34,331 nucleotides of DNA from a virus, in the IMG/VR virus record IMGVR_UViG_3300005832_000019, positions 1 through 34,331 of that record. One strand, 5' to 3'. Both the position numbers and the translations under genes were made by a program. Within the stretch, counting starts at the first letter, position 1. Every line of letters starts with the position of its first letter. Positions 1 to 34,331 of this stretch are shown one piece after another. Under the pieces are notes generated by a model. It ran no database searches. It was not told the origin of the DNA and saw only the letters and a list, made by a program, of their open reading frames with translations.

Positions 1-42
1 TTGCATTAACGATTTGATTAAAGAATAAAGTTTGGAGGCAAT

Positions 43-216
43 ATGATAATAAGAATAGGCAAAATCAAATTAGTAGATACAAAAAAAGAAAATATGATTT
101 GTAATAATCTTTTTCTAATGGTTTTTATATTAATAATTGTTTGGTTTGTATTTGGTTCCCTTTTAATTATGCATACCGAAACACAAGCGGTATATCTTGA
201 AAGGGCTAGGAAATGA
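43..216 (+). CDS. 57-aa single-pass membrane protein, unknown function
   Basis: Reads MIIRIGKIKLVDTKK at the start, then one long hydrophobic stretch at about residues 23-42 (NLFLMVFILIIVWFVFG region), then a short polar tail. A strong ribosome binding site (TTTGGAGG at 31-38) lies 4 nt before the ATG, which is the main reason to believe this short frame. The predicted topology is a basic N-terminus, one transmembrane helix and a short C-terminus. It heads the rightward early cluster, and its TGA overlaps the ATG of a 15-codon frame at 213. No family is recognised; small membrane proteins are common in phage early regions. Confidence 0.6.
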   Translation: MIIRIGKIKLVDTKKENMICNNLFLMVFILIIVWFVFGSLLIMHTETQAVYLERARK

Positions 217-260
217 AAAAAATAACTAAAAAATGGCTGGAAGATAAATGGGGAAATTGA
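213..260 (+). CDS. possible 15-aa minigene
   Basis: A tiny frame (MKKITKKWLEDKWGN) whose ATG overlaps the TGA of the preceding membrane protein gene in an ATGA arrangement, which suggests translational coupling. It is basic and tryptophan-containing. It is too short to judge by composition and could simply be a chance frame in the leader of the gene at 321. Low confidence. Confidence 0.2.
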   Translation: MKKITKKWLEDKWGN

Positions 261-276
261 TTTTTTATGAAAATTC

Positions 277-309
277 ATTACGGTATGGTTTGAAATTATT
301 AAAAAAGGA
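277..309 (+). repeat. 33-nt leader repeat, copy A (inverted copy at 5091-5124)
   Basis: The stretch starting ATTACGGTATGGTTTGAAAT and running through TATTAAAAAAGGA is repeated at 5091-5124 on the other strand, with one extra A as the only difference. In both places it ends in the ribosome binding site of the next gene, whose ATG is followed by ACA. It contains a two-codon frame (ATG GTT TGA). It may be a duplicated translational or transcriptional control element. The two copies are inverted relative to each other in the genome. Confidence 0.75.
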
Positions 310-320
310 AGGCGAAAAAA

Positions 321-401
321 ATGACAAGACATGGCGTTATTGAAGTGGAAGTAAGCGGAAATAAATTCGAAAACCCAGAGCTTTTGAAAAATGGAAATTA
401 A
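321..401 (+). CDS. possible 26-aa protein, unknown
   Basis: The short frame MTRHGVIEVEVSGNKFENPE... follows a good purine-rich ribosome site (AAGGAAGGCG at 307-314 region) and the 33-nt leader repeat. Its last 11 nt overlap the start of the 65-aa gene at 391 in another frame. The start MTRHGVIEVEV looks like the first strand of a small beta protein, so it might be the remnant 5' end of a longer gene. No family is recognised. Confidence 0.35.
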   Translation: MTRHGVIEVEVSGNKFENPELLKNGN

Positions 402-588
402 CTTACAAGAAGCTTTTTGTGTACTATTAGACAATTGGTATTTGCAAGAAAAAGAGAAACTGAAAGGTTCCGGACAGCATCATCTTGGTCTTTTAAAAGA
501 AACGGTAAAATCCCAGTGTTGTGTCTTTTTGCAAGGCTTAGAGATATATGTTGAGAAATTGAAGAGAGATAGGGGCATAAAACAGTAA
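391..588 (+). CDS. 65-aa hypothetical protein
   Basis: Starts MEINLQEAFCVLLDNWYLQE and is predicted mostly helical with an alternating Lys/Glu pattern. Two adjacent cysteines (SQCC, about residues 42-45) are notable. It overlaps the 26-aa frame upstream by 11 nt, so it may be translationally coupled, because no clear GGAGG precedes its ATG. It is the last gene before the strong promoter at 629. No family is recognised. Confidence 0.5.
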   Translation: MEINLQEAFCVLLDNWYLQEKEKLKGSGQHHLGLLKETVKSQCCVFLQGLEIYVEKLKRDRGIKQ

Positions 589-628
589 ATTTCGGAACAA
601 GCTTAGAGTTAAGAACATCGATAATATA

Positions 629-657
629 TTGACAGTGTTTATAAACAATGTTAATAT
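629..657 (+). promoter_or_regulatory. sigma70-type early promoter
   Basis: A perfect -35 TTGACA (629-634), a 17-nt spacer and a -10 TAATAT (652-657). Transcription would begin near 664 and read into the gene at 687, whose GGAGG is at 676-679 region. The spacer contains the 12-bp palindrome TGTTTATAAACA, placed where a repressor would block RNA polymerase. It probably drives the rightward early cluster from 687 onward. Confidence 0.8.
636..647. promoter_or_regulatory. operator-like palindrome in early promoter
   Basis: TGTTTATAAACA is a perfect 12-bp palindrome lying between the -35 and -10 boxes of the promoter at 629-657. A near-identical sequence (TGTTTTTAAACA) forms the core of an inverted repeat at 5764-5779 in the other control region. 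Together they suggest binding sites for one phage repressor, for which the Cro/CI-like protein at 4240 is a candidate. The link is inferred from position and sequence only. Confidence 0.6.
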
Positions 658-686
658 ATAAGTATATTAACTTTGGAGGTTTAACA

Positions 687-935
687 ATGGATCATGAATT
701 GGAGTTATCAAAAAATTATTGGGATTGTGAATGTGTTGATAATTATATACAGCCTGTATCACAAAATCACTGCAATAAATGTGGTGCAAATCAAGAATCG
801 CAACCCCCTAGTCGTGTTAGAGAATTAAAAGAGGCCTGCTTGGAATATATCGTTACTAAAAAAGAAACGAAATGCGGGAAAGATTGCCCAAACTGGACCG
901 GCGTTCCTTCTGGGTGCGCTTGTCTCATTCAGTGA
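687..935 (+). CDS. 82-aa zinc-ribbon-like protein
   Basis: Start chosen at the ATG at 687 because a GGAGG lies at the normal distance; an in-frame ATG at 648 would place the promoter inside the gene. It begins MDHELELSKNYWDCECVDNY and then has HCNKCGA. The C-x-C and C-x2-C pairs suggest one small zinc site. The C-terminal part carries four more cysteines (KCGKDCPNW and CAC). This type of YWDCEC...CxxCG protein is often seen in phage accessory regions, but no biochemical role is known to me. First gene downstream of the early promoter. Confidence 0.65.
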   Translation: MDHELELSKNYWDCECVDNYIQPVSQNHCNKCGANQESQPPSRVRELKEACLEYIVTKKETKCGKDCPNWTGVPSGCACLIQ

Positions 936-961
936 TATTGGATTAATTTGGAGATGACAAG

Positions 962-1174
962 ATGGAATTAACAAAAAATCAAATTAAAATAATAGATTAT
1001 TTAAAAAAATCTAACGAAGAAAGCCCTGATGAATACGTTTCTCCTACCAAAATAGGACTGGATTTGACAGACAGAAAAATGAATAGTAATTGGGCATCAA
1101 GAATATGCTTGGAATTAGTGAAACTTGGTTTAATTGAAAGGTCAAATAAAGGCCATTATAGAATCCTGGTTTAG
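962..1174 (+). CDS. 70-aa winged-helix DNA-binding protein
   Basis: MELTKNQIKIIDYLKKS is the first helix of a typical winged-helix fold. A recognition-helix-like segment (YVSPTKIGLDL, about residues 26-36) and a second helix ending in LVKLGLIERSNKGHYRI (about 52-68) follow. The last part is the hallmark 'L...GLIER...G.Y' wing of MarR/ArsR-like regulators. It consists of the DNA-binding domain alone, with no effector domain. An upstream TTTGGAGATGACAAG provides the ribosome site. Probably a small phage transcription regulator. Confidence 0.65.
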   Translation: MELTKNQIKIIDYLKKSNEESPDEYVSPTKIGLDLTDRKMNSNWASRICLELVKLGLIERSNKGHYRILV

Positions 1175-1178
1175 TAAA

Positions 1179-1364
1179 ATGCCAAAAAAACCAACAAATA
1201 ACTACAACATTGAAGAAATTCAAAGAGTGTACAACACTACCGGGAATCATATTTTGTCTCGTACGGCTAAAATACTAGGCTATAAAAAAGGAGCGTTCAC
1301 TGGTTGGGTAAATAGAAATTATGACAGAAAAACTTTCTTTATAAAAAAGAACAGGGAGTATTAA
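1179..1364 (+). CDS. 61-aa helix-turn-helix-like protein
   Basis: Start taken at the ATG at 1179, 4 nt after the stop of the preceding gene; an in-frame TTG at 1134 would overlap that gene. The core NIEEIQRVYNTTGNHILSRT and AKILGYKKGAFTGWVNR (about 9-46) resembles a small homeodomain-like helix-turn-helix, with a basic C-terminal tail. Expected to bind DNA, with unknown targets. Tightly spaced with the winged-helix gene, so the two are probably co-expressed. Confidence 0.55.
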   Translation: MPKKPTNNYNIEEIQRVYNTTGNHILSRTAKILGYKKGAFTGWVNRNYDRKTFFIKKNREY

Positions 1365-1365
1365 A

Positions 1366-1647
1366 ATGATGGAAAAAGACATGCAAGGAAAAACAGCAAG
1401 AATTTACCCTATAATAAAAACTAATTTATTTGAAAAAATTCTTATAAAGTTATTGGGTAATAGATTTATTATGCATAATGTTGAAATAACGGTACGTGTT
1501 GAAAAAAAAGAAATACATTTTGATGTAGGTATTGCCTGCAATGAAAATAAAACACCACTGCTACATAATAGCCATTTTAAATATATCGACCCGTTAAAGT
1601 TACATACATCAGTTTTTAATATCTGGCTAAACCGGGGAGTAGTATAA
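1366..1647 (+). CDS. 93-aa hypothetical protein
   Basis: Starts MMEKDMQGKTARIYPI; the AGGGAG site at 1353-1358 supports either of the two adjacent ATGs (1366, 1369). It is predicted mixed alpha/beta with an amphipathic strand pattern (VEITVRVEKKEIHFDVGI, about 41-58). No known motif. Its last 15 nt overlap the 5' end of the tRNA-like gene at 1633, an unusual arrangement for a tRNA and a coding gene on the same strand. Confidence 0.55.
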   Translation: MMEKDMQGKTARIYPIIKTNLFEKILIKLLGNRFIMHNVEITVRVEKKEIHFDVGIACNENKTPLLHNSHFKYIDPLKLHTSVFNIWLNRGVV

Positions 1648-1712
1648 CGGAAATACGCACTGGTACCGTAATCAAGAAAAGTGTGATCCAGGTTCAATTC
1701 CTGGCTCCCCGA
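1633..1712 (+). tRNA. tRNA-like gene with enlarged anticodon arm
   Basis: The acceptor stem CGGGGAG (1633-1639) pairs perfectly with CTCCCCG (1705-1711), and A1712 is the discriminator. The D arm is GTAT/ATAC around a 7-nt loop containing GG. The T arm is a perfect CCAGG-TTCAATT-CCTGG. A 4-nt spacer (TGAT) precedes the T arm as in class I tRNAs. The anticodon arm is abnormal: CACT pairs with AGTG, but the enclosed loop is 18 nt (1661-1678), about nine more than allowed. I could not assign an anticodon. CCA is not encoded. It may be a true tRNA with an unusual arm, a tRNA mimic or a decayed gene. Confidence 0.65.
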
Positions 1713-1740
1713 CTTCATTATGCTAATTGGAGGAAAAAAA

Positions 1741-2172
1741 ATGCGAGGTTTTTTTGAAATAGGAATATACAAACCAAAAACAGCAAACAACATTGGTACG
1801 TTATGGCGAAGTGCGTACCAATTAGGGGCGGCCGGTATATTTGTTATTGGGAAAAGATATAAAAAACAATGCTCAGATACGGTGTGTGCATATAAGCATA
1901 TCCCATTAAAACAATATGATTCTTTTGAAACTTTTCTAAATACAAAAACATATGATTGTCAATTAATAGGAATCGAACAGGGCGGCAATAATTTAAAAGA
2001 ATTCGAGCACCCCAAAAGATGCATTTATTTATTGGGGGCAGAAGATAACATGCTACCCATAGATGTTTTAGATAAGTGCCACGACATCATAAGTATAGAA
2101 TCAATAAGAACAAATTCATATAATGTTTCAGTTACTGGAAGCATTGTTATGTATGATAGAGTTTTTGGTTAA
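1741..2172 (+). CDS. SpoU/TrmH-family RNA 2'-O-methyltransferase (SPOUT fold)
   Basis: Start at the ATG at 1741, because the GGAGG at 1731-1735 lies within the longer reading from 1720. At 143 aa it matches the minimal TrmL-like SPOUT enzymes. The three family motifs are visible: motif 1 NNIGTLWRSAYQLGA (16-30, with Asn17 and catalytic-type Arg23), motif 2 YLLGAED (96-102), and motif 3 SYNVSVTGSIVMYDR (126-140), which forms the trefoil-knot S-adenosylmethionine site. Family members methylate the ribose of tRNA or rRNA; TrmL acts on the wobble base. It begins 28 nt after the tRNA-like gene, so a link between the two is plausible but unproven. Confidence 0.85.
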   Translation: MRGFFEIGIYKPKTANNIGTLWRSAYQLGAAGIFVIGKRYKKQCSDTVCAYKHIPLKQYDSFETFLNTKTYDCQLIGIEQGGNNLKEFEHPKRCIYLLGAEDNMLPIDVLDKCHDIISIESIRTNSYNVSVTGSIVMYDRVFG

Positions 2173-2200
2173 TGTTTTTTATGCGAAATTGGAGGCTTAA

Positions 2201-2368
2201 ATGTATCAAAAATGTCCGGTATGTGGAGGAAGAGGAACAGTTCCAGGTGGTTTTTATAGCACCTATAGTCACGGATTGACTACTAGCCTGGAACCGGAAA
2301 CTTGCAGGCGTTGCAATGGATTGGGGACAATATCTGATAATGAGACAATGTTTGTAGCTACTAAATAA
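2201..2368 (+). CDS. 55-aa DnaJ-type zinc finger protein
   Basis: An ideal GGAGG (2191-2195) precedes ATG 2201. The protein has two CxxCxGxG repeats, CPVCGGRG (residues 5-12) and CRRCNGLG (35-42), separated by a Gly/Ser/Tyr-rich loop. This is half of the four-repeat cysteine-rich domain of DnaJ, so it should bind one zinc ion. Stand-alone proteins of this kind are common in phages and plasmids. A role in protein-protein contact or folding is conceivable but not shown. Confidence 0.7.
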   Translation: MYQKCPVCGGRGTVPGGFYSTYSHGLTTSLEPETCRRCNGLGTISDNETMFVATK

Positions 2369-2426
2369 TAATTACTTACTGTTTTATTATGAGAAAATAA
2401 GAAAACTAATAATAAAAGGATAGGAA

Positions 2427-2507
2427 ATGAAAGAAATATTAAAAAAAATTAACGACATTGTAATATCGTTAATGATGGTATTGTGTTTGGCTGGATTTTT
2501 AATTTAA
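2427..2507 (+). CDS. possible 26-aa membrane peptide
   Basis: MKEILKKINDIVISLMMVLC is followed by LAGFLI: a short amphipathic start and one hydrophobic helix (about 11-26). A purine-rich AAAGGATAGGAA precedes the ATG. It is in a gap between two credible genes, which supports it, but its length makes it uncertain. Function unknown. Confidence 0.4.
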   Translation: MKEILKKINDIVISLMMVLCLAGFLI

Positions 2508-2536
2508 TACTAAAGGACTGAAGGGATGAGTAAATT

Positions 2537-2737
2537 TTGGAAAAATTAAAACCGTGTCCGTTTTGTGGTGAAATACCCAATTTAATATCAAGGGGGAATC
2601 AAATTGGAAATAGAAAGCTTCATTATGTACAATGTCAAAATTTAAAATGTATGTTGCTTATTCAAACACTGATGTTCAAAAGCAAAAAAGAAGTAATAAA
2701 TATATGGAATAAAAGAGCACCACAATGCAGAAATTAG
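2537..2737 (+). CDS. Lar-like zinc-ribbon protein (restriction alleviation type)
   Basis: A probable TTG start at 2537 gives MEKLKPCPFCGEIPN. The KPCPFCG box (residues 5-11), followed by a second cysteine pair (QCQNLKC, 33-39) and the terminal 'IWNKRA' box, is the pattern of Lar-family proteins. In lambdoid prophages Lar modulates type I restriction-modification. At 66 aa it fits the family. GAAGGGATG at 2519-2527 supplies a weak ribosome site. Many phage proteins share this fold with no proven anti-restriction role. Confidence 0.65.
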   Translation: MEKLKPCPFCGEIPNLISRGNQIGNRKLHYVQCQNLKCMLLIQTLMFKSKKEVINIWNKRAPQCRN

Positions 2738-2856
2738 CATTGTTTGAAACATAACAAATTTTTAAATAAGGGATTGCGTAAGGAATTAACGTAAAACCTT
2801 AAAGCTACATTAAAAGTATTGTTAATGCTGTTGCTGGAGGAGTGAGTGCAAAAAAA

Positions 2857-2943
2857 ATGAGTTATATTGAAGATTTCCTGGAAGATGAAGAAGAAAGACA
2901 GCGGAATTTAATAGAAGAATTAAATAAAATATACGAGGAGTGA
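2857..2943 (+). CDS. possible 28-aa acidic peptide
   Basis: The frame MSYIEDFLEDEEERQRNLIE... is strongly acidic and helical, as for a short coiled coil. GGAGG at 2836-2840 is either too close to an in-frame GTG (2842) or too far from this ATG, so the start is unclear. It ends 8 nt before the gene at 2952. It could be a real small protein or a leader frame. Confidence 0.3.
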   Translation: MSYIEDFLEDEEERQRNLIEELNKIYEE

Positions 2944-2951
2944 TGAGATAA

Positions 2952-3209
2952 ATGAACGAGGAGCAATGGGATAATAAAATAATTGTAATAAAAGAAGGCC
3001 TGCTAATCAGTATCATAAATGATGTTGTTACGTTTTCTGCTATATCCGGAGCAATGTATTTAAATTATATTTTTTGCGGAAACAGCCAAATTATGAATGG
3101 TTTTTTTATACTGTTATTTTTATTTAAATCCAATTCTTATTTAAATAAATATAAAATGACAATTAAAGAGGCAAAGGAATATATAAATAAATTAGAGGAT
3201 GTCGCATAA
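2952..3209 (+). CDS. 85-aa membrane protein, two predicted helices
   Basis: Starts MNEEQWDNKIIVIKEG. Hydrophobic segments at about 17-41 (LLISIINDVVTFSAISGAMY) and 46-60 (IMNGFFILLFLF) are followed by a basic amphipathic C-terminus (TIKEAKEYINKLEDVA). The ATG follows a GAGGAG by about 11 nt. The layout resembles small phage inner-membrane proteins of unknown function. It is far from the lysis genes, so calling it a holin is not justified. Confidence 0.55.
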   Translation: MNEEQWDNKIIVIKEGLLISIINDVVTFSAISGAMYLNYIFCGNSQIMNGFFILLFLFKSNSYLNKYKMTIKEAKEYINKLEDVA

Positions 3210-3241
3210 GATTGGTTATGTAAATATAATCGGAGGATAAT

Positions 3242-3490
3242 ATGCTACACAGAATAAAAATAAAACAATGTTATTTGATTCATATACTAGAAGGAATAAA
3301 AAATTTTGAAGTTCGTAAAAACGACCGCGATTATCAAGTCGGAGACAAAATAAGATTTCTACCAATAGAAGATGAAAATTACGATGTATACCTTACTGAA
3401 AAAAACATACCTGAATATAAAATAATTTATGTTCACGAAGGTTACGGGATTAATGCAACTTATGTTGTTTTAGGAATTAAAGCAATTTAA
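3242..3490 (+). CDS. DUF3850-like (ASCH/PUA-related) protein
   Basis: MLHRIKIKQCYLIHILEGIK is followed by NFEVRKNDRDYQVGDKIRF (22-40), the hallmark 'FEvRkNDRdyqvGD' box of DUF3850 phage proteins, and ends with the typical TYVVLGI strand. At 82 aa it is the expected length. These proteins are predicted to have an ASCH/PUA-like beta barrel that may bind RNA or modified nucleotides. A CGGAGG site at 3231-3236 supports the start. It lies about 1 kb from the tRNA-like gene and the methyltransferase. Confidence 0.75.
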   Translation: MLHRIKIKQCYLIHILEGIKNFEVRKNDRDYQVGDKIRFLPIEDENYDVYLTEKNIPEYKIIYVHEGYGINATYVVLGIKAI

Positions 3491-3496
3491 TTAAAC

Positions 3497-3512
3497 CCCA
3501 CGAATTCGTGGG
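3497..3512. repeat. 16-bp perfect palindrome
   Basis: CCCACGAATTCGTGGG is perfectly palindromic and starts 6 nt after the stop of the DUF3850-like gene. As RNA it would fold into a 6-bp stem with an AAUU loop. No U-run follows (GTGTATAG), so it is not a standard intrinsic terminator. It could be a protein-binding site, an mRNA-stabilising 3' hairpin or a weak rho-independent pause. Confidence 0.6.
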
Positions 3513-3533
3513 TGTATAGAAAGAAATTGAATT

Positions 3534-3704
3534 TTGGAAGAAATAAATGTTATTTATGAAAAACTTATTGATAGTCTTAAAATGAGCCATAAACTTTTGG
3601 AAAAAAGACCAGATTTGTCTAAAAAATATTTTGAGTCTATAAGAGAATCATTTGTTATTTTAGAAGATTATTTTAAAACAAATGAAATAAAAGATCGAAA
3701 ATAA
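3534..3704 (+). CDS. 56-aa helical hypothetical protein
   Basis: The frame opens with TTG at 3534 (LEEINVIYEKLIDSLKMSHK...) and has an internal ATG at 3582. It is predicted entirely helical with a coiled-coil-like spacing of Leu/Ile. The ribosome site is weak (AAAGAAATTG). Fills the gap between the DUF3850-like gene and the zinc-ribbon gene at 3727. No family recognised; start uncertain. Confidence 0.4.
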   Translation: MEEINVIYEKLIDSLKMSHKLLEKRPDLSKKYFESIRESFVILEDYFKTNEIKDRK

Positions 3705-3726
3705 TTAAATAAGGTTAGGGAATATT

Positions 3727-4179
3727 ATGACGCGAATTTTTAAAAATTGGGAGTTTGAGGAAGCTAGATGCTGTGAGTATTGTGCAGTATTGCAGTATTA
3801 TACGTTTGATTGCCCTAAATGTAAAATGAAAGAGGCAGAGACTAATCTTGATGAAGAGCTAGAAGATATCGTAAATTGGCATCCAAATGATACAGCGTAT
3901 TTTAAATGCGAAAATTGCGGACAAGAATTTGAAATAGTTAAAGTTACCAGTTGGGACTCTGCGGATATTAAAATGATAAAAAAACCAAAAAAGGAAATAT
4001 TAAAAACCATCATTAGCCGCATCCCTTTCCCTAAAGTCATAAGATTAAAAATATTTAAAAAGTACTATATGATAACTAAAATAATTCCCGCATTTGAATT
4101 CACGGGAAAAGAAATAAATCTTAAAATTAAATGTTTACCTTTTAAGTTTAATTTAATGACTTATGAAATTAAAAATTAA
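3727..4179 (+). CDS. 150-aa protein with tandem zinc-ribbon cysteines
   Basis: Starts MTRIFKNWEFEEARCCEYC. Cysteine pairs at about 15-19 (CCEYC), 29-32 (CPKC) and 60-63 (CENC) suggest one or two zinc sites in the first 70 residues. The second half is basic and rich in Lys/Ile, with no motif I recognise. The ribosome site is a weak GTTAGGGAA. It may bind nucleic acid, but nothing specific is visible. It ends 61 nt before the regulator at 4240. Confidence 0.55.
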   Translation: MTRIFKNWEFEEARCCEYCAVLQYYTFDCPKCKMKEAETNLDEELEDIVNWHPNDTAYFKCENCGQEFEIVKVTSWDSADIKMIKKPKKEILKTIISRIPFPKVIRLKIFKKYYMITKIIPAFEFTGKEINLKIKCLPFKFNLMTYEIKN

Positions 4180-4202
4180 GGTAATGTCATAGTTAACGGT
4201 AG

Positions 4203-4231
4203 ATGACAAATAAAATTATTTTATCTAAAAT
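4203..4231 (+). promoter_or_regulatory. promoter giving a leaderless regulator mRNA
   Basis: -35 ATGACA (4203-4208, 5 of 6 to TTGACA), 17-nt spacer, -10 TAAAAT (4226-4231). The expected start near 4238-4240 coincides with the ATG of the Cro/CI-like gene, and no ribosome binding site is present between the -10 and the ATG. The mRNA would therefore be leaderless, as known for lambda cI from its maintenance promoter. Confidence 0.6.
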
Positions 4232-4239
4232 AGCTCATT

Positions 4240-4455
4240 ATGAATATCTATAAATGTATAGGAAATAAAATAAAAGCAATAAGAATTAAATTTGCTTTAA
4301 CCCAAGAAAGGCTGGCAGTAATGATGAATTGTGATGCAACAACAATACATCATTATGAAGCAGCTAAAAGAAAAATAGACATTTATAATTTAATGCTATT
4401 TTGCAGAATATTTGACATCAATATAGGCGATTTTATTTTGTATCCTCAAAATTAA
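4240..4455 (+). CDS. Cro/CI-type (XRE) transcriptional regulator
   Basis: 71 aa consisting only of an HTH_3 domain. MNIYKCIGNKIKAIRIKFAL leads into the helix-turn-helix (LTQERLAVMMNCDATTIHHY, about 20-39), followed by the usual 'E...R.IDIYNLMLFCRIFDINIGDF' helices. No oligomerisation or protease domain is present, so it is Cro-sized. Transcription appears leaderless from the promoter at 4203-4231. It lies at the end of the rightward cluster facing a leftward regulator block. It is the best candidate for the protein that binds the TGTTTwTAAACA palindromes, though that pairing is inferred. Confidence 0.8.
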   Translation: MNIYKCIGNKIKAIRIKFALTQERLAVMMNCDATTIHHYEAAKRKIDIYNLMLFCRIFDINIGDFILYPQN

Positions 4456-4536
4456 ATAGAGAGTTTGAAATCCCTCATCTATCTCAAGGCCAGAGTAGAC
4501 CTTCAGTGAATAACTGACGTTGCGCGCCAAATTAAT
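4456..4536. other. convergent intergenic region with short hairpin
   Basis: This 81-nt gap separates the rightward regulator from the leftward gene at 4537-4731. It is noticeably richer in G and C than its surroundings (AAGGCCAGAG, GTTGCGCGCC). TCAGT-GAATA-ACTGA (4503-4517) can fold as a 5-bp hairpin, but no T-run follows on either strand, so a terminator is not convincing. Nothing else is recognised here. Confidence 0.35.
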
Positions 4537-4731
4537 TTATTTCACAATCTCCCAAACGTCGGGCACTTTATGATGATATATTTTTCCAGATCGAAGTAAT
4601 TTTTCAAGGTGCTTGCAAAGGGTTTGTTTTGAGAGCCCTATTTCTCTTGCCACCTGTGCCTTTGTTTTCCCTGATTTTAGTTTTGCAATAATAAGTTCTA
4701 AATCATATTCAATTTCTTGCAATCTTCCCAT
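4537..4731 (-). CDS. 64-aa helix-turn-helix protein
   Basis: MGRLQEIEYDLELIIAKLKS is followed by KTKAQVAREIGLSKQTLCKH (22-41), a clear resolvase/winged-type helix-turn-helix, then LEKLLRSGKIYHHK. An AAAGGA site (4740-4745) lies 8 nt from the ATG. It is the last gene of the leftward regulatory block and faces the Cro/CI-like gene convergently. Likely a small DNA-binding regulator; its operator is unknown. Confidence 0.65.
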   Translation of the reverse strand: MGRLQEIEYDLELIIAKLKSGKTKAQVAREIGLSKQTLCKHLEKLLRSGKIYHHKVPDVWEIVK

Positions 4732-4795
4732 TAGTTTTTTCCTTTATTATCCCCTTTTCTCGGCTGTCTCCTCAAACTCGCAAAGGCGTTTTTAA

Positions 4796-5080
4796 TTAGT
4801 TCTTATAAATCCTAACCGTTTTCACAAGTAGAGACGGCTTATTTTTTACTTTAAGGTATATCCTAACTGATCTTGCGATGGTGCACCCCTGCACACTCTT
4901 TATTATATTTTCAATTTCAATTTCAATCTCTTCTTTTGTTGCTTTTTCTGAATTATATATTACGGCTTGATAATGATTGTGGAATAGTTCAACCTGACTT
5001 CTGAGGCTATCTGTAAATCTTTCACTTTCTCTATCTTGTTCTTCTGCGGCCTTATTTATCATTTGTTCTATTGTTGTCAT
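4796..5080 (-). CDS. 94-aa hypothetical protein
   Basis: Starts MTTIEQMINKAAEEQDRESE. An AGGAG at 5090-5094 lies 9 nt from the ATG, within leader repeat copy B. The N-terminal two-thirds are helical and acidic; the C-terminal third reads as beta strands (VRIYLKVKNKPSLLVKTVRI). No motif recognised. It shares its leader sequence with the short frame at 321 on the other strand. Confidence 0.55.
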   Translation of the reverse strand: MTTIEQMINKAAEEQDRESERFTDSLRSQVELFHNHYQAVIYNSEKATKEEIEIEIENIIKSVQGCTIARSVRIYLKVKNKPSLLVKTVRIYKN

Positions 5081-5090
5081 TTCTCATCAC

Positions 5091-5124
5091 TCCTTTTTTT
5101 AATAATTTCAAACCATACCGTAAT
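5091..5124 (-). repeat. 33/34-nt leader repeat, copy B
   Basis: On the minus strand this matches the sequence at 277-309 in every base except one extra A in the A-run before GGA. It lies between the stop of the 111-aa gene (5129) and the ATG at 5080 and includes the ribosome site. Such long identity between leaders on opposite strands is unlikely by chance even in AT-rich DNA, because the TTACGGTATGGTTTG core is not low-complexity. Confidence 0.75.
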
Positions 5125-5128
5125 ATTT

Positions 5129-5464
5129 TTAATAGCATTTTTTCCCTGCTAAAGAACTATAAACGGCACGGTAAAATTGTGCTTTTTTAAATTCTTCTCC
5201 AAATTCAATATTTTTCATATCCTGCGGCAATTGTTTTCTTCTTAATGCTGTATGTGCTATACGAATATCCCTCGAAGAACCAAATATCTTGGCCATTTCT
5301 AGGATAGATTCACACAAAATAACCACTCTTTTTCTTCTATTATTTTCATTCTTTAAAAGTTCAGATTCTTTCACAGAGATTTCCACCATTTTTTCAATTT
5401 CCGCAATGGTAAAGCTTCGCATTGTCGTTTTTTTATCTTCCCATATTTCTTTTACTGTTTTCAT
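5129..5464 (-). CDS. 111-aa hypothetical protein
   Basis: Start set at the ATG at 5464 (MKTVKEIWEDKKTTMRSFTI) because AAGGAG (5474-5479) is 9 nt upstream; an in-frame TTG at 5473 is less likely. The protein is charged and helical (EIEKMVEISVKESELL about 21-36; NRRKRVVILCESILEMAKIF about 41-60). No recognised domain. Second gene of the leftward regulatory block. Confidence 0.55.
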   Translation of the reverse strand: MKTVKEIWEDKKTTMRSFTIAEIEKMVEISVKESELLKNENNRRKRVVILCESILEMAKIFGSSRDIRIAHTALRRKQLPQDMKNIEFGEEFKKAQFYRAVYSSLAGKKCY

Positions 5465-5585
5465 ATCTACCAACTCCTTTTTTTAATTTTCTATAATTCT
5501 ATTATAGCCTATTTAATTTACTCTGTCAACTAATTATCGTAATTAATTAAGCGTAAAATGCACCCAAGTTTTCTGGTACATTGGT

Positions 5586-5726
5586 TTACTTGGTATAACT
5601 TAAACGGCCGTGGTTCTTTTCATACTCCTTTTTAACCCGCAATGCCGTCCTTTTAGTTACTACGGGCTCTTTCGTCCTGTTATATCTCGCCAAAAATAGA
5701 ATGTTCTGTCTTTGGTTTTTTGTCAT
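5586..5726 (-). CDS. 46-aa basic protein
   Basis: MTKNQRQNILFLARYNRTKE... ends in GRLSYTK and is rich in Arg/Lys throughout. A perfect GGAGG (5735-5739 on the plus strand as CCTCC) lies 8 nt from the ATG, which makes this small gene credible. It is the first gene of the leftward block, directly below the control region at 5740-5880. Its small size, strong basic charge and position would suit a nucleic-acid-binding regulator, but no family is recognised. Confidence 0.55.
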   Translation of the reverse strand: MTKNQRQNILFLARYNRTKEPVVTKRTALRVKKEYEKNHGRLSYTK

Positions 5727-5763
5727 AGTTACCACCTCCATAATATAGTAATACCCACATTTT

Positions 5764-5779
5764 GATGTTTTTAAACATC
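5764..5779. promoter_or_regulatory. operator-like inverted repeat
   Basis: GATGTTT-TT-AAACATC is a perfect 7-bp inverted repeat with a 2-nt centre. Its core TGTTTTTAAACA differs by one base from the TGTTTATAAACA palindrome inside the early promoter at 629-657. It sits between the leftward block (46-aa gene) and several plus-strand -10 sequences, where a repressor would control both directions. Confidence 0.6.
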
Positions 5780-5804
5780 GAAATTTTATGGTGTAATATC
5801 GATA

Positions 5805-5878
5805 TGGTATAATACTAATAGATAATGTTAATAAAATAATTATTTTTTATCTAATTTTATAGGCATATATGCTATAAT
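5805..5878 (+). promoter_or_regulatory. two extended -10 promoters for the gene at 5887
   Basis: TGGTATAAT at 5805-5813 and TGCTATAAT at 5870-5878 both match the extended -10 consensus TGnTATAAT. From the second, transcription would start near 5885, essentially at the ATG (5887), giving a leaderless mRNA; no GGAGG precedes that gene. No good -35 box is visible for the second, as is usual for extended -10 promoters. Confidence 0.5.
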
Positions 5879-5886
5879 AGATTATT

Positions 5887-6144
5887 ATGCTTAAAAATGA
5901 AAATCAAATTTATGTATTATCTGACTACTTCAATCAAGTACAAAAATTAAATGATAAAAGGATAAGCATGAATGCCACAAATATAGAAAAAAAGCCATCA
6001 GCAGAAGACATGAAAATTTATATTAAACAAACTTTGAATAAATGGCAGATAGCCTTATATTTAACAATTGGCTATTCTTGTCATGAAATAGTTAAACCTT
6101 TAATAAAATATATAGGCAAAATTGCAGAAATAACTTTATCTTAA
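5887..6144 (+). CDS. 85-aa hypothetical protein
   Basis: MLKNENQIYVLSDYFNQVQK starts a polar helical half. Residues about 51-80 (WQIALYLTIGYSCHEIVKPL...) are hydrophobic and could associate with the membrane. It has no ribosome site and appears leaderless from the promoter at 5870-5878. Its last 4 nt overlap the convergent membrane protein gene at 6141. It is the only rightward gene between the regulators and the late module. Unknown function. Confidence 0.5.
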   Translation: MLKNENQIYVLSDYFNQVQKLNDKRISMNATNIEKKPSAEDMKIYIKQTLNKWQIALYLTIGYSCHEIVKPLIKYIGKIAEITLS

Positions 6145-6344
6145 ATTATATATTTAAGTATTTTCAAAATTATTTCTAGAGCGCTTTCGGGCGCAAAAAT
6201 AGAAAGTAAAATAAAACTTAAAATTATTAATGCAAATTGTGTTTTTCCTGAATCTATCAAAAATGTTAATAATGATTTTCTATTCTCATCTTTATATCCA
6301 ACAAATCCAGGGATAAAATCAAGTAATAATTTTAATCTTTTCAT
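6141..6344 (-). CDS. 67-aa membrane protein at the end of the late module
   Basis: MKRLKLLLDFIPGFVGYKDE starts with a basic amphipathic helix. A hydrophobic helix spans about 36-55 (QFALIILSFILLSIFAPES), followed by a second amphipathic segment ending in ILKYII. It comes after the fibre genes, where a holin, antiholin or spanin would fit, but only one clear membrane helix is visible and a better holin is at 26223. The ATG follows AAAGGAG (6347-6353 region). Unknown. Confidence 0.55.
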   Translation of the reverse strand: MKRLKLLLDFIPGFVGYKDENRKSLLTFLIDSGKTQFALIILSFILLSIFAPESALEIILKILKYII

Positions 6345-6366
6345 ATTAACTCCTTTAATTTTTTTA

Positions 6367-7416
6367 TTACTTTTTTACTATAAATTCAACTGTTAAGTTA
6401 ACGTTAGAATTAACCGAAGACGAATAAAATTCCATTGTCCATCTAGTGGCAGCACTGACTGTATTTGTATTCAGTCCCAGCAATGGCGTTGATGTTAAAT
6501 CAAGAGAGGTAACTGATCCGCTTGATAAATCTATCAAGCTAACAGCCCCGCTATTACCAGATCCCCATCCGCCAGCAGTTATTACGTGCTCAAATACTAC
6601 CGTAGGCGTTAAAGTTGTTATTTTAACTCGTACATTAGTCGCACTTAAATTATCTGTTGTTATTCTTAAAAAAACCTTGCCACTTCCTAAATAAGCATCG
6701 GGCCAAATAGATTCATTTATTGAAGTTTGACATTGAACTATTCTTTGCCAATCAGAACCTGCCCATGCAACTGTTTTGTTAGTAGAAAACATCTTTCTAT
6801 CAAATATCTGAGTTGTTTTTTCATTTAGAATATTCCAGTTATTACCATTACTCACAATCTGTATATACTGATTCTCAAATACTAATTTTTGTGTTTGAAC
6901 TCCATCAATTGTTTCCGTGGAATCACCATCAATAATAACAGTATTAGTACTTGAATCTATTTTTTTAATTATGTATGTTCTACCTGTTATGCCTACCGCA
7001 CTTGGTAAATTTATAGTAACCGCTCCGCCATTTGCATTTGCCAAAATAACACTTTCTTCCGCGGCTGTATAAGTTGAGGTTTTAGAAACCAACTTTAAAT
7101 TTATATATTCCTGAAAATCTGTACCATTTGGTTTAACTTTGCCAGTCCCATCTGGTATAAAATAGATATCCCCATTGCTTATTGTCTTAATAGCATTTGC
7201 TCCAACAACTATATTCCCCGCTAGTATAGAACCCGCAAAAGTGCCATTTAAAAAGGGATATGTGGAATTTCCCAAACTCCCGCCGCCAAAAGTAACTATT
7301 CCGGATGATCTCGGAACTATATCCCCATCAAAGGCCGTTCTATATTGATCAAACATTACACCTGTTACTGCTTGCTGCGTAACGGTTCCGATCTCAGATA
7401 ATGCATTTATTCCCAT
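6367..7416 (-). CDS. tail fibre/appendage protein (349 aa)
   Basis: The N-terminus MGINALSEIGTVTQQAVTGV...DQYRTA...PRSSGIVT is shared with the next gene upstream (7435-8586), which marks a common attachment module of about 55 residues. The middle (about 110-200) is a Thr/Ser/Asn-rich beta region with the phage 'VTINLPSA' and 'TETIDG' strand pattern seen in fibre shafts. The C-terminal part (about 210-349) is a separate beta domain that could be receptor-binding or trimerising. Placed at the distal end of the tail genes, it is probably a virion-surface protein. No enzyme motif seen. Confidence 0.65.
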   Translation of the reverse strand: MGINALSEIGTVTQQAVTGVMFDQYRTAFDGDIVPRSSGIVTFGGGSLGNSTYPFLNGTFAGSILAGNIVVGANAIKTISNGDIYFIPDGTGKVKPNGTDFQEYINLKLVSKTSTYTAAEESVILANANGGAVTINLPSAVGITGRTYIIKKIDSSTNTVIIDGDSTETIDGVQTQKLVFENQYIQIVSNGNNWNILNEKTTQIFDRKMFSTNKTVAWAGSDWQRIVQCQTSINESIWPDAYLGSGKVFLRITTDNLSATNVRVKITTLTPTVVFEHVITAGGWGSGNSGAVSLIDLSSGSVTSLDLTSTPLLGLNTNTVSAATRWTMEFYSSSVNSNVNLTVEFIVKK

Positions 7417-7434
7417 TTTATTCCCTTCCTTTTT

Positions 7435-8586
7435 TTATGTATCCGTAACTATTGTTTTTACAGTACCATCGCCAAATTTTATCTTTAAATCACCATCCGA
7501 TGTATCAATGTATATTGTTGCAAAACCTGAATAGGTGCCTGGCGCAGTAATTCCATCGGTTAGCATCACCCCCCCTTTTCCTAGAATATAGCCATCCATA
7601 GCTAAATTTCTTTCCGATCCGCTTATACCCCCTACCTCAAGCCCCCCTTCACCCGTTCCAATATTATCACTACTGGTCAGGTATCTCTCAGAAGAGCCAC
7701 CGGTAAATGTCATCTGGCTCAACAATTTTAATTGTCCAGATGAAACATTGAATGTTCTGTTTATGTTTAATTCTACCGCATCGGGATCAAGTTTTATGTC
7801 GCAAGTTACATTAGCCCCACCCGCATTTTCCGCGCTCATAGCAATTATTGTATTATCACCGTGACTATCATTATTTAGTGTTAGCACTAAATTACCGCTT
7901 GTCTCTTTTATTTCCATTTGCGTTGACGGCGTATTTGTGCCAATACCCAAAGAAGCGCCGATATAAACATTAGACAAAGAATATATACCCCAATTATTAG
8001 ATGCCCCGCTCAATGATGAAATATATATTCCATATTGGTTTGTTGTAGTCCCTGCACCAGAAACATCATTTATGTTTATATGTTTAATATTAGTAATTGT
8101 TCCTGCTATATTAAAAGGTTTAGAATTCAATGAAAATAAATCCGTCAAAGTTCCGGAATATCCGGTATTTGTTGCTAAATTTGATTCAAAAGCCGTTAGG
8201 GCGGCATAATTATTTGATCCACCGACAAGAGATTGACTATCAAAACTAGTATATGATGTAGCCGCATCTTTAGTATGCAATACTGCATCTTCAATTCCTG
8301 ACGAATCACCGGACCCAGTAAGTGTTTTTGTTATTAATGCAAAAGGATTGCCTACTTGTCTTGATCCAAATCCTAATTTTAGAAAATCCGTTTGACTTTG
8401 ATCAGAAATAACATCAGACCATTTATATGTAATTGTACCTAATGAACCGGCAGAATCCGTTACAATTCCTGAAATATTTCTCGGTAAAAAATCAAGTGTT
8501 AATGCAGTTCTATATTGATCAACCAAGTCCCCAGTTGCTTCAACCGCAAAAGCAATTCCAATTTCATTTAATGTATTAATACCCAT
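7435..8586 (-). CDS. tail fibre/appendage protein (383 aa), paralogue at N-terminus
   Basis: Begins MGINTLNEIGIAFAVEATGD with DQYRTA at about 24-29, PRNISGIVT and GSLGTITY, matching the 349-aa protein at 6367-7416. The body then differs: Ser/Thr/Gly/Asn-rich repeats, a LGIGTNTPSTQMEI box (about 217-230) typical of fibre shaft proteins, and a C-terminus ending GDLKIKFGDGTVKTIV. No S74 chaperone is present. The two proteins probably dock at the same site on the tail tip with different outer parts. Confidence 0.65.
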   Translation of the reverse strand: MGINTLNEIGIAFAVEATGDLVDQYRTALTLDFLPRNISGIVTDSAGSLGTITYKWSDVISDQSQTDFLKLGFGSRQVGNPFALITKTLTGSGDSSGIEDAVLHTKDAATSYTSFDSQSLVGGSNNYAALTAFESNLATNTGYSGTLTDLFSLNSKPFNIAGTITNIKHININDVSGAGTTTNQYGIYISSLSGASNNWGIYSLSNVYIGASLGIGTNTPSTQMEIKETSGNLVLTLNNDSHGDNTIIAMSAENAGGANVTCDIKLDPDAVELNINRTFNVSSGQLKLLSQMTFTGGSSERYLTSSDNIGTGEGGLEVGGISGSERNLAMDGYILGKGGVMLTDGITAPGTYSGFATIYIDTSDGDLKIKFGDGTVKTIVTDT

Positions 8587-8596
8587 TTTATCACTC

Positions 8597-9952
8597 CTAA
8601 CTCTGGACTAAATAATGATATGTTTTCATATTTTTTATGTCGTGCATATATCCCAAATAACCATAATAAATATCAGTTTTCAATAGCATTCTATTTTTAT
8701 AATAACCAAAATAATAATCGTTATTAAAATAAGTACCCCCATTAAAAACAAGTAGTTTTTGTCCAGAATCAATAAATGCCTCAACATTATATTCAACTGT
8801 AACAGAATCATAATAATCTATTACATTCGGCATATAAACAGTTGTAATGATCATTCTTTTTTTGGGTATCTTCTTTTTATTTATAATTGAATTTGAAATA
8901 CTATTAATAGTTATGGAATTTGTTAGATCATTTCCCTCTAATAATAACAAATTCGTGCCATATAAATTTAAATTATCTTGATCATTATCTTCATTTAAAT
9001 AAACATTTGCGTCATTGGTATACTGAACACTATTTATAATATTCTGGAAACCATCATCACTAGACTTTATTTCTATTATGTTATTAAAAATCGATTGTTT
9101 TACCCCTCCTTTAAATTCAAATGCATAATCTGTAAAAGTAGCAGTATAATAATTGGCATTAACAAATGATTGTCCCCCGTCATTTACAAATAATATTGGT
9201 TTATTTGGTTTATAATCTATATAAGAACCAAGAATTATTGTTCTGTCCCTAATAACCAAATAATTATTTACATCAATATACCAAATTGAATTAGATTTTT
9301 TACATAATTCACTTATTACGTCTTGTGTGTCCCTCAACTCATAATAACTTATATTATCAAAGGATATGTTTGTTTCCGGATTAATTTTTGTCGCATCATA
9401 ATTAATTATATTATTTATATTTGAATAGCTCATTATTACAGCAATAATATCTTTTATTGTAGTAGCTCCTGACAAATCGCCAGAACCAATTATATTTTCT
9501 TTCAATATCTGAGAATAAGATAATGCTGTGAATTGCAATTGACCATCATTATAATTTATCTTCATTGTTCTTTCATTTATCAATCCCTCAAAAACCAATT
9601 CATTTATCTTTACATTGTTTTTGCCATAATAACCTGCTTTATATCTTATTCTTGTGTAATTCCTTGAATAATAACCGGCAAACAAAGAATAATTATCATT
9701 AGAATCATTCCAATCCCCGGAAATGTTATTTATTTGGAATACAGCATTGCTATTTATGAAATTCCCAAATTCACTAGCCTCATAATCCAATCTTTTTGTT
9801 ATTTTTGTTGCTGATGTTGCCAATAAATATTTTGTGACATCTAACCAGCTATTTTCCCATGTTGTTGCCGTTACTTTTCTTTTTATTTCTATATTTTCAT
9901 AAAATTTTAAATCTGGATTGTTTTGTAATAATTGTTGGGTAACTAAGGTCAT
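8597..9952 (-). CDS. tail protein, possible tail-hub component (451 aa)
   Basis: Lies directly downstream of the distal-tail-like protein, with a 4-nt overlap, where the tail-associated hub or baseplate-like protein normally sits. It starts MTLVTQQLLQNNPDLKFYEN and is rich in Asn/Tyr/Ile, with many predicted beta strands. No peptidoglycan hydrolase motif is seen. A call as hub protein rests on gene order, not on a recognised motif; sequence similarity to known hubs would need a profile search. Confidence 0.55.
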   Translation of the reverse strand: MTLVTQQLLQNNPDLKFYENIEIKRKVTATTWENSWLDVTKYLLATSATKITKRLDYEASEFGNFINSNAVFQINNISGDWNDSNDNYSLFAGYYSRNYTRIRYKAGYYGKNNVKINELVFEGLINERTMKINYNDGQLQFTALSYSQILKENIIGSGDLSGATTIKDIIAVIMSYSNINNIINYDATKINPETNISFDNISYYELRDTQDVISELCKKSNSIWYIDVNNYLVIRDRTIILGSYIDYKPNKPILFVNDGGQSFVNANYYTATFTDYAFEFKGGVKQSIFNNIIEIKSSDDGFQNIINSVQYTNDANVYLNEDNDQDNLNLYGTNLLLLEGNDLTNSITINSISNSIINKKKIPKKRMIITTVYMPNVIDYYDSVTVEYNVEAFIDSGQKLLVFNGGTYFNNDYYFGYYKNRMLLKTDIYYGYLGYMHDIKNMKTYHYLVQS

Positions 9953-10779
9953 TGTTCTAAAACCTCAAAATTTTGATTAGTACCAATACTAGAATCTCTC
10001 CCAATTGCAAAATTACCAGTCAATTCTTTAACGATTACAACATTATAAAAATCTTGTAGGCGCCAACCTTTTTGAGTGTATTGATTGTCTGCTCCGCAGG
10101 GATAAATAATAAATTGCCCTTCTTCAAACATGCTATTGATAATATTTTGATCATTTGTTTCCATTAATTCTTTTATTTTAAATACACCTTTGTATTTTTT
10201 GCTCTTTGTTATTCTTATACTTCCGTAATTAGATTTTGTTAGAATTACAGCTTTTGCCATTTCTGGAAAACAAGTATATCTATTAGGCGCACTAGTTACA
10301 TCTTCTATAAATGTTCCTATTTCTTTTGTTATTTGAAATTCATATAATTTTTTCTGATCATCTATAACAAAGGTTTTTGTAACTTGTATCCTTATTTTGG
10401 TTGTTGTTACTGTATCAAATTCAAAATATCTTACCTCTTGGGCATTATTTGTGTAATTTATTGAAGATGCGGGGCTATCTAATTTAGTTGAATAAACATT
10501 AGAAAAATCAACCCAGCCGCTATTATCATATTGAATATTAAACTGTTTAAAGTTAGACATAATAATTAATCTATTTATCGATTGAACATTATTAAATTCT
10601 ACCTCTATAGATTCCGTTGTTGTATCATCGGATCCGATGCTCACCCAATAACTATCCTTATCTTGATCATACATATTTTCTTTTTTTGTGTCTCCAGATG
10701 ATACATTTAAAATATTGTCTTTATCCAGAAAATAATTCTGATATAATATTTTCATCATTCCGGTAATTGTACTAGCCAT
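9949..10779 (-). CDS. distal-tail-like protein with F5/8C (discoidin-like) domain
   Basis: 276 aa immediately after the tape measure gene, the standard place for the distal tail protein. Residues about 30-155 follow a discoidin/F5-8 type C layout: 'KDSYWVSIGSDD' near 42-53, ESIEVEFNNVQSINRLIIM strand pair, and the closing TTKIRIQVTKTF...YEFQI (about 126-148). Such domains bind carbohydrate or help adsorption. The C-terminal 120 residues are a separate alpha/beta part. Family identity is by layout only. Confidence 0.55.
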   Translation of the reverse strand: MASTITGMMKILYQNYFLDKDNILNVSSGDTKKENMYDQDKDSYWVSIGSDDTTTESIEVEFNNVQSINRLIIMSNFKQFNIQYDNSGWVDFSNVYSTKLDSPASSINYTNNAQEVRYFEFDTVTTTKIRIQVTKTFVIDDQKKLYEFQITKEIGTFIEDVTSAPNRYTCFPEMAKAVILTKSNYGSIRITKSKKYKGVFKIKELMETNDQNIINSMFEEGQFIIYPCGADNQYTQKGWRLQDFYNVVIVKELTGNFAIGRDSSIGTNQNFEVLEQ

Positions 10780-10780
10780 G

Positions 10781-13237
10781 TTATTCTCCTATAAATTGAG
10801 GTATTGTATTAACCAATCTTGCCTTATTATAATTACTTACCGTGCTTTCCGCTATTTTTTCCCCATCTAAAAAAATAGGAATAGTCAAATCATTTCCCTC
10901 TATGCTAGCTTCATTATTTCCACCTAAATTATCTAATTTAGAGTTCAAGACTGATAATGCTCCTAATATTGCATCATTTTGAGGTTGCGTTATAACTCTT
11001 TCCCCTTCCTCTAATATTGCATTTACTTCATTGTTTTTAATCCTGCTTTTTGTGCCTTTTCCCACAATGCCACCATCATGGAATTTGACCGCATCTATAG
11101 CCGCATAAGCAATTCCCGCCGCCGCGGTTATACCGGCTATTTGCGCCCCAAGACCTAGCAATGATGCGCCGAAAGTGGGAATAGCAGCCGCAATTGCTAT
11201 CGCCGAAGCCTTTGCAATTTCAGTTGCAGCCATAGCTGTTACTTGATTTTTAAGTTGTGTTTTTATCGCCTCGCCAATGTCTTTTATAATTCCACCTTCT
11301 ATTTCTTTTCTTTTTTCTGCTGCATCTTGATTAATTTCATTAATTGCGTCTGTCCTGTCTTTCTCTAATTCTTCTAACTCTTGATTTTCTTCCTCTCTTA
11401 ATCTCTTTATCTCCTCACTTTTTTCAATTTCTGAATCAAAAGTAAGATTATTTATTTTTTGCAAATAATCTTTATTTATATCTTCTTTATCTTTTATGTG
11501 TTTTAATTCTATTTCTTTTATTCCCTCTCTCAATTCTTGTTCTATTTCTTTTTCTTTTTCAATTCTATTCTTCGTATTATTGACAATATTTTCTGCAAAA
11601 TCTTTAAAATCAGATTTCCTCGCATCTTTAAAAATATTTTCTAAAACTTCTTGTTGTTTTAATTTGTTTTTAGTTATATCAATTTCTTTTAATGCATTTT
11701 CTTTTTCATTTTCTAATGCCTCATTGTTTAATTGTTCAATTTTATCGTTAAATTCATTTTGTAATTCTATTATTTCGTTTTGCCCTTTTTCTTTTATTTG
11801 CAACAATTCTTGCTCAAATGATTCCGTGTCTTTCATTTCTTGTTTTCTAATTCCATCTCTACCTTTTTTCAGTGTTTCTGCAACTCCGGGAATAGTTTTT
11901 TGTACTGCAAATAATAATGGATTTGATGCAAATTTAGCTATACCAGCACCATTTTCTTTAATAAAATCTTTATAAGCGGTAAAAAATTTTGTTAAAGCAG
12001 GTTTATAAGTTTCGAAAATAAAAGGGGAAACAATGATTTCTTTAATTTGCTCAGTAATTATCGCAATTATTGTTCTTAATTTAATGAGTTCAATTCTTAT
12101 ATTTAGTATCAATTTTTCCAACGCTATTGCAACGTCTATTTCGCTAAGTATATTATTTAATTTTGTTATTGCATTAGTTAATGTTGGTAAGAATTTATTT
12201 GCTAATTCAATACCAATGACTCGTATTGTTCCCCTAAATATTTTAAATTGCTGTGCAAATGTTTTTTGCTGTTCCTCAAATGCATTATTGAGACTATTTG
12301 TATCTTTTACTATTGAACTTAATATTTTGTCATAACTCGCTAGTTCTTTTTCTCCTAATGCAGCTATACCGGTTAATGCCCTAATATTGGGAATTAATTG
12401 CGCTAATTGATCCACATTACCTTCGCTTTTTTCTGCCAGTATACCTAAAGTTTTCGCAAGATTTCCACCGGACAACGCTGCTTTTCCAAACGGGATTCCG
12501 AGCTCTTCAAATAATTTCCTGGCTTCTTTCGCTGGATTAACCAATGCGGATATTGATTGTCTTAATGCCGTAGTTGCCAGATCAGTATCAAGCCCAGCTA
12601 AAGTTAATTGTGAAGTAGCAGCCAATAGTTCTTCAAATCTTATACCGGCCACTTTTGCAATTGGTGCAACTTTACCTATTGTTTTAGCTAATTCTTCTAC
12701 TGTAGTTTTCCCGAATTTTTGAGCCGTAAAAAAAGCATTGGTAATACTAGAAACACTTTCTATTTCCCCTTTGTAAACATTATAAATTGTTGTAGCGCCA
12801 TCAACCGCGGTCGACAAATCCGTAACACCGCCAACAGCCAATTTTGCCGCTTCATTAAGAAATTCTATAGCTTCAGATGCAGGAATTCCGGCAGAAATAG
12901 TATCAAACAAAGCTTTATTCGTATCCTCAATACTAAATCCAAATTCTTTTATTGTTTTTAATGCGCCTTTTTCTAAATCTTTAAAGCCTTTATTTAATGT
13001 CTTACCAACATCTTTAAAAGATTTATCATCCAATAGTGTTTTTATATTACGCATTGTTTTTTCAAATTTAACAGCATCAAAAGTTGCTTTCCCGACTGCA
13101 ACCGAAAGAGCTATAAATCCCACTTTAGCTAATTTTTTAACTAAATTAAGTACACCAATTAAACCATTTTTAGCTAAATTAAGTGTTTTTAATGCTAAAT
13201 TTTTAGCTGTAATAATTATTTCTATTTTATTTGCCAT
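10781..13237 (-). CDS. tail tape measure protein (818 aa)
   Basis: The longest tail gene. The N-terminus (MANKIEIIITAKNLALKTLN...) and residues about 60-330 have the TP901-type tape measure pattern (FGFSIEDTNKALFDTISAGI; ATSQLTLAGLDTDLATTAL). About 470-660 is a long Lys/Glu coiled coil. A hydrophobic segment follows (about 675-715, AAIPTFGASLLGLGAQIAGI) and then the common end FHDGGIVGKGT...EEGERVI. Such proteins set tail length and are ejected at infection; by the rough 0.15 nm per residue rule the tail would be near 120 nm. The ATG overlaps the chaperone T frame. Confidence 0.9.
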   Translation of the reverse strand: MANKIEIIITAKNLALKTLNLAKNGLIGVLNLVKKLAKVGFIALSVAVGKATFDAVKFEKTMRNIKTLLDDKSFKDVGKTLNKGFKDLEKGALKTIKEFGFSIEDTNKALFDTISAGIPASEAIEFLNEAAKLAVGGVTDLSTAVDGATTIYNVYKGEIESVSSITNAFFTAQKFGKTTVEELAKTIGKVAPIAKVAGIRFEELLAATSQLTLAGLDTDLATTALRQSISALVNPAKEARKLFEELGIPFGKAALSGGNLAKTLGILAEKSEGNVDQLAQLIPNIRALTGIAALGEKELASYDKILSSIVKDTNSLNNAFEEQQKTFAQQFKIFRGTIRVIGIELANKFLPTLTNAITKLNNILSEIDVAIALEKLILNIRIELIKLRTIIAIITEQIKEIIVSPFIFETYKPALTKFFTAYKDFIKENGAGIAKFASNPLLFAVQKTIPGVAETLKKGRDGIRKQEMKDTESFEQELLQIKEKGQNEIIELQNEFNDKIEQLNNEALENEKENALKEIDITKNKLKQQEVLENIFKDARKSDFKDFAENIVNNTKNRIEKEKEIEQELREGIKEIELKHIKDKEDINKDYLQKINNLTFDSEIEKSEEIKRLREEENQELEELEKDRTDAINEINQDAAEKRKEIEGGIIKDIGEAIKTQLKNQVTAMAATEIAKASAIAIAAAIPTFGASLLGLGAQIAGITAAAGIAYAAIDAVKFHDGGIVGKGTKSRIKNNEVNAILEEGERVITQPQNDAILGALSVLNSKLDNLGGNNEASIEGNDLTIPIFLDGEKIAESTVSNYNKARLVNTIPQFIGE

Positions 13238-13499
13238 TTTTCATCCTTTTAATGCTTTGGTTTAGGATATTTATTAATTCATCTGTTGATTCATTGCCAA
13301 CAATTTTAGTATTTAAAGATTTTAATTCTGTAATCATCTTTGATCTGCTTTCATCTTCTATGCCAATACGCGTTATTAACATATTGAAATTCCATTCATT
13401 ACTATTTTGATTTATTAATTCTGATGGTAAAAAAGAGTAAGTTTTCGCGAGTGTATATAAAGTTTGAATTAAATTATAGTCTAATTCGATAAATTCAAA
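13227..13499 (-). CDS. tail assembly chaperone T part, reached by frameshift or slippage
   Basis: This frame encodes 90 residues (FEFIELDYNLIQTLYTLAKT at the start, ending NQSIKRMKNGK) between the G frame and the tape measure gene. It has no start codon before the A11 run; in this frame a TAA stands just before the run. The first internal ATG is 39 codons in. The G frame (13495-13827) would enter it by a +1 or -2 shift on the run at 13500-13510 or by loss of one A from the mRNA. The position matches lambda gpGT. The stop overlaps the tape measure start. Confidence 0.75.
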   Translation of the reverse strand, partial: FEFIELDYNLIQTLYTLAKTYSFLPSELINQNSNEWNFNMLITRIGIEDESRSKMITELKSLNTKIVGNESTDELINILNQSIKRMKNGK

Positions 13500-13827
13500 T
13501 TTTTTTTTTTATGCCCAAACTATAATTGATTATTTTATTTAATAATTCTGTCAATTGTTCATTAGTTTCTGCTAATAACATTAATATCTTTTTTTTATCT
13601 ATCGTAAACAAACCCTTTTTAATTTTCACGATAGCTTTATCCAAAATACTTAAAATTAAATCATTATTACTTTTTTGTTTATTATCCTTATAAGGCTTAT
13701 TTATTACTTTATAATTTGAGATTGGGTATACTGAAACATTAATAAAATCAATTGGCTTAAGTTTTTTTATAAAAATCTTTAAGCCTGATACTTTTATTAC
13801 AGTATACCCTTTTAATCTCTCAAACAT
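13495..13827 (-). CDS. tail assembly chaperone G part
   Basis: 110 aa (MFERLKGYTVIKVSGLKIFI at the start) lying between the tail tube and the tape measure protein, as gpG does. It ends in an A11 run (codons Ile-Lys-Lys-Lys-Ile then TGA). A fusion of about 199 aa with the T part at 13227-13499 is expected for a minor fraction of product. The short and long forms coat the tape measure protein during tail assembly and are absent from the virion. The start has an AAGGAT ribosome site inside the 3' end of the tail tube gene. Confidence 0.75.
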   Translation of the reverse strand: MFERLKGYTVIKVSGLKIFIKKLKPIDFINVSVYPISNYKVINKPYKDNKQKSNNDLILSILDKAIVKIKKGLFTIDKKKILMLLAETNEQLTELLNKIINYSLGIKKKI

Positions 13828-13829
13828 AG

Positions 13830-14651
13830 TTATCCTTCTAGAACAATATCCGCAAGTTCGTTTAGGGCTTGAGAGTTTTCTAGCCCCATCGTTAAATCTT
13901 GAATCTGAAATTCCGATGCAGAATTACCAACAATAGAACCAGACGGCTGGACAACCGGCACATTTATAATACGCCTGTAACCGTTATAATCGACGGTTGT
14001 GCGCATTGTTAACTTACCCGGTTTGTTATCATCAAATGCAATTTTACTATTTATTGTATTAATTGTTGATCTCGCAGTTAAGTAACCAACCTCATCGATT
14101 GTAAGGCTGGTTGCCGACGCGGTTGTACTAGCTTGTATACCACGATCCGAATCAATATCAATTCCGCTAACTGAATTGGTCAAAGTGACTTCTGAAAATT
14201 GTTTGCCATCTTCGACACGCGTAACAATTATTTTATCATTTTCACTTGCCCGAATGTAATAATCAGTACTTTTTACCAAAGTTGCACTATTTATTGTTAT
14301 GGTAGAAATACCTGCTGGAATAGTTGCAGTAGTTCCCCCTAATGTATTTACACCGCTAGCCGATCCAGTTGTAATTGAAGCGGGAGAAGTACCCAAACTG
14401 GTAATTGTCCCCCCCGTTAATAACTGCGCCAATTTTAAATCAACGTATCCAGTCCCAAGACTAACCTCGCCGCTCCTACTATGTATTGCAGAAGCTCGAA
14501 TATCGTTATTTGCACCGCCTCGATGATCTGTTTTTTCATAAGTTAAATTAACGGTAAAAGTTTGCGGATCATCAACCGCATAAACGTTGAAGTCGGAATC
14601 GATAAAACTTACATTATCGACACCAAAAATAAAATTTCTAGCCTGTGTCAT
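13830..14651 (-). CDS. major tail (tube) protein
   Basis: 273 aa. The start MTQARNFIFGVDNVSFIDSD and DPQTFTVNLTYEKTDHRGG (28-46) fit the inner beta sheet of phage tail tube proteins. Thr/Ser/Gly-rich strands continue through the middle, and the end is 'QIQDLTMGLENSQALNELAD'. It sits immediately upstream of the chaperone pair and tape measure, the standard order. Only one tube-like gene and no sheath gene are found, which supports a non-contractile tail. Family identity is by position and composition. Confidence 0.75.
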   Translation of the reverse strand: MTQARNFIFGVDNVSFIDSDFNVYAVDDPQTFTVNLTYEKTDHRGGANNDIRASAIHSRSGEVSLGTGYVDLKLAQLLTGGTITSLGTSPASITTGSASGVNTLGGTTATIPAGISTITINSATLVKSTDYYIRASENDKIIVTRVEDGKQFSEVTLTNSVSGIDIDSDRGIQASTTASATSLTIDEVGYLTARSTINTINSKIAFDDNKPGKLTMRTTVDYNGYRRIINVPVVQPSGSIVGNSASEFQIQDLTMGLENSQALNELADIVLEG

Positions 14652-14692
14652 AGTCTTTGCTCCTATTGTTATTATTTGCCAAGCTTAAAAAA

Positions 14693-14824
14693 TCAACCTC
14701 TATAAGCACCATGTAAAGGGATAGACTTCTTGTCTTGCTCTTTGGGTTTTATTGTTTCTTTTGTTTCTTTTATTTCTTCAATCTTATCTAATTCTTTAGA
14801 TATAGATTTATTGTTTTTAACCAT
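14693..14824 (-). CDS. 43-aa Lys/Glu-rich protein at a late promoter
   Basis: MVKNNKSISKELDKIEEIKE... ends in PLHGAYRG. A GAGGTG ribosome site precedes the ATG, and a perfect copy of the late promoter (14837-14853) lies 12 nt upstream of the start, so its mRNA leader is very short. It is hydrophilic, charged and probably unstructured except for the last residues. It lies between the tail terminator and tail tube genes. Unknown function; it may mainly be the first small cistron of the tail transcript. Confidence 0.55.
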   Translation of the reverse strand: MVKNNKSISKELDKIEEIKETKETIKPKEQDKKSIPLHGAYRG

Positions 14825-14836
14825 AAATCACCTCAA

Positions 14837-14853
14837 TTTTTATTATATCACTT
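14837..14853 (-). promoter_or_regulatory. late promoter copy 4 (tail tube transcript)
   Basis: The minus strand reads AAGTGATATAATAAAAA, identical over 17 nt to the copies at 20693, 25768 and 29116. It contains an extended -10 (TGATATAAT). It overlaps the stop codon (TGA) of the tail terminator gene and lies 12 nt upstream of the 43-aa gene. No conserved -35 box is visible. Confidence 0.8.
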
Positions 14854-15255
14854 TAAACTAAAAGGCAATTTTATTTTATACCTAACTGCCGCAAATGGCG
14901 GAAACACTCCACCTCCTAATCCGAAAGGCTGAAATATATTATCGTAACTTATTTCTGATATATTTAGTTGTAATTCTTTGTTTTTATATAACTTTTCAAA
15001 TATTTTATTACTAAAACTAAGAATGTTTTCCGTTAGCTGTTTATTATCTTCTTTTACAAAAGCGATAATATTAATATTTTGTTGTGCCCTAGAACTTTGA
15101 TCCACAAATTCAATAGAACCTAAAACAAATGTAATATATGGAAACTCTTGATTTAATTCTGCATATTCTGTAGGATATATAAAATAATCCTGTACATTAT
15201 CACATATTTCTAATAATAAATTTCTCAATAATTGTATTTTTTCGTAATTACTCAT
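14848..15255 (-). CDS. tail terminator (tail completion) protein candidate
   Basis: 135 aa (MSNYEKIQLLRNLLLEICDN at the start). The pattern is an N-terminal helix, an early strand with TEYAELNQEFPYITFVLGS (28-46), IEFVD..., NINIIAFVK, and a final aromatic-rich strand (FPPFAAVRYKIKLPF). This matches the gpU-like terminator fold, which forms a hexameric ring capping the tail tube. It is preceded by a gp10-like protein and followed by the tail tube gene, the usual order. The stop TGA is shared with late promoter copy 4. Confidence 0.6.
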   Translation of the reverse strand: MSNYEKIQLLRNLLLEICDNVQDYFIYPTEYAELNQEFPYITFVLGSIEFVDQSSRAQQNINIIAFVKEDNKQLTENILSFSNKIFEKLYKNKELQLNISEISYDNIFQPFGLGGGVFPPFAAVRYKIKLPFSLK

Positions 15256-15716
15256 AATCGCTCCTTTTCTTTTATTCTTTTTATTTCTTTATCATATAAA
15301 TCACGTGATTTTTTTTCATCGTTATCAGTTACGCCAAAAAATACCCGAATTACTTTACTTTTTCCCGCACCCTCTACATTATGCCAACGGGCACGATTTC
15401 TGGCGTCTTTAGTCGCAAAGAATATCTTTGCTGTTTGATTTGTTAATAAAATTTGTGTCATTTGATTTAGCATTTCTCCTGTTTGCGTCAAATTTACAGT
15501 TGTTTTTCCTTCTTTTGATGCATATTTTTTTGAATAAGGTTTAAAAGACTTGAGCTTAAAATCCTTTCCTGATTGTGTTGTTACAAATATTTTATTTTTA
15601 ATAATAATTGCTATTTTTTTTAGAATTTTCCCATCATTTATTTTTTCATTAAATCTACCAATTTTAGAATTAAATTCAGTAATATCTTTTTCATTTATTT
15701 CTATTTCTATGCTCAT
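15252..15716 (-). CDS. HK97 gp10-like / virion morphogenesis neck protein
   Basis: 154 aa. The start MSIEIEINEKDITEFNSKIG is followed by a basic helix. The diagnostic region FKPYSKKYASKEGKTTVNLT then QTGEMLNQM (58-86) matches the 'F.pl...t...K....pL..TG.l..s' motif of HK97 gp10 and Mu gpG-type proteins. Next comes a strand with 'YARWHNVEGAG'-like ARWHN. These proteins form the head-tail joining region. The 4-nt overlap with the terminator gene suggests coupling. Confidence 0.65.
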   Translation of the reverse strand: MSIEIEINEKDITEFNSKIGRFNEKINDGKILKKIAIIIKNKIFVTTQSGKDFKLKSFKPYSKKYASKEGKTTVNLTQTGEMLNQMTQILLTNQTAKIFFATKDARNRARWHNVEGAGKSKVIRVFFGVTDNDEKKSRDLYDKEIKRIKEKERL

Positions 15717-16522
15717 CGCAACCCCAATGTTTGACCAAATATTTTCACATCATCTTCAGTATTGTTAATTACGTTGCTTGCATCTGTTATTTTTTCTTTA
15801 TATTTTTGCAAATATGAATCTGCCTTCATACTTGGCGCATCTTCTTTAGCTTTAATTGCCTCCATAAAAATATAGTGCAAAGCCAATAATGCCGTTGGTT
15901 GTCTCAAAATATCTCTATTAACCAAATCAGAAATATCTTGTTCTTGCATCAAGAATATATCCAAAACCTCAGATGTTGCTATATCTATTTTATCTATTAT
16001 TTTTGTTCCTAATATAGTTAAATCTTCTCTCTTAGTTAAATCTGCAATAGAGCATAATAATCTTTGTGTAGTATTTACCGTTTCGCCCTTTTCGGTTTCC
16101 GTAGAAGTTTGTGAATTAGAGAATGATATAGAATATTCTTTTTCATTCTGAACTGCGTATATCAAAGAAACATAATAATCTGGTGTAATAAAAACCTCAC
16201 CAATTTTCGAATCATCTTCATAAAAATATATTTTATCATAACCTATTTTGTATATGTTCGATTTACTATTATAATTAAAGGATAAACCGGCAGATATAGT
16301 AATCGTATGATTTGTTACACTACTTATTTTTTTTATCTCTGTTTTTTCATCCCCCGGATTTCCAATTATGATATAATCGTTGGCGGCAAATCCATTTGAA
16401 TTTAAAACTACAATATCAGTTGCGCCAGTTACCAATGCGCTTTCATTCCTTGTTTTCTCTAAAATATTATAATCTAATTTTCCCCATAGTGTTTGTTTAT
16501 CTTCTGATATTATTACTTTCAT
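15713..16522 (-). CDS. head-tail connector protein with extra N-terminal domain
   Basis: 269 aa. The C-terminal part (about 150-269: LLCSIADLTKREDLTILGTK...DIATSEVLDIFLMQEQD...) is the helical pattern of gp6-like connectors that bind below the portal. About 130 residues precede it and read as a beta-rich domain ('GATDIVVLNSNGFAANDYII', 34-53), resembling small barrels in virion proteins. The ATG lies 4 nt before the stop of the upstream coiled-coil gene. The role is inferred from the C-terminal pattern and position. Confidence 0.6.
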   Translation of the reverse strand: MKVIISEDKQTLWGKLDYNILEKTRNESALVTGATDIVVLNSNGFAANDYIIIGNPGDEKTEIKKISSVTNHTITISAGLSFNYNSKSNIYKIGYDKIYFYEDDSKIGEVFITPDYYVSLIYAVQNEKEYSISFSNSQTSTETEKGETVNTTQRLLCSIADLTKREDLTILGTKIIDKIDIATSEVLDIFLMQEQDISDLVNRDILRQPTALLALHYIFMEAIKAKEDAPSMKADSYLQKYKEKITDASNVINNTEDDVKIFGQTLGLR

Positions 16523-16526
16523 TAAT

Positions 16527-16811
16527 TTACTCCTTATTGCTAAATAGTTTTTTAAATATCCCCTTTTTATTAAAAATAGCTAATTCGCTTTTTATGGCTA
16601 AATTTTTTGCTATATCTTCAAATCTAATTTTTTCCTCGTTCAAATATTTACAATCTCTCTTTAGCTCTTCGATTTTTACAATTTGTTCATTAATCAATAT
16701 CTCGCGCTTAGTTATTTCTTCAATCAAAAAAATACTTTCTTTTTCTTTTTCAATTATATTTTCTTTTTGTTTTATTAATTCGTTCTTTAAATGTTCTATT
16801 AAATCTTTCAT
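16527..16811 (-). CDS. 94-aa coiled-coil protein
   Basis: MKDLIEHLKNELIKQKENII continues as an almost uninterrupted heptad coiled coil to about residue 75, then ends in a basic KKGIFKKLFSNKE. It starts 1 nt into the stop codon of the S74 fibre gene, so the two are probably coupled. It may trimerise with a fibre or assist its folding. It precedes the connector gene. No specific family recognised. Confidence 0.55.
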   Translation of the reverse strand: MKDLIEHLKNELIKQKENIIEKEKESIFLIEEITKREILINEQIVKIEELKRDCKYLNEEKIRFEDIAKNLAIKSELAIFNKKGIFKKLFSNKE

Positions 16812-18340
16812 TATTGCCCTTCTAAAACAATAATTCTATTATTTAATTCTTTAATCGCTTCTGTTATTACAGGAATAATACATGAATAATTTATAGCCTT
16901 ATAGCCTTCCTTATCGGTTTTTACAGCCTCTGGTAAAACGGTTTCTGTTTCTTGGGCTATAAAACCGATATTCAAATTATCCAATTCGCTTTGTTCATTA
17001 AAACGAAAATAACGGCCGGAAAGTGCCAAAATCTTCTCAAGACAATTATTTAAATTAGATATATCTTTTTTAGTTCTAATATCAGATGTTCCATAATAAC
17101 CAGTCCAATCAATATACCATTTTAATACCCCATTATTTCGCCCTGTCATAAAATAAAAATATTGTGAACCGTAACCATCAATTCTTACAATTTCATTGTA
17201 TATACCAGTAGGATTATTGACCATAATAAGAGACGAGGCTGATGAGGGAGTAGTATTTATCCCTACTTTTGTGCCTAATTTAACCGTGCCTCCTGGATTA
17301 ACATCTAAATGCTGCCAAGCATTTAGCGTAGCATTATGCCCCCCAATAGTAGCCACCCCAGAAAGCTGACCCATAATTACAGAAGCACTACTATAACCAA
17401 AAGCCGCCCCGCCTTTCCAGCTTGTTGGGATATTTGAGTAAGCTCTTAAATTAACTAATTGAGCGTCTGAATCCGCAAATTCTCCTATTCTTATTTTTCC
17501 CGTTGTGTAAATAGTTAATTTGCCATTTGCTGCGTATTCTGCTTGACCTCCAGACGCATCATAACCAATTTGAAAATAACCAGCTGACCCCCAATTGTAA
17601 TTTGTACCTATAAACCACTCGGGAGTACCTTGATCTATTAAAATACCCGCTCCCCGTGAATCAATTGTATTTTGGATAATAGTACATCGCATCGAACTTG
17701 ATCCGCCGCCTGTCATATTGAAAATGGCATTACTCGAGGAAAAAACACTGAAATTATCTATTATTTCCATTACGTAGGAACTTGGATCTTTCCCTATTCC
17801 GATATTTCCAGTATTATTCATTATAAAGCCCTTATTCCAAGTTATAGGATTGCCTGGTGTAACTCCTGAATCATAAAGGATTTTAAATAAATCACCTGTT
17901 TTCTGAATAGAATAATTACTTCCAAGCCAACTGCTTTTATCCGAGACCCCATCCAAATAACAATCAAAATAAAAACCTATGGTGTCGCTATCATAATGAA
18001 CGTACTGCATGAAAGGCCTGGTCTGGTTTAAATCGTTATAAACAGAGATATTTGAGGAATCAGCAGTGAAGTGTGTGCCGTCTATAATCAATTTTCCGTA
18101 TTTTGATGTTGGCGTAATACCGATACCCAAATTATCATTAACTCTAACGCCGTTACCTGTTCCCGCGATTGTAGGCGTTAATATCCCGTTGGTAAAAGTT
18201 TTCGCTCCCGCAATAGTTTGCGCCTGGTCATTTATATGACCCCAAGCAACCCCAGATTGCGCTAAATCCTTACCCGCCAATAAATCGTGATCTATTTCGG
18301 TGTATTTAATTTGATCTGGCCTTAATGGATATACTGACAT
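16811..18340 (-). CDS. tail fibre with C-terminal S74 intramolecular chaperone (509 aa)
   Basis: The N-terminus (MSVYPLRPDQIKYTEIDHDL) and shaft carry fibre motifs such as DNLGIGITPTSKYGKLII and VGINTTPSSAS. The last 91 residues start at Ser419 in 'GTSDIRTKKDI', followed by FIAQETETVLPEAV and a final helix. This is the Peptidase_S74 domain that trimerises fibre C-termini and cuts itself off at the Ser. The motif Ser-Asp-x-Arg-x-Lys is intact, so autocleavage before Ser419 is expected. It lies downstream of the 671-aa fibre and upstream of the coiled-coil gene. Confidence 0.85.
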   Translation of the reverse strand: MSVYPLRPDQIKYTEIDHDLLAGKDLAQSGVAWGHINDQAQTIAGAKTFTNGILTPTIAGTGNGVRVNDNLGIGITPTSKYGKLIIDGTHFTADSSNISVYNDLNQTRPFMQYVHYDSDTIGFYFDCYLDGVSDKSSWLGSNYSIQKTGDLFKILYDSGVTPGNPITWNKGFIMNNTGNIGIGKDPSSYVMEIIDNFSVFSSSNAIFNMTGGGSSSMRCTIIQNTIDSRGAGILIDQGTPEWFIGTNYNWGSAGYFQIGYDASGGQAEYAANGKLTIYTTGKIRIGEFADSDAQLVNLRAYSNIPTSWKGGAAFGYSSASVIMGQLSGVATIGGHNATLNAWQHLDVNPGGTVKLGTKVGINTTPSSASSLIMVNNPTGIYNEIVRIDGYGSQYFYFMTGRNNGVLKWYIDWTGYYGTSDIRTKKDISNLNNCLEKILALSGRYFRFNEQSELDNLNIGFIAQETETVLPEAVKTDKEGYKAINYSCIIPVITEAIKELNNRIIVLEGQ

Positions 18341-18341
18341 T

Positions 18342-20357
18342 TTATTTCCTCACTGAATAATAAATATCTAAAACCTCAATATTTGCTTGTGCGCCGCTTT
18401 CATTTCTAACCAACAAATAAATCACATCATTTGTTTCTACTTGAGCAATTGCTTTAGGGGATACGGATATCGCCCTCTGAGAAGAAATAAAAGAAGCATC
18501 CGTCCCTCCGGTAATAATTAATAAACAATATGAATTTACAGGGGTGCCATTATCGGTGAAAGTAATCGCCGCGCCGCCCAATATATAAGATACTTGAAAA
18601 TTATTAGTTGTGGCATTTACCACATAATAAGCTAAATCTTTTCTTAATTCCGCCGGTAAAGTTCCCTCTGAAATTTTAAAAGTTATTATATCCCCATTAT
18701 TCAAACCGTGTGCGCTTTGAATTACAATATTCGTGGTATTATCAAAAGTCACTTCATATGTATTGCATTTTAAAACACAAAAAGAAGAACTAAGAATTTT
18801 TTCTGCTAATGTTGGTTTCATCAAAACATTAGCGGCCAATACCGGAGAAATTCCTTCCAACCCTAAATATTTAGCCCCGCCATCAGATAATAACTCAAAT
18901 CTTTCGTCGGTTTCATATGTATATGAAACATTATACGCGATGAAAACCCAAGCATTTTTAGCCGGGTTATATGTTATAGCCGTATTATTTTCCAAATAAA
19001 TTTGTATTGTCGCCGTGCTATCTTTTATTGCATAGTTATTAAATACTCTCAAGTCTATGTTATCCTGTTTTTTGGAAATATCCGTATAAAATCTTTCTGG
19101 TGGCGTAACAAAATTATTGTAAACACTACCAAAAACATTCCCTTCCATACTTATGAACCTTTCATTTGTTCCTAAATCCTGATGATAATTTGCTTCTATA
19201 TTTAACAACGTTTTTATTGAAGGATTTGTACTTATAAACCGCAATGCGATCGTATTCGCGTTGTTTTGCCATGTTGTATGTACAACTTTTTGCCAGCCAA
19301 CAAAACGGCAATTATCAAACGTTATACCCCCACCAACATAATTAATTGTTGAATTATTAAACGTTAAGGCTACGTCCTTGATTGTTCCTAAGCTGTCAAA
19401 CGTTGTCAATACACCAGGATATAAGTTAGTTACAATAAATTCAGTCCCATATATTTGAGCCGTGGGATCACCGTCAATGTCAAATAAAGTTCCACCAGCA
19501 GCTGCGGCGATTATAAAACCAAAATTAAAAGCAAAAAAAGAACCGGCTGACATAGTACCCTGAAAAAAAGTCGCTCCACCCGTATAAAGAATACCTGAAA
19601 ATCCAGGAATAGAAGCACTTAACGTGACAGTACCCGCAGACGGAGGAGCAATTGCATAAGGTATTAGAATGAATCCATTAAAAATATAATTCCTATTTTC
19701 AAGCACTATAACTCCGCCCGATGGCGCCGGTAAATCGTTAACTGAATTAACAACCTTTTCTAAAAGAGGCACTTTCGCTATGAATTCATTATTAATCCTT
19801 GAAGAACTCCAAACCTTACTAGTTGAGATTTCATCGTCGGCAATTACCGGAACACCTGGAATAGCTACATTATAATGAACTGTAAGCTCATCACCAACTA
19901 GAGGTGCAGCATTCATTGTAAAAATGCCAGTTGATGGAGACGTCTCCTCCCAGTCTTTATCTGATCCTTGAGATTCCATTTTACCATTTCTAACTGGCCA
20001 TAATGTACCTTGTTGGTAAGAGCCATTAGGAACTTGGAAAACCTTATTATTACCGTCAATAACTCCAATTAATTGTCCATACGAACTTCCAGCCCCTCCA
20101 GAACTAGAAGCAATATAATAGCTTGAAATAGCATTATCAAGTTCATTTACAGCGCCGATTATGCTTTTATGTGAAGTATTAAAAGAAGTATTGCCAGGCT
20201 CCCCTAATTCTACTGGTGTCGTCGTAACATCATTATCTTTTAAGCCCCCTGTATCTATATCGATATTATCACCAGGAAATCTAGGCGTAATAGAATTACC
20301 AATTTTTTTCCAATACGTAGCTATTTTATTTCCTATATAACCGTTTGTTATCCCCAC
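18342..20357 (-). CDS. large fibre/tailspike-like protein (671 aa)
   Basis: The N-terminus is MGITNGYIGNKIATYWKKIG, then a 'DNDVTTTPVELGEPGNTSFN' segment (41-60). About 215-420 repeats short hydrophobic strands with Gly/Asn turns (FNNSTINYVGGGITFDNCRF), which suggests a right-handed beta-helix as in tailspikes. A C-terminal beta domain ends the protein. No catalytic residues of a named lyase or hydrolase could be assigned. It overlaps the upstream 107-aa gene by 10 nt. It probably acts in host recognition. Confidence 0.65.
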   Translation of the reverse strand: MGITNGYIGNKIATYWKKIGNSITPRFPGDNIDIDTGGLKDNDVTTTPVELGEPGNTSFNTSHKSIIGAVNELDNAISSYYIASSSGGAGSSYGQLIGVIDGNNKVFQVPNGSYQQGTLWPVRNGKMESQGSDKDWEETSPSTGIFTMNAAPLVGDELTVHYNVAIPGVPVIADDEISTSKVWSSSRINNEFIAKVPLLEKVVNSVNDLPAPSGGVIVLENRNYIFNGFILIPYAIAPPSAGTVTLSASIPGFSGILYTGGATFFQGTMSAGSFFAFNFGFIIAAAAGGTLFDIDGDPTAQIYGTEFIVTNLYPGVLTTFDSLGTIKDVALTFNNSTINYVGGGITFDNCRFVGWQKVVHTTWQNNANTIALRFISTNPSIKTLLNIEANYHQDLGTNERFISMEGNVFGSVYNNFVTPPERFYTDISKKQDNIDLRVFNNYAIKDSTATIQIYLENNTAITYNPAKNAWVFIAYNVSYTYETDERFELLSDGGAKYLGLEGISPVLAANVLMKPTLAEKILSSSFCVLKCNTYEVTFDNTTNIVIQSAHGLNNGDIITFKISEGTLPAELRKDLAYYVVNATTNNFQVSYILGGAAITFTDNGTPVNSYCLLIITGGTDASFISSQRAISVSPKAIAQVETNDVIYLLVRNESGAQANIEVLDIYYSVRK

Positions 20358-20671
20358 AGTTCTATTCCCATAGCACTATCTAGAGATGAAGTAAAATATG
20401 GACTAAATTCCGTAAGATTTTCCATTAATGGCAATTCTCTGGATGCTCCACACTGGATAATTCCCCCGGCCGTATTAACTGAAATTGAATTTGTAGCACC
20501 ATAATAAATATCATTATCAGATAAATTATTAAGGATAATTGTTTTTGTTTGATCTAATGATTCTTTAGGTATATTAAAAATTTCCAGGAGTTTTTTTGGT
20601 GTTGTAGTTACATTTTCTCTTCCATCATAAAATAAACCGTTTACGCGAATTATTATTTCGGTTAATGACAT
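20348..20671 (-). CDS. 107-aa virion-associated beta protein
   Basis: MSLTEIIIRVNGLFYDGREN, then NVTTTPKKLLEIFNIPKE, TIILNNLSDNDIYYGATNSI and GIIQCGASRELPL. This arrangement (first strand, 'T.T..K.L', 'L.N..d..IYyG.t.si') is typical of small phage proteins that decorate capsids or link fibres. It is the first gene after late promoter copy 3 and overlaps the start of the 671-aa fibre. Function inferred only from composition and position. Confidence 0.5.
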   Translation of the reverse strand: MSLTEIIIRVNGLFYDGRENVTTTPKKLLEIFNIPKESLDQTKTIILNNLSDNDIYYGATNSISVNTAGGIIQCGASRELPLMENLTEFSPYFTSSLDSAMGIELWG

Positions 20672-20692
20672 TTTTCACCGTGATATTATAGA

Positions 20693-20709
20693 TTTTTATT
20701 ATATCACTT
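20693..20709 (-). promoter_or_regulatory. late promoter copy 3 (fibre/connector transcript)
   Basis: The minus strand reads AAGTGATATAATAAAAA. It overlaps the last codons of the glycosyltransferase fusion (CAA GTG ATA TAA) and lies 21 nt upstream of the 107-aa gene. Downstream, CTATAATATCAC forms an inverted repeat with the promoter's own GTGATAT, a possible extra control element unique to this copy. Confidence 0.8.
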
Positions 20710-23533
20710 GTAATAATGCATTTTGGTTTAAATCTTTAATTATCTTTTTTGCTATTACTTTTTCATCCAATTTAATTTCCAATGTTTTTCCAATACCAAT
20801 TTTTAAATAAGCTTCTTGTTTTATTTTTTCCGCTAATTCCTTATATAAAATATTTTTTTCGTTTTTAAAATATTTATCATACAATTTTTCAATCATTGGT
20901 ATTGACATTTCATCAATATCCTTACATCGTAACGCTTGATATTTTTCTTGCGCCCAACAAATACGATTGTAAAAGTCTCGCATTAAAAGAATTATGCTTA
21001 ATTTTCGAATTGGTAATCCAGCTTTTTTTCTTTCATCCACGTTCTTAGCCACATCCATTTCTAATAATTTTAAATTTCTATTAAGCGCCTTATTCCTTCT
21101 AATCAATTCAGTAGTTTCACCGAAATTCAGAATGTGTGCGCCTGTCATTATTAAAGCCGGCATAATACTTTCGTTTATATCGTTTTTGTCTTGCACTTGC
21201 TCGTGTATATATCCAAAAAACTCACCTTTATTTTTTCGATATAAACGCATTGGACTGTCCGCTTCAATGAAATTATCAAATTGAACATGATGCTGTGATA
21301 TAATATATCCATTAATAAAATCACTATCTAAGAATTGCCTAAATGGTTTTTGCTTTAATAATATTTCATCTGTATCTATCCAAAATATCCATTCATTTTT
21401 TGCTTGTTTAACGACATAATTCCTGGCATTAGAAAAACCCCAATAATCAGGAGCCTGAATGCTTTTTTCTAAATATATTATTTTGACTTTTTTATATTTA
21501 CCTATTCTTCGCTCTAATTCTTTGTTTTCATTTTGCTTGTGGTCAAGCCCAATAATTATTTCATCTACTTCATAATTAATAGAATCAAGCATTCTTTCAA
21601 TTTCTTTTTCGGCATCTTTGGCAATAATACAAGCAGAAATCCCGGCATAAGGCCTTGTTAATAAATATTTTTTTCCTAAATCACGATTTCTTATAGCAAG
21701 ATCATCTTTTGTATATTTAATAAGATAATTACCCAATCTCTCGCCATACATTCCAATCATATTATGAATAATATTCATCTTAAAATCTTTTCTGTGCCCT
21801 AACATTGTGCGAATATCATTTTTATCAAAACAATTAACGTGGTAATAAACATCATTTTCCATATTTTCTAAATGGCTGAGTTTTTCCCAAGCACCCTTTG
21901 GTACAGTAATAAATATTTTCCCGCCTGACCTCACCATATTTTCTAATCTGGATAATTCTGCAATAGGATCAAGTACATGTTCCAAATATTCACCAATAAA
22001 AATGGCATCATATTTTATTTTTTTTAGGTCATCTTCATTATTTGTGAAAAATATATTATCCGGATATTTAGCGTATTTTTTTATTCTTATTTTAGCTTTT
22101 TCAATAGCCTTTTCACTTATGTCATATCCTGTTATCCTACAATTAGGATTTCTATTGCTAGAAAGAATCGTTGCCCAACCCATATGACAAGCATAATCCA
22201 ATATCTTTTCTATTTTATTATCTTGTATTTGTTGTGATAACCATTTAAAACGTGTATTTTGCTCCATTGCCTCTAAATCTAAATCTATTTTTTCGTGCGT
22301 TTTTTCGTTCTCATATATTTCTTTTAATGATTCTTTGCCGTCAACAAATCTAAGCATATTGTCTATTTGTTCTTTTTTTTCTAAATAATTAACATCTACC
22401 ATATTTTTGGATGGTAATATTTTTCTTTGAATTAACTCTCTCGCAGCCACAATATCACTTTCATAAATAAATTTATTGATTATTCCCTGAGTATTTTTTG
22501 ACCTTATTTCAAAATGCAATATAGCATCATCAATTATTTTTTTTGCTATATTATCCCAGTTGTATTTTTTTATTATTGATTCTTTATCTATATTTGTTTT
22601 TTTATTTTTTAATTGCTTTTTTAGTTCTACGATAAAATTATCATTATAAATATCTTCTTGCTCGGGATTGTCAATTTTTATATGGCCAGTTTCTACCAAT
22701 GCAAATCCATTTGTGGAAATAAAAGCCGTTCCATTTCCTTGTGCTTCTATTGCAGATATACAAAATATTTCTGGGAATTCCGTTGGATATATAACAGCTT
22801 TACTTTCCGCAAGATTCTCATATAATTCCTTTTTGTTAAAATTTGCTAATTTAATGTTATAACCGATCTTTCCTAACCTAGCCATATAATCCAAGCAAAT
22901 AGATGTTATTTTATCTACTTTGGGATCATTGATCGATTGATAAGTACAAATCATAAACTCTAAATCCTTATCTCCTAATTTTTCATAAATTTGTAAAGCT
23001 CTATACAATCCCCGTTCTGGTCGGGATGTATACATTATTTTATGTTTTTTTTCTTTATAATTAATTAATATTTCAGAATCAATACCATTAGGAATTATTT
23101 TTATTATCGATTCTAATTCCGGTAAATTTTGCAAATATTGTTTTTTATGAAAATCTGATAAACAATACATATAATCAATATTGTAAATTACAGACATAAG
23201 CATATCTTTATCTACTAAAATATCGTGATTCCATAAAATATTTAATTTTGAATTTATTTTATTTTTGAATAAATCAAGAAATCTACTAACAATCAATATA
23301 TCGCATTCACCACAAAGAACGAATTGGTTCCAATTATCAATATTGTAGTATTTAACATTTTCATAAATACCGGGATTATCACATTTGCAAAAAACATCTA
23401 CATTATGACCCATTTTTGCTAATGCTCTGGCCACATAAATAACAGCAGATTCACTACCACCTAAGGCTTTCTCATTTATACTATTACCATTGAATTCAAT
23501 CCCAGCCGTTGCTATTACTATATCTAACTTCAT
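20699..23533 (-). CDS. GT4 - methyltransferase - GT2 fusion (944 aa)
   Basis: Three enzyme domains in one chain. Residues 1-345 are a GT-B glycosyltransferase of GT4 type: GGSESAVIYVARAL (25-38), nucleotide-sugar region SRPERGLYRAL (170-180), and PEIFCISAIEAQGNG (254-268). About 425-610 is a class I methyltransferase with ILDYACHMGWA (444-454, a variant of LDxGCGxG), an acidic GYDIS (469-473) and EYLEHV (515-520). About 630-880 is a GT-A family 2 glycosyltransferase with WIDTDE (718-723), whose DTD motif binds the metal. AAGGAG (23541-23546) lies 7 nt from the ATG. It probably decorates virion or cell-surface glycans; the substrate is unknown. Confidence 0.85.
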   Translation of the reverse strand: MKLDIVIATAGIEFNGNSINEKALGGSESAVIYVARALAKMGHNVDVFCKCDNPGIYENVKYYNIDNWNQFVLCGECDILIVSRFLDLFKNKINSKLNILWNHDILVDKDMLMSVIYNIDYMYCLSDFHKKQYLQNLPELESIIKIIPNGIDSEILINYKEKKHKIMYTSRPERGLYRALQIYEKLGDKDLEFMICTYQSINDPKVDKITSICLDYMARLGKIGYNIKLANFNKKELYENLAESKAVIYPTEFPEIFCISAIEAQGNGTAFISTNGFALVETGHIKIDNPEQEDIYNDNFIVELKKQLKNKKTNIDKESIIKKYNWDNIAKKIIDDAILHFEIRSKNTQGIINKFIYESDIVAARELIQRKILPSKNMVDVNYLEKKEQIDNMLRFVDGKESLKEIYENEKTHEKIDLDLEAMEQNTRFKWLSQQIQDNKIEKILDYACHMGWATILSSNRNPNCRITGYDISEKAIEKAKIRIKKYAKYPDNIFFTNNEDDLKKIKYDAIFIGEYLEHVLDPIAELSRLENMVRSGGKIFITVPKGAWEKLSHLENMENDVYYHVNCFDKNDIRTMLGHRKDFKMNIIHNMIGMYGERLGNYLIKYTKDDLAIRNRDLGKKYLLTRPYAGISACIIAKDAEKEIERMLDSINYEVDEIIIGLDHKQNENKELERRIGKYKKVKIIYLEKSIQAPDYWGFSNARNYVVKQAKNEWIFWIDTDEILLKQKPFRQFLDSDFINGYIISQHHVQFDNFIEADSPMRLYRKNKGEFFGYIHEQVQDKNDINESIMPALIMTGAHILNFGETTELIRRNKALNRNLKLLEMDVAKNVDERKKAGLPIRKLSIILLMRDFYNRICWAQEKYQALRCKDIDEMSIPMIEKLYDKYFKNEKNILYKELAEKIKQEAYLKIGIGKTLEIKLDEKVIAKKIIKDLNQNALLQVI

Positions 23534-23564
23534 TAAAAAACTCCTTGTCTTAATTATAATATAT

Positions 23565-23574
23565 ATTATATCTC
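23565..23574 (-). promoter_or_regulatory. own promoter of the glycosyltransferase fusion
   Basis: The minus strand reads TGAGATATAATATATA just upstream of the gene at 23533. It matches the GATATAATA core of the late promoter but not its AAGTG start or its A-run. A second TATAAT lies 12 nt further downstream. It lies between the terminator at 23591 and the start codon, so the gene is probably transcribed on its own. Confidence 0.5.
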
Positions 23575-23583
23575 AAAATATAT

Positions 23584-23614
23584 TAAAAAACCCCGTATTA
23601 TTTGGGGCTTTTTA
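23584..23614 (-). terminator. intrinsic terminator after the capsid transcript
   Basis: On the minus strand GCCCC and GGGG pair around a 9-nt loop, followed by TTTTTT. The stem is flanked by A/T pairs that lengthen it. A five-T run on the plus strand could make it work in both directions, but no plus-strand gene is near. It begins 6 nt after the stop codon of the 65-aa gene and separates the capsid transcript from the glycosyltransferase fusion. Confidence 0.8.
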
Positions 23615-23619
23615 ATTCA

Positions 23620-23817
23620 TTAAATCATTTTTTTAAATAGATAATGAATGTTTTCAATATCTATTTTTTCAAGTTTGCGAAACCCTAACATGTGAGCTTC
23701 TAATTTTTGTTCTAATTCTCTTACTAAATCCTCATCAATATTTTCTATTTTCTTTTCTTCCGTTTCTTTTTCTACTCGTTTTTCATTTGTCTCTTTTTTT
23801 ATTTTTTTTTCTGTCAT
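23620..23817 (-). CDS. 65-aa Lys/Glu-rich protein downstream of capsid gene
   Basis: The first half (MTEKKIKKETNEKRVEKETE...) is nearly all Lys and Glu and probably disordered. The second half (about 29-65) is an amphipathic helix pair (LVRELEQKLEAHMLGFRKLE). An AGGAG lies at 23824-23828, 6 nt from the ATG, just after a strong hairpin. It is in the position often held by small capsid decoration or head-completion proteins, but the sequence shows no such motif. Last gene before the terminator. Confidence 0.55.
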   Translation of the reverse strand: MTEKKIKKETNEKRVEKETEEKKIENIDEDLVRELEQKLEAHMLGFRKLEKIDIENIHYLFKKMI

Positions 23818-23834
23818 AACTAACTCCTAAAATA

Positions 23835-23864
23835 AATAGAGTGGGTTATTATACCCACTCTATT
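23835..23864 (-). promoter_or_regulatory. 12-bp hairpin between capsid and 65-aa genes
   Basis: Twelve perfect base pairs (AATAGAGTGGGT with ACCCACTCTATT) enclose a 6-nt loop. It lies 9 nt after the capsid stop codon and 6 nt before the next gene's AGGAG. The tail on the minus strand is TATTTTA, a poor U-run, so partial termination or 3'-end protection of the capsid mRNA is more likely than full termination. Confidence 0.7.
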
Positions 23865-23873
23865 AAATCGATA

Positions 23874-25022
23874 CTATGCGATTCCGTCTAGTCTACCGTG
23901 TGCAGTCTCTTCTTTGAATTCCATTCCATAAGTACCAGCAACATAACCCTTTTTGGCTAATGATCCATCGTCATAAGGTTTGGAACCAAAACTATTCCCA
24001 ATATAAGGTGCTATTTTAATAAAATCCTTTCTTAGACAAAGCACCGTACCGCTTGGAATCCATCTTATTTGCCTAATCGCAAGACGACCAAAATCTGATA
24101 GATATGTTTCTGCCGGTTGTACACCAACTACCGTTTCCTGAATCGTTTGCTGTATTCTGGAATCCCTCGAATTAGAAATTTTTCTAAATGCAGTCACCCC
24201 AGCATACAAAGCGTATTTATCAATATTTGATTCAAGATCAGTATAAGTATTAATTGAAGCCATTACATTATTTAAAATTGAATTCGAAAATGTTGCATGA
24301 GAAACAATGTTTGTTGTGATTGAGTGATAAATACCAGCCATAGTTGTTTCTTTATCATCCGCTCCGATAGTATTTCCGTTAGTTCTACCCATCAAACAAG
24401 CTTTTTCTAATTGCTTCATTGCTTCTGTTGTTTTGTCAACTACTTCTTCGTCAAAAGGTTCTGGTTTTCCGGAAACTTTCATAACAACTTTGTTAGCTAG
24501 ATTAGAAATATTAATATCTTCTCTAAACGTTTGAACAAAATTAAATTTATTAACACGGATTGTCCTTCTTTGTTCCCTTATTTCCGCACCCTCATAAAGC
24601 GCACTACCCAAAAACATTAATTGCGTTCCTGCCGCAGCACTATTTGCTGTAGTTCCTGCATAAGCACGAGTTACGTAAATTGTTGCGGAAGATGTGCCTA
24701 CCGACGTGATATACATTTGCTCACCAGTACCAGATTCTTTTGCTAGAATATCGCCAATTTTTAGATATGCTGCATTTGCGCCAATTTCTATTCCATTAGA
24801 TGTTCCCGCACTAGAAGCTATTGCAGAAGAAGTTGTATAACTATCTGGCAATAATGTTTTTTGTTCCCAAGAATACAATTTGGATTTTATTGATTCGTCC
24901 GCATCCCCAATGTCATCAAGAAATTTTGTTTGTGCAGGAGAGATCATGCTTACAATCTTACTAACATCTTCTCCTACTTCTGTTGAAAATATATCGTATA
25001 CTGCTACACCTGAAAAAGCCAT
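23874..25022 (-). CDS. HK97-fold major capsid protein, DUF5309-like
   Basis: 382 aa (MAFSGVAVYDIFSTEVGEDV at the start) directly after the scaffold gene. The layout matches the DUF5309/SU10-type capsid group: N-terminal arm, a Gly/Thr/Ala-rich insertion (about 70-135), then REQRRTIRVNKFNFVQTFRED (about 150-170, an 'R.N.tQ.F.e.i.vs' box), a long spine-helix-like segment KTTEAMKQLEKACLMGRTNG, and the end 'GTYGMEFKEETAHGRLDGIA'. There is no separate protease. It forms the shell lattice. High confidence for capsid; moderate for the exact family. Confidence 0.8.
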   Translation of the reverse strand: MAFSGVAVYDIFSTEVGEDVSKIVSMISPAQTKFLDDIGDADESIKSKLYSWEQKTLLPDSYTTSSAIASSAGTSNGIEIGANAAYLKIGDILAKESGTGEQMYITSVGTSSATIYVTRAYAGTTANSAAAGTQLMFLGSALYEGAEIREQRRTIRVNKFNFVQTFREDINISNLANKVVMKVSGKPEPFDEEVVDKTTEAMKQLEKACLMGRTNGNTIGADDKETTMAGIYHSITTNIVSHATFSNSILNNVMASINTYTDLESNIDKYALYAGVTAFRKISNSRDSRIQQTIQETVVGVQPAETYLSDFGRLAIRQIRWIPSGTVLCLRKDFIKIAPYIGNSFGSKPYDDGSLAKKGYVAGTYGMEFKEETAHGRLDGIA

Positions 25023-25040
25023 TTTAATACTCCTTACTTT

Positions 25041-25739
25041 TTAATTATTCGCTTTTCTTTGAGCTGCAAGATATAGCGCCATATCTCTTGTTGTTCGAGT
25101 TCTATTAGCTTTTTCTCTCAACTCATCAAGCGTTAAATCTTTATTTGTCGATATCGTTGGCTTAGCACTATCTGGTATTACCGAATTACTTGAACTGAAT
25201 TTACCAAACAAATCAGGATTCTTTACGTAGAATTCCTCAAATAATTCATCCAAATTTTTAACTTTGCCTTCTTTGTCTACCTCAACCAAACTTTTATCAA
25301 ATAGCTTTACATATTCAACTTTTTTAATACCCTTAATTTGTGCCAACATTTCTATTTTGTGCTGTATCCTAATGTTTTTTGCTTCTTGCCTTTGTCTTTC
25401 TAGTTCATCTTTTGTCTCTTTGTAAAGCTTTTCGAATTCACCTTGTTTTTCTAGTTTTTCATTTTCTTTCGCTTTTATTTCAGATTGGATTTTTTCAAGT
25501 TGTTGCCGATAATTCTTGGCCTCTTCATTCGCATCCCGCTTGGCTTTTAGGTTGTGATTGATTGCTTCCAAGATATTTTTGTTATTCTTGATTAAATCCT
25601 TTTCCTGATCGCTTAAACTCAAATTAGCAATTAAATTAGCGCTAGAATCATAACTGGTTTCATTTGGTTTTTCATTTTCATCTAGTTTTGTTGTTCCCTC
25701 AACATTTTGTTTACCTTCTTGGTTTTCAGGCTTAGTCAT
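25041..25739 (-). CDS. capsid scaffolding protein
   Basis: 232 aa, highly charged (MTKPENQEGKQNVEGTTKLD at the start). It has a long coiled coil from about 45 to 135 (AKNYRQQLEKIQSEIKAKEN), then 'EYVKLFDKSLVEVDKEGKVK' and a C-terminal helix pair. This matches phage scaffold (GP20/DUF4355-like) proteins that direct capsid assembly and then leave. It sits immediately upstream of the capsid gene and is driven by late promoter copy 2. Confidence 0.8.
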   Translation of the reverse strand: MTKPENQEGKQNVEGTTKLDENEKPNETSYDSSANLIANLSLSDQEKDLIKNNKNILEAINHNLKAKRDANEEAKNYRQQLEKIQSEIKAKENEKLEKQGEFEKLYKETKDELERQRQEAKNIRIQHKIEMLAQIKGIKKVEYVKLFDKSLVEVDKEGKVKNLDELFEEFYVKNPDLFGKFSSSNSVIPDSAKPTISTNKDLTLDELREKANRTRTTRDMALYLAAQRKANN

Positions 25740-25767
25740 ATATTAATCCTTCCGAGATAAATAAAGA

Positions 25768-25784
25768 TTTTTATTATATCACTT
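25768..25784 (-). promoter_or_regulatory. late promoter copy 2 (scaffold-capsid transcript)
   Basis: The minus strand reads AAGTGATATAATAAAAA, identical to the other three copies. It lies between the stop of the M15 peptidase gene (25792) and the scaffold ATG (25739), 28 nt upstream of the latter. The extended -10 is TGATATAAT; no shared -35 can be seen. Confidence 0.8.
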
Positions 25785-25791
25785 ATAAAAA

Positions 25792-26211
25792 TTAAACACT
25801 GATTAATACTAAATTATCACTATTAAAGTTTTCACATGAAAGATGCGTCCAGGTGGGGGTGTCCAATTCCATAGCAGCAAGACCTAAGCTTTTAAAATAA
25901 TTCACATAGTTTTCCCGGATTATATTTTGGACATCTGCCGCGGAAATGCCTTCTACTTTAATGTCAATTGCCATTCCCCTCTTGTGGGCTGAATTTTCAG
26001 CTCCGATTTTGCAATTATTATCCCTAAATCCTGAGTAATTATAATTACCCTTCATATGCCAGTTATTAATGATAACTGGTTTTTTGAAAAAATCACGCAC
26101 GCCCTGCGCAATCCACATAATTACAGGGGAAACAAAACGAATACTTTTTGTCCCGTATGTTTGAAAAATTTCTTTTGGCACAAATTCTTCTAGCTGGAAA
26201 TCTGGCGGCAA
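25792..26211 (-). CDS. M15-family peptidase endolysin
   Basis: 139 aa. The zinc site is clear: SAHKRGMAID (74-83, ligands His76 and Asp83) and WTHLS (121-125, ligand His123). This is the M15 layout of phage L,D/D,D-endolysins that cut peptidoglycan cross-links. The N-terminus reads FQLEEFVPKEIF as in the M15_3 group. The start is weak: a TTG (26211) with no GGAGG. The frame continues upstream through the A-run at the holin end, where an A-AAA-AAC site could feed it by a -1 shift. Partner of the holin just upstream. Confidence 0.85.
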   Translation of the reverse strand: MPPDFQLEEFVPKEIFQTYGTKSIRFVSPVIMWIAQGVRDFFKKPVIINNWHMKGNYNYSGFRDNNCKIGAENSAHKRGMAIDIKVEGISAADVQNIIRENYVNYFKSLGLAAMELDTPTWTHLSCENFNSDNLVLISV

Positions 26212-26222
26212 TCCGAAACTAT

Positions 26223-26630
26223 TTAGTTTTTTTTTTGAATGGCACTAATGACATCAGGCATCACTTTTTCAGCACTGCGCCCTATTACGTACCCACCTAG
26301 TCCAATTTGCAAAAGCGTCCAAGCTTGGGGAGCTAAACGAAATTTTAGCCAACCAAAACAATCCAATACCACAAGGAAAAGAAAGGTTAACATAGTAATT
26401 GGACGCCAACTGCGTTGTAACCACGAAGCCCCTTGCGCTTCTGCTTGAATAGTTTTTGATTGTGCTTCCATCAAGGATTGTTCATAATTCAAAACACGCG
26501 CTTTCATTTCATTTTGAATTAATTCCAATTTGTTCTTGAGTTCAAGTTTTTCTTCTTCGCTGGTGTGGATGTTATCAACTAATTCGGCGGCCGGCTTGAA
26601 GATATCGCCAAGAAAATTTAATATGCTCAT
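26223..26630 (-). CDS. holin of the 3TM / gene-transfer-release type
   Basis: 135 aa. An N-terminal helical part (SILNFLGDIFKPAAELVDNI, then a long EEKLELKNKLELIQ coiled coil to about 62) is followed by GASWLQRSWRPITMLTFLFL (67-86), the diagnostic 'WLqrsWRPitm' entry to the first membrane helix. A second helix covers about 100-117. Family members form the inner-membrane holes that release the endolysin. It ends IQKKN on an A10 run. The ATG overlaps the TGA of the 55-aa gene in an ATGA arrangement. Confidence 0.8.
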   Translation of the reverse strand: MSILNFLGDIFKPAAELVDNIHTSEEEKLELKNKLELIQNEMKARVLNYEQSLMEAQSKTIQAEAQGASWLQRSWRPITMLTFLFLVVLDCFGWLKFRLAPQAWTLLQIGLGGYVIGRSAEKVMPDVISAIQKKN

Positions 26631-26794
26631 TTATTTCTCCTTTGACTAATTATTATTGCGTTATGCATTGCAGTTGCTTCTTTTAATGAATTAAAACATT
26701 TAATAATAGTTCCTATTGGCTTATCTGTTTTACTCCTCTTCTTTTGTGTATGTCCGTGTACCACACAATATTTATTACCGCGTCTTTCTATCAT
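26627..26794 (-). CDS. 55-aa basic protein between head and lysis genes
   Basis: MIERRGNKYCVVHGHTQKKR, then TDKPIGTIIKCFNSLKEATA and MHNAIIISQRRNK. Its ATG overlaps the stop of the gp7-like head gene by 4 nt and its TGA overlaps the holin ATG by 4 nt, so all three are probably translated in a chain. The 'CVVHGH...SKTDKP.G..IKCF....EA..MH.AI' layout looks like a compact conserved domain, with two Cys and three His that might bind metal. No function known to me. Confidence 0.65.
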   Translation of the reverse strand: MIERRGNKYCVVHGHTQKKRSKTDKPIGTIIKCFNSLKEATAMHNAIIISQRRNK

Positions 26795-27585
26795 AATTTT
26801 ATTTGTCCAGGCGCCGGTATCATTCTATGACGGCAATTCCAGCCGCCGGGAGAAAAGAAGCCATTTAAACCACTTCTATTTAATCCGCTAAATTGTTCTA
26901 TTTGCTTGGCATTAAATACCTTCCCAACTCTAGCCCTACAAAAAGATCGTACTTTTTTATCTGCTATCGGGCCAGCATATAAATATCTTTTAACCCCTAT
27001 TTCATCATATAATTCCTGATCGATTGATCTTGATAACCCAAAAAGGCTTGTTCTCATATATGTTTTACTATACCGGGATAATTTTCCCGCTTTTTCTCCT
27101 CTACCAAATAAATCTCTTGATAAATTAGCGATCGTCCTTTTCATATCAGATTCAAGAGCAATAGCATTAACAAGTTGTGCTTTGATTAATCTGTCTAGCT
27201 CTTTTCCCTGTTGAAATAATTGGTCAAAATCAATTTTCTGTAATTGTTTTATTATTCTTGCATTTTTATAGTCAAATGTGCTTTTAACTCCTATTCCAAT
27301 ATTAAAATCCTTGGAATAGCCAGCTACTTTAACATATTGCTTTATGTGACCTTCAACCAAATTCTTATATTTTAATTTTTCGGAAATACTAAGCGCTTGT
27401 GCTTTAGAAAAATTTTTTGAAGTACGCTTTAATAGTCCCTTATCAAGATCAAAGTTTTGTTTTAATAATTCAGCTTCATATTTATCCTGATATCTATCAA
27501 TTGCAATTAATAATCTTTTATCAATACCTTGCAACCTATTATTTAATCTAATTAATTCCTTACTTAATTCCTCTTGTGTAGGCAT
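26791..27585 (-). CDS. SPP1 gp7 / Mu gpF-like head morphogenesis protein
   Basis: 264 aa, mostly helical. Its C-terminus has the family signature: DKKVRSFCRARVGKVF (about 208-223), then FFSPGGWNCRHRMIPAPG (about 243-260), the 'C....gk.f......pP.H..CRC.l.p' box in a variant form. Members are minor capsid proteins associated with the portal. It starts on the last base of the portal stop codon, so the two are coupled. Confidence high from the C-terminal box and the portal neighbour. Confidence 0.8.
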   Translation of the reverse strand: MPTQEELSKELIRLNNRLQGIDKRLLIAIDRYQDKYEAELLKQNFDLDKGLLKRTSKNFSKAQALSISEKLKYKNLVEGHIKQYVKVAGYSKDFNIGIGVKSTFDYKNARIIKQLQKIDFDQLFQQGKELDRLIKAQLVNAIALESDMKRTIANLSRDLFGRGEKAGKLSRYSKTYMRTSLFGLSRSIDQELYDEIGVKRYLYAGPIADKKVRSFCRARVGKVFNAKQIEQFSGLNRSGLNGFFSPGGWNCRHRMIPAPGQIKL

Positions 27586-29096
27586 TATTCATCTTCTTCT
27601 TTTTCTTTTTCTTTTTCTTTTTCTTCTCTATTTAATTCTTCATTTAATTCTTCATTTAAAAAGGGATTTTTTTCTAAATTACTGGCTTTTTCCTTTTCTA
27701 TTTTGTCCAATACTACTTGTGCATCATCTTCAGTTTTAATATCTGGATTTTCTTTCATCAACCAAGTCTTTTTTGATATTAAACCATTTTCATGCATAAT
27801 GATATTATGCTGGTCTTCTTCTTCGATGGTTCTTGGAATTTCCGTTTCAACATAATCAACAAATAATTCCGCTTTATCACTTATTTTTTGTTCATTATGA
27901 TAATTATTAACAATTTTAATTAATTCAAATATTTTTTTCTCAGCGTCTCTATAAAATGGCTTATCTCTATCTACAATTTCCGCTTGTTGTGCATGTTGTA
28001 ATTGCAAGCTCTGTGAACTTGATCTCTCAGCACTTGGTGTGAATTTCTGAGGGTCTATTCCATATTTTATAGATAAATTCATTAATTTTTTTACTATGTT
28101 ATCATCCAATTCTTTTATTTTTGCCTCAGGTGAACGGAAATAAAAATCATTGTTTTTTGCGGTTTCATCGTCCGCAGGTATAGTTATTATCATAGAAGGA
28201 TCAATGATTAATTTTGTGTTTTTTGTGTCCCCCTTAATACAAGGTTGTGAAAAAGCTTGCATCTTTGTCAAATAATTTAGTTCAGTTAATTTTTGGTTAA
28301 TTATTTCATTTGCATTTATCAAATTATCCCCACCCTCAATAAAGTATTCATCAGTGGGATATTCATCTCTAAGCGTAACAAATGGCATAACTCCATACGG
28401 ATTTATATTTTCAGTATTTTCAACTTGTTCTTTTATTTTTAATTCATATTTATTTGTAGTAGAACTTTTTTGAAATACAATAAATTTATTATCTGACCAA
28501 TAGTAATAAATATTTTGCTGATTTGCCCAAGGATCATTAAATGTATTTTTATCATTTCTGTTAAATTGTTTTTCTGTGTTAAAATCAATCGTATTAATAT
28601 AAATTAAAGCATCTATATCAGTAGGATTATCAATTTTTTTGACTACATCGTAAATATTAGGAGTTAAAATATCAAATTCAACTCTTTCATTTCTCCATAC
28701 AACTCGAATTAAAGTGTTTTTACATAATTTTGTATATTTGTTTGCGGTTGCCATTACTAAATTGAATTGGGATTCATTTATAATTTTTTCAAATATTTCC
28801 TCATCAGATTTATTGGCATTGACCAATTTTCGTATGGGTTCTTTTGAATATATAGTTGAAATTTCATCAATAACAATCGATGTTACATTATAAAATTCTT
28901 TTTGTAATTTTAATTGATCTGGTTTTTGGAAAGCATTATTTAATATTTCGTTTAAATATTGAAGCTGTTTGTCTTTATAGTAATCTAATCTTTTCTGCAT
29001 ATCCTTTCTTCTTTTTTTAGAAGATTCACGATCCATTATGGTTATGGCTTGTCTTAATTCAAATTCGTTTTCTGGTGTCTTTTTAAGAAACGGCAT
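27585..29096 (-). CDS. portal protein (SPP1-like)
   Basis: 503 aa (MPFLKKTPENEFELRQAITI at the start). The layout is that of SPP1-type portals: helical N-terminus with YKDKQLQYL, FYNVTSIVIDEISTIYSKEP (about 67-86), a central beta wing (VRVVWRN-like RVVWRNERVEFDILTPNIYD), 'EIINQKLTELNYLTKMQAFS' (stem helix) and a long C-terminal helix with PSAERSSSQSLQLQHAQQAE. It forms the dodecameric DNA gate. The tail of the protein is a Glu/Lys repeat (EELNEELNREEKEKEKEKEE). Driven by late promoter copy 1. Confidence 0.8.
   Translation of the reverse strand: MPFLKKTPENEFELRQAITIMDRESSKKRRKDMQKRLDYYKDKQLQYLNEILNNAFQKPDQLKLQKEFYNVTSIVIDEISTIYSKEPIRKLVNANKSDEEIFEKIINESQFNLVMATANKYTKLCKNTLIRVVWRNERVEFDILTPNIYDVVKKIDNPTDIDALIYINTIDFNTEKQFNRNDKNTFNDPWANQQNIYYYWSDNKFIVFQKSSTTNKYELKIKEQVENTENINPYGVMPFVTLRDEYPTDEYFIEGGDNLINANEIINQKLTELNYLTKMQAFSQPCIKGDTKNTKLIIDPSMIITIPADDETAKNNDFYFRSPEAKIKELDDNIVKKLMNLSIKYGIDPQKFTPSAERSSSQSLQLQHAQQAEIVDRDKPFYRDAEKKIFELIKIVNNYHNEQKISDKAELFVDYVETEIPRTIEEEDQHNIIMHENGLISKKTWLMKENPDIKTEDDAQVVLDKIEKEKASNLEKNPFLNEELNEELNREEKEKEKEKEEDE
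27597..27657. repeat. short tandem repeats in the portal 3' end
   Basis: Four or so copies of a TTTTTC hexamer (27597-27626) and two full copies of the 12-mer ATTTAATTCTTC (27630-27653) sit within the last codons of the portal gene. They encode the KEKEKE and NEELNEEL runs. The units are multiples of three, so copy-number change would alter the length of the tail without breaking the frame. Confidence 0.65.
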
Positions 29097-29115
29097 AATA
29101 AATTCCTTGTTTAGG

Positions 29116-29132
29116 TTTTTATTATATCACTT
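29116..29132 (-). promoter_or_regulatory. late promoter copy 1 (portal-lysis transcript)
   Basis: The minus strand reads AAGTGATATAATAAAAA, identical to copies 2-4. It lies 19 nt upstream of the portal ATG. It is back to back with a plus-strand promoter at 29149-29176. Confidence 0.8.
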
Positions 29133-29148
29133 AATTTATTAGCTTGAT

Positions 29149-29176
29149 TTGATTTTATTTTAGATTGTGCTAAAAT
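29149..29176 (+). promoter_or_regulatory. plus-strand promoter opposing the late genes
   Basis: -35 TTGATT (29149-29154), 16-nt spacer, and -10 TAAAAT (29171-29176) preceded by TGC, making an extended -10. No coding frame follows; the sequence runs into a strong plus-strand terminator about 60 nt later. Confidence 0.6.
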
Positions 29177-29182
29177 ACTTAT

Positions 29183-29246
29183 CGAAATTTTCTTTTAAAT
29201 AGGATATCATCCTAGATTAACCCCTGGAAAAGCCAGGGGTTTTTTT
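29183..29246 (+). ncRNA. predicted small RNA of about 64 nt
   Basis: It is bounded by the promoter at 29149-29176 and the terminator at 29219-29246. It contains no open frame with a ribosome site. An internal hairpin TAGGA-TATCA-TCCTA (29200-29214) precedes the terminator stem. All neighbouring genes are on the minus strand, so the terminator has no other obvious purpose. The ends are estimated from promoter geometry. The target and function are unknown. Confidence 0.5.
29219..29246 (+). terminator. strong plus-strand intrinsic terminator
   Basis: AACCCCTGG and CCAGGGGTT form a 9-bp GC-rich stem around the 5-nt loop AAAAG, followed by TTTTTTT. The minus-strand side has only TTAAT after the stem, so it is directional to the plus strand. 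It lies between the portal promoter and the 67-aa gene at 29268. Confidence 0.85.
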
Positions 29247-29267
29247 ATATTACTTGTTATTTTTAGA

Positions 29268-29471
29268 CTAATTTTCAAAATCTTTTAAATCTAAAAACTC
29301 CTTACAATCAAGACAAAAAACAAACTTTTTTGTGAATATCCAGAACGGTAAATTCCTGATGATAATGTTTTTATGTTTGCACATAGGGGGGAATGTTGCT
29401 GATATTGTATTATTTATTCCGTTATTTTTCAGTATTAAATCGTAATACCTATTAATGCTTACATTTGTCAT
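29268..29471 (-). CDS. 67-aa Cys-containing protein
   Basis: MTNVSINRYYDLILKNNGIN, then FPPMCKHKNIIIRN and FVFCLDCKEFLDLKD. CKH (31-33) and CLDC (54-57) could bind one zinc ion. It overlaps the upstream gene by 4 nt. It is in the gap between the large terminase and portal genes, the last gene before the antisense small-RNA locus. No family recognised. Confidence 0.5.
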   Translation of the reverse strand: MTNVSINRYYDLILKNNGINNTISATFPPMCKHKNIIIRNLPFWIFTKKFVFCLDCKEFLDLKDFEN

Positions 29472-29725
29472 ATTATTATCCTAACATTATTTTTTCTTAC
29501 ATAAGCGGCCAAAGCTTTGCTTGCCTGCACAATATTTCCCGTTTCTTTCAAAAATTCATATAAATCTTTGTGTAGAGCGGTCATATGGATATTGCGATAA
29601 TATTTTTTATTAGCTCGCTTGGCAGCCGATCTTGAATTAAGAACATTACTAAGCTTTGATGCTATGTTTTTTAAAGTTTCTATATCGTTTTCTTTTTCAT
29701 CTGGCCTATAATTTAAAGGTTTCAT
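29468..29725 (-). CDS. 85-aa basic hypothetical protein
   Basis: MKPLNYRPDEKENDIETLKN, a Lys/Arg-rich middle (NSRSAAKRANKKYYRNIHMT, about 31-50), then a helical end (ASKALAAYVRKNNVRIII). It is predicted helical and may bind nucleic acid. It overlaps the gene before it (20 nt) and the gene after it (4 nt), so the three small genes between large terminase and portal act as one translation chain. Unknown. Confidence 0.5.
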   Translation of the reverse strand: MKPLNYRPDEKENDIETLKNIASKLSNVLNSRSAAKRANKKYYRNIHMTALHKDLYEFLKETGNIVQASKALAAYVRKNNVRIII

Positions 29726-29960
29726 TTTTTTTTATTATTTCAGCAATTCTACTCAAACGAATAATGGCTTCATTTATAGTAATACCATTTTCACAAGCAG
29801 CCTTATGTAATATTCCAATGCCTCTCATTATTAAAACTTCCATTTCATTATCCGATAAATCCAAAACATTACAGCCAAAATAATACATCTCTTTTCTTAA
29901 ATATCTTATTTTCTTTACTTTTTTATATTCAATATACCAATCAATTATTTTTTTTATCAT
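29706..29960 (-). CDS. 84-aa helical hypothetical protein
   Basis: MIKKIIDWYIEYKKVKKIRY is a basic amphipathic helix. It is followed by 'VLDLSDNEMEVLIMRGIGIL' and ITINEAIIRLSRIAEIIKKN, two more helices. It starts 22 nt after the large terminase stop. The small helical bundle has no recognised motif. Confidence 0.5.
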   Translation of the reverse strand: MIKKIIDWYIEYKKVKKIRYLRKEMYYFGCNVLDLSDNEMEVLIMRGIGILHKAACENGITINEAIIRLSRIAEIIKKNETFKL

Positions 29961-29982
29961 ACTAATATCTTATAATATATAT

Positions 29983-31392
29983 CTATTCTTGTCTAAATAC
30001 ATTTAAATTTCGGCGTACTTTATTCGCAATATAATATCGCAACATATCACAAAAGTGATCATTAATACCGTCTTTGATTGGTTGACTAGTTTCTTCATCC
30101 CTAACGTAATTCTCAACCCTCTGAGCGGGTAAATCACCATCTTTATTTAACAGAATAGAATCATTAAAATAAAATCTCACTTCTTTTTTTGCATTCATAA
30201 AATAACTATTTAAGATTTCACAGCTCTCTTCAACACCAAGGCTTTTAATGTATGTAAAATTAATGTTATATTCATTTTGTATTATTTTTAAAAGAGATAT
30301 GCCTATCTTAGTTGCTTGGCTCCTGCCTCTAGCGGCTGGATCGCAATAATAATTATCTATGTTATAACCTTTGGTTAAAATATATTTCATTACGCTGGGA
30401 TATCCAGCCCCTGACAATTCAATTGCGTCAATTAAATAATGCTCTTCTTTGATTTTTGATTTATTCAATTTATCAATAATTTTTCTTGATTGAAAAAAAC
30501 CAATGCAAGTTGTCACTACACCCCAGTCAACAGATACATCAACAGGTAAATTGTCATCATATAATCCCGTTTTAACATGTAAAGAACGGTCAAAATTATC
30601 CAAAATCATCTTTTCTGATCCCTGATATTGACCATATAGTCTCATTTTTGCTTTTCTTGGTGATAATGTATTTAATAATTCCTCTATTTCATCCTTTGCG
30701 ATAAAAGGATTATCAGCCATCCCCCAATTATAAATAGCTATTTTAGAGCTTTTGTTGTTAAATATTCTTTTATAACTCCAAGTAAGTCCTCGTAAAGGCG
30801 TAAAAGTCATTATTATTTGCGCTTTATAGTCGATCGTTCTCATATAAACCTCATCGTATATTTCTTCCGGCGGCTCCTCGTCTATCCAAGCAGCAATTAG
30901 TTTTGCTGATTGAAGTTTTCTTTCCCCTTGTTCATACGATTTGAATTCAAGATTTATTTTTGCTCCATATTTATTTTTTATTTCAATACTTTTTATTATA
31001 TTTCTTCTTAAATAATCAATATGGATGATATTTTCTGATTTAAGATATTCTAAAATTTTTTCTTGCGTGCCAGTTTTTTGTAGATCAAAAGATTCCGATA
31101 AAACCCAAGCATTACCGCCAGTTTTATGGTTCATAATAATTTGAAGAAATTTTACTGCACCGGCCTCTGTTTTTCCCGCTCTATTTGCACATATAGCAGC
31201 AACAACTTTAGACTTATCTAGTATAAATTTTTCTTGCTTTGCTTTAGAATCTATTTGCGGTAAATCATAACCATAAAAAGTTGGTTCTTTAGCAATTTTT
31301 TCAATTGGAATAAAACGTTTGCGGAGTAATCTTATTTCATATAATTTTTTATAACGTCTAACTATTTCCTCAGCTTTTTCATATTCATTCAT
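29983..31392 (-). CDS. terL: terminase large subunit
   Basis: 469 aa with both activities visible. The ATPase has a Walker A variant CANRAGKTEAG (68-78, Lys74), Walker B LIAAWIDEE (165-173, Asp171 and Glu172) and the coupling motif IIMTFTP (193-199). The RNase H-like nuclease has VSVDWG (286-291, Asp289), YYCDPAARG (348-356, Asp351) and GINDHFCDMLRYY (442-454, Asp445/Asp449). It drives DNA packaging into the capsid through the portal and cuts the concatemer. The 8-nt overlap with the small subunit gene indicates coupling. Confidence 0.92.
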   Translation of the reverse strand: MNEYEKAEEIVRRYKKLYEIRLLRKRFIPIEKIAKEPTFYGYDLPQIDSKAKQEKFILDKSKVVAAICANRAGKTEAGAVKFLQIIMNHKTGGNAWVLSESFDLQKTGTQEKILEYLKSENIIHIDYLRRNIIKSIEIKNKYGAKINLEFKSYEQGERKLQSAKLIAAWIDEEPPEEIYDEVYMRTIDYKAQIIMTFTPLRGLTWSYKRIFNNKSSKIAIYNWGMADNPFIAKDEIEELLNTLSPRKAKMRLYGQYQGSEKMILDNFDRSLHVKTGLYDDNLPVDVSVDWGVVTTCIGFFQSRKIIDKLNKSKIKEEHYLIDAIELSGAGYPSVMKYILTKGYNIDNYYCDPAARGRSQATKIGISLLKIIQNEYNINFTYIKSLGVEESCEILNSYFMNAKKEVRFYFNDSILLNKDGDLPAQRVENYVRDEETSQPIKDGINDHFCDMLRYYIANKVRRNLNVFRQE

Positions 31393-31870
31393 TTAATGAT
31401 TTCAAGTTTAATCCTTCTTTTTCACAAAACCTTTCTATTGTTAATCCTTGTAATTCAGCTTGTGCTCGTATTTCTTCAAGTAATTTTTCTTTTGGACTTA
31501 ATTCTTCTTGTTTGACTTCTAATTGTTTTGTATCTTTCCACCCGTGATTATTTTTTAAACAAAAAATAGACATTGTAGTATTAATTTTATTCATTATAGA
31601 ATATTTTACAATTTTAGCCTCTTGAATCTCTTTTGCTCTTTTTAAAAGATCGCTAAACGAATCAAATTTATTAGCGAGATCACTCGTTAACTCTTTAGAA
31701 AAACCATTTTTAGTAAGGAATTCTATCATAAAGATATTTACACTTATTAAATTACCATCATCATTTATTTTAGGCGGTAAATTTAGCCAATCAATTAAAT
31801 CATTGCCTAATTTAAGCGCTTTTTTCTCTGTCCATTTTTCAGCGTTTTTATTTCCGATTTTACCACCCAC
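31385..31870 (-). CDS. terS: terminase small subunit
   Basis: 161 aa: MGGKIGNKNAEKWTEKKALK, a helical DNA-binding half, a middle helix (KELTSDLANKFDSFSDLLKR), and TMSIFCLKNNHGWKDTKQLE (about 100-119), the 'mfwLKn..gWkdk' box of many small terminases. A C-terminal coiled coil follows (SPKEKLLEEIRAQAELQGLT). It recognises the packaging site and loads the large subunit. The pac or cos site is not evident by eye. Overlaps the large subunit gene. Confidence 0.8.
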   Translation of the reverse strand: MGGKIGNKNAEKWTEKKALKLGNDLIDWLNLPPKINDDGNLISVNIFMIEFLTKNGFSKELTSDLANKFDSFSDLLKRAKEIQEAKIVKYSIMNKINTTMSIFCLKNNHGWKDTKQLEVKQEELSPKEKLLEEIRAQAELQGLTIERFCEKEGLNLKSLNE

Positions 31871-32045
31871 TTAAACCCTCATCTTTTTTATTTTTTATTT
31901 TATCATTAACATTAATTCCCTTTAATTTCATAATATCCCGAATAATACAAGTAGTTTCAGGAATAACTACTTTTTTTTCACGTTCAAAAGCCATTGCGAT
32001 ATCAAGGCGTTCATAGAGTATTTTTTCTAGTTTTTTATCTCGCAT
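31860..32045 (-). CDS. 61-aa hypothetical protein before terminase
   Basis: Start taken at the ATG at 32045 (MRDKKLEKILYERLDIAMAF); an in-frame TTG 15 nt earlier is possible. It is helical and charged, with VVIPETTCIIRDIMKLKGIN in the middle. It overlaps the small terminase start by 11 nt and begins within the HNH gene's last codons. It may be a co-regulated small protein of the packaging cluster. Unknown. Confidence 0.5.
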   Translation of the reverse strand: MRDKKLEKILYERLDIAMAFEREKKVVIPETTCIIRDIMKLKGINVNDKIKNKKDEGLSGW

Positions 32046-32376
32046 TAATATTTCTTTCAATATTTTTCAGCATATTCATAGAGCCAACATTAAATTTCTC
32101 CTCATCTTTAAATTTTTGACTTGCATTTCCGTAATCTCTCAATCTAGTGCGATGTATATTTGCGTGGCAATTATGGCACAAAACAAGGATATTTGAAGGA
32201 TCCATAATCATTTCAAAATTATAAATTTTTTTAATCGGCACAATATGATGGCAAACCAACTCTCTTCCTTTATTATGCTGCTCTTTGCATATTTCGCATG
32301 TTAATTTTTTCTCTATTTTATGCTGTATGGCGAATTTTATATATCTACTATAAATTTTATATTTATTTTCAGACAT
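32035..32376 (-). CDS. HNH endonuclease
   Basis: 113 aa. Zinc ligands CEIC (27-30) and CHNC (67-70) frame the ββα-metal core with VCHHIVP (41-47, catalytic His44) and N62 in the DPSNILVLC strand, then HANIH (71-75). This is the compact phage HNH that often sits beside the terminase and helps cut DNA at packaging. It is upstream of the terminase pair here, which fits that role. A free-standing homing function cannot be excluded. Metal and catalytic residues are intact. Confidence 0.85.
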   Translation of the reverse strand: MSENKYKIYSRYIKFAIQHKIEKKLTCEICKEQHNKGRELVCHHIVPIKKIYNFEMIMDPSNILVLCHNCHANIHRTRLRDYGNASQKFKDEEKFNVGSMNMLKNIERNINAR

Positions 32377-32411
32377 TCTTATTTTTTTTATTATTGAATT
32401 TTTTAAAAAAT

Positions 32412-32603
32412 TTAAATATTGTTTTTATCACTAACTTTGTTTTTTTTCTTATACAGAATCGAATAACATAAAACATAATCTTCTTTTGTTGTTTGATTTA
32501 TTGTTAGTATTTGCGATTCGTCTATTTTATTATCAACAATCCAATTATTGACCTCATTTTCTAATTGCCCGACGTCTTCATTTTGAAATGTTTTTAATCT
32601 CAT
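32412..32603 (-). CDS. 63-aa hypothetical protein
   Basis: MRLKTFQNEDVGQLENEVNN, then WIVDNKIDESQILTINQTTK and DYVLCYSILYKKK. The layout (short strand, helix with 'E..vN.Wl', strand, strand ending 'y.v.i.Y') is that of small phage proteins often named sporulation Cys-rich or DUF2758-like; I cannot confirm the family. It overlaps the GroES-like gene by 4 nt. Confidence 0.5.
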   Translation of the reverse strand: MRLKTFQNEDVGQLENEVNNWIVDNKIDESQILTINQTTKEDYVLCYSILYKKKNKVSDKNNI

Positions 32604-32902
32604 TGATTTTCTCCTTTCTTAATATACATTTTAATATCAGTATAATGTACCGAAAAATATTTAGGTTCTTTATAATCCGGAACCGGCCAAGTCGGAAACG
32701 TTGTTTTTATCAAATATACTTGATCCCCTACTTGAAAATCGTCCGGCACATTTTTGCCAATAGCCTTAATATAATATCGCTCTTTTTCCTTTTTTATTTC
32801 TTTTTTTGTATCATTAAGTAGAATTAAATTACTTTTTTTTATTTTTTCTACTTTTATTTCAATTAAAACTTGTCCAGTCGTTGGAATTAATTGCATTTTC
32901 AT
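32600..32902 (-). CDS. GroES-like (Cpn10 fold) co-chaperonin homologue
   Basis: 100 aa. MKMQLIPTTGQVLIEIKVEK is followed by the mobile-loop region IKKSNLILLNDTKKE (21-35), then YYIKAIGKNVPDDFQVGDQVY (43-63), the 'v.AvG.......vGD.V' box of GroES. It ends TDIKMYI, like the GroES 'e.dILa'. It lacks a clear IVL mobile-loop tripeptide but has 'NLIL' there. A phage co-chaperonin such as T4 Gp31 helps the host GroEL fold the capsid protein. The insert at about 66-80 (TTFPTWPVPDYKEP) is unusual. Confidence 0.6.
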   Translation of the reverse strand: MKMQLIPTTGQVLIEIKVEKIKKSNLILLNDTKKEIKKEKERYYIKAIGKNVPDDFQVGDQVYLIKTTFPTWPVPDYKEPKYFSVHYTDIKMYIKKGENQ

Positions 32903-33281
32903 TTTTCTCCATTTCGTCTGATATTTCTAAGATTTTATTCATAAATAATTTATAGTCTATATTTAATTCTAAACAAACCTCTTTAATTAAATACCTTTTA
33001 TAATCTACTCTTTTTAAATACAATGAATTCATATTCTTTTCCCAAGAATAACTTTCACTTTCACCTTCGCAATTATTATCGTTTGAATTATGGGTAATAT
33101 GTTCTATTACACCCGTTGCAATAATATTTGTCACATTATTTTTTTTATACCGCATCTGCCTTGTTATTCTTGGAATCGAATATTTTTCATCATAACAATA
33201 TCTTTGCGCTGATTTTATCCAAAATATTTCATTGCAATCATTACAATTATTTTTACTGCAGAACTCTTTCTTTTTACCCAT
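32859..33281 (-). CDS. 140-aa Cys-rich hypothetical protein
   Basis: The N-terminus MGKKKEFCSKNNCNDCNEIF (Cys 8, 13 and 16) plus RYCYDEK (Cys29) suggests a zinc knuckle. The C-terminal half is helical (LIKEVCLELNIDYKLFMNKI). It is divergent from the plus-strand gene at 33328, so the AT-rich 47-nt gap between them holds promoters for both. It overlaps the GroES-like gene by 44 nt. Unknown. Confidence 0.5.
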   Translation of the reverse strand: MGKKKEFCSKNNCNDCNEIFWIKSAQRYCYDEKYSIPRITRQMRYKKNNVTNIIATGVIEHITHNSNDNNCEGESESYSWEKNMNSLYLKRVDYKRYLIKEVCLELNIDYKLFMNKILEISDEMEKNENAINSNDWTSFN

Positions 33282-33285
33282 TTTT

Positions 33286-33327
33286 AATATAATATATATT
33301 ATATACCATTATTTCAAAGGTGAAAAT
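33286..33327. promoter_or_regulatory. divergent AT-rich control region
   Basis: AATATAATATATATTATATA contains overlapping -10-like boxes on both strands (plus TATAAT near 33290; minus TATAAT as 33298-33303). It separates the leftward 140-aa gene from the rightward 137-aa gene. AAAGGTG at 33317-33322 is the ribosome site of the latter. No clear -35 box was found. Confidence 0.4.
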
Positions 33328-33741
33328 ATGCATAATAAAATTAAATTATCTAAACTCGCAAATGCTTTTGGATTAGAAAATTTTTTAAATAACAAAGATA
33401 TACCTATTGCAACAAGTTTTAAACTTTTGAGTTTGACAAAGAAAATAAAATCACTCAAAAAAGATTTTGAAGAAAAAATGGAAGAATTATTTTCTAAATA
33501 TGGAATTACGGATAACGGACAAACGAAAATTATAGAGCCAACTGAAGAGAATGCACATAAATTTAATAAAGAAATAAAAGAATTAGAAACAAATCGTCTG
33601 AATTTTTTAAATGAAAGAGCCGAATTATTAAATGTTGAAATAGAAATTCCTATAACAAAAATATTACAAACAGAATTAAAAAATATAAAGATCGCGCCCA
33701 ATGATTTATCTATCGTATCAGAATTCATCGATTTTGAATAA
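33328..33741 (+). CDS. 137-aa coiled-coil phage protein, DUF1617-like
   Basis: Start at the ATG at 33328 with AAAGGTG upstream, although the frame is open further left. MHNKIKLSKLANAFGLENFL, then the long helix SLTKKIKSLKKDFEEKMEEL (about 36-55), YGITDNGQTKIIEP, and LETNRLNFLNERAELLNVEI. The pattern 'helix - YG..d..G - helix - EVEI' resembles DUF1617 phage proteins of unknown function. It is an isolated rightward gene: divergent from the 140-aa gene and convergent with the RusA gene (17-nt overlap). Confidence 0.6.
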   Translation: MHNKIKLSKLANAFGLENFLNNKDIPIATSFKLLSLTKKIKSLKKDFEEKMEELFSKYGITDNGQTKIIEPTEENAHKFNKEIKELETNRLNFLNERAELLNVEIEIPITKILQTELKNIKIAPNDLSIVSEFIDFE

Positions 33742-34090
33742 TCTCAATTTCAACGCCTTCATTTTTTGAATTAATAACGCAATCCTCAAACGCCCTTATT
33801 TGCCCCTGTCCGTCGTTTTTTATGGCTTTCGCAAGAACTAACCCATCTAATATAAATTTCTTTGCAAATGAGGCATTATCTAAGTCAATGCGTCGATCCT
33901 TTAAATGCCATCTAAATATTATTTTTAATGGTTTGTCACTTTTTTGGATTTCTTTTGCGTAGTTCCTTGTTGAGTAAAAAGCTGCTAGAGTTTCTTCTCT
34001 TTTGATATTTGCCGCGAGATATCTATTTGTTCGCTCTGCTTTGATATATTCGTTTAACGTTGTAAATTTATGATTTATAAATATTTTCAT
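33725..34090 (-). CDS. rusA: RusA-type Holliday junction resolvase
   Basis: 121 aa. The RusA core is clear: RRIDLDNASFAKKFILDGL (66-84) with the acidic residues Asp69 and Asp71, Lys78 and Asp82, then KAIKNDGQGQI (88-98, Asp93). It resolves four-way DNA junctions in replication and recombination, and can clear branches before packaging. The family is about 120 aa, so the protein is full-length. Its ATG overlaps the stop of the 28-aa membrane peptide. Convergent overlap of 17 nt with the plus-strand gene. Confidence 0.85.
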   Translation of the reverse strand: MKIFINHKFTTLNEYIKAERTNRYLAANIKREETLAAFYSTRNYAKEIQKSDKPLKIIFRWHLKDRRIDLDNASFAKKFILDGLVLAKAIKNDGQGQIRAFEDCVINSKNEGVEIEIIQNR

Positions 34091-34173
34091 TTTCTACTTA
34101 AATATTTTTGTACTATCAAACATAAACAATAAACAAAAAACCAAATTAAAAAAGTTATTAATATTCTGGCCAT
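34087..34173 (-). CDS. 28-aa single-pass membrane peptide
   Basis: MARILITFLIWFFVYCLCLI followed by VQKYLSRK: one hydrophobic helix with a basic C-terminus. Its TGA overlaps the RusA ATG by 4 nt and its ATG lies within the 3' end of the 49-aa zinc-ribbon gene, so translation may be coupled on both sides. The tight packing supports it, but its size leaves doubt. Unknown role. Confidence 0.4.
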   Translation of the reverse strand: MARILITFLIWFFVYCLCLIVQKYLSRK

Positions 34174-34307
34174 CTATCCACCTCAAACTCGTTTTCTTCG
34201 CCAAGTGATTTTTTGCATTCTTTGCAGTAGAAGAAAACTTTATTCTGCCCGTTTTTATTTTTTACAGCTACAGGCTCCGGATTTATGTTTCCGCATTCGC
34301 ATTTCAT
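34158..34307 (-). CDS. 49-aa zinc-ribbon protein
   Basis: MKCECGNINPEPVAVKNKNG, then KVFFYCKECKKSLGEENEFE and VDRWPEY. CEC (3-5) and CKEC (29-32) form a compact zinc ribbon. AGAGG precedes the ATG at the right distance. It is the outermost gene at the right end, so its cluster probably continues leftward-transcribed beyond the window. No specific function. Confidence 0.6.
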   Translation of the reverse strand: MKCECGNINPEPVAVKNKNGQNKVFFYCKECKKSLGEENEFEVDRWPEY

Positions 34308-34331
34308 TTTTATACCTCTAATTATTCACAA

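Follow-up and report, generated by a model that had tools for sequence, protein, structure and literature searches.

A single phage gene encodes a GT4 glycosyltransferase, a methyltransferase and a GT2 glycosyltransferase in one chain, and the protein probably assembles a glycan on the phage's own virion as a single-chain enzyme, with GT2 initiating, GT4 extending and the methyltransferase capping the glycan. The three-domain family to which it belongs is, so far as the open-access literature shows, both previously undescribed and widespread. The window analyzed here is a whole virus record of 34,331 bases, in which the fusion ORF (23533-20699, minus strand, 944 aa) is intact, opening with an ATG at 23533 that has its own ribosome-binding site, AGGAG, just 5' of it, and closing with a stop that ends at 20699. 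A plus-strand reading was ruled out by stops throughout, and the length of the ORF together with 75 aligned full-length homologues excludes a chance ORF. The gene and its parts are as follows.

20699..23533, minus strand: GT4-methyltransferase-GT2 fusion gene, 944 aa (ORF, Pfam, homologues, model)
22502..23533, minus strand: GT4 (GT-B) domain, aa 1-344, with the GGSE loop, R171/R174 and E255-x7-E263 (Pfam, structure alignment, conserved residues)
22259..22501, minus strand: helical linker, aa 345-425 (AF2 secondary structure)
21710..22258, minus strand: class I SAM methyltransferase domain, aa 426-608, motif I DYACHMG at 446-452 (Methyltransf_23 E 1.8e-13, motif conservation)
21047..21700, minus strand: GT2 (GT-A) domain, aa 612-829, with DTDE 720-723, R704-N705, H777-E778 and R819-N820 (Pfam, GmaR/SunS/ThuS profile matches, SunS/ThuS Z)
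20702..21046, minus strand: C-terminal helical tail, aa 830-944 (aligns mostly with the helical C-terminal part of SunS/ThuS)
21125..21127, minus strand: codon AAT for Asn803 (His in 75 aligned relatives)

Pfam assigns the N-terminal third to Glyco_transf_4 / Glycos_transf_1, aa 438-581 to Methyltransf_23 (E 1.8e-13) and aa 633-728 to Glycos_transf_2 (E 6e-8), giving the order GT4, methyltransferase, GT2 from N to C terminus; the PHROGs match within the fusion covers the GT4 part only (phrog_2170). With 76 family members as input, AlphaFold2 returned a model with a mean pLDDT of 90 and a pTM of 0.91, values from which the three domains are predicted to form a single packed unit. Residues 1-344 have a GT-B fold, aligning with GT4-type and related GT-B enzymes at Z 26-32 and an rmsd of about 2.5-3.9 (VIA-align). 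The first-pass annotation had described a 944-aa protein of exactly this composition, and Pfam, AlphaFold2 and the homologues all bear it out at the same coordinates, on the minus strand.

A peptide-pattern scan of viral contigs with the single sequence gave no match; relatives were found with the GT2 domain and then with the family alignment. The GT2-domain alignment retrieved 19 viral loci, mostly full GT4-MT-GT2 fusions, and the family alignment matched 383 relative-encoding stretches in IMG/VR (80 of which were fetched) and 33 loci in bacterial assemblies. We examined 101 full-length fusions, 79 once near-copies were removed; in a 76-row alignment the relatives are about 25-31% identical to the window protein. 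The gene, which had appeared to be a one-off insertion among virion genes, is instead one of a large family of phage genes whose position behind the capsid gene is conserved. Nor is it a common host enzyme lacking any phage association, since the fusions in bacterial assemblies mostly adjoin phage head genes (L103-L108, L125). Isolated phages and plasmids gave partial matches only, mostly to single domains and none to a GT4-MT-GT2 fusion, and none of the isolates in the phage collection searched carries the fusion. The earlier statement that no characterized phage enzyme has this architecture stands in so far as none turned up in the open-access literature, where we found no description of the fusion. 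Two proteins of uncultured Caudovirales phages in BFVD (A0A6J5T3W3, A0A6J5M7M7) align by Foldseek over 880-920 model columns, with generic annotations and a poor overall superposition (rmsd 28); we know of no characterization of either. Two loci (L112/L113) encode GT4-GT2 without the methyltransferase in the same genomic place, which indicates that the methyltransferase is modular. In one relative (L007) the GT4 EX7E motif is interrupted by an intein (PF14890 E 6e-17) that contains an HNH endonuclease; inteins usually occupy conserved, needed sites.

The catalytic residues of all three domains are conserved across the family, as counted over 76 sequences with a mean column identity of 28%. In the GT4 domain GGSE25-28, D78, R84, D104, R171, E173, R174, C258 and E263 are invariant or nearly so; GGSE, R171, R174 and E263 occur in 76/76 and E255 in 70/76 (Asp in the other 6), so that the motifs of a GT4 enzyme are all present. 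The corresponding methyltransferase positions are D446, G452, E515 and E518-H519. This domain has the class I Rossmann arrangement with motif I, which reads D-x-[GA]-C-x-x-G in the family (position 448 is G or A in 74/76, the last Gly is present in 71/76), and position 471, where the acidic residue after beta-2 is expected, is Asp in 65/76 and Asn in 10/76. DYACHMG is thus a family variant, albeit off the textbook motif: the first-pass annotation had called it degenerate, a description that fails at the level of 76 sequences, and decay of the methyltransferase, which this motif had suggested, was rejected. In GT2 the (near-)invariant residues are R704-N705, D720-x-D722-E723, Q747, H777-E778 and R819-N820; the domain is a GT-A fold with a DxD, and the DTD reported as intact is so, with D720, D722 and E723 in 76/76.

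At 80 of the 88 positions with 90% or higher conservation the window copy has the family residue. Chief among the eight departures is Asn803, which replaces the C-terminal His of the GT-A core found in 75/75 aligned relatives and, at the equivalent position, in the GmaR and ThuS sequences; Tyr806 is additionally changed to Glu. The loss of a key residue is therefore confined to one domain, GT2, rather than spread over two or more. Simple decay of the window protein was also considered; the 80 strongly conserved positions are intact. A partly inactive copy, in which the GT2 step has been lost and the GT4 and methyltransferase domains work on a sugar that a host enzyme has attached, would account for the replacement of an otherwise invariant His and for the change at 806. 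We regard it as unlikely: all remaining catalytic positions checked are kept, 944 codons are open and the model is confident, the record is a single sequence copy in which an assembly error is possible, and Asn is also able to bind metal. The window copy is thus putatively active, its GT2 domain with the least certainty, and Asn803 makes it a poor first choice for assays.

Because the whole-model Foldseek and VIA lists were largely occupied by the GT4 domain, the GT2 domain was modeled and searched alone. Among solved structures, which are what this comparison covered, the GT2 half is closest to protein and peptide glycosyltransferases. The family profile, run against PDB sequences, matched GmaR at E 1.3e-41, SunS at 2.5e-28 and ThuS at 1.3e-27, the next GT2 following at 2e-10, and the isolated model of GT2 plus tail (pLDDT 88) aligned with SunS at Z 21.4 and ThuS at Z 21.3, the next structure scoring 14.1. 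The SunS/ThuS alignment spans about 265 residues and covers most of the helical tail. SunS and ThuS, which are glycocin peptide S-glycosyltransferases of the GT2 family, share with the fusion the GT-A domain, the helical C-terminal part and the RN, DxD, HE and RN motifs; they differ in standing alone and acting on small peptides, and identity is about 18-20%. The SunS equivalog TIGR04195 gives three relatives 29-36 bits against a cut-off of 350, and does not list the window protein at E 0.1. Lipooligosaccharide glycosyltransferases such as LgtF and WaaE belong to the same broad GT2 group. GmaR, the Listeria flagellin O-GlcNAc transferase, glycosylates flagellin (PMC9638930). It is the best profile match of the GT2 domain and its acceptor is a polymeric structural protein (PMC9638930), whereas its GT2 domain is N-terminal and followed by TPR and antirepressor domains, and it has neither GT4 nor methyltransferase. 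Where examined, single-domain cellular relatives lie in flagellin or Maf-type islands and not in host surface-glycan loci: one bacterial locus (L120), a Maf/MptE-type island that also contains a radical SAM-SPASM gene, encodes relatives of the two halves separately, and in another (L135) a GT2-TPR relative lies among flagellin genes. Phage radical-SAM genes are related to the radical SAM gene of the L120 island at superfamily level only, and were discarded as evidence.

As the GT2 half is nearest to protein and peptide glycosyltransferases, it is the more likely initiator on protein and GT4 the extender. GT2, working together with the C-terminal helical tail, would take the first sugar from a nucleotide-sugar and attach it to a head protein at a Ser, Thr or Cys residue, the head protein being the major capsid protein or a decoration or fibre protein whose gene shares the capsid-to-connector slot; a second sugar would be added by the N-terminal GT4 domain; and the middle domain, a predicted SAM enzyme, would methylate a hydroxyl and so cap the glycan. 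The acceptor, the sugars and the order of steps are what we infer from kinship and position. The closest worked-out analogue of such a mechanism is type B flagellin of C. difficile, in which GT1 adds GlcNAc and a glycosyltransferase-methyltransferase protein adds rhamnose (PMC5207246). The authors propose that the latter protein, whose gene is among those downstream of fliC, methylates the rhamnose, and suggest that methylation may halt further extension of the glycan (PMC5207246). That protein (GT2, CDR20291_0242) resembles the fusion in joining a glycosyltransferase to a methyltransferase and in extending and methylating the O-glycan of a structural protein, a likeness drawn from its description; it differs in that only a GT2-type domain (PF00535) and a methyltransferase are reported and a separate GT1 places GlcNAc first. 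Stepwise building of a glycan with a methyl cap, as originally proposed, remains the most economical reading and has this precedent (PMC5207246); the order of steps has changed, with GT2 now the likelier initiator and GT4 extending.

The neighbourhood of the fusion gene in the window, all on the minus strand save one hairpin whose strand was not assigned, reads in transcription order as follows (neighbourhood annotation unless stated).

31392-29983, minus strand: terminase
29096-27585, minus strand: portal-position protein
27585-26791, minus strand: Mu-F-like protein
26630-26223, minus strand: holin-like protein
26211-25792, minus strand: M15 peptidase
25739-25041, minus strand: scaffold (PF06810)
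23874..25022, minus strand: major capsid protein, candidate acceptor, upstream of the fusion (phrog_1328 E 3.5e-20)
23835..23864, minus strand: hairpin with T-run, terminator-like, directly 3' of the capsid gene (-18.1 kcal/mol, z -5.5)
23620..23817, minus strand: 65-aa charged ORF between capsid gene and fusion (ORF call)
23591..23607, strand not assigned: second hairpin with T-run between capsid gene and fusion (z -5.1)
20348..20671, minus strand: 107-aa protein with no assigned function, candidate acceptor, first gene downstream of the fusion (ORF, profile searches)
18342..20357, minus strand: 671-aa fibre-like protein, candidate acceptor (phrog_9370 tail fiber E 2.7e-5)
16811..18340, minus strand: 509-aa fibre with S74 chaperone domain, candidate acceptor (PF13884 E 2.9e-13; phrog_5668)
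13237-10781, minus strand: minor tail/tape-measure-type protein (PhageMin_Tail)

Further small ORFs and a 273-aa candidate tail protein follow the S74 fibre. The placement of the fusion between capsid and fibre genes is confirmed, with the capsid gene upstream and two fibre-like genes downstream. The number of terminator-like sites was near that in shuffles, and for that reason we relied solely on the two hairpins whose fold z-scores are strong; a scan of the window for sigma-70-type promoters gave no more matches than shuffles did, and an Rfam search of the window gave nothing. The two hairpins may reduce expression of the genes after the capsid gene, and, since they split the capsid gene from the fusion, the latter may be expressed with the fibres.

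The neighbours of the fusion were surveyed in related phages with HMMs of two capsid clusters (of the phrog_1005/Phage_cap_E and phrog_1328 kinds), run on six-frame ORFs at 79 loci. Of the 79 non-redundant fusions, 56 have a capsid gene upstream in the same orientation, within 2.2 kb in 54 cases, and none has one downstream on its own strand; two are inverted beside a capsid gene, and in the remaining 21, 9 of which have less than 2.5 kb of upstream sequence, no capsid gene was found. The two capsid families have no detected sequence similarity to each other, and the fusion gene tree groups largely by capsid family (FastTree; some branches are long, the window's among them). The usual order is portal, protease, cement-like protein of 121 aa, capsid, fusion, head-tail adaptor, neck, minor tail, and the closest syntenic relative (L031) has the order TerL-portal-MCP-fusion, with 49% identity in GT4 and 56% in the MCP. 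In RDJL6, KPP23 and Lsp-JY19, the annotated isolates of the same capsid family that we inspected, the fusion is absent and the capsid gene runs directly into small genes, which makes the fusion an accessory gene held at the post-capsid site. A phage-encoded glycosyltransferase linked to virion genes, the mark of phage virion glycosylation systems, is what these loci contain, and a three-activity glycan enzyme tied to virion genes is accordingly supported.

Modification of the host surface, at a glycan or receptor such as LPS, teichoic acid or capsule, to exclude superinfection or aid release, would fit the frequency of GT4 and GT2 folds in surface-glycan synthesis, many examples of which are among the structural matches, and the well-known prophage glycosyltransferases that change host serotype (cited in PMC12619734). 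It is nonetheless improbable, because most members sit in a head module adjoining the capsid gene, the GT2 half is nearest to protein and peptide transferases, and no gene for a flippase, polymerase or membrane anchor was recognized beside the fusion in the loci examined. Of the two kinds of target first suggested, a virion protein is thus backed by nearest kin and the capsid-adjacent place, and a host-surface block to superinfection is the less likely. Very improbable is glycosylation of the phage DNA, as a hypermodified base, against restriction: phage glycosyltransferases that add diverse glycans to DNA are known (Pyle et al. 2024, cited in PMC12619734), yet the closest relatives of the fusion act on peptides and proteins, the fusion gene tracks head genes, and no hydroxymethyl-pyrimidine synthase was noticed in a non-exhaustive look at the window, a record that is perhaps incomplete.

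Within the preferred reading, modification of the phage's own virion, the candidate acceptors are the capsid protein, the cement protein, the 107-aa protein and the fibres. At 27 loci a capsid gene and a head-tail adaptor gene were detected on either side of the fusion and in its orientation. About 10 of these have essentially nothing but the fusion in between, which favours a head protein; the hairpins and fibres of the window keep fibres among the possible acceptors. The narrower form, in which a fibre or decoration protein of the same slot is modified and not the capsid shell, draws on the window, whose next genes encode the 107-aa protein and two fibres and whose hairpins lie between capsid gene and fusion, and on L025, L041, L064 and L094, relatives in which an S74 fibre or another large ORF occupies the slot. 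Set against those roughly 10 loci, which hold no fibre, we consider it rather unlikely. In several members with no capsid gene in reach, the fusion lies near other virion genes: near the tail-terminator region (L029, L023), in a region of fibre and APS-kinase/sulfotransferase genes (the L097 clade) or near an S74 fibre (L025).

Several observations weigh against the preferred reading. The post-capsid place could be a site at which accessory genes are tolerated, or could reflect vertical inheritance of the head module and not the capsid as substrate; in some clades no capsid gene was found and the fusion has tail or fibre genes nearby; the kinship of GT2 to GmaR, SunS and ThuS is one among solved structures; and in the window the hairpins split the fusion from the capsid gene and residue 803 is Asn.

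Phage virion glycosylation has been documented for a few mycobacteriophages. In Che8 and Rita the capsid and tail tube carry sugars linked to phage glycosyltransferases (cited in PMC12619734 and PMC11256854); these enzymes are encoded by separate genes, reported near the 3' end of the genome in Maravista, and not by a capsid-adjacent GT4-MT-GT2 fusion. Phage virion glycosylation and flagellin enzymes with glycosyltransferase and methyltransferase domains are thus already known kinds, and the three-domain fusion family is what is new, so far as the open-access literature shows. If virion modification is correct, sugar-coated capsids would be common in very diverse environmental phages and would have escaped notice for want of an isolate with the fusion gene. 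The family would then also offer a compact enzyme, perhaps able to assemble a defined methylated glycan straight onto protein. We suggest only tentatively that in hundreds of uncultivated tailed phages one polypeptide forms a complete, lipid-carrier-free capsid-glycosylating line, re-used with at least two capsid families and possibly with sulfate added in one clade.

A different joining of the same kinds of domain occurs in the unrelated podovirus ctKR88 (MW202524, Manatee Spring), which encodes a GT2-TPR-GT4 protein two genes after the capsid gene; a related GT4 domain (29% identity) is joined to GT2 there, in reversed domain order, with TPR in the middle and without the methyltransferase. 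In one clade of the family itself, the fusion is accompanied by a sulfotransferase and an APS kinase, which could add sulfate.

Gene neighbours of the GT4-methyltransferase-GT2 fusion in one clade of relatives (L097, with L075 and L086 in the same clade) look as if they add sulfation to the glycan. At L097, the sulfotransferase gene lies upstream of the fusion, with one TPR gene intervening, and the APS-kinase-like gene is its immediate downstream neighbour.

L097 5856-6635 and 10817-11239, sulfotransferase and APS-kinase-like genes

A small radical-SAM protein family (cluster 10) is present in 13 of the 79 non-redundant full-length fusion loci, close to portal, protease and capsid genes and in two copies at some loci.

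L014, L018, L028, L035, L068, L088, L100, L101 and others, cluster 10 radical-SAM members

In Aequorivita antarctica, a GT4-GT2 protein with 43% identity to the window protein in GT4 has three encoded neighbours: a second protein, of the GT2-TPR type, one with collagen repeats, and a LysM protein of 1913 aa. This looks like another protein-glycosylation cluster.

L110 5797-11890, GT4-GT2 protein and neighbours

On another viral contig (L021 1281-4373), the modules of the fusion occur in reversed order, as GT2-TPR-methyltransferase-GT4. In the fusion relative at L007 3178-7014, the GT4 EX7E motif is interrupted by an intein with an HNH endonuclease (domain matches PF14890 and PF13392).

The packaging and head genes of a second contig, L002 (IMGVR_UViG_3300001371_000020), are identical to those of the window at the protein level; this contig stops within the capsid gene and therefore provides no check on Asn803, the GT2 residue that is His in all 75 aligned relatives.

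Away from the fusion, at about 4.5 kb in the window, the GC skew reverses and coding moves to the other strand. A tRNA-like gene, with no anticodon assigned to it, immediately precedes the gene of a 150-aa SpoU-type RNA 2'-O-methyltransferase.

391-4455, plus strand, small genes on one side of the switch
1633-2172, plus strand, tRNA-like and SpoU-type RNA 2'-O-methyltransferase genes
6367-34090, minus strand, virion module on the other side of the switch
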